Source of the DNA: Lachnospiraceae bacterium 28-4 | GTDB taxonomy: Bacteria > Bacillota > Clostridia > Lachnospirales > Lachnospiraceae | Assembly (NCBI GenBank): GCA_000403275.2 | Contig: KE159598.1 | Coordinates: forward strand, 956,356 to 1,020,355 | Length of the DNA: 64,000 nt | Direction: 5' to 3' | In this document: piece after piece, positions 1 through 64,000 of the stretch | How positions within the stretch are numbered: the stretch's first letter is position 1 | How the letters are laid out: each line of letters starts with the position of its first letter | The notes under the pieces: generated by a model | The model's input: the letters and a program-made list of their open reading frames with translations, nothing else | What the model was told of the DNA's origin: nothing | Database searches by the model: none | Program-made: the position numbers and the translations under genes

Positions 1-1
1 A

Positions 2-46
2 GGCACCGGATATGGGAAAAATGAGTTCCGTATCCGGTGCTTTTTA
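2..46 (+). terminator. intrinsic terminator of an upstream gene
   Basis: A GC-rich inverted repeat (GCACCGGATA with TATCCGGTGC) around a short loop is followed by a T-run. It probably ends a gene lying left of the window. Confidence 0.75.
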
Positions 47-68
47 CATATGAAAACGGGGAAAATGC

Positions 69-97
69 TTGACAAAGGCGAAGAGGACAAATATAAT
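69..97 (+). promoter_or_regulatory. consensus sigma-A type promoter for the CotH operon
   Basis: TTGACA at 69-74 and TATAAT at 92-97 are separated by exactly 17 bases. This is a perfect consensus vegetative promoter about 45 bases upstream of the first gene. Confidence 0.85.
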
Positions 98-140
98 GTT
101 TTGAAATGTATTTGAATGCTATCGGAAACAATATTAAGAA

Positions 141-2537
141 ATGAGAAAGGGAGTCTTTAAAATTTTTAAGAATAAAGAAAAAATTTGTATCTGCTTTCTG
201 GCAGGAATTATGATATTAGCATTAATATTTTTGATTCAAAAGGACACCGCCGAAACAGGTGGCGGAACGGAGCAGCAAAGTATGGCGGACGAAGGGCCGG
301 AGCTTCATATTCTGACGGGGAGCGGTTTTTATGACGAGGATATTCGGATAGAAGTGGAACTGGAAAAAGAAGGGAAGGTTTTTTATACTTCCGATGGATC
401 TATGCCGGCTAAGGAAGAGGGCGGAAGCACGCTCTTATACAAAGAACCGGTTTTTCTTGCTGCGGAGGAAGAAGAGTCGGTGGAAGTTTACCGATTTTTG
501 GCTGTTTTTCAGGATGGAACGGAATCGGAGATAGTAACCAATACTTATTTTATGGGAAAAAATATTAAAGACCGCTACGATACGATGATTATCAGCCTTG
601 CGGCGGAAGATGATGATTTATATGGGTATGAAAACGGCATTTTTGTGGAAGGAAAGCTGCGGGCGGATTGGGAAGCGCAGCATCCGGGAGAGGAAGCGGC
701 CTTTGATGCGCCGGCTAATTATAATGTGAGAGGAAGGGAAAGTGAGAGAAACGTCCATATAGAAATATTTGAACCGGACGGAAAAAGGCTGGCGGCCCAG
801 AATGGAGGCATCCGCATTTCCGGAAATTTCACGAGGCAGTCGGAGCAGAAATCTTTTAAGCTTTATGCAAGAAAAGAGTACGATGAAGAGGAAAACCGGT
901 TTTGCATTCCCCTGTTTGAAGATATGCGTTCTATACAAGGGGGAAATGTAATCGACCAATATAAATCGATAAAGATCCGAAATACGGGAAATGACCGTTC
1001 GGAGGGTTTTATCAGAGATGAGCTTGGTATGCGGCTGGCGACGGAGGCCGGCTTTGCGGATACGCAGTCGGTGCGGCCTGTCAGCGTTTATATAAATGGA
1101 AGATACCAGGGGCTGTATTGGATGCATTCCACTTATGACGAGGAATATTTTGAAGAAAAGTATGGAAAATATGACGGCGAAATGGTTGTGATAGGAACCA
1201 GCGAAATGAATATGTCGGGCGGTGATGAAATAGAAAACCGTTATGCCGGGGAGTATAATGAAATATATGCAAAATACAGCACTTCGGATCTGACGGAAGA
1301 CGAAATATGCAGGGAATTAAACAGCGTTATCGATATAAAAAATTATTTACAGTATTATGCGCTGGAAATTTATATGGCAAATCGTGACTGGCCTTATAAT
1401 AATGTTCAGGCATATCGGTATGTAGCCGCGGATGGCGGAGAGTATACGGAAAATTCGGTATTCGACGGAAGATACCGATATCTTTTGTATGATGTGGATA
1501 CGACGATGGGGCTGGGAACCATAAGGGAAAGCCTGAATCCCGATCAGAGCTTTGAAACCCTCGTTTTGCTGGAGGAGAGGGGATATGCGCCTTTATTTAC
1601 GGCCTTGATGGAACGGGAAGACTGCCGGGAATATTTTGCGGCGTATACATGCAATTTATTAAACGGGGCATATTCTACGGAGAATGTGGCGAATGTGCTG
1701 GAGGACATGCATCAGCTAAGAAAGAATGAGATGCTGGAATATATCGAAGAGAGCATAAGGAATCCAGAACTCCCGGAGATCGGGGAACCGTATTTGGAAA
1801 TGCAGATGGACTGCATCAGGGCATGGGCGGAAACCGCGCCGGAAAGCATGCTGGAGGGAATGCGGCAAAAATGGCAGTTAGGTGAAGTCTATACTCTTTA
1901 TTTGCAGCTTCCCGATGGGGAAGGCGCAAGAATCAATGATATGACGGTAACGGAGCCGGAATTTATTGGCAGGTACTTAAGCGGATGCGATACCTGGCTG
2001 GCGCCGGTTCTGCCGGAAGGAAGAGAATTCGTTTATTGGGAAATTAACGGAGAGCTGTATGCGGAGGAGGAAATACGGATAGAGGAAGGCATGGCCATAG
2101 ACGGCGCACTATATGTCACTTTATATTCCGAGGAATCCGGCGCGGGCTTGGAATTAACCGAGATCAAGGCAAAAGGAAAGGAAGACTATATTGTTTTGAC
2201 CAATACTTCCCATGAGGAAGTGAGTACATGGGGATATTACCTGATGGACAAGGAAAAGACATCCCATATGAATTACCTGAAAGAAACGGTTCTGGCACCG
2301 GGGGAAAGTATCAGGATAGGGTGTAAAAATTATGACGGGACTGACGCGCTTATGAACGTCAATTTTAATTTAAAGAAAGGCAAGAAAGTCATGCTGGCCT
2401 ATGCCGGAACCGGGATAAAGGAAGAAGTAGAACTTCCGGATCTGGGAATGGAGCAGGGGGTATATAGAAAAAACAGGATTACCGGTATTTGGCAGGAGGA
2501 AAGGGAGACGGTCGATGGCACTGGAATACAGGAATGA
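141..2537 (+). CDS. CotH-like kinase-family membrane-anchored protein
   Basis: The 798-residue protein has a basic N-terminus and one hydrophobic segment at about residues 15-33, so the rest is probably outside the cell. After a spacer comes a chitobiase-type beta-sandwich (about 55-135, with the typical YTSDGSMP stretch). A CotH domain follows (about 140-520, including the IKIRNTGNDRSEGFIRDELG region), and then a C-terminal lamin-tail-like domain (about 660-765). CotH proteins of Bacillus are spore-coat protein kinases; clostridial relatives with these accessory domains are uncharacterised surface proteins. The gene overlaps the next one by 23 bases, and the VTC and DUF4956 neighbours form one transcription unit with it. 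The family call is firm; kinase activity is inferred only. The ATG at 141 has a weak ribosome site. Confidence 0.85.
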   Translation: MRKGVFKIFKNKEKICICFLAGIMILALIFLIQKDTAETGGGTEQQSMADEGPELHILTGSGFYDEDIRIEVELEKEGKVFYTSDGSMPAKEEGGSTLLYKEPVFLAAEEEESVEVYRFLAVFQDGTESEIVTNTYFMGKNIKDRYDTMIISLAAEDDDLYGYENGIFVEGKLRADWEAQHPGEEAAFDAPANYNVRGRESERNVHIEIFEPDGKRLAAQNGGIRISGNFTRQSEQKSFKLYARKEYDEEENRFCIPLFEDMRSIQGGNVIDQYKSIKIRNTGNDRSEGFIRDELGMRLATEAGFADTQSVRPVSVYINGRYQGLYWMHSTYDEEYFEEKYGKYDGEMVVIGTSEMNMSGGDEIENRYAGEYNEIYAKYSTSDLTEDEICRELNSVIDIKNYLQYYALEIYMANRDWPYNNVQAYRYVAADGGEYTENSVFDGRYRYLLYDVDTTMGLGTIRESLNPDQSFETLVLLEERGYAPLFTALMEREDCREYFAAYTCNLLNGAYSTENVANVLEDMHQLRKNEMLEYIEESIRNPELPEIGEPYLEMQMDCIRAWAETAPESMLEGMRQKWQLGEVYTLYLQLPDGEGARINDMTVTEPEFIGRYLSGCDTWLAPVLPEGREFVYWEINGELYAEEEIRIEEGMAIDGALYVTLYSEESGAGLELTEIKAKGKEDYIVLTNTSHEEVSTWGYYLMDKEKTSHMNYLKETVLAPGESIRIGCKNYDGTDALMNVNFNLKKGKKVMLAYAGTGIKEEVELPDLGMEQGVYRKNRITGIWQEERETVDGTGIQE

Positions 2538-3225
2538 ATTAAAATATGTCGTTTCGTCCCGGCAGATCGCGATTCTGAGAAACAGGATCCGTCCTCTGAT
2601 GGCTTTGGATGCTCATACGGGAACGAAGGGGAAATATACGATAAGAAGCGTGTATTTTGACGATTATAGAAATATTTGCTATTTGGAAAATGCGGATGGG
2701 ACAAGTCCGAGGGAGAAGTTCAGAATACGCATTTATAATGCGGACGAAAAGGTAATCCGTTTGGAACTGAAACGGAAGGAAGGAGGAAAGACCCATAAAG
2801 ATTCCTGCTTCCTTACCTTTGAACAGTGTCAGGCTTTTTTGACAGGGGAAGGTATGCCATGTGAGGACGGTTATCCGCCGATCCTTCAAAAGTTTATCCT
2901 CAAATACCGGGCGGAACGTTACCGCCCGAAAGTAATCGTGGAATATGAGAGGGAGCCTTATGTCTATAAAGCAGGGAATGTAAGGGTTACTTTTGATACG
3001 GACATACGTTCTTCGAACCGCGTGGAAGCATTTTTTGAAAAGGATTTGTTTGCGAGGCCGGTTATGCCGACAGGCAGCCATTTAATGGAGGTAAAGTACG
3101 ATGAGTTTTTACCGGATATCATCTACAACAGCCTTCAGGCCGATGGCCTTTCACAGGAAACTTTTTCGAAATATTATTTATGCAGAAGATACAATATAGG
3201 AGGAGTAAAGAAAAATGGGCTTTAG
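2515..3225 (+). CDS. VTC-domain (polyphosphate polymerase-type) protein
   Basis: The 236-residue soluble protein matches the VTC catalytic fold. It starts with the RNELKYVVS strand, then RSVYFDD, KFRIRIYN, RLELKRKEGG and VIVEYERE, and ends with the acidic MEVKYDEFLPDII strand. These basic and acidic strands line the tunnel where Vtc4-type enzymes make polyphosphate from ATP. Bacterial homologues are short, as here, and lack the SPX domain. It is translationally coupled to the CotH-like gene upstream and overlaps the DUF4956 gene downstream by 11 bases. The fold assignment is good; polyphosphate synthesis by this protein is an inference. Confidence 0.85.
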   Translation: MALEYRNELKYVVSSRQIAILRNRIRPLMALDAHTGTKGKYTIRSVYFDDYRNICYLENADGTSPREKFRIRIYNADEKVIRLELKRKEGGKTHKDSCFLTFEQCQAFLTGEGMPCEDGYPPILQKFILKYRAERYRPKVIVEYEREPYVYKAGNVRVTFDTDIRSSNRVEAFFEKDLFARPVMPTGSHLMEVKYDEFLPDIIYNSLQADGLSQETFSKYYLCRRYNIGGVKKNGL

Positions 3226-3886
3226 CGATGTGTTAAAAAAATCATTTGTACAGGCGGCAACGGAAAGCATGAGCAGAGGGGATGCCATTGCAGCATTGGC
3301 AGCGGCATGTGTGATTGCCGTTTATATTTTCTTCATTTACCGGGTCATGACAAGAAAAACGTTCTATAACAAGAATTTTAATATTTCTTTGGTAGCGCTT
3401 GCCCTGATTACGACGGCGATTATCCTGTCTATTCAGTCCAGCGTAGTGATTTCACTCGGTATGGTGGGCGCATTGTCCATCGTTCGTTTTCGGACAGCAG
3501 TAAAGGAACCGATGGATCTGGTTTTCCTGTTCTGGTCTATCAGCGTAGGAATCATATGCGGCGCAGGCTTGTTTGAGATCGCCATCTTTGCTTCTTTGCT
3601 GATTACCGCAGCCATTATGGCGTTGGATCGTTTCCCCTCCACAAAGGCACCGATGCTCCTTGTTGTGGATTCGGCAGATTTGGACAGCGAGAAACAGATT
3701 ATGGAAACGCTGGAAGAATACAGCAGCCATAGCAAGGTGAAGGCAAGGAACATGGATGCGGAAAAACTGAACATGGTGATTGAAGTCCGTGTGAAGGAAG
3801 GCGCGGAATGCATCCGTGAGATCAGCAGGATAAGCGGTGTGAAAAATGTGTCCATGGTTTCACAGGAAGGGGAAGTTACCTTTTAA
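3215..3886 (+). CDS. DUF4956 domain membrane protein
   Basis: This 223-residue protein has three or four hydrophobic segments in its first 140 residues (about 23-45, 58-75, 80-95 and 105-135) and a soluble C-terminal tail of about 85 residues. The stretch GMVGALSIVRFRTAVKEPMDL is typical of the DUF4956 family. DUF4956 proteins commonly sit beside VTC-domain genes, as here. A shared envelope or polyphosphate-related role is suggested by context but not shown. The start overlaps the end of the VTC gene, with an AGGAGG site just upstream. It is the last gene before hairpin element A. Confidence 0.85.
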   Translation: MGFSDVLKKSFVQAATESMSRGDAIAALAAACVIAVYIFFIYRVMTRKTFYNKNFNISLVALALITTAIILSIQSSVVISLGMVGALSIVRFRTAVKEPMDLVFLFWSISVGIICGAGLFEIAIFASLLITAAIMALDRFPSTKAPMLLVVDSADLDSEKQIMETLEEYSSHSKVKARNMDAEKLNMVIEVRVKEGAECIREISRISGVKNVSMVSQEGEVTF

Positions 3887-3899
3887 GTAAAGCTTGGAC

Positions 3900-4294
3900 T
3901 TTGCATACGGAAATCATTTTTACAAAGGGCATGGCCCGCCAAAATCACGGCAGCCGCCTGGCAAGGGACGCAGGAGTTCCCGGCCGAACCTGCAAGGGGC
4001 GCCATTTTTTTGCTGTTGCGTGCCATCAGTCATTTCACTTATCAAATGGTTCAATAGAAAAGGGTAAAATTGCCCGGATGGCAATTTTAGGAAGTATAGG
4101 GCACGATGCTCGTTACTTCCGACCCGGTCGGTTCCATAACTTTTACCCATTTTATTAGTGAAATCTGATGGAAAGCTCCAGCAAAAAAATGGCGCCCCTT
4201 GCAGGTTCGGCCGGGAACTCCTGCGTCCCTTGCCAGGCGGCTGCCGTGATTTTGGCGGGCCATGCCCTTTGTAAAAATGATTTCCGCATGCAAA
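3900..4294. repeat. long hairpin element, copy A
   Basis: Positions 3900-4015 and 4179-4294 are reverse complements at 115 of 116 bases. Between them lies a core of about 160 bases. The core is bounded by CATTTCACTTATCAAATGG and CCATTTTATTAGTGAAATC, which also pair. Inside it are three stem-loops: AAAATTGCC/GGCAATTTT, GGAAGT/ACTTCC and CCGAC/GTCGG. The element fills the gap between DUF4956 and iorA; no protein is assigned. Copies B and C share the core but not the arm sequence. Confidence 0.85.
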
Positions 4295-4373
4295 ATCCGG
4301 CGCTTCTCTTTTTTTTTCTCTTTTTTTATGATAGAATAAAAAAATGTATAGATACAGGAAGGATGAATGCGAA

Positions 4374-6113
4374 ATGGCAGAAAAGAAGATTATGTTGGGA
4401 AACGAAGCGATTGCGCGGGGGGCATATGAAGCCGGAGTGAAGGTTTCCGCAGCTTATCCGGGCACGCCGAGTACGGAAATCAGCGAAAGTATTGTAAAAT
4501 ATGATGAGATATATGCGGAATGGTCGCCGAATGAAAAAGTGGCGATGGAGGTAGCGATTGGAGCTTCCATCAGCGGCGTCAGGGCAATGGCGTCCATGAA
4601 GCACGTAGGGGTCAATGTGGCGAGCGATCCGCTGTATACGGCTTCCTATACGGGAGTGGGCAGAGGGCTTGTGCTTGTGGCAGCCGATGATCCGGGGCTT
4701 TACAGTTCACAGAATGAACAGGATACAAGGTGCGTGGCGAGGGCGGCTCAGGTGCCGGTCTTAGAGCCTTCGGACAGCCAGGAAGCCAAGGATTTTATGA
4801 AATTTGCGTTCGAGATGAGCGAAAAATATGATACGCCGGTGATTGTGAGGACGACGACCAGATTATCCCATTCCCAGGGAATGGTTACGCTGGAGGAAAG
4901 ACAGGAAGTTCCTGACAAGCCTTACGAGAGAAACATCGGTAAATTTGTGATGATGCCGGGAATGGCAAAGGGAAGGCATGTATATGTGGAAAAACGTATG
5001 GAAGCCATGTCCGAAGACGGCGGCGGCTTTTTTGTAAACCGGGCGGAATATAAAGATACGTCGATCGGGTTTATTACAAGCGGAATTCCCTATCAATATG
5101 TAAAAGAAGTGTTTCCCGAAGCTTCCGTGTTGAAACTCGGTATGGTAAATCCGCTTCCGAGAAAAATGATCGAGGAATTTGCTTCGAAGGTGGATAAGCT
5201 GTACATATTTGAAGAGCTGGAGCCGGTTATAGAGGAGCAGGTAAAGGCATGGGGGATTCCGGCGGAAGGAAAGAACATTTTTACGAGGCAGGGAGAATAT
5301 AGTGCGAATATGCTGCGCCGCGTCCTGCTTTCGGAAGAAACGGAGGAAACGCAGCCGGCCCGGGTTCCCGCCCGCCCGCCGATTCTTTGTCCGGGCTGCC
5401 CGCACAGAAGCGTATTTTCTGTTTTAAAGAAGCTGAAGATACATGCGGCCGGGGATATCGGATGTTATACGCTCGGGGCGGTAGCGCCTCTTAGCGTTAT
5501 CGATACGACAATCTGTATGGGGGCGAGCATTTCTTCCCTTCACGGCATGGAGATGGCAAAGGGAAAAGAATATATAAAGAACTGGGTGGCTGTTATCGGC
5601 GATTCCACATTTATGCATACCGGAGTGAACTCCTTGATGAATACGGTGTATAATCAGGGAACGGGAACGATTATTATCGTAGACAATTCCACGACAGGAA
5701 TGACGGGGCATCAGGATCATGCGGCGACCGGTAAGACACTCAAGGGAAAAACGGTTCCTGCCATCAGCATTTACCATTTCTGCAAGGCCATCGGCATTGA
5801 ACATGTGGTGGAAGTGGATGCTTTTGACCTGGCCCTGCTGGAAAAGGTAATCAGGGAAGAGACGGAAAGGGACGAGGTTTCCGTTATTATTACGAAAGCT
5901 CCCTGTGTGCTGCTGAAAGGGAACCATTTCCCCGATGTGTGCGTTCCGGTATCTGAGAAATGTAAGAAATGCGGCGCTTGTTTGAAACCGGGCTGTCCGG
6001 CGCTGACAAAAAAAGAGGATGGAAGCATTGCCATCGACATTACGATGTGCAATGGATGCGGTCTCTGCATGCAGCTCTGTCCCTTTGATGCGATTGCAAA
6101 AGAGCCGAAATAA
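4374..6113 (+). CDS. iorA: indolepyruvate ferredoxin oxidoreductase, alpha subunit
   Basis: The enzyme oxidatively decarboxylates aryl pyruvates (indolepyruvate, phenylpyruvate) to aryl-acetyl-CoA and reduces ferredoxin. The 579-residue product begins with the pyruvate:ferredoxin-type domain (AYPGTPSTEISESI). A CPGCPHR motif opens the thiamine-diphosphate domain, with GDSTFMHTG near the cofactor. It ends in a ferredoxin domain with two cysteine clusters (CKKCGACLKPGCP and CNGCGLCMQLCP) for 4Fe-4S centres. The ATG at 4374 is chosen because AGGAAGG lies about 10 bases upstream; a longer frame from 4344 has no such site. iorB follows after 30 bases. Confidence 0.95.
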   Translation: MAEKKIMLGNEAIARGAYEAGVKVSAAYPGTPSTEISESIVKYDEIYAEWSPNEKVAMEVAIGASISGVRAMASMKHVGVNVASDPLYTASYTGVGRGLVLVAADDPGLYSSQNEQDTRCVARAAQVPVLEPSDSQEAKDFMKFAFEMSEKYDTPVIVRTTTRLSHSQGMVTLEERQEVPDKPYERNIGKFVMMPGMAKGRHVYVEKRMEAMSEDGGGFFVNRAEYKDTSIGFITSGIPYQYVKEVFPEASVLKLGMVNPLPRKMIEEFASKVDKLYIFEELEPVIEEQVKAWGIPAEGKNIFTRQGEYSANMLRRVLLSEETEETQPARVPARPPILCPGCPHRSVFSVLKKLKIHAAGDIGCYTLGAVAPLSVIDTTICMGASISSLHGMEMAKGKEYIKNWVAVIGDSTFMHTGVNSLMNTVYNQGTGTIIIVDNSTTGMTGHQDHAATGKTLKGKTVPAISIYHFCKAIGIEHVVEVDAFDLALLEKVIREETERDEVSVIITKAPCVLLKGNHFPDVCVPVSEKCKKCGACLKPGCPALTKKEDGSIAIDITMCNGCGLCMQLCPFDAIAKEPK

Positions 6114-6143
6114 TACAAAATTTGCCTGGGAGGAAAAGCGGAT

Positions 6144-6713
6144 ATGATAACAAAAAGCATTATGATAGTGGGGGTCGGCGGTCAGGGAACGCTTCTTACA
6201 AGCCGGATCCTCGGCGGGATCATGCAGGAAGCGGGATATGACGTGAAATTATCGGAAGTACACGGAATGGCACAGAGGGGCGGAAGCGTGGTGACTTTTG
6301 TGCGGTACGGGGAAAAAGTGGCGGAACCGATTGTGGAGGAAGGACAGGCGGATGTCCTGATCGCTTTTGAACGGCTGGAAGCTTTGCGGTATGCTCATTT
6401 TTTAAAAAAGGACGGGGTTCTGATCGTTAATGACTGGAGGATCGATCCGATTACGGTCGTGACAGGGGCAGAGGAGTATCCGGAGAATATTATTGACGAG
6501 CTTGGTAAAAAGCATAAAGTCTATGCCATTGATGCGATGAAAGAGGCTCTTGCGCTTGGGAACTCCAAAACTTTTAATGTAATCGTGCTTGGGGCGGCAG
6601 CAAAACATATGGATTTTGCGAAGGAAGACTGGCTGAAAGTAATTGAAAAAACGGTTCCTTTGAAAACGGTGGAAATGAATAAAAAGGCATTTCTTCTTGG
6701 ATATGAAAGCTAG
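6144..6713 (+). CDS. iorB: indolepyruvate ferredoxin oxidoreductase, beta subunit
   Basis: The 189-residue protein is the gamma-type subunit that pairs with IorA. The N-terminal VGVGGQGTLLTSRILG stretch and KLSEVHGMAQRGGSVVTFVR are characteristic of this family. Length is normal for IorB. A GGAGG site lies 11 bases upstream of the ATG. It follows iorA closely and leads within about 20 bases into paaK, so the three are probably one operon. Confidence 0.95.
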   Translation: MITKSIMIVGVGGQGTLLTSRILGGIMQEAGYDVKLSEVHGMAQRGGSVVTFVRYGEKVAEPIVEEGQADVLIAFERLEALRYAHFLKKDGVLIVNDWRIDPITVVTGAEEYPENIIDELGKKHKVYAIDAMKEALALGNSKTFNVIVLGAAAKHMDFAKEDWLKVIEKTVPLKTVEMNKKAFLLGYES

Positions 6714-6734
6714 AGAATGGGAGAGGCAAATACG

Positions 6735-8033
6735 ATGATTTGGAATGAAACGAAAGAATGCATGAGCAGGGATGAAAAAATAGTATTGCAGAGCGCCAGG
6801 CTGGTAAAAACGGTGGACAGGGTATACCATAACGTGCCGTTTTACAGGAAGAAAATGCAGAGCATCGGTATTGAGCCGGGAGACGTCCGCGGAGTGGAGG
6901 ATCTTCATATCCTGCCGTTTACTACGAAGGCGGATTTGCGGGATAATTACCCGTTTGGATTGTTTGCGGTTCCCCAGTCGGAGATCGTCAGGATACATGC
7001 GTCCAGCGGAACGACGGGGAAAGCCACGGTCGTAGGGTATACGAGGAAAGACCTGGAGATATGGAGCGAATGCGTGGCGAGGGCGCTCATTATGGCGGGC
7101 GTTACGAGAGACGATATTATACAGGTGGCCTATGGCTACGGTCTCTTTACCGGGGGGCTCGGGGCTCACGGAGGGGCGGAGAAACTGGGAGCCACCGTAG
7201 TACCTATGTCAACCGGCAATACGAAGAAACTGACGACGATGATGGTGGATTTCGGAGTGACGGCGATTGCCTGTACGCCTTCTTATCTGCTTCATATTGC
7301 GGAAACGTTGGAAGAAAGTGGGGAAATAGACAAGATACGGTTAAAGACGGCAGTTTGCGGCGCGGAGCCGTGGACGGAAAATATGCGCCTCCAGATGGAA
7401 GAGAGGCTTCATATACATGCTCATGATATTTACGGGCTGTCTGAGGTTATGGGGCCGGGCGTAGCCTGTGACTGTGAATTCCATCAGGGACTCCATGTTT
7501 ATGACGACCATTTCCTGCCGGAAGTTATCCAGCCGGATACACTGACATCCGTAGAGGATGGGCAGACCGGAGAACTGGTATTTACTACGATTACGAAGGA
7601 AGGGCTTCCACTGTTGCGCTACCGGACGAGGGATCTGACAAGCATTACATATGAAACATGTGAATGCGGCAGGACGCTTCCGAGGATCAGCAGGTTTAAA
7701 GGGCGTTCCGATGATATGCTGATCATCAGAGGAGTAAATGTATTCCCGTCCCAGATAGAATCCGCACTGCTGGAGATGGGAGAGACGACGCCGCACTATA
7801 TGATGATCGTGGACCGCGTCAATAATTTGGATACGCTGGAGGTCCAGGTGGAAGTAGGCGAGAACTTCTTCTCCGATGAGATCAGGGAACTGGAAAAGCT
7901 GACGAAGAAAATTTCCCATGTACTGCAACAGGCGATCGGGCTTGCGGTCAAAGTAAAGCTGGTGGAACCGAAAAGCATTGAACGGAGCATGGGGAAGGCC
8001 GTACATGTGATCGATAAGCGGCATCTGGTATAG
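6735..8033 (+). CDS. paaK: phenylacetate-CoA ligase
   Basis: The 432-residue adenylate-forming enzyme interconverts phenylacetate (or another arylacetate) plus ATP and CoA with aryl-acetyl-CoA. The AMP-binding signature [14 protein letters not shown] lies at about residue 95, [10 protein letters not shown] is in the centre, and a C-terminal domain carries [19 protein letters not shown]. The ATG at 6735 is preferred over 6717 because GGGAGAGG lies 8-9 bases before it and the length then equals typical PaaK. Beside iorAB it may run toward arylacetate and ATP, as proposed for amino-acid-fermenting anaerobes; this direction is inference. Confidence 0.93.
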
Positions 8034-8073
8034 GGATAAGCACGGAAATCGCGGATAGGAGGGCTGCAGATAT

Positions 8074-8502
8074 ATGAAACAATTATCGGTTTTTATGGAA
8101 AACAGGGAAGGAAGGCTGGAAGAGGTTCTTGCCGTTCTCAAAAATAATAAGGTTAATATTGCATCGTTGAGCCTGGCGGACACGAATGAATTTGGAATAT
8201 TGCGCATGCTTGTGAATAAGCCGGAGGCAGCATATGATGCGTTGAAGAGGAATGGATTTTCTTCCAGGCTGACGGATGTGCTTGCCGTGAAACTGTCGCA
8301 TAGGGTAGGGATGCTTCAGGAGCTGTTAGAGGCGATTTGCGAAGTACATATCAATATAGAATATATGTATGCCCTGTCTACGGGCGGGGATGATGCCTCT
8401 ATGGTATTGAAAACTTCCAATTTGGAAGCTACGGAAAAGACATTGCGCGATAAAGGGGTAGAAATTATAACTCCCGAAGAAATAGGGCTTGACTTTGATT
8501 AA
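8074..8502 (+). CDS. tandem ACT-domain protein
   Basis: The 142-residue protein consists of two ACT domains (about 1-70 and 71-140; starts KQLSVFMENREGRLEEV and VKLSHRVGMLQELLEAI). ACT domains bind small ligands, often amino acids. Stand-alone ACT proteins frequently follow paaK/iorAB in clostridia, so sensing an aromatic amino acid or derivative is likely but not shown. An AGGAGG site precedes the ATG. A strong promoter for the next region lies inside its last codons. Confidence 0.85.
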   Translation: MKQLSVFMENREGRLEEVLAVLKNNKVNIASLSLADTNEFGILRMLVNKPEAAYDALKRNGFSSRLTDVLAVKLSHRVGMLQELLEAICEVHINIEYMYALSTGGDDASMVLKTSNLEATEKTLRDKGVEIITPEEIGLDFD

Positions 8503-8517
8503 AAAGGAAGGTATAAT
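8489..8517 (+). promoter_or_regulatory. strong promoter at the end of the ACT gene
   Basis: TTGACT (8489-8494) and TATAAT (8512-8517) are 17 bases apart. A transcript starting near 8524 meets the terminator hairpin at 8536 almost at once, so this promoter makes either a short RNA or an attenuated leader for the helicase gene. Confidence 0.75.
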
Positions 8518-8535
8518 AGCATAGTTCGTGGATCG

Positions 8536-8571
8536 AAGGACAACACTTTAAAAGCGGGTGTTGTCCTTTTT
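8536..8571 (+). terminator. intrinsic terminator or attenuator ahead of helicase gene
   Basis: AAGGACAACAC pairs with GTGTTGTCCTT around a 12-base loop and is followed by a T-run. It lies between the promoter at 8489-8517 and the helicase start at 8644. Confidence 0.8.
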
Positions 8572-8643
8572 GGCGAAAGATGAGATGTGGTTATCAGTGA
8601 TTATGAGCGAATTGTATTTTGAAAGGATGGAACGGAAATTTAA

Positions 8644-10290
8644 ATGGAAAAAGTAGAAAACAGAGAGAACATGGAACATTCGGAAGGCATGGAAAGTAAA
8701 ATCAGTTATAGAAATTCGGCAATAGATGGAAGAATTATAAGAGCGGTAGAAGAAATGGGGTTTGAGACGATGACCCCTATTCAGGAACAGGCGATCCCTG
8801 TTATGTTGGAAGGAAGGGATCTGATCGGACAGGCCCAGACAGGAACGGGAAAGACTGCAGCTTTTGGGATTCCGATTATCCAGAAGATTGATCCGGAAGA
8901 AAGAGGATTACAGGCGATCATACTTTGCCCGACGAGAGAGCTGGCTATACAGGCGGCGGAAGAAATCCGACGGTTTGCAAAATATATGCATGAAATAAAA
9001 GTGCTGCCCGTATACGGCGGCCAGGATATATCGAGGCAGATCAGGGCGCTTTCCAAAGGAGTACAAGTTGTGGTAGGCACGCCGGGAAGGGTCATGGATC
9101 ATATGCGCCGCCATACGCTAAAAACCAATAAAGTGAGAATGGTTGTTTTGGATGAAGCGGATGAGATGTTGAATATGGGATTCCGGGAGGATATCGAGAC
9201 TATATTAAAAGATATGCCGGAAGAACGCCAGACAGCGCTTTTTTCAGCTACAATGCCAAGGCCGATTCTGGAAATCACAAAGGAATACCAGAAAGAGGAC
9301 GCGGAGTATATCAGAGTTACGCCAAAAGAGGTAACGATTCCTTTGATCAAACAGGCGTATTACCAGGTGCAGCGCAAAGATAAGGAAGAGGTGCTGACAA
9401 GGCTGATCGATTATTATCATCCGAAGCGTTCCCTTATTTTCTGCAATACAAAGCGGATGGTAGATGAATTGTCGGAACATTTGAAGGAGCGGGGATATCA
9501 GGCAGAAGGGCTGCACGGGGATTTGAGCCAGGGCCAGAGAGATACAGTTATGAACTTATTCCGGGGAGGAAGGATGGATATTCTGATCGCTACCGATGTG
9601 GCGGCGAGAGGTATCGATGTGGATGACGTGGAAGCGGTATTTAACTATGATGTGCCGGATGATATCGAATATTATGTCCATAGAATAGGACGTACCGGAA
9701 GAGCGGGAAAAGCAGGACGTTCCTTTACTCTGGTAGTAGGAAGGGAAATGTATAAAATAAGGGATATCGAAAGGGTATGCCATACGAAGATCAGGGAAAG
9801 GAATATACCGTCCGCAGCGGATATCACTTCCGTAAAGGCGGAAAAGGTCTTAGCGGAAGCGATCGATACCATACAGAACAAGAATCTGGATACGGCGATG
9901 GATTTCCTCAGGGAAAAGCTGGTGGACAGCGAATACACGGCGCTGGAGCTTGCAGCAGCTTTTATGAGAATGAAAATGGGGGATGATATCAAAGATATCA
10001 AAGTGGAAAAATTCAACCCCAAGGATCTCGTGTTCGGAAAAAGCGGACGCCGCCGCGGAAAGCGCGGAGGCAGGGGCGCTTCCTCAGGAAGATCCTCCGA
10101 GAAGGATAAAGGCGCGAATAAAGCATGGGGATCCGAAAGGGATAAGAACGGTAAAAGAAAAGGAAACGAAAAGGATAAGAGCAGCGGCAGCGGCAAGGGG
10201 AAATCCGGCGAGAAGGATAAGAGCAGACAGAGCAGAGACTTTGGCGAGATGTTCGTGGAAAAAAGCCGCAGACGCAGACGTAGATCATAA
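8644..10290 (+). CDS. DEAD-box ATP-dependent RNA helicase (CsdA/DeaD type)
   Basis: The 548-residue protein unwinds RNA, typically in ribosome assembly or cold adaptation. All helicase motifs are present: AQTGTGKT (about 62), PTRELA, TPGR, DEAD (about 170-173), SAT, ATDVAARGID and HRIGRTGRAG. After the two RecA-like domains (to about 370) comes a linker and then a strongly basic, low-complexity tail from about residue 455, rich in Arg, Gly, Lys and Ser. Such tails bind RNA. The ATG has only a weak ribosome site, and a promoter plus terminator lie in the leader. Confidence 0.93.
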   Translation: MEKVENRENMEHSEGMESKISYRNSAIDGRIIRAVEEMGFETMTPIQEQAIPVMLEGRDLIGQAQTGTGKTAAFGIPIIQKIDPEERGLQAIILCPTRELAIQAAEEIRRFAKYMHEIKVLPVYGGQDISRQIRALSKGVQVVVGTPGRVMDHMRRHTLKTNKVRMVVLDEADEMLNMGFREDIETILKDMPEERQTALFSATMPRPILEITKEYQKEDAEYIRVTPKEVTIPLIKQAYYQVQRKDKEEVLTRLIDYYHPKRSLIFCNTKRMVDELSEHLKERGYQAEGLHGDLSQGQRDTVMNLFRGGRMDILIATDVAARGIDVDDVEAVFNYDVPDDIEYYVHRIGRTGRAGKAGRSFTLVVGREMYKIRDIERVCHTKIRERNIPSAADITSVKAEKVLAEAIDTIQNKNLDTAMDFLREKLVDSEYTALELAAAFMRMKMGDDIKDIKVEKFNPKDLVFGKSGRRRGKRGGRGASSGRSSEKDKGANKAWGSERDKNGKRKGNEKDKSSGSGKGKSGEKDKSRQSRDFGEMFVEKSRRRRRRS

Positions 10291-10367
10291 AATGTTTTTG
10301 GTACTTCGCAAATGTTTATAAGGGTGAAAAGGGCTATGTGCCTCCAAAGCGATATGGAGGGATGAAA

Positions 10368-11732
10368 ATGGGCAATGCGGATACGCAATTAAAACAAAGG
10401 AAAAAGAAAAAAAAGAGCAGCAGCGCAAAGCATAAAATGAAGAAAAGGGAAAAAAAGATACCCGCTGCGGAAAGGAAAAGAAGGCGCAGAAGGGCGAGAA
10501 GGCGAATCGTTGTATTGGAGTGGGCGTTAATTGCCTGTGTTGTTTTTGTGCTGATTGGGGCGGGAGGATATGTAGTTTGGAACCTCCCTTCCCTCAAATT
10601 AAGCAGGGAACTAAACGCAGGAATGGAGTACACCCAGGAAGAAGCTTACGACGCGGCAATAGAAGCATACGAAAATGCGCTGAAGATCGATTCCACATCG
10701 GTAGAAGCATACAGATGTATGGCGGGCGCGTACATAAATATGCAGGAGGATTCCCAGGCGAAACAAATCTTATTTGACGGATGGGAGAATACGCAGGACG
10801 AAGGTCTGCTGGAATATTATTGCACCGTAATCCTGAACGAAGCGGTGGCTGAGATTAACAGCGATGCCGTTAATGCAGGAACAATAGAAAAGATTGCGGA
10901 TGTGTTGGAACGGCATGCCTTAAAGGAAGAAGCGGTGGAACTGCTGGGTACGGCTTGCAGCCGCTGGATGGATGCTGCGGATATAACGGAATTTGATTTC
11001 TCCTCCTATGAACAGATTATGAACAGGCTGGTTTCTCTTTCCGATATTGTCGGTTCGGAGAGTATGCGGGAGATTATTTCCGGGTTTGGATGGCTGGGGG
11101 CGGAAGAATTGAAAGTGCCTATGGGATATGTGGATTCTTATCTGTCTATCTTGGAAAGCGCCAATACTTGGATGGAAATGCCGGAGAGAAGCGAGATGAT
11201 AGCCTGCCTTCATAAAGTAAAAGAAGTTCAGGCAGAATTTGAAAGTCTTTTTCAGGAGTTTGATGCCGGAAATTATGAAGCTGCGAAAGAATTCCTTGTG
11301 AAAGATTCTTATCTTCAGATCAGGGATGCATTCATAAACGGGACAATGCAATATTGGGACGGGGCAACTTATATTCCGGTGAGCCGGGAATATGTGATTA
11401 TAAAATGGAAAGACGGAAAATGCAGTTTCTCATTTCCAAATTACGATGATAATGAAAATACGGCGGGAGTCATTACCGTATGGGGAAATGAAATGCTGGA
11501 TAATGGAGTACAGCGTTCCAGCATTACTTACGAGCCGGCAAAGGACGGAGAAAATTATTATCCCCACACGGAATATATTATCAGCTATATGTGCAGCAAT
11601 GTGCAGAAGGAAACATCTTTTGACTATGCAATGAATTACCATTTTGAGACAAGGGTATTGACCGAGGAAGGAATGACCACGACGATGATCGGCGACTGGG
11701 GAGGCCCTTATCAGTGGCAGAAGACATATTAA
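10368..11732 (+). CDS. membrane-anchored TPR-repeat protein
   Basis: The 454-residue protein has a very basic cytoplasmic N-terminus (Lys/Arg-rich, about residues 8-50), one transmembrane helix (about 55-77, ALIACVVFVLIGAGGYVVW) and then tetratricopeptide-like repeats (about 90-160, including YDAAIEAYENALKIDSTSVEAY). The C-terminal half is predicted to be extracytoplasmic and resembles no domain I recognise. The start at 10368 is chosen because GGAGG lies 7 bases upstream; upstream GTG (10338) and ATG (10362) are poorer. Function unknown; a cell-envelope scaffold is plausible. Confidence 0.75.
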   Translation: MGNADTQLKQRKKKKKSSSAKHKMKKREKKIPAAERKRRRRRARRRIVVLEWALIACVVFVLIGAGGYVVWNLPSLKLSRELNAGMEYTQEEAYDAAIEAYENALKIDSTSVEAYRCMAGAYINMQEDSQAKQILFDGWENTQDEGLLEYYCTVILNEAVAEINSDAVNAGTIEKIADVLERHALKEEAVELLGTACSRWMDAADITEFDFSSYEQIMNRLVSLSDIVGSESMREIISGFGWLGAEELKVPMGYVDSYLSILESANTWMEMPERSEMIACLHKVKEVQAEFESLFQEFDAGNYEAAKEFLVKDSYLQIRDAFINGTMQYWDGATYIPVSREYVIIKWKDGKCSFSFPNYDDNENTAGVITVWGNEMLDNGVQRSSITYEPAKDGENYYPHTEYIISYMCSNVQKETSFDYAMNYHFETRVLTEEGMTTTMIGDWGGPYQWQKTY

Positions 11733-11736
11733 GAAA

Positions 11737-11781
11737 AAACGGAAACGCTGCCGCGTTCTTCATGCGACAGCGTTTCCGCAG
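11737..11781. terminator. bidirectional terminator between convergent genes
   Basis: CGGAAACGCTG pairs with CAGCGTTTCCG, with an A-rich flank on the left. It separates the plus-strand TPR gene from the minus-strand symporter gene, so it can stop transcripts from both sides. Confidence 0.65.
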
Positions 11782-11810
11782 GTGAGGCGGATAAGGAGCA
11801 GGCTGCTCTC

Positions 11811-13349
11811 TTATTCGCCTAAATCATTTTTTACGGAAACTTCGGTTTTTCTTTCGTAGCATGAAAATGCCGCGTCAACAAAAGAGGTTTCCAATTTTGG
11901 AGTTACGAGGCTTATGACAGGTACGAAAATGAGCCCGGCAATCATAGCGAAAGCGCCGGCATTAATAGGGGATTGGAGCAGTGCCGGAAAATGACTGCGG
12001 AAGAGCATATTGCATACCATAAAACCGGAACCGAAAAGAAAGCTGACCCATGCTGCCGAAGCGGTCGTTTTTTTCCAATAGAGTCCGTACAGGAAGGGAG
12101 CTAGAAAAGCGCCCGCAAGAGCTCCCCAGGATACGCCCATAAGCTGCGCAATAAAAGTAATGTTACCCTTATACTGTATAATGGCAATTACCACTGAAAG
12201 GGCGATAAATACGACGATCAGTATGCGGATCACAAAGAGCTGCTTCTTTTCGTCCATGTTCTTAATGATGTGTCCCTTTAAAAAGTCGATGGTCAAAGTG
12301 GAGCTGGAGGCCATGACAAGGGAAGAGAGCGTGGACATGGAAGCGGATAATACAAGGATGACCACCAATCCGATCAATGCCGGCGAAAGATGGGAAATCA
12401 TAGCCGGAATGATGGCGTCATAGCCTTCGGAAGCGATATCCACGCTGCCGGAATATAAGCGTCCGAAACCGCCAAGGAAATAGCAGCCTCCGGAAACGAT
12501 AATTGCGAATAAAGTGGAAATGATTGTTCCTTTGGAAATTGCTTTTTCGCTTTTGATCGCGTAAAATTTCTGAACCATCTGAGGCAGCCCCCAGGTGCCG
12601 AGAGAGGTAAGGATCACGACGCCCAGAAGATTCAGGGGATCGGGGCCGAAAAAGGAGGCAAATACGCCGGGCTGAGCGGATACCGACTGGTCGGATACCA
12701 TAGCGAGGCGGTTCAAAGCCTCCAGGAAACCGCCGTTGGATTTCAGGACGGCAAGAATGACCGTGGCGATGCCGAACAGCATGATAATGCCTTGCAAGAA
12801 GTCGTTAATAGCGGTGGCCATGTAACCGCCGGCAATGACGTAAACTCCGGTCAGGACTGCCATAATGATGATGCAGACGGTATAATCAATGTTGAATGCC
12901 ATCCCGAACAGCCGTGACAGCCCGTTATAAAGGGAGGCGGTATACGGAATCAGGAACAGGAAAACAATAACGGAAGCTCCCAGTTTTAATCCGTCGTTGT
13001 GGAACCGGCGTCCAAAAAATTCGGGCATCGTCGCGCTGTTCAGATGTTGCGTCATAATCCGGGTACGCCTTCCCAGAATGACCCATGCCAGCATGGAACC
13101 GATCAGGGCGTTGCCAATGCCGATCCATGTGGAGGCAATCCCATATTTCCAACCGAATTGCCCGGCATAACCTACGAAGATGACGGCGGAGAAATAGGAG
13201 GTTCCGTAGGCAAAGGCGGTCAGCCAGGGGCCTACGGAGCGCCCGCCGAGCACGAAACCATTTACATCCGTCGCATGTTTACGGCAGTAAAAGCCGATAG
13301 CGATCATAACGGAAAAAAAGACGATCAGCATCGCAAATTTCAGTATCAT
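11811..13349 (-). CDS. sodium:solute symporter (SSS family)
   Basis: The 512-residue membrane protein has about 13 hydrophobic helices and the SSS signature regions (FVLGGRSVGPWLTAFAYGTSYFSAV near residue 30, GGYMATAINDFLQG near 175). The family couples sodium entry to uptake of proline, pantothenate, sugars or carboxylates; the substrate here is unknown. The ATG at 13349 is chosen because GGAGGG sits just upstream; the frame extends another 40 codons over the neighbouring gene. It lies 19 bases after an acyl-CoA synthetase gene on the same strand. This suggests import of an organic acid that is then activated to a CoA thioester. Confidence 0.85.
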   Translation of the reverse strand: MILKFAMLIVFFSVMIAIGFYCRKHATDVNGFVLGGRSVGPWLTAFAYGTSYFSAVIFVGYAGQFGWKYGIASTWIGIGNALIGSMLAWVILGRRTRIMTQHLNSATMPEFFGRRFHNDGLKLGASVIVFLFLIPYTASLYNGLSRLFGMAFNIDYTVCIIIMAVLTGVYVIAGGYMATAINDFLQGIIMLFGIATVILAVLKSNGGFLEALNRLAMVSDQSVSAQPGVFASFFGPDPLNLLGVVILTSLGTWGLPQMVQKFYAIKSEKAISKGTIISTLFAIIVSGGCYFLGGFGRLYSGSVDIASEGYDAIIPAMISHLSPALIGLVVILVLSASMSTLSSLVMASSSTLTIDFLKGHIIKNMDEKKQLFVIRILIVVFIALSVVIAIIQYKGNITFIAQLMGVSWGALAGAFLAPFLYGLYWKKTTASAAWVSFLFGSGFMVCNMLFRSHFPALLQSPINAGAFAMIAGLIFVPVISLVTPKLETSFVDAAFSCYERKTEVSVKNDLGE

Positions 13350-13368
13350 AATATCCCTCCATTCTTGT

Positions 13369-15006
13369 TCAGCCGCGGTTTTGGGCAGCCACAAGGCTGT
13401 CGCCGCAATATTGCTCCCTGAGTTTAGGTTTTTCGATTTTACCGGTAGGGTTTCTTGGAATATCGGCAAAAATAATTTTATGCGGGCGTTTATAGCGCGG
13501 AAGTTTGCGGCAGAAATGATTGATTTCTTCTTCCGTGCAGGATGTATCGGGCTTCAGTTCGATGACTGCGGCGGTAATTTCTCCAAGACGCTTGTCAGGG
13601 AGGCCGATGACTGCCACATCGTGAATAGCACTGCAGTTGCGGAGAAAATCTTCAATCTGAACGGGATAAATATTTTCTCCCCCGCTGATGATCACATCCT
13701 TCTTGCGGTCTACCAGGAAAATAAATCCGTCTTCATCTTCTTGCGCCATATCTCCGGTATAAAGCCATCCATCTTCGGAAAGAACTTCTGCAGTGGCCTG
13801 TTCGTCATTATAATAGCAGGTCATGACGCCGGGACCCCTGACGGCCAATTCGCCGACGGCGCCTTTGGAAACCGTTTCTTTTTGTTCGTCTACAATTTTG
13901 ATCTCCCATCCGTAACCGGCCTTCCCGATGGCTCCCACTTTATGGATGTTTTCCACTCCAAGGTGGACGCAGCCCGGGCCGATGGATTCGCTCAGGCCAT
14001 AATTGGTGTCATAGGCGTGGTGCGGGAAATAAGTTTTCCAATGTCTGATCATGCTGGGAGGAACGGGCTGGGCGCCGATATGCATCAGACGCCATTGGGA
14101 AAGTTCATAATCTTCCAATTTTATTTTTCCACTGTCAAGAGCTTCCAGAATGTCCTGTGCCCAGGGGACAAGCAGCCATACGATCGTGCATTTTTCCTTG
14201 GAAACGGCATCCAGGATATATTCCGGTTTGGTTCCTTTTAAAAGGACGGCTTTTCCGCCGGAGAGAAGGGAACCGAACCAATGCATCTTCGCTCCGGTAT
14301 GGTACAGCGGGGGTATGCAAAGGAAAATATCGTCTTTTGTCTGCCCATGGTGGTTCTGTTCCACCAGACAGGAATGCATCAGACTTTCATGGTTATGTAA
14401 AATAGCTTTCGGAAAACCGGTGGTGCCGGAGGAAAAATAGATCGCGGCATTATCCTGATCCGTCAGCGGAACGGAAGGTGACTGGCTGGAACAATTAGCG
14501 GTTAAAGAATTGTAATCTTCCGCAAAAGTAGGGCAGTTATCTCCCACATAAAGAAGAAGCTTATTTTTTGTGATGGAATCCGCAATTTCTTCCACCCGGC
14601 CGATAAATTCGGGGCCAAATACAAGTATATGGACTTCTGCAAGGTTGACGCAGTATTCGATTTCTTCCGGCGTATAGCGGAAATTGAGAGGAACGGCGAG
14701 AGCGCCGGTCTTCAGGATGCCGAAGTAGATCGGCAGCCATTCCAGGCAGTTCATGAGCAGGATAGCTACTTTATCCCCTTTTTTTATCCCCTTTCCGAGA
14801 AGAAGGTTGGCAAAACGATTTGCTTTTTCATTGAATACATTCCATGTGATCTCCCGGCGGTAATGGGAGAGGGGACTGGGTTCCATCAATTCATATTCTT
14901 TCCATGTGACGCGGCGTACTTCTTTGACTTCCGGGTTGATTTCTACCAGACAGATATCCTCGCCCCATTTTTTACAGTTTTCTTCTAATAAATTTGTAAT
15001 TGGCAT
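13369..15006 (-). CDS. AMP-dependent acyl-CoA synthetase
   Basis: The 545-residue adenylate-forming ligase has the P-loop-like signature YFSSGTTGFPKAILH (about residue 190), YGLSESIGPGC, the hinge GWLYTGDMAQEDEDGFIFLVDRKKD and the C-terminal NPTGKIEKPKLR, whose Lys is the adenylation residue. It converts a carboxylic acid, ATP and CoA into acyl-CoA; the acid (short-chain, aromatic or carnitine-like) cannot be told from sequence. It is first in a two-gene operon with the symporter, behind a clear promoter and a palindromic operator-like site. Confidence 0.88.
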   Translation of the reverse strand: MPITNLLEENCKKWGEDICLVEINPEVKEVRRVTWKEYELMEPSPLSHYRREITWNVFNEKANRFANLLLGKGIKKGDKVAILLMNCLEWLPIYFGILKTGALAVPLNFRYTPEEIEYCVNLAEVHILVFGPEFIGRVEEIADSITKNKLLLYVGDNCPTFAEDYNSLTANCSSQSPSVPLTDQDNAAIYFSSGTTGFPKAILHNHESLMHSCLVEQNHHGQTKDDIFLCIPPLYHTGAKMHWFGSLLSGGKAVLLKGTKPEYILDAVSKEKCTIVWLLVPWAQDILEALDSGKIKLEDYELSQWRLMHIGAQPVPPSMIRHWKTYFPHHAYDTNYGLSESIGPGCVHLGVENIHKVGAIGKAGYGWEIKIVDEQKETVSKGAVGELAVRGPGVMTCYYNDEQATAEVLSEDGWLYTGDMAQEDEDGFIFLVDRKKDVIISGGENIYPVQIEDFLRNCSAIHDVAVIGLPDKRLGEITAAVIELKPDTSCTEEEINHFCRKLPRYKRPHKIIFADIPRNPTGKIEKPKLREQYCGDSLVAAQNRG

Positions 15007-15043
15007 GTTGGTAATTCTCCGTTTTCGTACAATATTTTTCGCG

Positions 15044-15067
15044 CTTTAACGCATTGCGCCGTTAAAG
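15044..15067. promoter_or_regulatory. palindromic operator candidate
   Basis: CTTTAACG and CGTTAAAG form a perfect 8-base inverted repeat with an 8-base centre. It begins directly downstream of the -10 box of the acyl-CoA synthetase promoter, where a bound repressor would block transcription. No regulator gene is adjacent. Confidence 0.55.
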
Positions 15068-15070
15068 TAG

Positions 15071-15099
15071 ATAATACAATATTTAGATTGGAAAGTCAA
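15071..15099 (-). promoter_or_regulatory. promoter of acyl-CoA synthetase/symporter operon
   Basis: On the minus strand TTGACT (15099-15094) and TATTAT (15076-15071) are separated by 17 bases, about 65 bases before the start codon at 15006. Confidence 0.75.
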
Positions 15100-15116
15100 T
15101 GGATTGCTATTGGGTG

Positions 15117-15502
15117 TCATGGAAAATCAATCATAGTAGTCCGGGGCATGCCAGGGCGGAAGGGGCAGAAAAAAGGACGGCCGAAAGAGGACAGGCCGGA
15201 GCAGGGGGCAAATGGTTTTCCGTGCTGGTTCCGGGACATGGATTTTCTAAATATTCCGGTAAAGTAGTATCAGCCGGACGCAACCGCCCGCGATTCGCCA
15301 TCCGGGCTCATTGCGGGCTTTTGGTGACATCCGTGTCACCAAATTGCTGATTTTAGGCGGAATATTAAGAAAATCTCATTTCCCTGCACAAAGCAGCGGC
15401 AAAACCATTTGCCCCCTGCTCCGGCCCTCCCTCCTTCGGCCGTCTTTTTTTCTGCCCCTTCCGCCCTGGCGTGCCCCGGACTTCTATAATTGATTTCTAT
15501 GA
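15117..15502. repeat. long hairpin element, copy D (divergent class)
   Basis: Two arms of roughly 130 bases pair imperfectly around a branched core. Core stems include GATTTTCT/AGAAAATC, ATATTCCG/CGGAATAT, ATCAGC/GCTGAT, GCCCGC/GCGGGC and TTTGGTGACA/TGTCACCAAA. The outer ends carry AAAATCAAT and ATTGATTT, as in copy B. The core differs from copies A-C, and the arms have drifted more. The element fills the gap between two minus-strand operons. Confidence 0.75.
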
Positions 15503-15508
15503 TATCGC

Positions 15509-17281
15509 TTAACAATGAAACTGTGCCATGTACAATCGGTAGTAATAGCCTTTCTGGTTCATTAGTTCTGCCGGCGAGCCTTGTTCTAAGATCTTGCCGT
15601 TATCGATATAGAAGATCCGATCCGCTTTCTGGATGGTGGAAAGCCTGTGGGCTACAACGAAAGAGGTTCGCCCTTTCAGGAGGTTTTCAATTCCCGATTG
15701 GACCAAAAGTTCCGTTTTTGTGTCGATGCTGGAAGTGGCTTCGTCCAGAATGAGTATTTTTGGATCGGAGACCATGGTTCGGGCAAAGGCTAGCAGCTGT
15801 TTCTGACCGGCGGAAAGCCCTCCGCCCCGTTCCGACAATTCCGTGTCGTATCCCTTTTCCAGCTTCATGATAAAATCATGGGCATTTACCGCTTTTGCCG
15901 CCCGGATTATCTCATCTTCCGAGGCGTCTAATTTCCCATAGCGGATATTATCTCCAATCGTGCCGGAAAAAAGAAAATTATCCTGTGTCATAATCCCCAT
16001 CTGTGCGCGGAGGCTTTCAATGCTCACTTTTTTTACGTCAAAACCGTCTACGGATACATTGCCTTTTTGAACATCATAAAATCGGCTGATCAGATTGACG
16101 ATAGTCGTTTTGCCGGCGCCGGTGGGGCCTACCAGCGCGATAGTTTCTCCGGGCGCGATGCGGAAGCTTACATCGTCCAGTACATTGACGCTTCCGTCAT
16201 AAGAGAAGGTGACATGATCAAAACGTACTTCTCCTGTAATGGGAGGGATTTCTGTCACATCCGGCATATCTTTGATGCCGGCCGGCGTATCCATGATTTC
16301 AAAAACCCGTTCCGCGCCCGATATATTTGTGATGAGCTGGGTATAAAAGTTGCTCAGGTTCATAATCGGATGCCAGAACATGGAAATATAAGTTCCGAAA
16401 GCGATAAACGTGCCGATAGAGACTTTATCGGTTCCAAGAATGATAATGCCAGTAAAATAAAGCATGACGGTGCCGATTCCCCAACAAAAATCGATGACCG
16501 ATCCAAAAGCATCGTTGAGCCGTACAGCGGAAATAAAGGAATCATGGTGTTCCTTTACCAGTTCATGGAAAGTCTGCCTCGTTTCATCCTCCGCATGAAA
16601 GCTTTGTATGATCCGCATACCTGAAAAGTCTTCGTGGACAAAAGCGTTTAGATTGGAAGCTTTTTTTCGGTGGATTTGCCACCGCTTGTGGGAATAGACC
16701 TGTATCAGCCAGAGGCAGACAGCCATAACAGGTGTGCTGATCAGGGAAGCGGCGGCTAAAATCGGATTTTTTACAAACATAATGACGGCTACTGCGCAAA
16801 TGGTAATAAAGTCGGGGATCAAGGTAGTTACACAGTTGGACAGGACATCTTTCAAGGAATTGATATCGCCGATAATGCGGGCGAGAATCTTTCCGGTGGG
16901 ACGGCTGTCGAAAAAATGGAAGTCAAGAGTCTGGATGTGGGTATACAATTCCTGGCGGATTGTCACAAGAATGTTATTACATACCCTGGCCATTACGTAC
17001 ATACGAATTTTGATCGCTATAACCATGAGGATGTTTAAAAACAAGGCAAATCCGATCAGCTTCCATAAACCGTCCTGATTGCCGGCAGAAATAAAATGAT
17101 CGATCGCTTCTTCCATAATCAACGGATTGAGCAAAGATACTGCGACACAGAAAGCCATGATCAGCAGGACGGAAATAATTTCTTTTTTATATACGGCCAG
17201 ATAGGAGAGAAGCCGGAATAATGTTTTTAATTTACCTGTTTCTGAAGATTGCTCGTCTACTTTATAAGAATTAACCGGCAT
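15509..17281 (-). CDS. ABC exporter half-transporter, canonical ATP site
   Basis: The 590-residue protein fuses a six-helix type-IV exporter membrane domain (about 35-330) to an ATP-binding domain. It has Walker A GPTGAGKTT (about 384), an unusual signature LSAGQ and Walker B ILILDEATSS (about 512) with the catalytic Glu intact. It overlaps the upstream half-transporter gene by 11 bases, and the two probably form a heterodimer of the BmrCD/LmrCD/TM287-288 kind, which exports drugs or lipophilic compounds. The ATG at 17281 has AAGGAGG 8 bases upstream; the frame opens earlier at 17311 without such a site. Confidence 0.9.
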   Translation of the reverse strand: MPVNSYKVDEQSSETGKLKTLFRLLSYLAVYKKEIISVLLIMAFCVAVSLLNPLIMEEAIDHFISAGNQDGLWKLIGFALFLNILMVIAIKIRMYVMARVCNNILVTIRQELYTHIQTLDFHFFDSRPTGKILARIIGDINSLKDVLSNCVTTLIPDFITICAVAVIMFVKNPILAAASLISTPVMAVCLWLIQVYSHKRWQIHRKKASNLNAFVHEDFSGMRIIQSFHAEDETRQTFHELVKEHHDSFISAVRLNDAFGSVIDFCWGIGTVMLYFTGIIILGTDKVSIGTFIAFGTYISMFWHPIMNLSNFYTQLITNISGAERVFEIMDTPAGIKDMPDVTEIPPITGEVRFDHVTFSYDGSVNVLDDVSFRIAPGETIALVGPTGAGKTTIVNLISRFYDVQKGNVSVDGFDVKKVSIESLRAQMGIMTQDNFLFSGTIGDNIRYGKLDASEDEIIRAAKAVNAHDFIMKLEKGYDTELSERGGGLSAGQKQLLAFARTMVSDPKILILDEATSSIDTKTELLVQSGIENLLKGRTSFVVAHRLSTIQKADRIFYIDNGKILEQGSPAELMNQKGYYYRLYMAQFHC

Positions 17282-19022
17282 TGGTTTCACCTCCTTTATA
17301 TTGAGCGGCATAAGTTTCGTAGTAGAGTCCCTTTTGGGCCATTAATGTGTTATGGGTTCCCCGTTCCCGGATCGACCCGTTTTCCAGAACGATGATTTCA
17401 TCGGCATGCATGACGGAACTGATGCGGTGGGCAATAATGATTTTTGTAGTGTGTGTCAGAGAACGCAGGGAGTCCTGGATCATTTGTTCCGTTTCCATGT
17501 CGAGCGCGGAGGTGGAGTCGTCCAGGACGAGGATCGGATTTTTCTTGGCAAAAGCCCTGGCAATGCTGATACGCTGCTTCTGGCCGCCGGATAATCCCAC
17601 GCCCCTTTCACCGATTATAGTGTCATATTGTTTTTCCATATTTTCTATAAAATCGCTTGCCTGTGCTTTTCTGGAAGCGTGCCTTACGGCGGAAGCATTT
17701 AACTGATCACGTTTGCCGAGTTTTACGTTTTCCATGATAGTGTCCGAAAACAGGAATACGTCTTGGGTGACAAGCGAGATATTGCCTCTAAGCTGTTTCA
17801 AACTCATATCCTTTACATCGATATCATCGATGGCCACCGTACCCTGTGTGGCATCATAAAACCGTTCCAAAAGGTGGACGATAGAGCTTTTTCCCGCTCC
17901 AGTGGCGCCCATAATGCCAATCGTCCGGCCTTCTTCCACCGTGAAGGAAATATCATGCAGAATTTCATAAGGGGCGGAGGCACCTTCATCCAGTTTGGAA
18001 AACGAAACGTGGGAAAATTCGATTTTTCCACGAATTCGTTCCGGGACAACAGGGCATTCATTCTCGGTGATACTTGGTTTTTCCGCATATATCTTGTTCA
18101 GCTTACGGCTGGATGCCATGGCGGAAGAAAAGCTGTTGGTCAGCCAGCCGAGCATTTCCATGGGCCAGACAATGTTCATGGAATATTCTACAAAGGCACC
18201 AAGGGCTCCGAGAGAGAGTTCACCCGTCATCACCAGCCGTCCTCCGAAGAGCAGGACGATGAGGGGAAGAAGCTTGCTGATAAAGGAAAGGTAAGGATAA
18301 TAAGTTACAAAAATTCTGGACTGCCTCATATTCAAGTCATAATATTTTTTATTGTGGGAAAGAAATTTCCCGATTTCAAATTTTTCGCGGGCAAAGGCTT
18401 TGACCGTGCGCACACCGGCAAGGTTTTCCTCGGCTATCGTATTGAGGGCGGCGTTTTCCTCGCTGATGGACTCATAAACGGAGTCCAGTTTCCGCTCCAT
18501 TACGACGGCGATCAGTCCGGCGGCGAACATGGCGGCCGTAGGGATCAGTGCAAGGCGGGAGTCCAGGCGGTACATGCAGAAGAGAACGATAGAAGTATGT
18601 ACGATCACTTCGATCATCAGCATTCCGACGAAAGTGATGCCGTCGCCGATGCGGTCGATATCATCTTTGATACGCGCCATCAGTTCACCCGTGTTCGTCC
18701 GGTCAAAGAAATCCGCGCTTAGCGCCTGAATATGGTCGAACAAGTGGCGTCGTATTTTGGCGGTAATCTGAATGCCCGTAGCGTCGAAGGTGTATTCCTT
18801 AACATATTGAAAAATGCAGCGGCCGATTCCGATACCGAGGATTCCGGCAAGCAGATATTTTAATTTGTAGGTTTCCCCTCCAACAATGACTTCGTCAATA
18901 ATGCGTTTGGTCAGCTGGGGAGACATCAGATCCAGGGATACACTGACAACTATGGAGCAAATAGCGAAAAGATAAGGCAACTTATATTCATACAGATAAG
19001 CGGACAATTTTTTAGGCTTCAT
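17271..19022 (-). CDS. ABC exporter half-transporter, degenerate ATP site
   Basis: The 583-residue protein has an N-terminal six-helix exporter domain and an ATP-binding domain with Walker A GATGAGKSS (about 371), LSGGQ and Walker B ILVLDDSTSALD (about 500). The residue after the Walker B Asp is Asp instead of the catalytic Glu, as in the degenerate-site subunit of heterodimeric multidrug exporters. AGGAGG lies just before the ATG. Transcription comes from a promoter near 19.4 kb through a leader-peptide gene and a terminator, so expression is probably inducible by attenuation. Confidence 0.9.
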   Translation of the reverse strand: MKPKKLSAYLYEYKLPYLFAICSIVVSVSLDLMSPQLTKRIIDEVIVGGETYKLKYLLAGILGIGIGRCIFQYVKEYTFDATGIQITAKIRRHLFDHIQALSADFFDRTNTGELMARIKDDIDRIGDGITFVGMLMIEVIVHTSIVLFCMYRLDSRLALIPTAAMFAAGLIAVVMERKLDSVYESISEENAALNTIAEENLAGVRTVKAFAREKFEIGKFLSHNKKYYDLNMRQSRIFVTYYPYLSFISKLLPLIVLLFGGRLVMTGELSLGALGAFVEYSMNIVWPMEMLGWLTNSFSSAMASSRKLNKIYAEKPSITENECPVVPERIRGKIEFSHVSFSKLDEGASAPYEILHDISFTVEEGRTIGIMGATGAGKSSIVHLLERFYDATQGTVAIDDIDVKDMSLKQLRGNISLVTQDVFLFSDTIMENVKLGKRDQLNASAVRHASRKAQASDFIENMEKQYDTIIGERGVGLSGGQKQRISIARAFAKKNPILVLDDSTSALDMETEQMIQDSLRSLTHTTKIIIAHRISSVMHADEIIVLENGSIRERGTHNTLMAQKGLYYETYAAQYKGGETNAG

Positions 19023-19052
19023 GATATTCCTCCTGTAAAATCCGAATGGTAA

Positions 19053-19089
19053 GCAAACGCTGTCATGCTTTGCGAGCCAGTTTATTGTA
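19053..19089 (-). repeat. 37-bp dispersed repeat, single copy
   Basis: On the minus strand this matches the tandem 37-bp unit at 61345 (shared blocks CTGGCTCGCAAAGC and GACAGCGTTTG). It lies between the leader terminator and the ribosome site of the first ABC exporter gene. Confidence 0.7.
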
Positions 19090-19091
19090 AT

Positions 19092-19122
19092 AAAAAAGCG
19101 GTTCCCGTAAAAAGAACCGCTT
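19092..19122 (-). terminator. leader terminator (attenuator) of ABC exporter operon
   Basis: On the minus strand AAGCGGTTC pairs with GAACCGCTT and is followed by a run of T. It lies between the leader peptide gene and the first exporter gene, so full transcription requires readthrough. Confidence 0.8.
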
Positions 19123-19229
19123 CAGTCGTCAAAAACTATGAAAGAGCAATGCCGTTAAACGACATCGTTGGATCAGCGTCTTGCTGGCCAGCAGTTAGCT
19201 GACACCATTTGCTGTAATATTTTATGGTA

Positions 19230-19343
19230 TCATTTTGGAATATCATAAAATATTGAAGTACCGGAGGCAATTCTGAATATGGGATGATATAGTTGTAAAT
19301 TATAGAAAAACTTATTATTATAATAATAAAAATTCATCGTCAT
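19230..19343 (-). CDS. leader peptide of ABC exporter operon
   Basis: A 37-codon frame starts at ATG 19343, preceded by an AAGGAGG ribosome site 8 bases away, and ends with TGA at 19230. The product is rich in aromatic residues (starts MTMNFYYYNNKFFYNLQ). The stop codon lies inside the loop of a hairpin with 11-base arms (19216-19226 with 19244-19254). A terminator follows, then the exporter genes. In Bacillus the bmrB leader controls bmrCD by ribosome stalling, and this has the same order. It is unlikely to have another function. Sequence homology to BmrB is not evident. Confidence 0.7.
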   Translation of the reverse strand: MTMNFYYYNNKFFYNLQLYHPIFRIASGTSIFYDIPK

Positions 19344-19396
19344 AGTTTCAGCCTCCTTCCTTTTGTTTTTATGCGCTGATTTTCAAACGTATCCCT

Positions 19397-19425
19397 AGCA
19401 TACGCTTTATTGGGGAAGATGTCAA
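19397..19425 (-). promoter_or_regulatory. promoter of leader peptide/ABC exporter operon
   Basis: On the minus strand TTGACA (19425-19420) and TATGCT (19402-19397) have 17-base spacing. The leader ribosome site follows about 40 bases later. Confidence 0.8.
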
Positions 19426-19496
19426 CCGTATTTTTTAAAATGCAGGGACACGATGTAAAACAAGATATTCTTTTGCTTTAAAGCATTTTGGGGGAG

Positions 19497-19604
19497 TTAT
19501 AATTTTTTCTGATAATAATGTTCCAGAGCCTGGATCATTTGATAAAGCGCCATGGCGATGACGCAGAGGATCATGATGGATGTGATTACCATGTTAAGCT
19601 GGAA
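19497..19604 (-). pseudogene. C-terminal 35 codons of interrupted ABC permease
   Basis: The minus strand encodes FQLNMVITSIMILC... ending at a TAA stop at 19497. The first five codons (FQLNM) are identical to the last intact permease codons at 27899-27913, 8.3 kb away. The two pieces join in frame into a 275-codon permease. This fragment has no start of its own and marks the left flank of the integrated element. Confidence 0.85.
19590..19604. other. left attachment site (att core repeat)
   Basis: CATGTTAAGCTGGAA, identical to 27899-27913. To the left lies permease coding sequence, to the right element DNA. Confidence 0.8.
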
Positions 19605-19621
19605 CAGGTAATGCATGAAAA

Positions 19622-20015
19622 TGTGTGCAGCAGCTTTTGGAAGAGAGACAATACATTCCGAGTATGGCGGGGATGCTTTTGGCGCAAAATGATTCCAAAA
19701 TTATCGGGGTGGTTATCAATGACCATGAAAAATATGAAGGACATGCACTGGAAGACCAGCTTATTGCCGCATCGGTGAATGCATTGGCAAAAGAGTTAGA
19801 GCAGGCAGGAAAATTCCTTATGCTTAAAGTTACCGGCCGATGGGATGAAATTCCCAAGTTTGCTTCTATGTGGAACATGGAGGGGATGGTGTTGATTGGC
19901 TATTGTGAACAAGATTATAAAAAATTGAGGGAGCGGATGCATATCCCGTTTGTAGTCTATGATGGATATATGGAAAGTTCGGGAAATCTTGTAAATATTG
20001 AGGTCAATCACTTTG
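19622..20015 (+). pseudogene. LacI-family repressor fragment
   Basis: The frame resembles the middle of a LacI/GalR repressor. It runs from the hinge-side VQQLLEERQYIPSMAG, through DSKIIGVVINDH at the start of the sugar-binding domain, to NIEVNHFED. The N-terminal helix-turn-helix (about 40 residues) and the C-terminal half (about 170 residues) are missing. It starts at the element's left edge and is fused at about 20015 to acetyltransferase sequence in another frame. It cannot be a working repressor. Confidence 0.7.
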
Positions 20016-20591
20016 AGGACAGGTGTCTACTGGCAGGAACCGGAGGAATGGTGGTCTGCCATACGTGAATACATATCTGCTTATGACAAACGGATTACAC
20101 CGACAAATACAATGGGCGCCGTATCCGAAATGTTCCGGCAGTGGCCGGGGACACTAAGAAGCGATCACCCAGCAAGGTCAGTAGCGGCATGGGGGCGTTA
20201 TGCACAATATCTGACAGAAAATCATGATCTGTCGGATATTTTTGGAGACTGCTCGCCGATTGGCAGACTGTATGAACTGGATGGATATGTTTTACTGGCC
20301 GGAGTTGGTTATGACAAAAACACTTCCCTTCATTTGGCGGATGCAAGGGCGGAATATCCGGGCAAGCATATGGTTACGGAGAGTAGTGCCATACGGATCG
20401 ATGGGCAGCGGATATGGAAATCCTATGAGACATTAGCTGTAGATGGAGGGGATTTTTCAGCGATTGGAGAAGCCTTTGAGCAGACGGGAAAGGTGCGTCA
20501 TGTACCTTTGGGAAATGGCAATCTTTCCATGATGAGCCAAAGGGAACTGGTGGATTTCGCTGTGAAATGGATAGGGGAAAACAGAAAATGA
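20016..20591 (+). pseudogene. 5'-truncated aminoglycoside 3-N-acetyltransferase (AAC(3) family)
   Basis: About 190 residues match the C-terminal two thirds of AAC(3)-type enzymes, which acetylate aminoglycosides with acetyl-CoA: EEWWSAIREY, AYDKRITPTNTMGAVSE, LRSDHPARSVAAWG, SPIGRLYELDGYVLLAGVG and NTSLHLADARA. Roughly 85-90 N-terminal residues are absent, replaced by the LacI fragment. A TTG at 19998 could open a short chimeric frame, but it would lack the acetyl-CoA-binding N-terminus. Resistance activity is not expected. Confidence 0.75.
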
Positions 20592-20642
20592 TTGTCCATA
20601 GCGGCAGTTTATTTTGTTTTATAGACAACGGGAGGTTTTATC

Positions 20643-21860
20643 ATGGATAAAAGTTATAATAAAACATTGTATGCCTGTTTTATCGGATATATAGTACAGG
20701 CGATTGTAAACAATTTTGTGCCGCTTCTTTTTCTGGCTTTTCACAATAGTTACGGTATACCGATGACACAGATTACGTTGCTGATTACATTTAATTTTGG
20801 CTTGCAGCTGTTGGTGGACATTCTGTCGGTTACTTTTATTGATAGGATAGGTTATCGTGCATCGATGGTTATCGCCCATATCTGTGCAGTGATGGGCTTC
20901 GTATTTCTGACCATCTTACCGGATAGGTTTAAAAATGCTTTTACAGGGTTGATGATTGCTGTTGCCGTATATGCAGTGGGAGGCGGACTGTTAGAAGTAT
21001 TGGTAAGTCCTGTCGTGGAAGCATGCCCTACAAAAAATAAAGAGAAAGCAATGAGTCTGCTGCATTCTTTTTATTGTTGGGGGCATATGGCAGTTGTAGT
21101 TGTATCGACCGCTTTTTTTCATCTGTTTGGCATAGAAAACTGGAAGATTATGGCGTGTATTTGGGCAGTTATTCCTTTTGCCAATATGATTTTATTTACA
21201 AAAGTTCCTATCGCTTCTTTGATGAATGAAGGGGAAAAGGGAATGACAATCGGGCAACTTTTCCGTAAGAAGATTTTTTGGGTCTTGATGATCATGATGG
21301 TATGTGCAGGAGCAAGCGAACAGGCGGTCAGTCAGTGGGCATCTGTCTTTGCGGAGACAGGACTCCATGTAAGCAAGACAATAGGAGATTTGGCGGGACC
21401 GATGTTGTTTGCATTTTTAATGGGGAGCGCCAGAGCCTTTTATGGAAAATATGGGGAGCGCATTGACTTGGATCAATTTATGATTGCCAGCAGTATTTTG
21501 TGTGTCATTGCATATCTTTGCATTTCACTTGTACCTAGTCCGGTTGTTGGCTTTATTGGTTGCGCATTGTGCGGTCTGTCAGTTGGTATCATGTGGCCGG
21601 GGGTGTTTAGCAAGGCTGCGGTTTCGGATACCAAAGGCGGTACTGCAATGTTTGCGCTGCTTGCGTTGGCAGGTGATGTCGGATGCGCGGGAGGACCTAC
21701 GGTAGTCGGAATGGTTTCAGGCGCTTTAGGCAATAACCTTAAAATGGGTTTTCTGGCAGGGGTGTTATTTCCAATACTTTTATTGACAGGTATATATTTG
21801 TGCCGGATATGGGATAGAAAACGCAATCTTCCTGCTTCAAATGTATGGGAGCAGGAGTAG
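20643..21860 (+). CDS. MFS transporter
   Basis: The 405-residue protein has about 12 hydrophobic helices in two halves joined by a loop near residue 195-215. It looks like a major facilitator of the sugar/FucP-like or drug type; the substrate is unknown. A GGGAGG site precedes the ATG. It sits inside the integrated element and is more AT-rich than the chromosomal genes around it, which fits horizontal arrival. Confidence 0.8.
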   Translation: MDKSYNKTLYACFIGYIVQAIVNNFVPLLFLAFHNSYGIPMTQITLLITFNFGLQLLVDILSVTFIDRIGYRASMVIAHICAVMGFVFLTILPDRFKNAFTGLMIAVAVYAVGGGLLEVLVSPVVEACPTKNKEKAMSLLHSFYCWGHMAVVVVSTAFFHLFGIENWKIMACIWAVIPFANMILFTKVPIASLMNEGEKGMTIGQLFRKKIFWVLMIMMVCAGASEQAVSQWASVFAETGLHVSKTIGDLAGPMLFAFLMGSARAFYGKYGERIDLDQFMIASSILCVIAYLCISLVPSPVVGFIGCALCGLSVGIMWPGVFSKAAVSDTKGGTAMFALLALAGDVGCAGGPTVVGMVSGALGNNLKMGFLAGVLFPILLLTGIYLCRIWDRKRNLPASNVWEQE

Positions 21861-21910
21861 GAACCGGAAAAAAAGCAGTTGTAAAATGTGTAATGGTGCC
21901 TGATAAGATA

Positions 21911-21939
21911 TTGATGTTAGAATCTTTATACTGTATAAT
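21911..21939 (+). promoter_or_regulatory. promoter of glycosyltransferase genes
   Basis: TTGATG (21911-21916) and TATAAT (21934-21939) are separated by 17 bases, about 40 bases before the family-2 glycosyltransferase. Confidence 0.7.
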
Positions 21940-21981
21940 GCATGTATATATTTAACAATTTTATAAGAAATGAGAGAAGTG

Positions 21982-22395
21982 ATGGATAAATTATATATCG
22001 TAATGCCTGCCTATAATGAAGCGGAAACTATTGGGAATACTATTAATGACTGGTATCCAGTTATAGAAAAATATTCTGCAAATGGTGAGTCTCGTTTATT
22101 GGTTATTGATGATGGAAGTAAGGACAACACATATCACATTTTATGCGAAATGACAAAGCATTTTCCTTTGTTAAGGGCAATTACAAAAAAGAATGAAGGG
22201 CATGGGGCAACGCTATTGTATGGATATCATTATGCGATACAACAGGGAGCAGATTATATTTTTCAGACAGATTCGGACGGACAAACAAATCCAGAGGAGT
22301 TCCATGTGTTTTGGAACAAAAGACATTCTTACGATATGGTAATTGGTTATAGAAACAAGCGACAGGATGGATTAGCACGAATATTAGTTACTAAA
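21982..22395 (+). pseudogene. family-2 glycosyltransferase, N-terminal part (split by IS110)
   Basis: The frame starts MDKLYIVMPAYNEAETIG and has the GT-A features LLVIDDGSKDN and DYIFQTDSDGQTNPEE. It resembles polyprenyl-phosphate glycosyltransferases such as GtrB/dolichol-phosphate mannose synthase. It reads in frame to ACT AAA at 22395, where the insertion sequence begins. Joining to 23997 gives a continuous product of about 245 residues (TKILRLVIS). The start at 21982 is chosen over 21970 because GAGAGAAG precedes it. Confidence 0.85.
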
Positions 22396-22667
22396 CCTCC
22401 ATGCCCGCACACTTGGCACCACCATAAATGAAACTGTGCAGACGATAGGTTCTTGATTTTGTTTGTGCCGTTATTTATACTTATGGCAACGGCAAAAATC
22501 GTGTTTATTTTGGGCTGGAAGCCCGTTTTCTAAACTGATTTCAGGTACTCTCATTTGCACCACCACCTGTCCAGCCATTTAAGAACCCCGGTTCACGGCA
22601 AAAGGACGTATAGTAAAATGATAAGAGACAGAGTACCGTGCCGTAAATTCCACCAGGAGGTGCCAGT
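22396..22667 (+). ncRNA. candidate bridge RNA region of the IS110 element
   Basis: IS110 elements of the IS621 type encode a structured bridge RNA in the non-coding end upstream of the transposase; it pairs with target and donor DNA. This 272-base stretch has the right place and size and contains stem-loops (for example GCCGTT/AACGGC near 22467-22494). Its TATAGTAAAAT near 22610 resembles the right junction ATAGTAAAAT, which might reflect a guide. Loops were not defined. Confidence 0.4.
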
Positions 22668-23903
22668 ATGGATAGAATTTACGACAATTGTTGTGGTATT
22701 GATGTTCACAAAAAACTTATCGTTGCCTGCTTCCGATGCGGCAAAAAGCAGGACGTGCGTGAGTTTGGCGCAACAACCAGAGAACTCCTCTCATTGGCTG
22801 ACTGGCTCAAAGAAGGCGGCTGTGAAATGGTCGCTATGGAGAGTACAGCCTCTTATTGGAAGCCTCTGTACAACATCCTTGAATCTTCTGACTTGAATGC
22901 CATGGTGGTCAATGCCCGCCATATGAAAGCTGTTCCAGGTCGAAAAACAGACGTAAAAGATGCGGAATGGATCGCTGACCTTTTACAGCACGGTCTGCTT
23001 CAGCCCAGTTACATTCCCGACAAAGACCAGCGGGAACTGAGGGAATTAGTCCGTTATCGCAAAAGCCTTGTAGGTGAACGTACCAGAGAATTGAACAGGC
23101 TCCAGAAGATGCTGGAAGGAGCCAACATCAAGTTGTCCGGGACCGTATCTGACATCAATGGCAAAAGCGCCCGCAGCATCCTGGAGTATCTCCTTACCGG
23201 GGAGCCCATCGATGAGGCAAAATACGATGAGATGTATAATCAGAAGGTCATTGCCCATAATCTCAAAGCCACCAGGGAGCAGATCATTGATGATCTCAAT
23301 GGTGTCATGTCATCTCTCCAGCGCCGGATGATGAAGGAACTTCTCATCCATTTGGACGAACTGAATATTCACATCAGAAATCTGGATGATGAGATTGACA
23401 ACTTCATGAAACCGGAGGAAAAGCAAGCTTCCCAGGCAATCCAGGACGTGACTGGCATAGGCAATACCAGTGCCCAGGCCATCATTTCTGTCATTGGTAC
23501 GGATATGGAGCGTTTTCCAACGGATAAACACATTTCATCCTGGGCAGGGTTGTGTCCTGGAGACAATGAAAGCGCCAAAAAGAGAAAATCTGGAAAGACC
23601 AGAAAAGGGAACTCTCTACTACGGACAACATTGATCACCTGTGCGCATGCAGCTGTAAAAAACAAGAAGTCTTACTTCCATGCTCAGTTTATGCGGATAA
23701 GTGCCCACCGAGGGACAAGGCGTGCCTATGTGGCCGTTGCCCATTCCATGCTCATTGCGATATACCACATCCTCAAGGATGGTGTTGTTTTCAAGGATCT
23801 GGGAGCTGATTATTACAACCAGTTCAACAAGGAACGCAAGATCAATGCATACCTTAAAAAGTTAAAAGCGCTTGGTTGGGAAGCTCCAGTAGTTGCCGCA
23901 TAA
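22668..23903 (+). CDS. IS110-family transposase
   Basis: The 411-residue recombinase has an N-terminal RuvC-like DEDD domain with Asp12, Glu58, Asp95 and Asp98 (GIDVHKK, AMESTASYW, RKTDVKDAEW). A C-terminal Transposase_20 domain follows, with the helix-hairpin-helix VTGIGNTSAQAIISVIG and the Ser-containing GKTRKGNSLLR. A central coiled-coil lies between them. All expected catalytic residues are present and the frame is intact, so the element may be active. AGGAGG precedes the ATG. Confidence 0.93.
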   Translation: MDRIYDNCCGIDVHKKLIVACFRCGKKQDVREFGATTRELLSLADWLKEGGCEMVAMESTASYWKPLYNILESSDLNAMVVNARHMKAVPGRKTDVKDAEWIADLLQHGLLQPSYIPDKDQRELRELVRYRKSLVGERTRELNRLQKMLEGANIKLSGTVSDINGKSARSILEYLLTGEPIDEAKYDEMYNQKVIAHNLKATREQIIDDLNGVMSSLQRRMMKELLIHLDELNIHIRNLDDEIDNFMKPEEKQASQAIQDVTGIGNTSAQAIISVIGTDMERFPTDKHISSWAGLCPGDNESAKKRKSGKTRKGNSLLRTTLITCAHAAVKNKKSYFHAQFMRISAHRGTRRAYVAVAHSMLIAIYHILKDGVVFKDLGADYYNQFNKERKINAYLKKLKALGWEAPVVAA

Positions 23904-23996
23904 ACCTGTCAGTTAAGTTTAAAATCAGCTTTTTTGAGTTTGACAGGGGCAGTCTGCGCTTTTTGGGCTACCCGGAAGGTTGTGTTTCATAGTAAA

Positions 23997-24320
23997 ATCT
24001 TGAGATTAGTTATAAGTATTTGCTTTGGTGTGTGGGTAAAAGATGCAAATACTCCATTCCGCTTGATGAAAGTATCAACGTTAAAGGAAGAAATGCAGTT
24101 GATACCAGAAAAGTTTAATTTGACCAATGTACTCATTGCCGTTATATATGAAAAAAAGAAAAAGAAGATTTTATACCTCCCAATCACATTCCGCCCCCGT
24201 CAGGGAGGAACCAATTCTATTCACATGAAAAAAATATGCAGTATTGGTTTGGACGCAATAAAAGATTTTGCCGTGATCAATAAGTCTTTGAGAGAGGTTA
24301 TACAAAAGAATGAATATTAA
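23997..24320 (+). pseudogene. family-2 glycosyltransferase, C-terminal part (split by IS110)
   Basis: This 107-codon piece continues the frame of 21982-22395 (ILRLVISICFGVWVKDANTPFRLMK, then YLPITFRPRQGGTNSI, typical of GtrB-like enzymes). It has no start signal of its own and overlaps the next gene by 11 bases. Confidence 0.85.
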
Positions 24321-25563
24321 AACAAAAAAAATGCTTGCCAGATTCCTAATAGCAGCCGGCTTCATAGTTGCGGCAATATTCTTCTGTATGGCAAGCACAT
24401 TGAATCCTTGGTCCGAAAAACTTCCGCATTTAGATTCAGCGGTGTGGCTGCGTTGTGCAGTGGAAATGAAACAGGGTAAAGTAATTTACAGAGATGTATG
24501 GGATCACAAAGGCCCAATCCTATTTGCCATTCAAGTGTTGGGACTAACAATAACGCCACATAGCCTTAATGGTATCTGGTTATTGGAATGCCTTTTCTGT
24601 TTTACTACTCTCTGGTCATTCTATTTAACAGCAAGTCTGGTATCCCATAATAAATTAGTATGTTTTTTGGCGGCGGTATGTTCCATGCATCCTGTTTATT
24701 ATTTCTTTCAGGAAGGAAACTGCGTGGAGGAATGGGCATTGCCGCTGATTGGTTTTTCCCTGTATTATTTTGCTAAATATATGAAAACAGGAAAATTGAT
24801 CAGGCGGGATATTTTTGTCGCAGGTTTTTTGATGGGGTGTTCATTTTTACTTAATGGGAACTTAATCGCGGTTTGGATATGCTACGCATTGTTTATATCC
24901 GTAAAGCAGCTTTGGCAAAAACAGTTTCAAGAATTTAAGTGTTGTGCAATATTTTTTATATCAGGTTTTTTAGCAGTATCAACTATTGTTATGCTAATAT
25001 TATTCATTCAGGGGGCATTTGGCAGTTTTATCAATGCCTATTTTGGCTTCAATTATGGTTATGTATCAGGAGTAACCCTGGAAAGCTTTAAGCATTCGGT
25101 TTTAAACTTTGTTTTTCGGGATAATTGGCTGGTTTACTCCCATATGATCCTTTTCTTTTTACTTGTTCATGACAGGAATATTAAGGGATGGCTCTGGAGT
25201 GCCTTTTTTTATACAGGAATTACCCTGATACTGATTAGTGTCAGTGGAAGGGGATATGTGCATTATGGATTGCAGTTACTCCCTTGTATGATTATACCGA
25301 TGGCCGTATGTATAGAAAGAATTCGGGCATGGTGTTCCAACTTTAAAGAATTTTTATTGATTATAATTATAGTGGGAATCATGGTTGTCCGTTTTGAAGT
25401 GTTGCATTATGAGCAACTGATTCGTTGGACAATCAGCACGAAGGGGGACAATTATTATGCTGGCGGTGATCCGGAGAATTATACGATTGTAAACGAATGG
25501 ATTGGAAATCGGTGGAGTGAAGAGGCATTGAAAAAATGGGTAATAGATGAAAGTGTAGAGTAA
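24310..25563 (+). CDS. polytopic membrane glycosyltransferase-like protein (GT-C type)
   Basis: The 417-residue protein has about ten hydrophobic helices. An extracytoplasmic loop after the first helix holds LPHLDSAVWL and YRDVWDHKGP, the acidic-residue pattern of GT-C enzymes that use polyprenyl-phosphate sugars. Together with the upstream GtrB-like gene it suggests decoration of a surface glycan, similar to phage serotype-conversion cassettes. Because the GtrB-like partner is broken, the pathway may be off in this strain. It overlaps the partner and ends at a strong terminator. Confidence 0.75.
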   Translation: MNIKTKKMLARFLIAAGFIVAAIFFCMASTLNPWSEKLPHLDSAVWLRCAVEMKQGKVIYRDVWDHKGPILFAIQVLGLTITPHSLNGIWLLECLFCFTTLWSFYLTASLVSHNKLVCFLAAVCSMHPVYYFFQEGNCVEEWALPLIGFSLYYFAKYMKTGKLIRRDIFVAGFLMGCSFLLNGNLIAVWICYALFISVKQLWQKQFQEFKCCAIFFISGFLAVSTIVMLILFIQGAFGSFINAYFGFNYGYVSGVTLESFKHSVLNFVFRDNWLVYSHMILFFLLVHDRNIKGWLWSAFFYTGITLILISVSGRGYVHYGLQLLPCMIIPMAVCIERIRAWCSNFKEFLLIIIIVGIMVVRFEVLHYEQLIRWTISTKGDNYYAGGDPENYTIVNEWIGNRWSEEALKKWVIDESVE

Positions 25564-25600
25564 AACGGCTTTGGGGCTGCGTACCCAAAGCCGTTTTCTT
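25562..25600 (+). terminator. intrinsic terminator after GT-C gene
   Basis: AAAACGGCTTTGGG pairs with CCCAAAGCCGTTTT around an 8-base loop, followed by CTTAT. It starts at the stop codon of the glycosyltransferase. Confidence 0.85.
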
Positions 25601-25679
25601 ATACGTATAGGATTTGGATTCCGAACAGACCTGCATGAACACGGATAAGAAAGGCATAAGATAATAAAAAAGGAATTTT

Positions 25680-25826
25680 ATGCCGCGTAAAAGAAAGGAA
25701 GAAGAAATTATAACAAAAGAAGATAAAAAAATAATCGGGCAGATTTCACAGATTTTAGTAAGAGAGAATCAGATTACCAGGGAGGAGTATATCCGGGTAC
25801 AGGAATTGCTGAGGGAAGAAGATTGA
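25680..25826 (+). CDS. small charged protein upstream of recombinase
   Basis: This 48-residue frame (starts MPRKRKEEEIITKEDKK) has AAGGA before the ATG. It is highly charged and mostly helical, with the stretch NQITREEYIRVQELL, which resembles the short-helix end (SHOCT-like) tails seen in small proteins beside recombinases. The function is unknown. Its stop codon is the start of pseudoknot repeat P1. Confidence 0.6.
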   Translation: MPRKRKEEEIITKEDKKIIGQISQILVRENQITREEYIRVQELLREED

Positions 25827-25922
25827 AAATTAAAAATTTTCAATCCCAAGTTTGTGTCTGCGCGGCATCCACAAACTTGAAAGCCAGGCTGGCTTTGCGC
25901 AATAAAGCCGCGCAGAAATGGA
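25822..25922 (+). repeat. pseudoknot repeat P1
   Basis: An A/T hairpin is followed by CAAGTTTGTG (25847-25856) pairing with CACAAACTTG (25870-25879). The loop TCTGCGCGGC (25857-25866) is exactly complementary to GCCGCGCAGA (25907-25916), which makes an H-type pseudoknot. The connecting stretch holds a small hairpin (AAGCC/GGCTT). Related copies lie at 36211 and 55703. Here the usual downstream ATG is replaced by ATAG. Confidence 0.75.
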
Positions 25923-25971
25923 GTAAAAAATAGAAAGAAGACAGGACGGAAAATATGGAAGGAGGGGAGAC

Positions 25972-27867
25972 ATGGGAGGACTGCGGGCAGTCAGTTATAA
26001 CCGTTGTAGCACGGAGGAGGAGGCACAAAAGGATGCGCTTGCAAAACAAGTGCAGGAATCCGAAAATTGCGTGGCAGAACAAGGCTGGCAGTTGGTGGAC
26101 ACCTATGTGGAAGCGAAGAGCGGCACTACGATAAAAGGCAGAAGCGAATACAACCGTCTTTATCAGGACTTGGAAAAAGATAAATTTGATATTATCGTGA
26201 TTAAAAGCCAGGATAGACTGATGCGTAATACAAAGGACTGGTATTTGTTTTTAGACCGGATGCAAAAGAACCGGAAACAGCTCTACATATACCTGGAACA
26301 TAAGTTTTATACCCCGGATGATGCATTGCTCACTGGTATTAAGGCTATATTGGCGGAAGAATACAGCAGGGAATTAAGCAAGAAGATAAACAATGCCCAC
26401 AGAAACCGGCAGAAAGAGGGAAAAAGGTTTTCTTTTACCAATCGGATCTATGGTTTGAGGAAGCTTTCGGATAAAAGTATTGTTATTGATGAGGAGGAAG
26501 CGGGAATGATCCGCACAATTTTTGAACTTGCCGCCAATGGATATGGTGCGCATTGTAGTGCGGAGATCCTTTATCAAAAAGGATACCGCAATCGGAACGG
26601 AAAGATGATCGGCCCATCCAGTATAAGGAATATGATCAGGAACCCGATTTATAAAGGAACCGTTGTTCAGAACCGCCAGCATTATGATTTTGAAAGCAAA
26701 CAGATCATAAAAAATCCCCAATCCGATTGGATCGTGCATGAAAACGCCGTACCGGCGATTGTAAGCGAAGAGCTGTTTAAAAAAGCCAACTGCGGGATGG
26801 ATGCCAGAAGGCAGGAGCAAAACGAGGACGGAGTATACAGCAGGGGGAGGAACAAAGGAAAATATGATCTTTCGGGGAAACTTTCCTGCGGCCTGTGCGG
26901 AAGCATGTTTTACCGTACAGCCAGAAAGAGGAAAAATGGGCAGGTAACGGAGTGGAAATGCAGCAATTATCTGCAAAATGGAAGAAAGACATATTATCTG
27001 CGCCGGGATCGGATCAGAAAGGCAGAAAAAAGGGAAGACAGGGGATGCGACAATGTGCATCTCGATGAGAAAAAACTTTATGAGGCGTTAGAGCAGCTTA
27101 ATAAAAGAAATGAATATGACCTGGGGAATCAAAAGAGTATCCTGCTAAGGAAGGCTCTTTTCATTTTAAGAGAAGCTCTTGGAAAACATGATATATCGGC
27201 TCAAAAAGAAGAGTTGAGGATATCCATGGAAAAAATAACGAGACAAAAGAGCATCCTTCTCAATAAATTGCTGGACGGGATTATTTCTGATAATGACTTT
27301 AAAGTAAAAAGTGAGGAACTTCAGAATAAAGCTGAATGCGTCAACAGATCCATAAAACAGTTGGAAGAAGATATCCGGCAGAATGAAAAACTGGAAAATC
27401 GGATAGAAGCGATACAAAAAAGACTGGAAGAGGGCGTGATCGAAGAGGCGAAAGCCGTAAATATGATCGAAAACATCAAAAAAATAGAAGTATTCCCATA
27501 CTGCTTGATGATCTATTTTGATTCATGGGCAGCGGGAGGGCTTTTGGAAGAGAATATGTTCCATGAGAATTTTTCGATCCGTAAGGAAGCGGATAAGCTG
27601 GCAGCGGTGCAGATACCGCAGATATGCAGTACCTCCCATCAGCCCATGATAGAGGAAGAAAAAAATATAATAGTAGGACTTATGAGAGAAACGCCAACGA
27701 TCACGGCGAAAGGGCTGGCAGAAGCGATGGGAATAAATCTTTCCCTGGTGTGCAGAAGAATCCGGGAATTAGAGAAAGCGGGTAAAATAAAATATAGTAC
27801 GCCGAACGGCAGGGGAAAATGGCTGGTTTTTGATTCAGGAATAAGTGAGGACGGATCAGAACGATAA
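25972..27867 (+). CDS. large serine recombinase (integrase) of the element
   Basis: The 631-residue protein has an N-terminal resolvase domain (1-150) with Ser13 in YNRCST as the likely nucleophile, and KSQDRLMRN in the arginine-containing catalytic region. A recombinase domain follows (about 165-270), then a zinc ribbon (CGLCGSMF with a later Cys at KCSNYL) and a long coiled coil (about 400-500). A C-terminal winged-helix-like tail (TAKGLAEAMGINLSLVCRRIRELEKAGKI) is added. It would integrate and excise the element at CATGTTAAGCTGGAA; excision usually needs a directionality factor, which was not identified. GGAGGGG precedes the ATG. Confidence 0.93.
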   Translation: MGGLRAVSYNRCSTEEEAQKDALAKQVQESENCVAEQGWQLVDTYVEAKSGTTIKGRSEYNRLYQDLEKDKFDIIVIKSQDRLMRNTKDWYLFLDRMQKNRKQLYIYLEHKFYTPDDALLTGIKAILAEEYSRELSKKINNAHRNRQKEGKRFSFTNRIYGLRKLSDKSIVIDEEEAGMIRTIFELAANGYGAHCSAEILYQKGYRNRNGKMIGPSSIRNMIRNPIYKGTVVQNRQHYDFESKQIIKNPQSDWIVHENAVPAIVSEELFKKANCGMDARRQEQNEDGVYSRGRNKGKYDLSGKLSCGLCGSMFYRTARKRKNGQVTEWKCSNYLQNGRKTYYLRRDRIRKAEKREDRGCDNVHLDEKKLYEALEQLNKRNEYDLGNQKSILLRKALFILREALGKHDISAQKEELRISMEKITRQKSILLNKLLDGIISDNDFKVKSEELQNKAECVNRSIKQLEEDIRQNEKLENRIEAIQKRLEEGVIEEAKAVNMIENIKKIEVFPYCLMIYFDSWAAGGLLEENMFHENFSIRKEADKLAAVQIPQICSTSHQPMIEEEKNIIVGLMRETPTITAKGLAEAMGINLSLVCRRIRELEKAGKIKYSTPNGRGKWLVFDSGISEDGSER

Positions 27868-27898
27868 AAGCTGATGGGATATTTCTTTCTGTCATTTT

Positions 27899-27913
27899 CA
27901 TGTTAAGCTGGAA
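27899..27913. other. right attachment site (att core repeat)
   Basis: CATGTTAAGCTGGAA, identical to 19590-19604. On the minus strand it encodes FQLNM of the permease. Confidence 0.8.
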
Positions 27914-28633
27914 GACCTGAGATCCATAGATGATCAGATATCCCAACCCTCTACGGGCAGCGAGGAATTCACCGATAATTACCCCTACCAGGGCGAGGCC
28001 GATATTCACTTTCATATTGCTGAGAATAGTGGGGATGGAACCGGGGAGTACCACCTTTAAGAAGGCATTTCTTTTGTTTCCGCCAAGCGTATAGATCAGT
28101 TTGATCTTTTCCTCGTCCACCTGCCGGAATCCGGTATACAGATTAATAATCGATCCGAATATGGCGACGGAAATTCCGGCTACAATAATGGTATTAATTC
28201 CGGTTCCCAGCCATACAATGAATAGTGGGGCAAGGGCGGATTTGGGGAGGCTGTTTAAAACTACCAGGTAGGGTTCCAGGATTTCGGAACATTTGGCGGA
28301 ATACCAAAGAAGGGTGGCGGATAGCATTCCGATCACAAGAACGAGGAAAAAGCTTACGACGGTTTCCAGCAAAGTGATTCCCGTATTCGTAAAAAAGGTT
28401 CCATCCTTTACCATATCAAAAAAGCATAAAGCAACCCGGCTGGGGCTGCTGAAAAAGAATGCGTCGATATATCCCATATAGGCGGAAAACTCCCAGATGG
28501 CGAGGAAAAAAGCAAAAATCAGAAATCGGGCGGCAATCACCAGGCGATGATGGCGAAGCTGTCTGTATTCATATTTCTCCTGGTTACTCAGAGGCCGGCC
28601 GGGTGATCTGTGGGAGCTGCATATAGTTTTCAT
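27899..28633 (-). pseudogene. ABC importer permease, interrupted by the element (N-terminal 245 codons)
   Basis: The sequence is an SsuC/TauC/ThiX-type permease with about five hydrophobic helices and the cytoplasmic EAA-like loop (YTLGGNKRNAFLKVVLPGSIPTIL). The true protein would be 275 residues; the last 30 lie at 19497-19589. In the present arrangement the frame runs on into element DNA to 27701, giving a 310-residue product with a foreign tail and no last helix. It is probably non-functional. AAGGAG precedes the ATG, and the start overlaps the ATPase gene by 50 bases. Confidence 0.85.
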
Positions 28634-29405
28634 TAGAAATCTCCTTCCATAATTGATTAAAATATCCCTGGTATTCCGGGGCGTTCCGGGAGGCGAGAGG
28701 GGAATTGCCGGAAATAGTCAGATGAATGGGAATGTCGCATTTGATACAGGCAGGACGTTTGCTAAGAACGAGAATACGGTCGGCAAGGCTGATGGCTTCC
28801 GACAGGTCATGGGTTACGAGAACCGCCGTTTTTTTCGTGGAACGTATAATATTGCAGATATCGGATGAAACGGAAAGTCTTGTCTGGTAATCCAGGGCGC
28901 TGAAAGGCTCATCCAACAGGAGAATATCCGGATCCAGGACGAGAGTGCGTATGAGCGCTGCGCGCTGCTTCATTCCTCCGGACAGTTCTCCGGGCTTTTT
29001 GTCCTTGAATTTATACAGTCCATAGTCTTTGAGAAGTTCCATGGCCCGCTCTTTTTTTTCAGGAGTAAGCTGGTGATTGATTTCCAATCCAAGAATAACG
29101 TTGCGATAGATGGTGCGCCACTCGAAAAGATGATCGTGCTGAAGCATGTATCCGATTCTGGGGCAGCATTGTTTTTCCACACCTTTCTCCTCCGGGGACG
29201 GAAAATGGATTTCTCCGCTTTCCGGCGGAATCAGACCGGCGATGATAGACAGAAGCGTGGATTTACCGCAGCCGGAAGGGCCGACGATTGCCAGGAATTC
29301 TCCTTTTTTTATCTGGAAAGATATATGGGATAAGGCGTCGGTTTCGCCTTTTGGGCTGTGGTAGGAATAGCAGATATCGTTTAATTCTAATATCGGGTTT
29401 GTCAT
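28584..29405 (-). CDS. ABC importer ATP-binding protein (nitrate/sulfonate/thiamine-precursor type)
   Basis: The 273-residue ATPase has Walker A GPSGCGKST, the Q-loop, signature LSGGMKQR and Walker B ILLLDEPFSALD followed by the switch His in VTHDLSEAISLADRI. These match SsuB/TauB/ThiZ-like ATPases, which power uptake of sulfonates or pyrimidine precursors. It is first in an operon with the permease that the element interrupts. No substrate-binding protein gene is nearby. A TATAAT box lies near 29433-29438 on the minus strand with no clear -35. Confidence 0.88.
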   Translation of the reverse strand: MTNPILELNDICYSYHSPKGETDALSHISFQIKKGEFLAIVGPSGCGKSTLLSIIAGLIPPESGEIHFPSPEEKGVEKQCCPRIGYMLQHDHLFEWRTIYRNVILGLEINHQLTPEKKERAMELLKDYGLYKFKDKKPGELSGGMKQRAALIRTLVLDPDILLLDEPFSALDYQTRLSVSSDICNIIRSTKKTAVLVTHDLSEAISLADRILVLSKRPACIKCDIPIHLTISGNSPLASRNAPEYQGYFNQLWKEISNENYMQLPQITRPASE

Positions 29406-29496
29406 AAGATTCCTCCAACTTCATATATGTTCATTATATGACGAGGGAAGAAAAATGGTGTGAATTGTAGTAATTAAGCGAAGGATTTCCCCATCC

Positions 29497-29842
29497 GCTG
29501 CAGGAAAATCAATGGCGGAGGCATGGAAAGGCCGTATAGCGGGAGCGGCGGAAACGGGCGGGCGGATAGCGGAACTGGTTTTCCATCTGTTGTTTCCACT
29601 CAGTAATTTCACTTATGAAATGGAGAAAAAACAGGGAAAATTGCCACGGAGGGCAATTTTAGGAAGCCAGGACATGGATGTCCTTGCTTCCGGCCCGTCC
29701 GGTTCGATATTCCATAGCCATTTCATTAGTGAAATCTGAGTGGAAACAACAGATGGAAAACCAGTTCCGCTATCCGCCCGCCCGTTTCCGCCGCTCCCGC
29801 TATACGGCCTTTCCATGCCTCCGCCATTGATTTTCCTGCGGC
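29497..29842. repeat. long hairpin element, copy B
   Basis: Positions 29497-29603 and 29736-29842 are reverse complements at 106 of 107 bases. The core between them has TTTCACTTATGAAATGG and CCATTTCATTAGTGAAATC, then AAAATTGCC/GGCAATTTT, GGAAGC/GCTTCC with inner GGACA/TGTCC, and CCGG/CCGG. The outer ends carry GAAAATCAAT and ATTGATTTTC. It fills most of the 515 bases between the divergent ABC ATPase and argH genes. Confidence 0.85.
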
Positions 29843-29856
29843 AGACGGGGAAAAGA

Positions 29857-29885
29857 TTGAAAAAGAGGAAAAAATATGGTAGTAT
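29857..29885 (+). promoter_or_regulatory. promoter of argH operon
   Basis: TTGAAA (29857-29862) and TAGTAT (29880-29885) are 17 bases apart, 37 bases before the argH start and just outside hairpin B. Confidence 0.6.
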
Positions 29886-29921
29886 CTAATATCAGATTGG
29901 ATGGATTTGGAGGATGATGCT

Positions 29922-31322
29922 ATGGCACAGCTTTGGGGCGGGCGCTTTACAAAGGAAACGGATCAATTAGTATATAACTTTAACGCATCGATTTCTTTTG
30001 ACAAAAAATTGTTTGAAGAGGATATTGAAGGCAGCATAGCCCATGTGGTAATGCTGGAAAAACAGGGGATTTTGTCAGAGGAGGAAAAGAATGCGATTGT
30101 CAAGGGGCTGACCGGGATACGGGAAGACGTAAAGAGCGGGAAGCTGGAGATTACGGAGGAATATGAAGATATCCATAGCTTTGTGGAGGCGAACCTGATC
30201 GGAAGAATCGGAGATGCGGGAAAGAAGCTGCATACGGGAAGGAGCCGTAATGACCAGGTGGCTTTGGATATGAAATTATACATAAGGAAAGAAATCATTC
30301 ATACAGCGGAAGAGCTGGAAGAGCTGCTCGGCGTGTTGCTCGAAGTGATGGAAGGGAACACGGATACCTATATGCCTGGCTTTACCCATTTGCAGAAGGC
30401 TCAGCCTGTGACGCTGGCCCATCATATGGGGGCATATTTTGAAATGTTTTACAGAGATCATTTAAGAATGAGGGATATTTATGAGAGGATGAATTATTGC
30501 CCTCTCGGGGCTGGAGCGCTGGCAGGGACAACCTATCCGCTGGATCGGAGATATACGGCGTCTTTGCTTGGTTTCGAGGGGCCGTCTTTGAACAGCATGG
30601 ACTCGGTAGCGGACAGAGATTATATTATTGAATTTCTCTCCGCGCTGTCTACAGTGATGATGCATTTGAGCAGATTCTGTGAGGAAGTCATTATATGGAA
30701 TTCCAATGAATATCATTTTGTAGAAATCGATGACGCTTATTCTACAGGGAGCAGTATTATGCCCCAGAAGAAGAATCCGGATATTGCGGAGCTGGTCCGC
30801 GGAAAAACAGGAAGGGTATATGGAGCGCTGACGGCGGTTCTTACGGTCATGAAAGGGATCCCTTTGGCGTATAATAAAGATATGCAGGAGGACAAGGAAC
30901 TGACATTTGACGCGATAGACACCGTAAAGGGATGCCTTGCCCTGTTTACCGGGATGCTGCGGACGATGAAATTCCATAAAGAAACGATGGCAGCGAGCGC
31001 CATGAACGGTTTTACAAACGCTACGGATGCGGCGGATTACCTGGTAGGAAAAGGGGTTCCGTTCCGGGATGCCCATGGAGTCATTGGCCGCCTTGTTCTA
31101 TATTGCATCGACAAGAACACGTGCATCGATGCGCTGTCTATGGAGGAGTTGAAAGCGATCAGCCCGGTATTTGAAGAAGATATTTATGACGCCGTAAGTC
31201 TGAAAAGCTGTGTGGAAAGGCGGCTGACGATCGGCGCTCCGGGTAAGGAAGCGATGGAAAAAGTGATTGGTATTTATAAAGAATATTTAAATAGCAGCTG
31301 GCTGAAAGAACGGAATCATTAA
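29922..31322 (+). CDS. argH: argininosuccinate lyase
   Basis: This is the last enzyme of arginine synthesis, splitting argininosuccinate into arginine and fumarate. The 466-residue protein shows the fumarase/aspartase superfamily signature SSIMPQKKNPD with the catalytic Ser loop. It also has the N-terminal LWGGRF, HTGRSRNDQVALD and the TYMPGFTHLQKAQP substrate region. Length is normal. The ATG at 29922 is used because GGAGG lies 8 bases upstream; the frame extends to 29901. It heads a run of plus-strand genes through the hexapeptide protein. Confidence 0.95.
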   Translation: MAQLWGGRFTKETDQLVYNFNASISFDKKLFEEDIEGSIAHVVMLEKQGILSEEEKNAIVKGLTGIREDVKSGKLEITEEYEDIHSFVEANLIGRIGDAGKKLHTGRSRNDQVALDMKLYIRKEIIHTAEELEELLGVLLEVMEGNTDTYMPGFTHLQKAQPVTLAHHMGAYFEMFYRDHLRMRDIYERMNYCPLGAGALAGTTYPLDRRYTASLLGFEGPSLNSMDSVADRDYIIEFLSALSTVMMHLSRFCEEVIIWNSNEYHFVEIDDAYSTGSSIMPQKKNPDIAELVRGKTGRVYGALTAVLTVMKGIPLAYNKDMQEDKELTFDAIDTVKGCLALFTGMLRTMKFHKETMAASAMNGFTNATDAADYLVGKGVPFRDAHGVIGRLVLYCIDKNTCIDALSMEELKAISPVFEEDIYDAVSLKSCVERRLTIGAPGKEAMEKVIGIYKEYLNSSWLKERNH

Positions 31323-31349
31323 ATAAGGAAGAAAGATGAGGAGCGTACA

Positions 31350-32435
31350 ATGAGTGAAAAGTTGAAAGTAGGTATTTTAGGCGGGACAGGTATGGTAGGG
31401 CAGAGATTTATTTCTCTTCTGGAGAACCATCCATGGTTTGAAGTGACAACGATTGCGGCAAGTCCCCGTTCCGCAGGAAGGACTTATGAAGAAGCGGTGG
31501 AAGGCAGATGGAAGATGACATCGCCTATGCCGGAGGCGGTAAAAAATATTGTAGTAATGAATGTAAACGAAGTGGAAAAAGTGGCTGCACAGGTGGATTT
31601 CGTATTCAGCGCAGTGGACATGACGAAAGAAGAGATCAAAAAAATAGAGGAAGCATATGCAAAAACGGAAACTCCCGTAGTTTCCAATAACAGTGCCCAC
31701 AGGTGGACGGAAGATGTGCCGATGGTAGTGCCGGAAATCAATCCGGAACATATGAAAGTTATCGATTTTCAGAAGAAGAGGCTGGGAACGAAAAGAGGGT
31801 TTGTGGCTGTAAAGCCCAACTGTTCGATTCAGAGTTATGCGCCGGTTCTTACCGCATGGAAGGAATTTGAACCGTACGAAGTGGTGGCTACGACTTATCA
31901 GGCGATCTCAGGGGCAGGAAAGACCTTTCAGGACTGGCCGGAGATGGAAGGAAATATCATTCCGTATATTGGAGGGGAAGAGGAAAAAAGCGAGAAGGAA
32001 CCTTTGCGGATATGGGGAGAAATAAAGGATGGGGTGATCGTGCCAGCAACTTCTCCCGTGATTACCTGCCAGTGCATTCGCGTACCGGTTTTGAATGGTC
32101 ATACGGCTGCGGTTTTTGTGAAATTCAGAAAAAAAGCTTCTAAGGAAGAACTGGTCGCAAAGCTTACAGAGTTCCGGGGGGTTCCCCAGGAGTTGGAGCT
32201 GCCCAGCGCTCCCAAACAGTTCATTCAATATCTGGAAGAGGATAACCGTCCTCAGGTAAGTATGGATGTGGACTATGAAAAAGGAATGGGCGTCAGTGTA
32301 GGAAGACTGAGGGAAGATACCGTTTATGATTGGAAATTCGTGGGTCTTTCCCACAATACGGTACGGGGAGCGGCCGGAGGAGCTGTTCTTTGTGCCGAAC
32401 TGTTAAAAGCGCAAGGATATATTACAAAAAAATAA
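31350..32435 (+). CDS. asd: aspartate-semialdehyde dehydrogenase
   Basis: The enzyme reduces aspartyl phosphate to aspartate semialdehyde with NADPH, in the shared path to lysine, threonine and methionine. The 361-residue protein has the nucleotide loop GGTGMVGQRF, the active-site Cys in VAVKPNCSIQSY and the His-containing RVPVLNGHTAAVFV. The length and sequence are of the branch found in archaea, fungi and many clostridia. GAGGAG precedes the ATG. Confidence 0.93.
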   Translation: MSEKLKVGILGGTGMVGQRFISLLENHPWFEVTTIAASPRSAGRTYEEAVEGRWKMTSPMPEAVKNIVVMNVNEVEKVAAQVDFVFSAVDMTKEEIKKIEEAYAKTETPVVSNNSAHRWTEDVPMVVPEINPEHMKVIDFQKKRLGTKRGFVAVKPNCSIQSYAPVLTAWKEFEPYEVVATTYQAISGAGKTFQDWPEMEGNIIPYIGGEEEKSEKEPLRIWGEIKDGVIVPATSPVITCQCIRVPVLNGHTAAVFVKFRKKASKEELVAKLTEFRGVPQELELPSAPKQFIQYLEEDNRPQVSMDVDYEKGMGVSVGRLREDTVYDWKFVGLSHNTVRGAAGGAVLCAELLKAQGYITKK

Positions 32436-32477
32436 ATAATGGAGGAATCGGACGAAAGAGCGGCGGAGGATAATTGA

Positions 32478-34172
32478 TTGAATACAGTGTGCAAAGAATT
32501 GAGCAATGATGAAAAAATGTTCCAGATGATATACGATATGTCGGATAGCGCATTTTTATATTATAATTTTGGCGAAAAAACTGTGAAAACGGTAGGCAGT
32601 TGGAATAAATTTTTTGATACGGGCTTGCGTACATCGGAGGAACTGAAAAAAATTGGTCATTGTGTGGAGGAAGAATACGCGCCGCAGTTTGAAGAATTTT
32701 TGTTTCCCGAGAAAAAAGGGATTCGGAAAGGGGATATGACCGTGCGCCTCCGGGACGGAAAAACTTGGCTGGAATGCGAAGCTGTAGTCATATATGATAA
32801 AAAAGGGCGTCCAAAAGATAAAGTCCTTCGTTTTGAGGATATTACAAAGTTTAAGCGCCAGCATGAAGAATTGATTTATCTGGCATATTACGATATGCTG
32901 ACGGGGCTGTATAACAGGAACTACTTTGTTCAGCTCTTGGGGAAGTTTTTAAGAAAAGCGGAAAAGGAAGAAAAAAAAGTCGGAGTTATGTTTGTGGACA
33001 TCGATGACTTTCACAGGATTAATGATGGACTGGGAATCGTAGTAGGGGATGAAGTCGTCCAACAGTACGGGCAGTATTTATCTTCTTTTGGCGGAAAGGA
33101 CGTTATCGTATCGCATTTTAACAGCGATATCTATTGTCTCGCCATTTATGATTCCCATGGGACGGAAGAGGTGGAGCAGATTTACCGGGCGATGGGCAAA
33201 AGGCTGGAAAAGCCTTTTATATTAAGCGGCGGACAGGAGATTTTTATTACGGCTGGAATAGGAGTGGCATCTTATCCTGAGGCGGCGAAAAATGCCCTGG
33301 AGCTTATAAATTGTGCGGAAATCGTGATGCTGAAAGGAAAAGCGAGAGGAAAAGGCTCAATCCAATATTTTGATACGGCGATCCTGAAGGATTTTTTACA
33401 AGATATCGATATAGAAAATAAACTGAAAGACGCCGTTTTCCATCAGAATTTTACGATCGCTTTCCAGCCGCAATATCAGGCTAATAATAAAAAGCTGCGG
33501 GGAGTGGAAGCCCTTATCCGGTGGAAAGATAAAGAGGGGAATATGATCAGTCCTTCCGTTTTCATACCGATTGCGGAAAAAAACGGGACGATTATATCCA
33601 TAGGAAGCTGGGTAATGGAAGAGAGCGTCCGTATTTTCTCAGGATGGAAGAAAAAATATCAGGCGTCCCTCATTCTGGCGTTAAATATCTCGGCCATTCA
33701 ATATAAGAGGCGGGATTTTGTGGATAGTCTGATGCAGGTGCTGGAAAAGTACGAGGTATCTCCTTCCGAAGTGGAACTGGAGATAACGGAAAGCATTCTG
33801 ATCGATGATCTGGAAGAAGTAAAGAATAAATTGCTCGCTTTGAAGGAATATGGTTTTAAAATTTCGCTGGATGATTTTGGGACGGGATATTCATCCTTGT
33901 CTTATTTGAAAGGGCTTCCCATTGATACGCTGAAAATTGACAAGTCTTTTATTGACACTGTAATTTCGGATAATAATACAAAGATCATTACCGAATCGAT
34001 TATCTATATGGTGAAGAGGCTGGGATACGAAACGGTGGCAGAAGGCGTGGAAACAAAGGAACAGTTTGAGTACTTAAAGTCTATCGAGTGCGACAGTATT
34101 CAAGGATATTTTCTGGGCAGGCCCATGCCGCCCGATCAGGTGGAAATGTTGTTGAATGAGACGGCAGGATAG
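32478..34172 (+). CDS. PAS-like/degenerate GGDEF/EAL protein, probable c-di-GMP phosphodiesterase
   Basis: The 564-residue protein has a PAS-like N-terminal region (1-120), a GGDEF-fold domain (about 130-300) and an EAL domain (about 310-560). The diguanylate cyclase motif is replaced by NSDIY (215-219), so synthesis is unlikely. EAL residues look intact (EALIRW at Glu344, DDFGTGYSSLSYLK, ETVAEGVE), so it should cleave c-di-GMP. There is no membrane segment. The TTG at 32478 is chosen because GGAGG lies 8 bases before it; the next ATG (32519) has none. Confidence 0.88.
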   Translation: MNTVCKELSNDEKMFQMIYDMSDSAFLYYNFGEKTVKTVGSWNKFFDTGLRTSEELKKIGHCVEEEYAPQFEEFLFPEKKGIRKGDMTVRLRDGKTWLECEAVVIYDKKGRPKDKVLRFEDITKFKRQHEELIYLAYYDMLTGLYNRNYFVQLLGKFLRKAEKEEKKVGVMFVDIDDFHRINDGLGIVVGDEVVQQYGQYLSSFGGKDVIVSHFNSDIYCLAIYDSHGTEEVEQIYRAMGKRLEKPFILSGGQEIFITAGIGVASYPEAAKNALELINCAEIVMLKGKARGKGSIQYFDTAILKDFLQDIDIENKLKDAVFHQNFTIAFQPQYQANNKKLRGVEALIRWKDKEGNMISPSVFIPIAEKNGTIISIGSWVMEESVRIFSGWKKKYQASLILALNISAIQYKRRDFVDSLMQVLEKYEVSPSEVELEITESILIDDLEEVKNKLLALKEYGFKISLDDFGTGYSSLSYLKGLPIDTLKIDKSFIDTVISDNNTKIITESIIYMVKRLGYETVAEGVETKEQFEYLKSIECDSIQGYFLGRPMPPDQVEMLLNETAG

Positions 34173-34190
34173 AGGAAGGCTTTACATGAA

Positions 34191-36200
34191 ATGGAAAAAA
34201 ACTTATATATAGCGGAAAAACCAAGTGTTGCCAGAGAATTTGCGAAAGCGCTGAAATTAAATATGAGCAACAAGGATGGTTATATGGAATCCGAAGAAGC
34301 GGTCGTTACTTGGTGTGTAGGACATTTGGTGACGATGAGTTATCCGGAAGTATATGATGAAAAATATAAAAGATGGTCGTTATCCACGCTGCCTTTTATT
34401 CCGGATGAATTTAAATACGAAGTGATTGAAAATGTAAGGAAACAGTTCGGGATTGTAAGCGGGCTGTTAAACCGCCCCGATATAGGAACAATCTATGTAT
34501 GCACTGACTCCGGGCGGGAAGGAGAATATATTTACCGCCTGGTGGAACGGCAGGCCGGGGTGAAAGGAAAAAAGAGAAAGCGCGTCTGGATCGACTCCCA
34601 GACGGAGGAGGAGATATTAAGAGGAATACGTGAGGCTAAAGATTTGTCGGAATATGATAATCTTGGCGCTGCCGCTTATTTAAGAGCCAAAGAAGATTAT
34701 CTGATGGGAATAAACTTTTCACGTGTCCTTACTTTAAAGTATGGGAACTCCATTAAAAGTTATCTGAAGACGGACCGGGCGGTGATTTCGGTCGGCCGGG
34801 TCATGACTTGTGTTCTTGGCATGGTGGTGAACAGGGAAAGGGAGATCAGGGAATTTGTAAAAACACCTTTCTATAAAGTATCGGCCAGAGTGGAATCGGA
34901 AGAAAAAGAGTTCGACTGTGAATGGAAAGCGGTGGAAGGAACGAAATATTATGGATCGCCGCTGTTATATAAGGAAAACGGGTTTAAAGAGAGGAAAACG
35001 GCGGAAGAGCTGGGCGCCTGGCTGGAACAGGAGCCAGTGCCAGCACCTGTCCTGGAGGCAGTAGAGAAGAAAAAAGAAACAAAAAATCCGCCGCTTTTGT
35101 ATAATCTGGCGGAACTGCAAAACGACTGCTCCAAATATTTTAAAATAAGCCCGGATGAAACATTGCGTATCGTGCAGGAATTATACGAGAAAAAGATGAC
35201 GACTTATCCGAGAACTGACGCCAGGGTATTGTCCAGCGCAGTGGCGAAGGAGATTTACAAAAATATTAACGGATTGAAAAATTATCCGCAGACAGCGGCT
35301 TTGGCCGAAGAAGTGCTGCAAAGCCAGGCATATAAAAATATTGCTAAAACAAGATATGTAAACGATAAACAAATCACGGATCATTATGCTATCATTCCTA
35401 CCGGACAGGGAATTGGAAGTCTGAACGGGCTGAATGAGACGGCAGCAAAAGTTTATGAGACCATCGCCAGGCGTTTTTTAAGCATATTCTATCCGGCGGC
35501 CGTATACCGGAAGATATCCCTCCGAATCGGGATCAAAGAAGAGAAATTTTTTGCTAATTTTAAGGTGCTGGAGGAAGAAGGATATTTAAAGGCGGCAGTT
35601 TTTTCCTTTCTAAAAAAGAAAGAAGAGAAGGAGAAAGAGGACGGGGAAAACGGAGCCGCGGATACGAAGGATCCCGGGTTTATCGCGATGGTACAGCGGT
35701 TGAAGAAGGGTACGGTCTTCCATTTAAAAGGGATGGAAATCAAGGAAGGGGAAACATCGCCGCCAAAGCGTTATAATTCAGGAACGATGATACTGACCAT
35801 GGAAAATGCCGGCCAGTTTATCGAGGATGAGGAATTAAGGGCCCAGATCAAAGGAAGCGGTATCGGCACTTCCGCCACAAGGGCTGAAATATTAAAAAAG
35901 CTTGTCCATATCAAATATTTGGATTTGAATAAAAAAACGCAGATCATTACGCCTACCCTTATGGGAGAAATGATTTATGATGTGGTGGCAGGATCGATCA
36001 GGCCTTTGCTTGATCCTGCACTTACGGCGAGCTGGGAAAAGGGGCTGACGCTGGTGGCAGAGGGGAATATTACGGAAAAGGAATATATGGCGAAACTGGA
36101 TGATTTTGTGAGCAGACGGACCAATATGGTAAAACAGATGGGAAACCAGGGCTTTTTGTTCCGGCAGTTCGACCATGCGGCCCAGAATTATAAAAAATAG
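34191..36200 (+). CDS. topB: DNA topoisomerase III (type IA)
   Basis: The 669-residue enzyme relaxes or decatenates DNA. The N-terminal TOPRIM domain shows YIAEKPSVAREFAKAL and CTDSGREGEYIYR. The catalytic Tyr is in KKMTTYPRTDARVL (about residue 340). ITDHYAIIPTG and GIGTSATRAEIL are conserved. There is no C-terminal zinc-finger block, as is usual for TopB. A Lys/Glu-rich insertion lies at about residues 465-490. GAGGAAGG precedes the ATG by 11 bases. Confidence 0.92.
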   Translation: MEKNLYIAEKPSVAREFAKALKLNMSNKDGYMESEEAVVTWCVGHLVTMSYPEVYDEKYKRWSLSTLPFIPDEFKYEVIENVRKQFGIVSGLLNRPDIGTIYVCTDSGREGEYIYRLVERQAGVKGKKRKRVWIDSQTEEEILRGIREAKDLSEYDNLGAAAYLRAKEDYLMGINFSRVLTLKYGNSIKSYLKTDRAVISVGRVMTCVLGMVVNREREIREFVKTPFYKVSARVESEEKEFDCEWKAVEGTKYYGSPLLYKENGFKERKTAEELGAWLEQEPVPAPVLEAVEKKKETKNPPLLYNLAELQNDCSKYFKISPDETLRIVQELYEKKMTTYPRTDARVLSSAVAKEIYKNINGLKNYPQTAALAEEVLQSQAYKNIAKTRYVNDKQITDHYAIIPTGQGIGSLNGLNETAAKVYETIARRFLSIFYPAAVYRKISLRIGIKEEKFFANFKVLEEEGYLKAAVFSFLKKKEEKEKEDGENGAADTKDPGFIAMVQRLKKGTVFHLKGMEIKEGETSPPKRYNSGTMILTMENAGQFIEDEELRAQIKGSGIGTSATRAEILKKLVHIKYLDLNKKTQIITPTLMGEMIYDVVAGSIRPLLDPALTASWEKGLTLVAEGNITEKEYMAKLDDFVSRRTNMVKQMGNQGFLFRQFDHAAQNYKK

Positions 36201-36210
36201 ACGAAGGAAA

Positions 36211-36295
36211 ATCCGGGTTTGTGTCCGTGCGGCATCCGCAAACTTGTTCATGAGCCGTTCCGGCAAAACTGAGAAAAAGCCGTGCAGAAATGAGG
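36211..36295 (+). repeat. pseudoknot repeat P2
   Basis: CGGGTTTGTG pairs with CGCAAACTTG, and the loop TCCGTGCGGC can pair with GCCGTGCAGA (36279-36288), partly through G-U pairs. Compared with P1 and P3 several bases differ but most pairing is kept. It begins 10 bases after the topB stop and ends at the GAGG ribosome site of the hexapeptide gene. Confidence 0.65.
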
Positions 36296-36301
36296 TTAAA
36301 A

Positions 36302-36967
36302 ATGGAACAATGGAAAGTAAAAAATTTGTATTCTCTGTCGGAAACGATTGCGGCGGATATTTTTGAAGGAGTGGAATATCCGTGGGAAGCGCTTGGTAAG
36401 ATCAAAGATTTTATTATGGAACTGGGAGCAAAGCTTCCTGAGGAAAAGTATGAAAAAAGAGGAGAAGACGTATGGGTGGCAAAGTCGGCGAAGGTATTCC
36501 CAAGCGCGTATATCAACGGCCCGGCCATCATCGATGAGGATGCCGAGATACGCCACTGCGCTTTTATCAGGGGAAGCGCGATCGTCGGAAAAGGAGCTGT
36601 GGTAGGAAACTCTACGGAACTGAAAAATGTGATTCTTTTTAACAAAGTCCAGGTGCCTCATTACAACTATGTGGGTGACAGCATCCTTGGATATAAGGCG
36701 CATATGGGAGCCGGTTCCATTACTTCTAATGTAAAGAGCGATAAGACTCTGGTGACGGTAAAATTTCAGGAAGAATGCCTGGAAACGGGATTGAAAAAAT
36801 TCGGAGCCATGCTTGGAGATGATGTGGAAGTCGGATGCAATTCCGTTCTGAATCCGGGTACGGTGGTTGGAAAAGGGGCCAGCATATATCCCACCTCTTC
36901 GGTCAGGGGGTATGTGCCGGAAAACAGCATTTATAAGAAAGAGGGAGAGATCGTTGCAAGAAGGTAA
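36302..36967 (+). CDS. left-handed beta-helix (hexapeptide repeat) protein
   Basis: The 221-residue protein is mostly hexapeptide repeats (about residues 55-210, for example YINGPAIIDEDAEIRHCAFI and AIVGKGAVVGNSTELKN). It resembles the C-terminal acyltransferase half of GlmU-type sugar-1-phosphate enzymes, without the nucleotidyltransferase half. An acetyltransferase on a nucleotide sugar is possible; the substrate is unknown. The ATG at 36302 has GAGG 7 bases upstream, directly behind pseudoknot repeat P2. Confidence 0.8.
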   Translation: MEQWKVKNLYSLSETIAADIFEGVEYPWEALGKIKDFIMELGAKLPEEKYEKRGEDVWVAKSAKVFPSAYINGPAIIDEDAEIRHCAFIRGSAIVGKGAVVGNSTELKNVILFNKVQVPHYNYVGDSILGYKAHMGAGSITSNVKSDKTLVTVKFQEECLETGLKKFGAMLGDDVEVGCNSVLNPGTVVGKGASIYPTSSVRGYVPENSIYKKEGEIVARR

Positions 36968-37063
36968 AAAAATCATGGAACTGACAATATAATTTGAAAA
37001 TATACTGGATTTTTTGCAGAAAATATGCGAAAATAAGAATTGCGGTTATGGTTATGTTAAAAA

Positions 37064-37119
37064 GTGCGTGAATACGCACGTAGGCCGCCAATCCGAGGAT
37101 TGGTGCCAATAAAATTCAC
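37064..37119 (+). promoter_or_regulatory. structured leader of the NifU-like/GGGtGRT operon
   Basis: Two hairpins (GTGCG/CGCAC at 37064-37079 and CCAATC/GATTGG at 37088-37103) precede the ribosome site. The first loop TGAATA can pair with ATTCA at 37114-37118, giving a possible pseudoknot. The rest of the 179-base gap is AT-rich without a clear promoter. Confidence 0.45.
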
Positions 37120-37146
37120 AAGTTACATATTGAAAGGAGTTTTCAC

Positions 37147-37839
37147 ATGATTTATTCAAAGGAAGTTGAAGAAATGTGTACAGTAGCACAGGGTGTAAAT
37201 CACGGCTGTGCGCCTATCCCGGAAGAAGCGAAATGGGTGAAGGCCAAAGAAGTCAAAGATATTTCCGGTTTAACGCATGGTATTGGCTGGTGTGCGCCTC
37301 AGCAGGGAGCTTGCAAGCTCACATTGAATGTGAAGGAAGGTATCATCCAGGAAGCGCTGGTAGAAACGATCGGCTGTTCCGGCATGACGCATTCCGCAGC
37401 TATGGCGTCTGAGATTTTACCCGGAAGAACAGTGATGGAAGCGCTGAATACAGACCTTGTATGCGATGCGATTAATACTGCCATGAGAGAGCTGTTCTTA
37501 CAGATCGTATACGGAAGAAGCCAGAGCGCATTTTCTGAAGACGGACTTCCGGTAGGCGCAGGCCTTGAAGATTTGGGTAAAGGCCTTAGAAGCCAGGTTG
37601 GTACGATGTATGGTACATTGAAGAAGGGTCCCCGTTATCTCGAAATGGCTGAAGGATATGTAACAGGTATCGCATTGGATGCAGAAGACCAGATTATCGG
37701 CTATCAGTTCGTAAGCCTCGGCAAAATGACAGATTTCATCAAAAAGGGCGACGATCCGAATACAGCATGGGAAAAAGCTAAGGGCCAGTACGGCCGCGTG
37801 GCAGATGCTGTTAAGATTATTGATCCGAGAGAAGAATAA
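37147..37839 (+). CDS. NifU-like iron-sulfur scaffold-related protein
   Basis: The 230-residue soluble protein has conserved cysteines in HGCAPIPEEA, GWCAPQQGACKL, TIGCSGMTHSAAM and VCDAI. The pattern is that of the TSCPD/NifU-like family annotated as iron-sulfur cluster assembly scaffold beside GGGtGRT proteins. It may bind a metal or cluster. It lies 14 bases before the GGGtGRT gene with AAGGAG before its ATG, so the two are one operon. Codon use looks biased to highly expressed genes (many GGC, GCT and CGT). Molecular role unknown. Confidence 0.75.
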   Translation: MIYSKEVEEMCTVAQGVNHGCAPIPEEAKWVKAKEVKDISGLTHGIGWCAPQQGACKLTLNVKEGIIQEALVETIGCSGMTHSAAMASEILPGRTVMEALNTDLVCDAINTAMRELFLQIVYGRSQSAFSEDGLPVGAGLEDLGKGLRSQVGTMYGTLKKGPRYLEMAEGYVTGIALDAEDQIIGYQFVSLGKMTDFIKKGDDPNTAWEKAKGQYGRVADAVKIIDPREE

Positions 37840-37853
37840 GGAGGACTTGGAAG

Positions 37854-38864
37854 ATGGCGTTATTTGAATCATATGAAAGAAGAATTGATAAGATTAATTC
37901 CGTATTAAACAGCTACGGAATCTCTTCGCTTGAAGAAGCGGAGAAAATTACGAAGGATGCCGGCCTTAACGTTTACGACCAGGTAAAAGGCATTCAGCCT
38001 ATCTGCTTTGAGAATGCATGCTGGGCTTACATCGTAGGCGCTGCGATCGCTATTAAAAAAGGCTGCAAAAAGGCAGCAGACGCTGCGGCTGCTATCGGCG
38101 AAGGCCTTCAGGCTTTCTGTATTCCGGGTTCCGTTGCGGATACTCGTAAAGTAGGACTTGGACATGGCAATCTTGGAAAGATGCTTTTGGAAGAAGAGAC
38201 CGAATGCTTCTGTTTCCTGGCAGGACATGAATCCTTTGCAGCTGCGGAAGGAGCAATCGGTATCGCTGAGAAAGCGAATAAAGTACGTCAGAAACCCTTA
38301 AGAGTTATTCTGAACGGCCTTGGAAAAGATGCAGCTCAGGTTATTTCCAGAATCAACGGATTTACTTTTGTTGAGACAGAGTATGATCCTTATACCAATA
38401 CGGTAAAAGAAGTTTACAGAAAATCTTATTCCGAAGGACTTCGTGCAAAAGTAAACTGCTACGGAGCTAACGACGTATGCGAAGGCGTTGCTATCATGCA
38501 TAAGGAAGGCGTGGATGTTTCCATTACCGGTAACTCCACCAACCCGACGAGATTCCAGCATCCCGTTGCAGGTACATATAAGAAAGAATGTATCGAACAG
38601 GGCAAGAAATATTTCTCTGTTGCTTCCGGAGGCGGTACAGGACGTACACTTCACCCGGATAATATGGCAGCCGGCCCTGCTTCCTATGGTATGACGGATA
38701 CGATGGGACGTATGCATTCCGATGCACAGTTTGCAGGTTCTTCTTCCGTACCCGCTCACGTTGAGATGATGGGTCTGATCGGCGCAGGAAATAACCCGAT
38801 GGTTGGTATGACTGTAGCTGTGGCTGTTTCGATCGAGGAAGCTGCTAAAGAAGGCAAATTCTAA
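37854..38864 (+). CDS. GGGtGRT protein
   Basis: The 336-residue soluble protein contains the name-giving glycine motif (ASGGGTGRTLHPDN, about residue 262). It also has several conserved Cys (ICFENACWAYI, ECFCFLAGHE, KVNCYGANDVCEG). This family is widespread in anaerobic clostridia, always of about 330 residues, and has no established function as far as I know. It is coupled to the NifU-like gene, which suggests metal- or sulfur-related chemistry. GGAGG precedes the ATG, and a strong terminator follows. Confidence 0.85.
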   Translation: MALFESYERRIDKINSVLNSYGISSLEEAEKITKDAGLNVYDQVKGIQPICFENACWAYIVGAAIAIKKGCKKAADAAAAIGEGLQAFCIPGSVADTRKVGLGHGNLGKMLLEEETECFCFLAGHESFAAAEGAIGIAEKANKVRQKPLRVILNGLGKDAAQVISRINGFTFVETEYDPYTNTVKEVYRKSYSEGLRAKVNCYGANDVCEGVAIMHKEGVDVSITGNSTNPTRFQHPVAGTYKKECIEQGKKYFSVASGGGTGRTLHPDNMAAGPASYGMTDTMGRMHSDAQFAGSSSVPAHVEMMGLIGAGNNPMVGMTVAVAVSIEEAAKEGKF

Positions 38865-38881
38865 GAAAAACCCGTATTTTT

Positions 38882-38927
38882 GGGGGTTAATCAAGCCAGA
38901 AAATGGTTTGGTTAGCCCTCTTTTTTT
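38882..38927 (+). terminator. terminator of GGGtGRT operon
   Basis: GGGTTAATCAAGCC pairs with GGTTTGGTTAGCCC, followed by seven T. Confidence 0.85.
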
Positions 38928-38968
38928 ATGGGCAAGACCCGTAATTACGACATTTTTCTATTACGCTC

Positions 38969-38997
38969 TTGCTATTACAGGTTCTTTTTAGTACAAT
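38969..38997 (+). promoter_or_regulatory. promoter of chemoreceptor gene
   Basis: TTGCTA (38969-38974) and TACAAT (38992-38997) are 17 bases apart, about 50 bases before the start codon. Confidence 0.6.
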
Positions 38998-39048
38998 AAA
39001 ACAAGAAAAATCTATACACTGCCATAGACACTGGAAGGAGTGGGCAAA

Positions 39049-40734
39049 ATGAAAAAGGCAATGAATCAATCTCTTGTAACGCTGATTTTAAATGGAATTT
39101 CTATTCTTTCGCTTATTTTTATGGTTCTTTCTTTGGTTAGTTACAGCTATGCCAATCAGGAACTGAGGGAGGCCAGCGAAGAAAGATTTGCACTGACTTA
39201 TAATGCGAATCGTTTTATGAATGGATCCGCTTACCTGACGAATGAGGTAAGGGCTTTTGCGGCAACAGGCCAACAAGAACATTATGATAATTACTGGAAT
39301 GAAGTCAATAACCTGAAAAACAGGGATTTGGGAGTGGCCGCCATGCAGGAAATCGGTATTACCACCGAAGAGCAGGAGATGATAGACGCTATGTCTTCGC
39401 TTTCCAATGAACTTGTTCCCCTGGAGGAACAGGCGATGGAAAATGTACAGGCAGGAAAAAGGGAAGAGGCCATAAGCTATGTTTATGGAGAAGAATATAG
39501 CACATCCATTGCAAAAATCAATTCCCTGAAGGAGCAGTTTTTATCAACACTGGATGCCAGGGCAAAGGAGAAAGTTGACGTTTTAACAAAGAAAACGGAT
39601 TTTATCAGTGCAACTATATTCGGGGCATTGCTGATTGTAGGTGTTTTGCAGATTATCAGTATGGTATTTATAAGAAAGAAAGTTTTAAGGCCGGTAATCG
39701 CGGTGAAAACCCAGATGGGAGAAATCTCCCAGGGGAATCTTTCGGCAGAGTTTTCATTACGCTCCGATACTTCGGAAATCGGTATGCTGGTAGAGTCCAT
39801 CCATGAGACAAAAAGGGAATTAAAAAAATATATTGATGATATTGATTCTAAGCTAAGCCAGATGGCGCAGGGAAAGATGGACTTGTCGATTGATAGCAGC
39901 TACAGGGGAGAATTCGTCCCGATCCAGAATGCAATGAGCCAGATATTGGATTCCCTGAACGAAGCTCTCTCCCAAATAAATTATATATCCGGGCAGGTAT
40001 CGAAGGAATCAAAGACGATGGCTTCCGATGCGGAAGTTCTTTCCGAAGGTGCCGTACAACAGGCTTCGGCGGTAGAGGAACTTTCCGCAAGTATCGAGGA
40101 ATTATCCGGCCAGGTTGACCGCACTTCCGCGGATGCCGAAGATGCGAAAAATTGTTCTACCGATGCGGCAAGGCAGCTGGATGTCTGCAACCGGAAAATG
40201 GTGGATTTGAAACTTGCCATGGAGGATATTTCAAAGGCATCCCAGGAAATCGGCGGCATTATTAAGACGATTGAGGATATCTCTTTCCAGACCAATCTGC
40301 TTGCGCTGAACGCTGCTGTGGAAGCAGCCCGGGCCGGCGAAGCCGGTAAAGGCTTTGCAGTAGTAGCGGAGGAAGTAAAGAGCCTGGCAAATAAGAGTTC
40401 GGATTCCGCTCAAAATATTACGGAACTGATTGAGAATTCAATTATGCTGATTCAGCAGGGAACCGCGTTGTCAGTGGATACGACGGAAGCTTTGGCAGCA
40501 GGGGTTCAGGGCGCACGGAAATCCACGGATCTGATGGAACGGATCGCCGATTCGGCATTGCAGCAGTCCGAGTCACTGCGCCAACTGACTCTTGGCATGG
40601 AGCAAATATCAGAGGTAGTACAGACGAACGCTTCGACGGCAGAAAAATCGGCGATGTCTGCCAGAGAGCTATATAATCATGCGGAAAGAATGAAAACGTC
40701 CGTCCAACAGTTTAAACTTCGCGGACAATCATAA
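39049..40734 (+). CDS. methyl-accepting chemotaxis protein
   Basis: The 561-residue receptor has two transmembrane helices (about 9-30 and 187-207) around a helical extracytoplasmic sensor domain. A HAMP domain (about 210-265) and a long coiled-coil signalling domain follow. The hairpin tip [35 protein letters not shown] binds CheA and CheW. The ligand is unknown. The ATG at 39049 has AAGGAG 10 bases upstream; the GTG at 39040 is too close to that site. It is monocistronic, between terminators. Confidence 0.93.
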
Positions 40735-40764
40735 TCCTTTTGTAACAGACAACATTAAAATTTG

Positions 40765-40827
40765 GACAGCCCACAGCCAAATACCGGCAGTTTGCCATAC
40801 AGGATTTGGCTACCGGCTGTCTTTTTA
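40765..40827 (+). terminator. terminator of chemoreceptor gene
   Basis: Nested repeats GACAGCC/GGCTGTC and AGCCAAAT/ATTTGGCT are followed by five T. Confidence 0.7.
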
Positions 40828-40843
40828 TATAATATAAGCTGTA

Positions 40844-41207
40844 AAAATCCATTCTTTGCAAGCGCCATAGCGGGAGGGAAACGAAAAGAGGGCAGGAGGA
40901 AAGCGGACGGGGAAGGGGCGGCGGAAGAAGGCGTTTTTCTGCTGTTGCGTACAATCAGTCATTTCACTTATGAAATGGTCAATGACCAGAGCGAAACCGC
41001 CAGGGATGGCGGTTTCAGGGAGCGCAGGACAGGATGTCCGTTGCTCCCGGCTCGTCCGGCTGGCTGCCATCTACCCATTTCATTAGTGAAATCTGATTGG
41101 AAGCTCCAGCAGAAAAACGCCTTCTTCCGCCGCCCCTTCCCCGTCTGCTTTCCTCCTGCCCTCTTTTCACTATCATTCTTTTATAACACTTACAAAAAAT
41201 GGATTTT
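40844..41207. repeat. long hairpin element, copy C
   Basis: Positions 40883-40944 and 41107-41168 are reverse complements at 61 of 62 bases. Further out pairing is poor until AAAATCCATT/AATGGATTTT at the ends. The core has CATTTCACTTATGAAATGG and CCATTTCATTAGTGAAATC, then GAAACCGCC/GGCGGTTTC, GGGAGC/GCTCCC with inner GGACA/TGTCC, and CCGG/CCGG. The stems match copies A and B but several base pairs are replaced by other pairs. With the terminator it explains the gap before metH. Confidence 0.85.
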
Positions 41208-41310
41208 CGTGCGGTAAAGCGGATTTCAGTTGTAGTTTTTTTTGTTTTATGATAGCATAGATTCCATCAGTAATGAAATTTATGATAAAAATATGGAATT
41301 TGGAAGGGGT

Positions 41311-43758
41311 ATGGCTGGGAAAATGACGAGAAAAGAATTTCAGGAAATGATAAAGAAATATCCCATTTATCTCGATGGGGCGACCGGCTCCAATCTTTTG
41401 AAACGAGGAATGCCGGCAGGAGTTTGCCCGGAAGAGTGGATTTTAGAACATCGGGAAGTATTGCTTGGTCTGCAAAGAGAGTTTATAGAAGCGGGAAGCA
41501 ATATTATCTATGCGCCGACTTTTTCCGCCAATGCCGTAAAATTGAAAGAATATGGGTTGGAAGACAAGATTGGCCGGATGAATCAGGAGCTGGCGGCCAT
41601 TTCCAAAGAGGCGGCAGGAAACCGGTGTCTGGTGGCTGGCGACCTGACTATGACAGGGGAACAGCTGGCTCCTATAGGAACCATGGATTTTGAAGAACTG
41701 GTTGAAATATATAAGGAACAGATCGGCTATTTGGTTCAGGCAGGAGTGGACCTTCTGGTCGTGGAGACGATGATGAGCCTTCAGGAGAGCAGGGCGGCTT
41801 TGATTGCGGCGAAGGAATGCTGCGACCTGCCGGTGATGGTGACAATGACCTTTGAAGCGGATGGAAGAACCTTATATGGCACCGATGCAAAAACAGCGGC
41901 GGTGGTGCTGGAAAGTCTTGGTGCTTCTGCAGTAGGGGCAAACTGCTCTACAGGGCCGGACAAGATGGCGGATATCATACGGACTATGGCGGAAGCCACA
42001 TCGATTCCGGTGATCGCCAAACCGAACGCCGGCCTTCCCGCTTTAGACGGGGAGGGAAATACGGTATACGATATGGACAGCGAAGCCTTTGCAGAAGGAA
42101 TGGCGTGTCTGGTGGAGGCGGGAGCCTCCATTCTGGGCGGTTGCTGCGGTACGGCGCCGGAATATATCGAAAAACTTTGTGCGCGGACGAAGCAGATGGA
42201 AATTCTCCATAGAAAAAAGCCGGAAAAAAGATTTTTGTCGTCGGAAAGAAAAACTATAGAATTTGGTTTGGAAGACCGTTTCCTGATGATCGGGGAGAGA
42301 ATCAATCCTACCGGGAAAAAGAAATTGCAGGAACAGTTGAGAGAGGGCAGCCTGGATATGGTTCTGCAGTTTGCGGAAGAACAGGAGGCTTGCGGGGCCG
42401 AGATACTCGATATTAACATGGGAATGAGCGGCATCGATGAAAAACAGATGATGCTGAAGGTTTTGGAGGAAGTATCCGGCGTAACTTCTTTGCCCCTTTC
42501 CATTGATTCCAGCCATGTAGACGTATTGGAGGCGGCGTTGCGGAGATATCCGGGAAGAGCGCTGATCAACTCCATATCCTATGAAAAGGTAAAATTTGAA
42601 CAGTTGCTTCCTCTGGCTAAAAAATACGGCGCGATGTTTATACTGCTTCCATTGTCGGATCAGGGGCTTCCGAAAGATCTGGATGAGAAAAAGGAAATTA
42701 TCCGAAGAATAGCGGACAGGGCTGAGGAACTTGGAATGGACCGGAGAGATATTGTAGTGGATGGGCTGGTGACGACCGTCGGAGCGAATAAAACAGCGGC
42801 GCTGGAAGCCCTGGAAACCATTCGTTACTGCAAGGAAATGGGATATGCCACGGTCTGCGGGCTTTCCAATATTTCGTTCGGGCTGCCGGGAAGAGGATAT
42901 GTGAACGCGGCTTTTCTTACCATGGCGATACAGGAGGGGCTTACCATGGCCATTGCCAATCCTTCCCAGGACTTGCTGGTGAGCAGCGCTTTTGCGGCGG
43001 ATCTGCTATTGGCCAAAGAGGATGCGGACATCCATTATATTAAGCAGATGAACGGCAGGGAGGAAAAGAAACTTCCGGGCGCGGAAAGAAAAGAAGAGAA
43101 GAAAGAGGAAAAGGAAGAAAATGCGGCATCGCTTATACGGGAAGCCGTTTTAAAAGGAAACAGAAAGAGAATCGTAAATGATACGAAAGACGGGTTGGCC
43201 CGCGGAATGGAACCGGAGGAGATCTTAAACGATATTCTTCTTCCCGCCATCAATGAAGTGGGGGATTTGTTCGATAAAGGAAAGTATTTCCTGCCCCAGT
43301 TGATTGCCAGCGCGGAATCAATGAAATTGGCGATCGAATATTTAGAACCGCTTTTGGAGCGGAAGAGCGGTAAAAAGGAAATGCCGACAGTCATCATCGC
43401 GACCGTAGAGGGGGATATTCACGATATTGGAAAAAATCTGGTTGCGCTGATGTTGAAAAATTATGGTTTCCGAATGATCGATCTCGGGAAAGATGTGCCG
43501 AAAGAAAAAATCATAGAAGCGGCGAAAGAGCATCATGCCGGCATAATTGCCCTGTCCGCCCTTATGACAACGACCATGCAGGAAATGAAAAAAGTAGTGG
43601 ACTATGCGAAAGAGCAGAAGGTGGATGCGAAGATCATGATCGGAGGCGCGGTTATTACCCAGGACTATGCGGATGAGATCGGCGCGGACGGTTATTCCAA
43701 AGACGCGGCGGGGGCGGTGAAACTGGCAAAACAGCTTTTGGATATAGAAAATGAATAA
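41311..43758 (+). CDS. metH: cobalamin-dependent methionine synthase, lacking activation domain
   Basis: The enzyme transfers a methyl group from methyltetrahydrofolate to homocysteine through cobalamin. The 815-residue protein has a homocysteine domain with zinc ligands (Cys in GANCSTGP at about 212, GGCCGTAP at about 278). Next come a pterin-binding domain (from about 320, MIGERINPTGKKK), a B12 cap (about 610-690) and a B12-binding domain with DIHDIGKN (about 702). It stops there, without the C-terminal AdoMet reactivation domain of E. coli MetH, as in many clostridia. The start at 41311 is uncertain; the ribosome site GGAAGG is close, and the frame opens at 41242. Confidence 0.93.
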   Translation: MAGKMTRKEFQEMIKKYPIYLDGATGSNLLKRGMPAGVCPEEWILEHREVLLGLQREFIEAGSNIIYAPTFSANAVKLKEYGLEDKIGRMNQELAAISKEAAGNRCLVAGDLTMTGEQLAPIGTMDFEELVEIYKEQIGYLVQAGVDLLVVETMMSLQESRAALIAAKECCDLPVMVTMTFEADGRTLYGTDAKTAAVVLESLGASAVGANCSTGPDKMADIIRTMAEATSIPVIAKPNAGLPALDGEGNTVYDMDSEAFAEGMACLVEAGASILGGCCGTAPEYIEKLCARTKQMEILHRKKPEKRFLSSERKTIEFGLEDRFLMIGERINPTGKKKLQEQLREGSLDMVLQFAEEQEACGAEILDINMGMSGIDEKQMMLKVLEEVSGVTSLPLSIDSSHVDVLEAALRRYPGRALINSISYEKVKFEQLLPLAKKYGAMFILLPLSDQGLPKDLDEKKEIIRRIADRAEELGMDRRDIVVDGLVTTVGANKTAALEALETIRYCKEMGYATVCGLSNISFGLPGRGYVNAAFLTMAIQEGLTMAIANPSQDLLVSSAFAADLLLAKEDADIHYIKQMNGREEKKLPGAERKEEKKEEKEENAASLIREAVLKGNRKRIVNDTKDGLARGMEPEEILNDILLPAINEVGDLFDKGKYFLPQLIASAESMKLAIEYLEPLLERKSGKKEMPTVIIATVEGDIHDIGKNLVALMLKNYGFRMIDLGKDVPKEKIIEAAKEHHAGIIALSALMTTTMQEMKKVVDYAKEQKVDAKIMIGGAVITQDYADEIGADGYSKDAAGAVKLAKQLLDIENE

Positions 43759-43784
43759 ATGAGAGAAAGGCGGGAAATGAGTAT

Positions 43785-45416
43785 ATGAATGGTGCGGATG
43801 CAATAATAAAATGCCTGGAAAAAGAAGGGGTGGAGATTGTTTTCGGATATCCCGGGGTGGCGATTTGTCCTTTTTATAATAGCATATTGGATTCGGATAT
43901 TCGGACGATATTGATTCGGACGGAGCAAAATGCTGCCCATGCGGCCAGCGGTTTTACCCGCGTTTCGGGAAAGCCGGGCGTATGCGCGGTAACTTCCGGC
44001 CCTGGGGCGACCAATGTGATTACGGGAATCGCTACGGCTTTTGCTGACAGTATTCCTTTAATCTGTATTACCGGACAGGTGAACAGCGAACTGATAGGCA
44101 GCGATGTTTTCCAGGAGGCGGATATTACGGGGGCGGTGGAGTCTTTCGTAAAGTACAGCTATTTGGTGAAGAACGCGAACGATATCCCGAGAGTATTTAA
44201 AGAAGCCTTTCATATTGCGAATACCGGACGTAAAGGGCCGGTACTGATCGATGTTCCCATAGATATACAGAATGCGCAGGTTTCCAAGTTCCATTATCCC
44301 GAAGAAATTAATATGAGAACTTATAAGCCGACGGTAAAAGGAAATATGGTTCAGATCAAAAAGGTCATTAAAGAACTGGAAAAGGCAAAGCGCCCTATTA
44401 TATGTGCGGGAGGCGGCGTGCTTTTAAGCGATGCGGAAAAGGAACTGAGAGAATTTTCGGAAAAATATAAAATTCCGGTAGTGTCTACTATGATGGGCAT
44501 CGGCGCTATGCCTACCAGGCATCCTATGTATTATGGCATGGTAGGAAATAACGGGAAGCCTTGTGCCAACCGTGCCATGAATGAGTCGGATCTGATTATC
44601 ATGGTAGGAGCGAGGGTGGCTGATCGGGCGGTCAGCCAGCCGGATTTGATTACGAATAACAAGGTACTGGTACATATGGATGTGGATCCGGCAGAAATCG
44701 GTAAAAATGTAGGGCCTCATATTCCTTTGGTGGGCGATGTGAAGCATATTTTTGAAGATATTATGAACCAGGAAATCGTGTGCAGCCAGACAAGCTGTAA
44801 TTATACGGAGTGGATACGCATTTTGGATAATTACCGGGAGGCGATGGCAGTTGTGAGAAATCCCAATCCGTCTTACGTAGACCCGGCAGGATTTATTACA
44901 ATGCTTTCCGATAAAATGGAAGAAGATGGCATTTATGTGGCTGACGTAGGCCAAAACCAGATCTGGTCCTGCGGTTATCATATCGTGAAAAAAGGACGTT
45001 TCCTGACTTCAGGGGGCATGGGTACTATGGGCTATTCCATTCCGGCCGCTATGGGGGCCAAGCTGGCAAGGCCGGAACGGCAGGTGGTGGCAGTGTGCGG
45101 GGACGGTTCTTTCCAGATGTCCATGATGGAACTGGCAACGATGCGCCAGCATGATGTGGCGGTAAAAATAATCGTCTTGAAAAACAATTATCTCGGCATG
45201 GTAAGGGAATTCCAGCATTATACTTACAAGGATAATTATTCCGTGGTAGATTTGTCGGGCAGCCCGGATTTGGAAAAACTGGCAGCAGCTTATGATATGG
45301 ATTTTCTCCGTCTTGAAAATATGGAAAAAGCGGAGGAGATGATCGACAGCTTTTTAAAAGAAAACAGATCTATGTTGCTGGAATGCATGATCGATCCGAT
45401 GGATCTGGTAAAATAG
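43785..45416 (+). CDS. ilvB: acetolactate synthase large subunit
   Basis: The thiamine-diphosphate enzyme joins two pyruvates (or pyruvate and 2-oxobutyrate) in the first common step to valine, leucine and isoleucine. The 543-residue product has the catalytic Glu region (RTEQNAAHAASGFTR), the FAD-type middle domain and the cofactor motif CGDGSFQMSMMELATMRQHDV. It is a little shorter than E. coli IlvB but of normal clostridial length. It begins 26 bases after metH and is followed by two regulatory subunit genes. Confidence 0.93.
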   Translation: MNGADAIIKCLEKEGVEIVFGYPGVAICPFYNSILDSDIRTILIRTEQNAAHAASGFTRVSGKPGVCAVTSGPGATNVITGIATAFADSIPLICITGQVNSELIGSDVFQEADITGAVESFVKYSYLVKNANDIPRVFKEAFHIANTGRKGPVLIDVPIDIQNAQVSKFHYPEEINMRTYKPTVKGNMVQIKKVIKELEKAKRPIICAGGGVLLSDAEKELREFSEKYKIPVVSTMMGIGAMPTRHPMYYGMVGNNGKPCANRAMNESDLIIMVGARVADRAVSQPDLITNNKVLVHMDVDPAEIGKNVGPHIPLVGDVKHIFEDIMNQEIVCSQTSCNYTEWIRILDNYREAMAVVRNPNPSYVDPAGFITMLSDKMEEDGIYVADVGQNQIWSCGYHIVKKGRFLTSGGMGTMGYSIPAAMGAKLARPERQVVAVCGDGSFQMSMMELATMRQHDVAVKIIVLKNNYLGMVREFQHYTYKDNYSVVDLSGSPDLEKLAAAYDMDFLRLENMEKAEEMIDSFLKENRSMLLECMIDPMDLVK

Positions 45417-45427
45417 GAGGGCAGACA

Positions 45428-45910
45428 ATGAAAAGGATATATTCTGTTTTAGTGGAAAATCGTTCGGGCGTTCTCTGCAAAGTGGCCGGGCTTTTTTCGA
45501 GAAGATGCTTTAACATCGATTCTCTTGCGGTAGGTGAAACGGATGATCCGGCAGTCTCCTGTATGACGATCGTAAGCAGCGGGGATGAACGGACCATCGA
45601 ACAGATTGAGAAACAGCTGAACAAAAAGCTGGATGTGATTAAAGTCAAAACTTTTGATGAAAGTAAGAGCATCAGCAGGGAACTTATGCTGATCAAGGTA
45701 AAATACAACAGGAATAACCGCAGGGATATTATGGAGAACTGCGATATTATGAAGGCACAGATCGTGGATATGTCCAAAAATATGATGATTATACAGATTT
45801 GCGATGTGCCGGAGAGGATCCATCTGTTTATTAAAATGCTGCAATCGATCAGCATCGTGGAAGTGGCGAGAACAGGTACATTGGCGCTGCCTAAGTGTAT
45901 TGACTTTTAA
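45428..45910 (+). CDS. ilvN: acetolactate synthase small subunit, first copy
   Basis: The 160-residue protein has the N-terminal ACT domain of IlvN/IlvH (YSVLVENRSGVLCKVAGLFSRR) and the C-terminal ALS_ss domain. It binds IlvB and makes it sensitive to valine. The ATG at 45428 has AGGAGG 9 bases upstream. It is clearly different from the second copy at 45966 (for example FNIDSLAVGETDD versus YNIESITAGVTAD), so the two are old paralogues, not a recent duplication. Confidence 0.88.
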   Translation: MKRIYSVLVENRSGVLCKVAGLFSRRCFNIDSLAVGETDDPAVSCMTIVSSGDERTIEQIEKQLNKKLDVIKVKTFDESKSISRELMLIKVKYNRNNRRDIMENCDIMKAQIVDMSKNMMIIQICDVPERIHLFIKMLQSISIVEVARTGTLALPKCIDF

Positions 45911-45965
45911 AGCGGCGCTTGATAAAATAATGGTCGGATGTTGAAAGGATGAACGGAGGAAATGT

Positions 45966-46469
45966 ATGCGTAAAAAAGTATTTCAGCTTTTGGTAGATAA
46001 TACATCGGGCGTATTGAGCAGGATATCGGGCCTTTTTTCCAGGCGCGGCTATAATATTGAAAGCATTACCGCAGGTGTAACGGCGGATCCAAGGTATACG
46101 AGGATCACGATTGTAGCGTCGGGAGACGATGAGATTTTAGATCAGATTGAGAAACAGGTAGCAAAACTTGTGGATGTGAGGGATATTAAAGTGCTGGAAC
46201 CGGAAGACAGCGTATACAGAGAATTGGTGCTGATCAAGATCAAGGCGGCGGCGAAGGAAAGACAGTCGGTAATTTCGGTGGCGGATATTTTCCGGGCAAA
46301 GATTATCGACGTTGCACCGGAAAGCCTTACCGTGGAATTGACGGGGACGCAGTCAAAGATAGAAGCGTTTATCAGTCTGCTGGAAGGTTATGAAATACTG
46401 GAGCTGGCAAGGACGGGGATCACCGGCCTTGGGAGAGGGATCGGCAACGTAACTTATCTGGAAGATTAG
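45966..46469 (+). CDS. ilvN: acetolactate synthase small subunit, second copy
   Basis: The 167-residue protein has the ACT motif QLLVDNTSGVLSRISGLFSRRGYNIESI and a full ALS_ss domain, closer to the standard IlvN/IlvH consensus than the first copy. It lies 55 bases after that copy and just before ilvC. It may be the main regulatory subunit; the reason for keeping two is not evident. Confidence 0.9.
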   Translation: MRKKVFQLLVDNTSGVLSRISGLFSRRGYNIESITAGVTADPRYTRITIVASGDDEILDQIEKQVAKLVDVRDIKVLEPEDSVYRELVLIKIKAAAKERQSVISVADIFRAKIIDVAPESLTVELTGTQSKIEAFISLLEGYEILELARTGITGLGRGIGNVTYLED

Positions 46470-47534
<1,065 letters not shown>

Positions 47535-47546
47535 TTTATGACATGA

Positions 47547-47580
47547 AAAACATTGCGTCCGAAAGACGCAATGTTTTTTT
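47547..47580 (+). terminator. terminator of metH-ilv operon
   Basis: AAAACATTGCGTC pairs with GACGCAATGTTTT around CGAAA, followed by T. Confidence 0.9.
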
Positions 47581-47589
47581 GACATTTCA

Positions 47590-47618
47590 TTGACTTTTTT
47601 TTTCATGCAAGATAATAT
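47590..47618 (+). promoter_or_regulatory. promoter of the first hybrid kinase gene
   Basis: TTGACT (47590-47595) and TAATAT (47613-47618) are 17 bases apart, directly after the ilv terminator. Confidence 0.65.
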
Positions 47619-47696
47619 ATTAATAGCGGTTTTGATGTGAAATTAAGTATATTCAAAGGGGTTTACAAAAGCAATTTGCAAAAAGGAGAGATATAC

Positions 47697-50243
47697 GTGT
47701 TTATCAGGACTAAAAAATTTCTATGGATTAGTTTCAGCAGTTTAATTATTCTTAGTATTGCCGTATTTATCTGGATCTCTATTTCCATGACGCGCAAAAG
47801 CGAGGCGGCGATTACGGAGATCGGCAAGATATATATGTCAGAGATGAACAGCCAGATACAGCAGAAATTTAAAGCGATCGTTGAGCTGCGGCTTTCGCAG
47901 GTGGAAGGTATTGTCCAGAGAACCCCTCAGGGAGAGGACGGCTATAGCGAAGAACTTATGGATGACCTTGCATTAAACGCGAGTGTACGGAATTTTACAT
48001 ATCTTGCTTTTTATGATGAAAACGGCGGGTGTGAAGTGATTTACGGCGAGCCGGTGACAATCGTCGATGAAGCGGAATTTATGAGAGTGCTGACAGATAA
48101 ACAGATGCACATTTCCAGCGCTTTGGACAAAGAAGAGGAAAAAGTGCTTTTACTTGCGGCGGATGCGGAATATGATATGAAATCCGGGAAAAAAAGCACT
48201 TGCCTGGTGGCCGGGATCGAAATGGAGACTCTGAACAGAGAGATGGCGCTGGAAGGCAACAGTTCCCTGATCTATTCCCATATCATACGGAAAGATGGAA
48301 GCTATGTGATCAGGAACGGAGATGCATACAGGGAAAACTATTTCGCCCGCATGGGGGAAATGATCCTTGAAAACGATGGGAGAGATGCAGAAAAACATAT
48401 CGTGGAGTTAAAGGACGCCATGGCGGCGGAAGAGGATTATTCCACCCTGATTTTAATAGAGGGAACCAGCAGGAATTTGTACTGCGCCCCGTTGTCTGGA
48501 TGCGAGTGGTATTTGATCAATGTCATGCCTTACGGAATGCTGGATAATGCCATTGAAGAGCTGGGATATGAGCGGGTAAGTACGATGCTGATGGGCTGCA
48601 GTTTTATACTGGGGTTTGTACTGATTATATTTATCCTATACTACAGGGCATCCCAGCAGCAGATGAAGCTGTTGAATGAGGCCAAAGAGGAAGCCGTTCG
48701 GGCGAATAAGGCGAAGAGCGAATTCCTGTCCAATATGAGCCATGATATCCGTACGCCCATGAATGGAATTGTTGGCATGACTGCGATCGCATTGACGAAT
48801 ATTGATGATAATGCCCGCGTAAAGGATTGCCTGAAAAAAATCACATTATCCAGTAAGCATTTGCTTGGATTAATCAACGATGTTCTTGATATGTCAAAAA
48901 TTGAAAATGGAAAACTTTCTATTAATATGGAACAGATATCCCTGCGCGATACGATGGCGAGCATCGTGAATATTGTGCGGCCGCAGATCAAAGAAAAAAA
49001 CCAGCATTTTGATATTTTTATACGAAATATCATAGTGGAAGACGTATATTGCGACAGCATAAGGCTGAATCAAATATTGATCAATCTTTTGTCCAATGCG
49101 ATGAAATTTACGCCTGTGGAGGGCAACATTAAAATATACTTATCTCAGGAGGAGATACCCGGGGATGAAAATCATGTAAGATGCCATTTCCGTGTAAAGG
49201 ATAACGGAATGGGGATGTCGCCTGAGTTTCAGAAAAAGATTTTTGAGACATTTTCCAGGGAAGATTCCACCAGGGTGCAGAAAACAGAAGGTACCGGACT
49301 GGGAATGGCGATTACGAAATATATCGTAGACGCGATGAACGGTACGATAGAATTAAAAAGCGAAAAAGGAAAAGGAAGCGAATTCCATATTGTACTGGAT
49401 CTGGAAAGAGCAACGGTGCCGGAGGAAGAAATGCGTCTGCCGGCTTGGCATATGCTTGTAGTGGATAATAATGAAGATCTTTGCCGCAGTGCAGTTTCGG
49501 TATTGAAGGAGATCGGAGTAGAGGCGGAATGGGCGACGGACGGTCGGACGGCGATTGAAATGGTGGAAAAATGCCATAGTGAACAAAGGGATTATGATAT
49601 CGTTTTGTTAGACTGGAAAATGCCTGAGATGGACGGAGTGACGACCACCCGTGAGATCAGAAAGCGGGTAGGGGATGAAGTGCCTATCCTGATTATATCC
49701 GCCTACGATTGGGCGGATATAGAGAATGAGGCGAGAGCGGCGGGCGCTCATGGCTTCATAGCTAAGCCTTTGTTTAAATCCAATTTATATCTGGGCTTGA
49801 AGCACTATGCGGTGGAAGAGGAGAAAGAGACGGAAGATGAGAAAGTAAAACAGATAGATTTCACCGGAAAGCGGATATTATTAGCGGAAGATAACGATTT
49901 GAACTGGGAAATCGCCAATGAAATATTATCGAGCGCCGGCTTCCGGGTGGAATGGGCGGAAAACGGCCAGGAATGCATAGAGAAGTTTGAACAGTCTGAA
50001 ATAGGATTTTATGATGTAATTCTTATGGATATCCGTATGCCTGTATTGGATGGTTATGGAGCGGCGAAAGTGATCCGGGCTTTGGATCGTGCGGATGCGA
50101 ATCTGCCGATTCTGGCTATGACTGCGGATGCTTTTGCAGAGGATATCCAGCATTGTCTGGAATGTGGTATGAATGCGCATATAGCGAAGCCGATCGACAT
50201 AAATAATTTAATACAGCATTTGCAGAAATATCTGGAAGTATAA
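47697..50243 (+). CDS. hybrid sensor histidine kinase with two receiver domains
   Basis: The 848-residue protein has a transmembrane helix (about 10-33), an extracytoplasmic Cache-like sensor (about 35-300), a second helix (about 308-328) and a HisKA domain with His in [10 protein letters not shown] (about 349). A HATPase domain follows (about 460-575), then two receivers with Asp in [11 protein letters not shown] (about 639) and [11 protein letters not shown] (about 777). All phosphotransfer residues are present. There is no Hpt domain, so the final output partner is unclear. The GTG at 47697 is used because AGGAG lies 9 bases before it; an earlier GTG at 47637 lacks a site. Confidence 0.88.
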
Positions 50244-50266
50244 TACTGGTTTATATGTAATCTAAG

Positions 50267-50297
50267 GCCGGTTCCCCTGAAGAGGAACCGGCTTTCT
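50267..50297 (+). terminator. weak terminator between the two hybrid kinases
   Basis: GCCGGTTCC pairs with GGAACCGGC around an 8-base loop, followed by only a short T-rich stretch, so readthrough is likely. Confidence 0.6.
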
Positions 50298-50332
50298 TGG
50301 AGAAAGCGCTGCAGAAGGAAAGGAGGCTTATC

Positions 50333-53245
50333 GTGCTGAAAAGAGGAAGAAAGCTGCTCGCCCTGGTAATTGCCGTGCTGGTGCTGCTATCCGGGAAGTA
50401 CTGCATTGATTTTATTCATAAAAGCATTATTGCGGAAAGTTCCAGCCATCTGGAAGAGATTTATACCCAGATCAACGCTTCCTTTACCGCCCTTGTTTCC
50501 AATAACTGGAATATGCTGGATGATTGGAAATATCATATTGGACATACGGCGGATGAATCAGAAGGAAAATTAAAAGAATTTTTGAGAAATGGTAAGGACA
50601 ACTGGAATTTTACAGATTTTTATTTTATTGGGGAAAATGGAAGTTACCGTTCATTTCTTGGCAGGGAGGGATTTCTTGACCTTGGGCCGCAGCTGGAGAC
50701 ACTGATTCAAGATCAAGAAAAGATCGTGGTGGAGGGCGCTTTATCCGATGGCTCCCAGTTGACCATATTTGCAATTCCGGTACAGAAGGCAATGTACCGG
50801 GATCTGGAATATTCGGCTATAGCGGTCGGCTACAACAGCATGGATTTAAAAAGAACGCTGAATATTAATGTGTTCGACCGGCAGTCGGAATATTATGTGC
50901 TTCGGCCGGATGGCAGAATTTTATTTACTACCCGGGATGGAAAAAACCAGCCGAGCAATTTTCTGGAATATTTGATCAATAACGCCAAATTTATTGACAG
51001 CAGCGCGGAACAGGTCAGTTCCGGCCTGATAGAAGGAAAATCGGATGTCATACGTTTTAAGATGATGGATACCGGCTATTATATGGTGTATCAGCCGATT
51101 GGATTCCAGGATTGGCTGACGCTTTGGATTGTACCAGAATATATGGTCAATGCGAGCATGAATCATGTACAGTCGATGACAAGCATTATTTTCATGGGCT
51201 TTTTTGCCATCGTATGTACTGCGGAATTGTTTTATTTGGTCTATCGCCGGAAAAAGGCGATTCAGGGTAAGGATGTGGAAATCAGGTACCGGGAAAAATT
51301 GTTTGGGATGCTGACAAGCAATGTGGATGATATTTTTGTCATGTTTTCCGCCGATGATTTTACGGTAGAATATGTCAGCCCGAATATCGAAAGGCTTTTG
51401 GGCGTGGGAATGGAAGAAGTCAAAAAGGATTTGCGGGTATTGAATGCTGCTATTGTAGATAAAACGACAATCGCTTCCAAGGATGTACTCAGGGGCATAG
51501 CGATGGGGGAAAGCTGGCAGGAAGACGGAGAATTCATCGATTTACGGACAGGAAAACAGCATTGGTATCATCAGACGATACATTATACATCGATCGGAGA
51601 TAAGGATAAATTTATTTGGGTTCTTTCCGACAGGACGAAAGAGCGTCAGGCGAACCAACAGCTACAGCAGACGCTGGATATCGCGCAGGGGGCGAATAAG
51701 GCGAAGAGCAACTTTCTTGCGAATATGTCCCATGATATGCGGACTCCCATGAATGCGGTGATCGGATTTGCGACACTCCTTGACAGGGACGCGGAAGATC
51801 CGGATCGGGTGAAGGAGTATGCACAGAAAATTATGATCGCCAGCAATCATTTGCTCGGACTGATTAATAATGTATTGGATATGGGGAAGATCGAGAGCGG
51901 AAAGACGTCTTTAAATTTGTCGGAGTTTAATTTAGCGGTGATGCTGGAAGAATTGAATACGGTGATGCTGCCCCAGGCCAGGGCAAAAAAGCAGAAGTTT
52001 ATCATTCGCACATATGGATTGTATCAGGAATTGTTTATCGGCGATAAAGTGCGCATCAGCCAGATCTTGATGAATCTGCTGACCAATGCGGTTCAATATA
52101 CGCCCAAAGGCGGCGAGGTAGAACTGCATATCTACAATATGGAGCAAGTCACGAAGAATTATGCAAGGCTTCGGTTTGAAGTAAAGGATACCGGAAACGG
52201 GATGGGCAAGGAATTCATGGAAACGGTATTCGATCCATTTACAAGGGAAGCGAATACGACGGCCAGCGGGATTCAGGGAACAGGGCTTGGACTGGCGATT
52301 ACAAAAAACCTTGTGGATCTGATGGGCGGTACAATCTTTGTGGAAAGTGTTCAGGGAGCAGGGAGTACCTTTACCGTTGACCTGGAGCTGAAGATATCGA
52401 GACAGCCGGAAGGCGGGGATTTCTGGAAAAAGCATGGCATATACAGTATGCTGGTGGTGGACGGAAATGAAGAAGTATGTGTGAATATCCAGAATCTTAT
52501 GGCAGGAACAAGCGTATATGTACAGTACGCCCTGAATGGATATATGGCTCTCGACATGATCGAGAAAAAGCAAAAGCAGAGAAATGGGTATAATCTGATT
52601 CTGCTGGCATGGAAAATGGCGGAAATAGACGGTATCGAAACGGCAAGACGCATTCGTGAAAAGATAGGAAGCCACATACCAATATTTATTCTTACAGAGT
52701 ACGACTGGAGTGAAGTGGAGGAAGAGGCAAGAGGCGTCGGCATCAATGCTTTTTTGCAGAAACCTTTCTTTATTTCCAATTTCCGCCAGGTGATCGAACA
52801 GCTTGGCAACGGGGAAAGTTATGACCGGAAAGAGGAAAAGAAAAATTCGGGAGACGGCAGAACGCTTTCAGGACTGAAATTTCTTGTGGCCGAAGACAAT
52901 GCCATTAATGCGGAGATTATATCCGAATTGCTGAAAACAGAAGGGGCGGACTGTGATATTGCGGAAAACGGACAGATAGCGCTGGAAATGTTTGAAAACT
53001 CGGAAAAAGGACATTATCAGATGATTTTAATGGATATCCAGATGCCGGTGCTGGATGGATACGGAGCGGCAATGGGGATTCGCGGATGCCGGCATCCGGA
53101 GGCGCAGACGATACCGATCGCCGCTATGACAGCAAATGCTTTTGCGGAAGATGTGAATAAGGCCATGGAGGCTGGTATGAATGCCCATATGTCAAAGCCG
53201 GTAAATATGGATCTTTTAAAAACTACAATACTTCAATTAATTTGA
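50333..53245 (+). CDS. hybrid sensor histidine kinase, first receiver lacks its phospho-acceptor
   Basis: The 970-residue protein has a transmembrane helix (about 8-28), an extracytoplasmic sensor, a second helix (about 280-300), a PAS domain (about 325-440) and HisKA with His467 (NMSHDMRTP). HATPase and two receivers follow. In receiver 1 the conserved Asp is Ala759 (LLAWKMAEIDG where the paralogue upstream has [11 protein letters not shown]), so it cannot be phosphorylated normally. Receiver 2 has Asp901 (LMDIQMPVLDG). The GTG at 50333 is preferred because AAGGAGG lies 6-7 bases upstream. It probably arose by duplication with the previous gene. Confidence 0.88.
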   Translation: MLKRGRKLLALVIAVLVLLSGKYCIDFIHKSIIAESSSHLEEIYTQINASFTALVSNNWNMLDDWKYHIGHTADESEGKLKEFLRNGKDNWNFTDFYFIGENGSYRSFLGREGFLDLGPQLETLIQDQEKIVVEGALSDGSQLTIFAIPVQKAMYRDLEYSAIAVGYNSMDLKRTLNINVFDRQSEYYVLRPDGRILFTTRDGKNQPSNFLEYLINNAKFIDSSAEQVSSGLIEGKSDVIRFKMMDTGYYMVYQPIGFQDWLTLWIVPEYMVNASMNHVQSMTSIIFMGFFAIVCTAELFYLVYRRKKAIQGKDVEIRYREKLFGMLTSNVDDIFVMFSADDFTVEYVSPNIERLLGVGMEEVKKDLRVLNAAIVDKTTIASKDVLRGIAMGESWQEDGEFIDLRTGKQHWYHQTIHYTSIGDKDKFIWVLSDRTKERQANQQLQQTLDIAQGANKAKSNFLANMSHDMRTPMNAVIGFATLLDRDAEDPDRVKEYAQKIMIASNHLLGLINNVLDMGKIESGKTSLNLSEFNLAVMLEELNTVMLPQARAKKQKFIIRTYGLYQELFIGDKVRISQILMNLLTNAVQYTPKGGEVELHIYNMEQVTKNYARLRFEVKDTGNGMGKEFMETVFDPFTREANTTASGIQGTGLGLAITKNLVDLMGGTIFVESVQGAGSTFTVDLELKISRQPEGGDFWKKHGIYSMLVVDGNEEVCVNIQNLMAGTSVYVQYALNGYMALDMIEKKQKQRNGYNLILLAWKMAEIDGIETARRIREKIGSHIPIFILTEYDWSEVEEEARGVGINAFLQKPFFISNFRQVIEQLGNGESYDRKEEKKNSGDGRTLSGLKFLVAEDNAINAEIISELLKTEGADCDIAENGQIALEMFENSEKGHYQMILMDIQMPVLDGYGAAMGIRGCRHPEAQTIPIAAMTANAFAEDVNKAMEAGMNAHMSKPVNMDLLKTTILQLI

Positions 53246-53280
53246 GAAAAGGAACCAATACATAACGAAAAGGAGAAAAT

Positions 53281-54387
53281 ATGCGTAATATTGTACTTGT
53301 TGTAGATGATATGGAAATTAACCGGGAATTGCTGGCGGAAATCCTAAAGGATGAATATGACGTTATCATGGTTGAAAACGGGAAACAGGCTTTAGAATAT
53401 ATGGAAAACCGGAACCAGGAGATCGCGGTCGTTTTACTGGATCTGATCATGCCTGAAATGGACGGATTTGAAGTTCTGAAAGTCATGCAGGAGAAAATGT
53501 GGATCGATAAGATTCCTGTTTTGGTCATCAGCGGGGAATCTTCCATTAAAGTAGAACAGGATTGTTTCGACTATGGGGTTTCCGATTTTATCCATAAACC
53601 ATTTGACAATGCCCTCGTAAGAAAAAGAGTGGAAAATGTAGTGAGCCTTTTTCAGTATCAGAGAGAACTGGAAGAAAAAGTGGCGGAACAGACGGAAACT
53701 TTGCGCGAGCAGTATAAACTGCTGAAAGTGCAGGCGGAGCGGTTAAAACAAAGCAATGATAATATCATTGATATTCTGGGTACGGTAGTGGAACACAGAA
53801 ATCTGGAAAGCGGCGAACATGTAAGGCGCGTGAAAGGCTATACGAAGATCATGGCGGAGGAAATTGCCAGGGAATATCCGGAATACGGGCTGACACCGGA
53901 GAAAATTGGAATTATTGTATCCGCCAGCGCTTTGCATGATCTTGGGAAGATCGCCATACCGGACAGCATTCTTTTAAAGCCCGGGAGGTTTACGAAGGAA
54001 GAGTTTGAATGCATGAAGACCCATACCGTCAAGGGATGCGAGATTGTCAGCAGCATTGAGGGCGTATGGGATGAGGAATATGCGAAGATCGGCTATGAAA
54101 TAAGCCGTTATCATCACGAAAGGTATGATGGCAGGGGATATCCTGACGGACTGAAAGGAGAGGAAATACCTATTTCGGCCCAGCTCGTTTCGGTAGCGGA
54201 TGTTTATGATGCTCTGGTCAACGAAAGGGTATATAAGGACGCCCTTCCGAAAGACAAGGCGTTTGAAATGATTGTGAACGGAGAGTGCGGCACTTTTTCT
54301 CCGAAACTTATGGTTTGCTTCCGCAAGGCAAGGGACAGGTTTGAAAGCCTGGCGGAAAATATACCAGCAAAAGCGGAAAAGGAATGA
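53281..54387 (+). CDS. response regulator with HD-GYP domain, probable c-di-GMP phosphodiesterase
   Basis: The 368-residue protein has a receiver domain (1-120; Asp54 in LLDLIMPEMDG), a coiled-coil linker (about 125-160) and an HD-GYP domain (about 165-350) with His219-Asp220 (ALHDLGKIAIPD) and GYP at 286-288 (DGRGYPDGLKG). Such proteins cleave c-di-GMP when phosphorylated. It lies 35 bases after the second hybrid kinase, so it is the likely output of that pair. leuC starts 15 bases after its stop. Confidence 0.9.
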   Translation: MRNIVLVVDDMEINRELLAEILKDEYDVIMVENGKQALEYMENRNQEIAVVLLDLIMPEMDGFEVLKVMQEKMWIDKIPVLVISGESSIKVEQDCFDYGVSDFIHKPFDNALVRKRVENVVSLFQYQRELEEKVAEQTETLREQYKLLKVQAERLKQSNDNIIDILGTVVEHRNLESGEHVRRVKGYTKIMAEEIAREYPEYGLTPEKIGIIVSASALHDLGKIAIPDSILLKPGRFTKEEFECMKTHTVKGCEIVSSIEGVWDEEYAKIGYEISRYHHERYDGRGYPDGLKGEEIPISAQLVSVADVYDALVNERVYKDALPKDKAFEMIVNGECGTFSPKLMVCFRKARDRFESLAENIPAKAEKE

Positions 54388-54402
54388 AGGAGGTAACGGA
54401 AA

Positions 54403-55656
54403 ATGGGAATGACTATGACCCAGAAAATACTGGCAGCCCATGCGGGGCTGGAAAAAGTGGAGGCAGGACAGCTGATTGAGGCGGATCTGGATCTGGTATT
54501 GGGAAACGATATTACCAGCCCGGTTGCGATCAAAGAAATGGAAAAGATGAATGTGAACGGCGTTTTTCATAAAGATAAGATCGCTCTCGTACCGGATCAT
54601 TTTGTACCGAATAAAGATATCAAATCTGCGGAACATTGCAAATGTGTAAGGGAGTTCGCATACCGCAACGAGATCACCAATTATTTTGAAGTGGGGGAAA
54701 TGGGGATCGAACATGCGCTTCTCCCCGAAAAAGGGCTTACCGTAGCCGGGGATGTTATTATCGGAGCTGATTCCCATACATGTACTTACGGTGCTTTGGG
54801 CGCTTTTTCAACCGGCGTGGGAAGTACGGATATGGCGGCCGGCATGGCGACGGGCAAGGCGTGGTTCAAAGTGCCTGGGGCGATCAAATTCAATCTGGTG
54901 GGAAAACCTGCCCCGTGGGTGAGCGGGAAGGATATTATCCTGCATATTATCGGAATGATCGGCGTGGACGGCGCTTTATATAAATCAATGGAATTCGCAG
55001 GAGAAGGCATTAGGAATCTGACGATGGATGACCGCTTCACGATCGCGAATATGGCGATAGAGGCAGGAGGGAAAAACGGCATTTTCCCGGTGGATGATGC
55101 GGCGGTGGCTTATATGAAAGAACATTCCCAAAAGGAGTATACCATTTATGAGGCGGATGAGGATGCGGTATATGATGAGGAATATACGATTGATCTGGGC
55201 GCGCTTCGCCCTACGGTAGCATTCCCGCATCTTCCGGAAAATACAAAAACGGTGGACGAGATCGAAGAAGATCTCAGGATCGACCAGGTGGTCATCGGTT
55301 CCTGCACCAACGGACGTTTGGATGATCTGCGCATTGCAGCAAAGGTGCTTGCCGGAAAACATGTGGCAAAAGGCATCCGCTGTATTGTTATCCCCGCTAC
55401 TCAGGCTATTTATATGCAGGCGATGGAAGAAGGGCTTTTAAAAACATTTATCGAGGCAGGAGCCGTGGTAAGCACGCCTACGTGCGGGCCGTGTCTTGGC
55501 GGATATATGGGGATTCTGGCGGAAGGAGAACGGTGTGTCTCCACGACGAACCGGAATTTTGTAGGAAGGATGGGCCATGTGAATTCGGAGATCTATCTGG
55601 CCAGTCCGGCAGTAGCAGCAGCTAGTGCGGTAGCAGGGAAAATTGCCTGTCCGTAA
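54403..55656 (+). CDS. leuC: 3-isopropylmalate dehydratase large subunit
   Basis: The aconitase-family enzyme isomerises isopropylmalate in leucine synthesis. The 417-residue length is of the short (archaeal/clostridial) LeuC type. The 4Fe-4S ligands are in [21 protein letters not shown] and [20 protein letters not shown] precedes the ATG. It is paired with leuD, but about 140 bases carrying pseudoknot repeat P3 lie between them. leuA and leuB are not in the window. Confidence 0.93.
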
Positions 55657-55702
55657 AAAAGCGGCTGCAGACTAAGGACACTTTTTTATAGAGCAGGAAA
55701 GA

Positions 55703-55795
55703 AGATTGAAAATAGAAGACTTTCAATTCCAAGTTTGTGTCTGCGCGGCGTCCACAAACTTGAAATGCACAATAAAGCCGCGCAGAAACGGGGTG
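55703..55795 (+). repeat. pseudoknot repeat P3
   Basis: A hairpin TTGAAAAT/TTTCAA is followed by CAAGTTTGTG (55730-55739) pairing with CACAAACTTG (55753-55762). Its loop TCTGCGCGGC (55740-55749) is exactly complementary to GCCGCGCAGA (55777-55786). The last strand ends three bases before the GGGGTG ribosome site of leuD, so folding could affect its translation. Confidence 0.75.
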
Positions 55796-55799
55796 AAAT

Positions 55800-56291
55800 A
55801 TGAAATCGGCAAAAGGAACAGTATTTAAATATGGCGATAATGTGGATACGGACGTGATTATTCCGGCAAGATATTTGAACTCTTCCGATCCGGCGGAGCT
55901 TGCGCTTCACTGTATGGAGGATATTGATAAAGAGTTTGTGCATCGGGTGAAAGCGGGGGATATTATTGTGGCGGATAAAAATTTTGGCTGCGGGTCTTCC
56001 AGGGAGCATGCGCCTATCGCTATTAAAGCGGCCGGGGTAAGCTGCGTAATAGCGGAGACATTTGCAAGGATTTTTTACCGGAATGCGATTAATATCGGAT
56101 TACCTATCATAGAGTGCCCGGAGGCATCCCGTGGAATCGAAGCCGGGGATGAGGTAGAAGTGGATTTTGACAGCGGAGTAATTAAAAATGTGACAAAGGG
56201 AACGCAGTTTCAGGGACAGGCTTTTCCCGAATTTATGCAGAAGATCATCGCGGCGGAGGGACTTGTCAATTATATTAATCAAAAAAAATAG
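55800..56291 (+). CDS. leuD: 3-isopropylmalate dehydratase small subunit
   Basis: The 163-residue swivel-domain subunit partners LeuC. It has the family features [18 protein letters not shown], the [15 protein letters not shown] loop and [14 protein letters not shown]. Length is normal for the short type. The ATG follows a GGGGTG site located right behind pseudoknot repeat P3. Confidence 0.93.
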
Positions 56292-56317
56292 TAAAATGGC
56301 GCGGAAACGGGAGAGAA

Positions 56318-57196
56318 ATGAATATAGAAAAATTTTTCGAGCAGTTGGATGAGTATTTTCAGAAAAATGAGTTGGATCAGGTGGAACCATATTTGGTCAG
56401 AAGCCTTGAGGATGCGAAAGAGACGGAGGACTATGCGGCCTATATAGCGGTGGGAAATGAAATGATAGGTTTTTACCGCAGCGTATCCAAATTCCGTCAG
56501 GCTTTTGACATTGCGGAAGACGTTCTTCTGTTGATGGAAGAATTGCAGCTTGGGGGCAGCGAGCATTTTGCAACTACGCTGCTGAATACTGCTACTGCCT
56601 ACCGCGCAGCGGGTAATGCGGAACAGGCTTACCAGTATTACCGCCAGGCGCTGCAGATTTATGCCGGGCTTTTACCGGAAGGGGATTACCGGTTCGCTGG
56701 ATTGTATAATAATATGAGCATTCTGCTGGAACAGATGGGAAGAAATGAAGAGGCGGCGGAGCTTTTGCAGAAGGCTCTTGGGATTGTCGAAAAGCTGGAA
56801 GAGAGCAGAATGGAACAGGCTACGACTTTGACGAATCTGGCAATGGTTTGTTTTAAGATGGATAAGGCGGACGAAGCGGCTGCTGCGCTGAAGAAGGCGC
56901 TGGAAATCTTCGAGAAAGAAGGGGGAGGAACAGATGCTCATTACAGCGCGGCGCTGGCCGGTGTGGGAGAGGCCTATTACCGGATGAGAGATTATGCGGC
57001 TTCGCTGGCGTCTTATGAAAAGGCTTTGTTGGAAGTGAAAAAACATTTTGGGGAAAATCAGAGTTATGCGGTGTTATGCGAAAACTGCGCCGCTGTCTGC
57101 GATTGTCTGAAAGATGGGGAGAAAGCGCAGAAATATAGAGAACAGGCGCAGGATATTTATAAGAGGATCGGTGAAGAGAGCCGGAAGAATGGCTGA
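56318..57196 (+). CDS. tetratricopeptide-repeat protein
   Basis: The 292-residue protein is helical with no membrane segment. It has about six TPR units, clearest at TLLNTATAYRAAGNAEQAYQYYRQAL, LAMVCFKMDKADEAAAALKKAL and YYRMRDYAASLASYEKALLEV. TPR arrays mediate protein contacts; the partner is unknown. GGGAGAG precedes the ATG. It is followed within 30 bases by a DUF4037 gene, a common pairing in Lachnospiraceae, which suggests joint function. Confidence 0.8.
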   Translation: MNIEKFFEQLDEYFQKNELDQVEPYLVRSLEDAKETEDYAAYIAVGNEMIGFYRSVSKFRQAFDIAEDVLLLMEELQLGGSEHFATTLLNTATAYRAAGNAEQAYQYYRQALQIYAGLLPEGDYRFAGLYNNMSILLEQMGRNEEAAELLQKALGIVEKLEESRMEQATTLTNLAMVCFKMDKADEAAAALKKALEIFEKEGGGTDAHYSAALAGVGEAYYRMRDYAASLASYEKALLEVKKHFGENQSYAVLCENCAAVCDCLKDGEKAQKYREQAQDIYKRIGEESRKNG

Positions 57197-57225
57197 AGCA
57201 GCGAAAAACAGGAAGGAATGCAGGG

Positions 57226-58206
57226 ATGAAAGGACTGGAATTATCCAGGAAATATTATTTTGCTTATGGAAAAGGAATGCTGGAGGAAAAGTTTCCGATG
57301 CTGGCGGGGCGGGTGGCCGCCGGGCTGGCAGGACAAGGATCGGAATGCCTCGGTTTCGACGACGGGATCTCCAGAGATCATGACTATGGCCCTTCTTTTT
57401 GCCTATGGCTGACCAGGGAAGATTATGAAAAATATGGGAATGCCATGAGGGAGGAGTATCGGAAACTGCCGCAGGATTTTGAAGGGATAAAGGGCAGGAC
57501 GGAAAGTCTTCATGGAAGCGGAAGAGTTGGAGTGCTTTGCATTCCCGATTTTTATTATGGCATATTGGGAACGGAAGATATTCCAAAAAATAATGGGGAG
57601 TGGATGAAACTGCAGGAATCTGCTCTTTGTACGGCTACCAATGGGGAAGTGTTTGAAGATCCGTTGGGAGAATTCAGCAGAATAAGAAAGGGGCTGCTCC
57701 CCTGTTATCCGGAGGATGTGCGGATAAAGAAAATAGCGGCAAGGGCGGCCGTTATGGCGCAGTCCGGCCAGTATAATTATGCCCGTGCCATGAAGCGGGG
57801 AGAAAAGGTGGCCGCAAAATTGGCGCTGGCCGAATTTATGAAAAGCGCGATTTCCATGGTTTACCTTTTAAACAGGCGGTATGCGCCTTTTTATAAATGG
57901 ATGCGGCATGGGATGAAAGAACTCTCTGTTTTGCCGGAGATCGGGGATATTCTGGATCTTTTGGCGGGATTGGAGGATCAGTCTCCGGCATGGGAAGGCG
58001 TGGGGGAAACGGATTATTTATATACCTTGAATGGCAATGACCAATGCGTCCTTATCGTGGAGGCGGTCTGCAACTTGATTGTCCAGGAATTGGCAGCCCA
58101 GGGGTTGACGGAAGGGGAAGATAATTTTCTGGAAAGCCATACGATGGCATTGATGGAAAAGATCAAAGATCCGTATATTCGTTCCCTGCATGTGATGGAA
58201 GGATAG
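57226..58206 (+). CDS. DUF4037 domain protein
   Basis: The 326-residue protein matches the DUF4037 family. An N-terminal nucleotidyltransferase-like segment contains FDDGISRDHDYGPSFCLWL, followed by a helical C-terminal domain. The Asp residues in that motif could bind metal and nucleotide, but no activity is established. AAGGAATGCAGGG lies before the ATG. It directly follows the TPR gene, and the next gene starts three bases after its stop. Confidence 0.8.
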   Translation: MKGLELSRKYYFAYGKGMLEEKFPMLAGRVAAGLAGQGSECLGFDDGISRDHDYGPSFCLWLTREDYEKYGNAMREEYRKLPQDFEGIKGRTESLHGSGRVGVLCIPDFYYGILGTEDIPKNNGEWMKLQESALCTATNGEVFEDPLGEFSRIRKGLLPCYPEDVRIKKIAARAAVMAQSGQYNYARAMKRGEKVAAKLALAEFMKSAISMVYLLNRRYAPFYKWMRHGMKELSVLPEIGDILDLLAGLEDQSPAWEGVGETDYLYTLNGNDQCVLIVEAVCNLIVQELAAQGLTEGEDNFLESHTMALMEKIKDPYIRSLHVMEG

Positions 58207-58208
58207 AT

Positions 58209-58589
58209 ATGCGGGAGAAATGGAAAAGGAATGATATTTGGTTGTTTTTGGCAATAGTGCTGGCCGCCCTTTTTCTTTTTCTCTGGCAGCGCGCCGCTTT
58301 TTCCGTGAAAGGCGCTGTGGCCGTTGTGTCAAGAGATGGGGAAACGATCGGCAGTTATCCGCTGGACGGAGAAGAGCGGATCGTTTTTACAGGCAGTGGA
58401 GGAGAGAGGAACGTATTGACGATCCGGGATGGAGAAGCATATATGGAAGAGGCGGATTGCCCGGACAGGCTTTGTGTGAAACAGGGGCCGGTTGGAAAAA
58501 ACGGAGAAAGCATCATCTGCCTCCCCCATAAACTGGCGGTACAGATCATCAGCGAGCAAACGGGGGAAGCGGATATTTTGGTAAAATGA
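58209..58589 (+). CDS. NusG domain II-containing protein
   Basis: The 126-residue protein has one N-terminal membrane helix (about 10-30) and a small extracytoplasmic beta domain of the NusG-II type. The conserved CPDRLCVKQG and ESIICLPHKLAVQI carry three Cys. In Firmicutes such proteins often precede the Gx transporter gene, as here, in a region linked to quinone or flavin metabolism; the role is unproven. Its stop overlaps an ATG of the next frame. Confidence 0.85.
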   Translation: MREKWKRNDIWLFLAIVLAALFLFLWQRAAFSVKGAVAVVSRDGETIGSYPLDGEERIVFTGSGGERNVLTIRDGEAYMEEADCPDRLCVKQGPVGKNGESIICLPHKLAVQIISEQTGEADILVK

Positions 58590-58612
58590 CGGATCAGAGG
58601 GAAAGGAGCAGG

Positions 58613-59113
58613 ATGAAAAATAAAACAGCATACATGGGGCTTTTTCTTTCTTTTGCCCTTATCCTGTCTTATGTGGAATCGCTGATTCCTTTTTATTTTG
58701 GAGTTCCGGGAGTGAAGCTGGGGCTGGCTAATCTGGCGGTGCTGCTCGTTCTTTACCGTTATGGATGGAAAGAAGCGCTGGCCTTAAATCTGGCGAGGGT
58801 TTTCCTGTCCGGTTTTTTATTTGGGAATCTGTTTATGGTGATATATAGCCTGGCAGGGGCGGCGGGTAGTTTCCTGGTTATGTGCTTTTTGAAAAAAACA
58901 AGAGGATTCAGCATCATGGGAGTCAGTATGGCGGGCGGAGTATGCCACAATATAGGACAGGTACTTGTGGCGTATTTTGTCACAAAGACCGCAGGGATCG
59001 TCTTTTATCTTCCTGTGCTTCTGGCCGCCGGTCTGCTCACCGGTCTGCTCATCGGTCTGCTAGCCAGGGAAGTAATCAAATATATCGGAAAGGAGTCGGT
59101 GGAAGAGCTATGA
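58613..59113 (+). CDS. Gx transporter family protein (heptaprenyl diphosphate synthase component I-like)
   Basis: The 166-residue protein has five or six hydrophobic helices. VPGVKLGLANLAVLLVLYRYGWKEAL and SMAGGVCHNIGQVLVAY are the hallmark glycine-rich helices of the family, which resembles S components of ECF transporters. Substrate unknown. The ATG at 58613 has AAAGGAG 7 bases upstream; the frame opens at 58586, overlapping the previous stop. It overlaps ruvA by four bases. Confidence 0.85.
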   Translation: MKNKTAYMGLFLSFALILSYVESLIPFYFGVPGVKLGLANLAVLLVLYRYGWKEALALNLARVFLSGFLFGNLFMVIYSLAGAAGSFLVMCFLKKTRGFSIMGVSMAGGVCHNIGQVLVAYFVTKTAGIVFYLPVLLAAGLLTGLLIGLLAREVIKYIGKESVEEL

Positions 59114-59748
59114 TCGCATATATGAAAGGGGAAATCATAGATATTGCGGAAGATAATTTGATATTGGAAGTGAACAATATTGGATATAATATCAGGATTT
59201 CGGCAGGGACGGCCGGGCTTCTTCCGGGAATTGGGGAAGAAGTGAAAATATATACTTATACTTATGTGAAGGAAGATGCGTTTTGGCTATATGGTTTTCT
59301 GACAAGGGATGACCTGGGGATATTCCGCAGACTGATTACGGTAAACGGAATCGGCCCGAAAGGAGGACTGGCGATACTTTCTACGATGACGGCGGACGAT
59401 CTGCGGTTCGCGATTCTTTCCGGGGACGCCAAAGCGATTGCCAAAGCGCCCGGAATCGGAGTAAAGACGGCGGAACGTGTTATTCTGGATCTGCGGGATA
59501 AGGTGTCTTTGGAAGAAAGCTTTATAGGACAGAGTATGGGAAAACGAACCGCCGGCGCGTCGGGGCCGGGGATGGGAACGGCCCGGAACGAAGCCGTGGA
59601 AGCGCTGACGGCGCTGGGATATTCCCCGTCTGAGGCAATGAGAGCGGTAAAGAAAGCAGGAGCTGATGTGGGAGCTAGTGCGGATGCGTTGGAAGGAATG
59701 GATACGGAGGACATTTTAAAGCTGGCTTTGAAGTATATAAACGGCTGA
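59110..59748 (+). CDS. ruvA: Holliday junction branch migration protein RuvA
   Basis: The 212-residue protein binds four-way junctions and loads RuvB. The N-terminal OB fold starts MIAYMKGEIIDIAEDNLILE. Tandem helix-hairpin-helix motifs follow (LITVNGIGPKGGLAIL, IAKAPGIGVKTAERVILDL), and the C-terminal RuvB-contacting domain (EAVEALTALGYSPSEAMRAVKK) closes it. The ATG at 59110 overlaps the stop of the preceding gene, and GGAAGAG lies upstream. Confidence 0.95.
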   Translation: MIAYMKGEIIDIAEDNLILEVNNIGYNIRISAGTAGLLPGIGEEVKIYTYTYVKEDAFWLYGFLTRDDLGIFRRLITVNGIGPKGGLAILSTMTADDLRFAILSGDAKAIAKAPGIGVKTAERVILDLRDKVSLEESFIGQSMGKRTAGASGPGMGTARNEAVEALTALGYSPSEAMRAVKKAGADVGASADALEGMDTEDILKLALKYING

Positions 59749-59794
59749 TTGAAAAATATATGCCTGAAACATTGGACAGGGGCATAGGAAGGGC

Positions 59795-60805
59795 ATGGTT
59801 GTCTATATGGCAAGAAGGATGATAGAAACCGGTTTTACAGAGGAAGATGTAAAAATAGAAGGTTCTCTCCGGCCGAAGTGTTTGGAGGACTATATCGGGC
59901 AGACGAAAGTAAAGGAGAATCTAAAAGTATATATCGAGGCGGCAAAGCAGAGAAATGACGCCTTGGATCATGTGCTTTTTTACGGTCCTCCCGGGCTTGG
60001 AAAGACGACGCTTGCAGGTATTATTGCCTCTGAAATGGGGGTAAACATGAAGGTGACAAGCGGCCCTGCCATCGAGAAACCGGGTGAGATCGCCGCTATT
60101 TTAAATAATTTGCAGGAGGGTGATCTGCTGTTTGTCGATGAGATACATCGTCTGAACCGCCAGGTGGAAGAGGTTCTTTACCCGGCGATGGAGGACTACT
60201 GCATCGATATTATGATCGGAAAAGGGGCATCGGCCCGTTCGATACGGCTGGATCTTCCTAAGTTTACGCTGGTTGGGGCGACTACGAGGGCTGGTCTTTT
60301 GACAGCTCCCTTAAGAGACAGATTTGGAGTGATCCATCGTCTGGAATTTTATTCGGCGGAAGAATTAACGCTGATTATCCAGCATTCGGCAAAGGTTTTG
60401 AATGTGGGGATTGAAAAGGAGGGGGCGCAGGAACTTGCCAGAAGGAGCAGGGGAACGCCGCGGCTTGCCAATCGGATGTTAAAGAGGGTCAGGGATTTTG
60501 CACAGATCAAATATGAAGGCGTTATCACGGAAGAGGTGGCCAGGATGGCTCTGGATCTGATGGAAGTGGACCGGATGGGGCTGGATCATATAGACAGGAA
60601 TATATTAACCACAATTATCGACAAATTCAAAGGAGGGCCGGTAGGGCTGGATACGCTGGCGGCGTCCATCGGGGAAGACGCCGGGACGCTGGAGGATGTA
60701 TACGAACCGTTTTTACTGAAAAACGGATTTTTAAACCGTACCCCTAAGGGGAGGGTGGCGACGGATCTGGCATATCACCATTTGGGGCTTGAAATTCCTT
60801 CTTAA
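59795..60805 (+). CDS. ruvB: Holliday junction branch migration helicase RuvB
   Basis: The 336-residue AAA+ motor has Walker [10 protein letters not shown], Walker [11 protein letters not shown], sensor 1 [17 protein letters not shown] and the C-terminal winged helix ([17 protein letters not shown]). Together with RuvA it drives branch migration. The start is either 59795 or the ATG at 59807; AGGAAGGG is very close to the first. ruvA lies 46 bases upstream. Confidence 0.95.
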
Positions 60806-60876
60806 TATCGATATAATAGATATTGTATGGGGAGACTGGACAGGGCAGCATATTTTGTGGAAGGATGTGATGGGGA

Positions 60877-61293
60877 GTGTCGGCTAAGACAGATACGGAA
60901 GTCATTATCGGCGGCAAGGTATTTACATTAAGTGGTTATGAAAGTGAAGAATATTTGCAGAAAGTAGCGTCTTATATTAATAATAAGATGGCAGAATACG
61001 GCAAAGTTGACAGTTTCCGAAGACAGCCTTCGGATACCCAGAGCGTTCTGCTTCAACTGAATATTGCGGATGATTATTTCAAGGCGAAAAAGCAGATCAG
61101 CCTTTTGGAGGAGGAAATCCAAAGCAAAGAAAAGGAATTGTATGACTTGAAGCATGAATTGATCGCATCGCAGATTAAGCTGGAAAATACGGAGAAAAAC
61201 GTAAAGAGTCTGCAGTCGGAAGTAAACGAAAACGCGAAGAAAATCATTCGTATGGAGACGGAACTGAAAGATTTAAAAGGGAATGGAAAGTAA
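60877..61293 (+). CDS. zapA: cell division protein ZapA
   Basis: The 138-residue protein has the ZapA N-terminal domain (TEVIIGGKVFTLSGYESEEYLQKVASYINNKM), which binds FtsZ. A long C-terminal coiled coil (about 65-135, Lys/Glu-rich heptads) follows. The GTG at 60877 is the only good start, with GGAAGG 12 bases upstream. The gene order ruvB-zapA-U32 peptidase is conserved in clostridia. Confidence 0.85.
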   Translation: MSAKTDTEVIIGGKVFTLSGYESEEYLQKVASYINNKMAEYGKVDSFRRQPSDTQSVLLQLNIADDYFKAKKQISLLEEEIQSKEKELYDLKHELIASQIKLENTEKNVKSLQSEVNENAKKIIRMETELKDLKGNGK

Positions 61294-61313
61294 TTGGAGA
61301 TAGGGAAACGGTT

Positions 61314-61342
61314 AGGGCTGTCTTGTATGAGACAGCTCTTAT
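61314..61342 (+). terminator. weak terminator after zapA
   Basis: GGGCTGTC pairs with GACAGCTC around an 8-base loop, with only a short T-rich tail. Confidence 0.5.
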
Positions 61343-61344
61343 TA

Positions 61345-61424
61345 CAATAAGCTGGCTCGCAAAGCGCGACAGCGTTTGTTGCAATAAGCTGGCTCGCAAA
61401 GCGTGACAGTGTTTGTTACAATAA
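61345..61424 (+). repeat. 37-bp tandem repeat, two full copies plus start of a third
   Basis: CAATAA recurs at 61345, 61382 and 61419, a period of 37. Units share CTGGCTCGCAAAGCG and TTTGTT and differ at a few C/T positions. The same unit occurs once, inverted, at 19053-19089. There is no spacer variation, so this is not a CRISPR array. Confidence 0.8.
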
Positions 61425-61446
61425 ACTATAATATATGGGAGTGAAT

Positions 61447-63681
61447 ATGAGGAAAGTGGAACTGCTTGCGCCTGCAGGAAACTATGAAAGTTTTCTGGGG
61501 GCGGTACATGCCGGAGCCGATGCCGTTTATCTTGGAGGCGCGAAGTTTGGCGCAAGGGCATATGCGGACAATTTTACAGAGGAAGAGGTTTGCAGGGCAG
61601 TAAGATATGCGCATATTTATGGGCGGAAAATATACTTGACGGTAAATACTCTTGTTAAGGAACGGGAATTTCATAATATTTATCAATACCTTCTTCCTTT
61701 TTATGAAGAGGGGCTGGACGGCGTGATCGTTCAGGATCTCGGGGTGTTTCAGAAAATAGGGGAATGGTTTCCAGCGCTGGCGAGGCATGTCAGCACGCAG
61801 ATGACAGTGACGGGAGTTTATGGAGCAGAATATCTGAAAGCCCTGGGAGCCGAACGGATTGTTCCGGCCAGGGAATTATCGCTGGCGGAGATAAAAGAAA
61901 TAAAGAAGAAAACGGATATAGAGATCGAAACTTTTATTCATGGAGCGGTTTGTTACTGCTATTCAGGCCAATGCCTGTTCAGCAGCGTAATAGGCGCAAG
62001 GAGCGGAAACAGGGGAAGATGCGCCCAGCCCTGCCGTCTGCCATACAGGATCGCAGGAGGAGGACGCCCGGGAGGAAGGGCGGAGAAGAATGTCTATCCT
62101 TTAAGCCTGAAAGATATGTGTACGGTGGAACTGCTGGGAGAGTTGATAGAGGCTGGCATCGATTCCTTTAAAATCGAAGGAAGAATGAAAAGACCGGAAT
62201 ATGCCGCCGGCGTAACGGCGATCTACAGAAAGTATATCGACCGGTATTATGAGAATCCATCAAAGTATTATGTGGAGGAGGAGGATCGGAAAAAACTGGA
62301 ATCGTTGTATATCCGGAGTGAAATCAGTCAAGGTTATTATTATAAACAGAATGGAAAAGACATGATATCTTTGGAGAATCCGGGATATACCGGAAGCGAC
62401 GAAGGCTTGCTGGCGCAGATTAGAAAAACTTATCTGGAGGAAGATTTCCGGCTCCCTGTGCGAATGGATATCAGGCTGGTAAAGGGAGAAGCGGCGGTAC
62501 TGACCGTTATGGGAGACGGGGCAGAGGCTGTTGCGAAAGGAGAAAAGGTAGAGGAAGCGCATAAGCAGCCACTGACGGAAGAGGGAATCCGAAAGCAGAT
62601 GGGCAAGTGCGGGAACACGGCATTTTATTTGGACCATCTGGATATTCGGATGCCTGGGGATGTTTTTCTTCCGGTAAAAACTCTCAATGACCTGAGACGG
62701 ACGGCGTTGGAACGGCTGGAGGAGGAGATCATCAAAAAAAATGGATGGGCTTTCCCGCATGGGAGAAAGACAGAGGAACAGGAAAGGAAAAAGAAGGCCG
62801 GGGATGTTTTTGCGGAAGAAAGGGAGAGAAAGACAAGGTTCCATGTATTGGCGCTGACGAAGGAACAATTCGCCGCGGCCCTATCCATTGGGGCAGAACG
62901 GATTTATGTAGATGCGGGTCTTTGCCTGGATAGGGAATGGGTGAGGGCATGGGAGGATGATGCCGGGCCAACAGAGTTGTATTTGGCGCTGCCTTATGTG
63001 ATACGGCAAAGGGATGAACTTTATTTAAATAAAATAGAATTCCTGTTGGATGAATTTGGCTTTCAGGGAATTTTGGCACGCAATCTGGAGGAAATCCAAT
63101 ATTTTAAAAATAGGCTTAAAAAATTTCCGGGCATGAAAATTGTTTCGGATGCAGGCCTTTATGCTTGGAATAAAGAGGCGCTTCATGTTTTGGGAAAGGA
63201 CTGCGGGGAAACATACCTTCCTCTTGAATTGAATATCCATGAATGGAAAGAACTGGCGGAGGAGGCAGGTGGAAGGGAATTGGCGGCTTCCGTTTACGGG
63301 AGGATCCCGATGATGGTATCCGCGAACTGCGTTGCCCGCACGATGGAGGGCTGCCGCCGGAAAAAGAAGGGATGGGATCAGGGATTTACCGCTTTGGAGG
63401 ACAGGTACGGAAAGGTGTTTCCCGTATACCTGAACTGCATGCACTGCTATAACGTGATCTATAATTCTCTTCCGTTATCGCTTCATCAGAACATAGACCG
63501 CATAAAGGGGGCGGGGATTCATACGTTCCGTCTGGATTTTACGACAGAGGGCAGGGATGAGACGGAAAAGATACTCCGGTTCTGGATGGAGAGTGAGGAA
63601 TGTTCGTGCAAGGGTAAGCCTTATAAGGACGTTCCTTATGAAGAATATACAAAGGGACATTTTAATCGGGGAGCGGAATAA
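61447..63681 (+). CDS. U32 family peptidase / RNA hydroxylase-like protein with DUF3656
   Basis: The 744-residue protein has an N-terminal U32 domain (KVELLAPAGNYESFLGAVHAGADAVYLGG). The four-Cys iron-sulfur-type region is CYCYSGQCLFSS and NRGRCAQPCRLPY. A DUF3656-like C-terminal part follows. U32 members were first called peptidases, but several (RlhA, TrhP, UbiU/V) are hydroxylases of RNA or quinones; this may act on 23S rRNA. The ATG at 61447 has GGGAG upstream; the frame opens at 61435. It overlaps the next start by one base. Confidence 0.88.
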   Translation: MRKVELLAPAGNYESFLGAVHAGADAVYLGGAKFGARAYADNFTEEEVCRAVRYAHIYGRKIYLTVNTLVKEREFHNIYQYLLPFYEEGLDGVIVQDLGVFQKIGEWFPALARHVSTQMTVTGVYGAEYLKALGAERIVPARELSLAEIKEIKKKTDIEIETFIHGAVCYCYSGQCLFSSVIGARSGNRGRCAQPCRLPYRIAGGGRPGGRAEKNVYPLSLKDMCTVELLGELIEAGIDSFKIEGRMKRPEYAAGVTAIYRKYIDRYYENPSKYYVEEEDRKKLESLYIRSEISQGYYYKQNGKDMISLENPGYTGSDEGLLAQIRKTYLEEDFRLPVRMDIRLVKGEAAVLTVMGDGAEAVAKGEKVEEAHKQPLTEEGIRKQMGKCGNTAFYLDHLDIRMPGDVFLPVKTLNDLRRTALERLEEEIIKKNGWAFPHGRKTEEQERKKKAGDVFAEERERKTRFHVLALTKEQFAAALSIGAERIYVDAGLCLDREWVRAWEDDAGPTELYLALPYVIRQRDELYLNKIEFLLDEFGFQGILARNLEEIQYFKNRLKKFPGMKIVSDAGLYAWNKEALHVLGKDCGETYLPLELNIHEWKELAEEAGGRELAASVYGRIPMMVSANCVARTMEGCRRKKKGWDQGFTALEDRYGKVFPVYLNCMHCYNVIYNSLPLSLHQNIDRIKGAGIHTFRLDFTTEGRDETEKILRFWMESEECSCKGKPYKDVPYEEYTKGHFNRGAE

Positions 63682-64000
63682 TGGAACTGTACATTACGGA
63701 AATATCCAAATATGTCATCGCGCTGCTGATGGCATTATACGCATATGAATCTTTTGCAGTATTCCGGTTTCGGGACGAAGAGCGCAGAGGCGGAATTTAT
63801 ACGCGGCAGAATCTTTTGATGCTGGTGGTTCATTTTTCCTGTTTTATGGCGATATGTTTTGAAACAGGCGATATCACATATCTGTTTTTTTATATTTTTC
63901 AGCAGATCGTTCTGTTTGTTACGGTTATGTTGTTTCATATGGTCTATCCAAGGGCGAACCGGCTGGTAGTAAACAATATGTGCATGCTTTTGGGAGTAGG
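63681..64000 (+). CDS. FtsW/RodA/SpoVE family protein (partial, N-terminus)
   Basis: The frame starts at ATG 63681, overlapping the U32 stop (TAATG), and runs off the window after about 106 residues. It has three hydrophobic helices (about 10-22, 46-60 and 66-85). The stretch MVYPRANRLVVNNMCMLLGVG matches the extended N-terminus of clostridial SEDS proteins, which polymerise peptidoglycan. The catalytic part is outside the window. Confidence 0.6.
   Translation, partial: MELYITEISKYVIALLMALYAYESFAVFRFRDEERRGGIYTRQNLLMLVVHFSCFMAICFETGDITYLFFYIFQQIVLFVTVMLFHMVYPRANRLVVNNMCMLLGV

Follow-up and report, generated by a model that had tools for sequence, protein, structure and literature searches.

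A MITE-like element with a TwoAYGGAY RNA core and long arms that match within each copy but, for most copies, not between copies

The long hairpins found in the window (the whole 64,000-nucleotide stretch of DNA analysed here) combine three known things in one element: an Rfam RNA, MITE-like mobility and arm homogenisation. The core of the element is TwoAYGGAY (Rfam RF01731), a structured-RNA candidate without assigned function, and in this lineage the elements are MITE-like, with conserved tips and 9-bp target duplications. We consider it probable that their arms are homogenised by DNA copying between arms, either by template switching or by conversion within the hairpin.

Hairpins in the window

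The initial annotation of this DNA described three hairpins, copies A, B and C, whose near-perfect arms enclose a common core. The arms of copy A are real (115/116 matches between 3900-4015 and 4179-4294; 128/134 for the best ungapped arms, 3896-4029 and 4165-4298), and so is the hairpin of copy B, given as 106/107 and found here with best ungapped arms matching at 115/118 positions; the fold of copy B (29501-29838) has an energy of -282.9 kcal/mol (z = -29.7 against 100 shuffles). The hairpin of copy C, given as 61/62, is real as well, with inner arms matching at 71/76 positions (40883-40958 and 41093-41168); over 115 nt its self-match is only 83%: the outer arm parts have diverged and the left tip is degenerate, with 6 mismatches. 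A fourth hairpin, copy D, had been missed; its arms match at 88/96 positions, and one of its tips is degenerate (6 mismatches). That A, B and C have a common core is borne out by a comparison of repeats in the window and by an Rfam scan, and the cores of all four copies pass the RF01731 gathering cut-off (Table 1). The core of copy A was matched in an Rfam scan of 3800-4400 and is absent from the match lists for the whole window and the whole assembly. Copy A also gave a match to MIR2646 (70 bits, cut-off 245), rejected as a by-product of the hairpin.

Table 1. Positions in the window of the four elements and their RF01731 cores
Feature	Position	Strand	Remarks
Copy A, tip to tip	3906..4288	+	palindrome 3896-4298; both tips recognised; tip coordinates by eye
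Core of copy A, RF01731 TwoAYGGAY	4016..4178	+	57.3 bits (gathering cut-off 43)
Copy B, tip to tip	29501..29838	+	arms 29486-29603 and 29736-29853; 5 mismatches per tip
Core of copy B, RF01731	29588..29751	+	85.4 bits
Copy C, tip to tip	40840..41211	+	arms 40844-40958 and 41093-41207; tips by eye
Core of copy C, RF01731	40945..41106	+	81.6 bits
Copy D, tip to tip	15118..15501	-	arms 15124-15219 and 15401-15496; subfamily T1; tips by eye
Core of copy D, RF01731	15226..15391	-	115.4 bits

Two other dispersed repeats were seen in the window. One, of 71 nt, occurs three times (25812-25882, 36179-36249 and 55695-55765), the later copies being 62% and 90% identical to the first, and holds an inverted CAAGTTTGTG/CACAAACTTG. 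The other, of ~40 nt, has three copies (19054-19094 and 61339-61415), one of them inverted and 42 kb from the close pair.

Copy number and spread of the core

63 matches to RF01731 were found in the assembly that contains the window (G000), 62 of them above the cut-off; with copy A there are 64 scored copies. About 20 further copies in G000, recognised by tip pattern and DNA similarity on reading the match lists, were left out of the arm statistics, and the copy numbers are lower bounds because some copies escape the first step of the family search. A relative (G009; 82-91% identity to G000 over the main syntenic matches) gave 53 matches, one of which was left out, and 30 of the 38 matches of a further search were analysed. 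There are two core subfamilies, T1 and T2, each present in both genomes. Rfam labels RF01731 as cis-regulatory. A crude ORF call places 60 of 61 copies outside ORFs, and among the 55 with a gene on each side the downstream gene is on the strand of the element in 34 and not in 21.

The core was also searched for across Lachnospiraceae, a check proposed with the initial annotation. At E <= 1e-6, RF01731 is found in 43 of 298 sampled genomes (41 of 280 genera, counting G000 and G009); 37 of these genomes hold at least two matches, with no more than nine scored in any genome, and it is absent from all 14 control genomes in the same search. The RF01731 model has 168 positions and ends where the arms begin. 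Among 20 copies from other genera (one per genus), pairing continues for 25-196 nt past the model in 19, a count made without a shuffle control; in the remaining copy (L231) the pairing is distorted by a contig end. Arm pairing in these copies is less perfect than in G000 and G009. Arms beyond the model may thus be a wider feature of the RF01731 family.

Arms alike within a copy and mostly unlike between copies

Within-copy arm identity, another quantity that the initial annotation proposed to compute, is 95.2% (495 mismatches at 10248 aligned positions outside the core, in 106 copies), a figure that is inflated because arms were delimited by best local self-alignment and 10 of 116 copies, with absent, short or weak arms, were set aside. 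Whole arms are 57-158 nt long (median 99). Between copies, the arms of A, B and C have no visible similarity, as first reported: their mutual scores are 11.1-19.1, against a shuffle maximum of 19.6. We also compared arm middles, with tips and inner junctions cut off (six of the 106 copies were too short for this and were excluded). The best partners of A, B, C and D among 100 copies then score 17.5, 19.3, 24.0 and 25.5, against a dinucleotide-shuffle maximum of 29.1, and 84 of 4950 pairs beat all 6000 dinucleotide shuffles. The earlier statement that arms are not conserved therefore holds for most middles, which are unrelated, but not for the 35 of 100 copies that have a recognisable arm relative. 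A looser relatedness count (969 of 5565 pairs; 1500 mononucleotide shuffles) was discarded as inflated by the conserved tips and junctions. We infer that the unrelatedness of most arm middles reflects fast divergence under copying.

Arm middles are richer in GC (0.676) than cores (0.456) and flanks (0.419), and the mismatch rate, 2-4% close to the core, reaches 6-9% in the outer arm; both features are as expected from GC-biased repair of palindromes. Such repair does not account for the purine richness of the left arm (the one 5' of the core), which holds in 99 of 101 copies (mean purine share 0.72; five of the 106 copies, with middles too short, were excluded), in T1 and T2 and in both genomes, without the sequence being fixed. 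The purine share of the left arm in the 20 copies from other genera is 0.38-0.69.

One copy (L126, G000:C1:1396341-1396723) has matching arms and a core that aligns without gaps to the T1 consensus, yet differs from it at 68 of 167 positions: A is kept at 44 of 47 positions, C at 27 of 37, G at 18 of 42 and T at 10 of 41, with T spread over the four bases and no other base changed to T. No second core of this kind was found in 16 genomes of the genus (231-base search). Hypermutation, odd selection or an artefact may be behind it.

Changes shared by both arms

The proposal that arms are copied or corrected inside each element is supported by how related copies differ. In 14 disjoint pairs of related copies (arm score of at least 45), 155 columns differ with both arms agreeing, 106 differ in one arm and 33 otherwise; the both-arm share is 0.59, against 0.008-0.067 in four-lineage simulations of independent evolution without copying. 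Indels of at least 3 nt in these pairs are in both arms in seven cases and in one arm in four. Five of the seven are internal (3, 6, 6, 12 and 26 nt) and identical in both arms; the other two are doubtful, one being at the outer tip and one having unequal letters. Selection for pairing cannot easily explain identical indels of 6-26 bases.

Tips, target duplications and mobility

The short end motif noticed at the outset, AAAATCAAT, is part of a conserved tip near CACGGAAATCAATTTT, and the outer tip is common to T1 and T2. Both tips are recognisable in 64 of the 106 copies in G000 and G009 (at most 5/16 mismatches to either of two consensus forms, within ~40 nt around the arm end), and in 30 of the 106 both are within 2 mismatches; the 42 copies without two recognisable tips were excluded from the duplication and flank tests. 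9-bp target duplications matching at 8/9 positions or better flank 18 of the 64 two-tip copies (six are perfect), against 0.35 expected. Among 21 combinations of length and offset only the 9-bp register stands out (length 7 at offset -1: 20 against 0.5; length 11 at +1: 4 against 0.05). A wider scan at the same threshold (>=8/9) gave 11 of 62 for G000 (control 3.1%), 13 of 45 for G009 (6.8%), 9 of 14 for genome G004 (5.8%) and 2 of 14 for genome G008 (3.9%). The copies in the window show no target duplication: the match is 1/9 for A and 4/9 for B, and none was seen by eye for C and D.

Comparison with relatives for empty sites had likewise been suggested. Copy D is absent in G009, copy C is absent there along with ~115 nt of its left flank, and copies A and B are represented by remnants of outer arms; a single undisturbed target copy was found at none of the G009 junctions of these four sites. 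At another locus, a solo tip in G000 corresponds to a full copy in G009. We found no autonomous partner among the tip matches with at most one mismatch in the own genome (20 stretches), and by eye recognised no transposase among the ORFs at two single-tip sites.

L131 (G000:C3:679136-679185) is a 50-bp hairpin made up of two tips, with neither arms nor core between them, and resembles what is left of copy A in G009. L121 (G000:C1:459227-459444) has one complete arm, followed by a truncated core that runs straight into the opposite tip. Elements also occur in close pairs: all nine pairs that we noticed in the G000 and G009 lists, with starts less than 450 bp apart, have the minus-strand copy before the plus-strand copy, i.e. 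are divergent (G000: C3:653045-653596, C1:1195130-1195730, C2:131313-131842, C1:1031191-1031713, C3:333495-333993 and C3:179914-180512; G009: C2:2554-3157, C60:825-1383 and C30:9-549). Similar close pairs are among the matches listed for genomes G013, G021 and G043.

Correction in place or at transposition

Self-match of ~95% persists in copies whose target duplication has decayed, in line with the suggestion that arms are corrected. Arm mismatch is 5.9% in the six copies with a 9/9 duplication, 2.9% at 8/9 (12 copies), 4.4% at 6-7/9 (12 copies) and 4.6% at 5/9 or below (34 copies); the 42 copies without recognisable tips have 5.6%. Over the 64 two-tip copies arm mismatch is uncorrelated with duplication decay (rho 0.13, p = 0.30). 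Among copies with clean tips, it is 3.3% where the duplication match averages 8.2 of 9 and 4.8% where it averages 3.4. If arms were matched at transposition only, arms and duplication would decay alike, and they do not; correction thus seems to work on resident copies, in place. A duplication may, on the other hand, have been lost by flank deletion and not through age. At the site of copy A, G009 has a short hairpin in which, by eye, both arms are changed alike relative to both G000 arms.

Loci occupied in two genomes bear on the same question. Out of 15 two-sided co-located pairs, four were picked as orthologous (core rank 1-3 of 145) and 11 were not counted. The four have 74 columns that differ in both arms against 14 that differ in one (the fourth pair, G004/G008, adds only 2 and 1). 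Their indels of at least 3 nt comprise four in both arms (3, 10, 16 and 47 nt, the longest amounting to a shortened arm) and a single one in one arm. In one of the four pairs both flanks adjoin the element directly; each of the other three has a flank that begins only after a gap of at least 120 bases in at least one genome. Compared with 999 background pairs, the whole arms of the three G000/G009 pairs are matched or exceeded by 8, 51 and 29, but their arm middles are not above background (166, 469 and 92 of 999 as high), so replaced arms or separate insertions would yield the same count. We therefore regard the counts at orthologous loci as weak support for what would be in-place change.

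Among the 11 other co-located pairs, four join a T1 with a T2 copy, which points to preferred sites or replacement. One co-located pair is in inverted orientation with both flanks flush. A reading of the shared sites as full arm turnover was withdrawn after the co-located pairs had been compared, and convergent gene ends as the cause of shared sites are not supported, being seen at only five of 55 copies.

Proposed mechanism and alternatives

The element is laid out as a conserved tip, an arm of free sequence, the TwoAYGGAY core as spacer, the inverted arm and the inverted tip. It would be spread by a transposase acting in trans, leaving the observed duplications behind. Under homogenisation by copying between arms, the long inverted repeat would fold as a hairpin or cruciform, and DNA synthesis, in replication or repair, would write one arm onto the other, so that a mutation in an arm, even a multi-base indel, is either erased or spread to both arms. 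A copy could then keep a self-match of ~95% even as its arms drift away from the arms of other copies, in most cases until no relationship is recognisable. Expected by-products would be inversion of the spacer, of which a possible case was seen, and partial deletion of the palindrome, of which there are several remnants. No such copying event was seen directly.

We give a small chance to compensatory selection, in which pairing of the arms, as RNA helix or DNA hairpin, would be needed and matching mutations would be selected singly. The core is indeed a structured RNA, and mismatches in its stems favour G-U over A-C (59:29), significantly in T2 (36:14, p = 0.003; T1 23:15, p = 0.26); pairing past the model in nearly all copies from other genera (19/20, again counted without a shuffle control) and the purine bias kept in the left arm would fit as well. 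In the arms, however, G-U and A-C mismatches are equally common (186 and 202, p = 0.45), so that RNA-level selection there is not supported, and independent compensation is a very unlikely source of the identical both-arm indels of 6, 6, 12 and 26 nt. That most differences between related copies sit in both arms would also follow if arms were renewed at transposition only, each jump copying arm onto arm and the resident copy then decaying. Resident copies do carry one-arm changes, and the orthologous loci gave no firm in-place change; this explanation is nevertheless quite unlikely, given that arm mismatch does not rise with duplication decay and that the short hairpin at the copy A site appears by eye to have changed in both arms in place.

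The initial annotation had also offered capture at insertion, which we take to mean that flanking or other host DNA is inverted to form the arms. As a general origin this is not supported, because the conserved tips are external to the variable arms and 35 of 100 copies have arms in common with copies located elsewhere, and we find it highly improbable even though 65 of 100 copies have no recognisable arm relative and 4 of 64 have a palindrome reaching past the tip into flanking DNA (>=8/10; 0.00 expected). At a looser cut-off such flank palindromes occur in none of the 18 copies with good duplications, which counts against capture, and in 6 of the 34 with decayed ones; we also read these palindromes as favouring copying between arms. 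In two of the four cases (A and B), part of the flank repeat is also present in a relative that lacks a full element, and a comparison of the case at C1:1511898 with G009 was not decisive, as the site differs. Conserved tips, target duplications, two subfamilies and clusters of related arms are what an ordinary MITE family with long terminal repeats would show, its copies being young offspring of many old masters and its arms unremarkable. The masters, though, would themselves need to diverge and yet remain self-matched, and self-matched arms persist in copies with decayed duplications, which makes this barely credible. A separate conjecture, very unlikely in our view, is that the element has a dedicated, error-prone copying process of its own (e.g. 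reverse transcription or hairpin-primed synthesis) which, in place of ordinary repair, rewrites both arms and core; its traces would be the left-arm purine bias, the middles unrecognisable between most copies and the scrambled core of L126.

Comparison with known systems

An Rfam structured-RNA candidate is now seen, at least in this lineage, to be the core of a mobile element, and about a hundred long palindromes in two relatives provide a natural series for counting arm-to-arm copying. It is an old question how perfect stems outlast mutation, by compensatory selection or by copying; since the arms carry no sign of RNA-level selection, the two are separable here. The initial annotation knew of no described element with these properties: this does not hold for the core, which is in Rfam, and does hold for the arms, the mobility and the concerted change, which were not found in the papers that were searched. 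In freely readable titles, abstracts and passages on the RNA, on long hairpins, on arm conversion and on MITEs with structured RNA, nothing was found that describes the present combination, and the literature search returned nothing for the drum motif.

MITEs are non-autonomous DNA transposons. The elements are like them in being short and non-coding, with inverted tips, 9-bp target duplications, many copies and a location mostly outside ORFs, and unlike them in having arms that vary per copy yet self-match and a structured RNA at the centre; the partner transposase is putative. Integron attC sites likewise have complementary arms without sequence conservation between sites, and REP/REPIN sequences are dispersed hairpins; in contrast to both, the arms here are much longer and nearly perfect.

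TwoAYGGAY itself was reported from human gut, gamma-proteobacteria and Clostridiales as 'probably' an RNA and probably not cis-regulatory (PMC2864571). The elements are like that RNA in that 62 of the 63 listed matches, and copy A, score above its cut-off; the row on TwoAYGGAY in that paper is without the long variable arms, tips, target duplications and 60 or more copies per genome found here. Template switching is described as homogenising inverted repeats and inverting their spacers, the homogenisation of long repeats being well studied (PMC8604942), and a second study proposes that RNA hairpins arise and are maintained by it (PMC8794818). Common to the passages seen of these two studies and to our elements, as we interpret them, are the copying of one arm from the other, spacer inversion and compensatory jumps of several bases (PMC8604942, PMC8794818); those passages concern short repeats in yeast genes and RNA stems, whereas here arms of 57-158 nt belong to a dispersed bacterial element. 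Palindromes of the primate X chromosome, in which GC-biased conversion is described as raising GC (PMC8981503), resemble the elements in their near-identical arms, there subject to conversion, and in their raised arm GC; the elements differ from the palindromes of that account in their length of ~100 nt, their bacterial host and their many dispersed copies.
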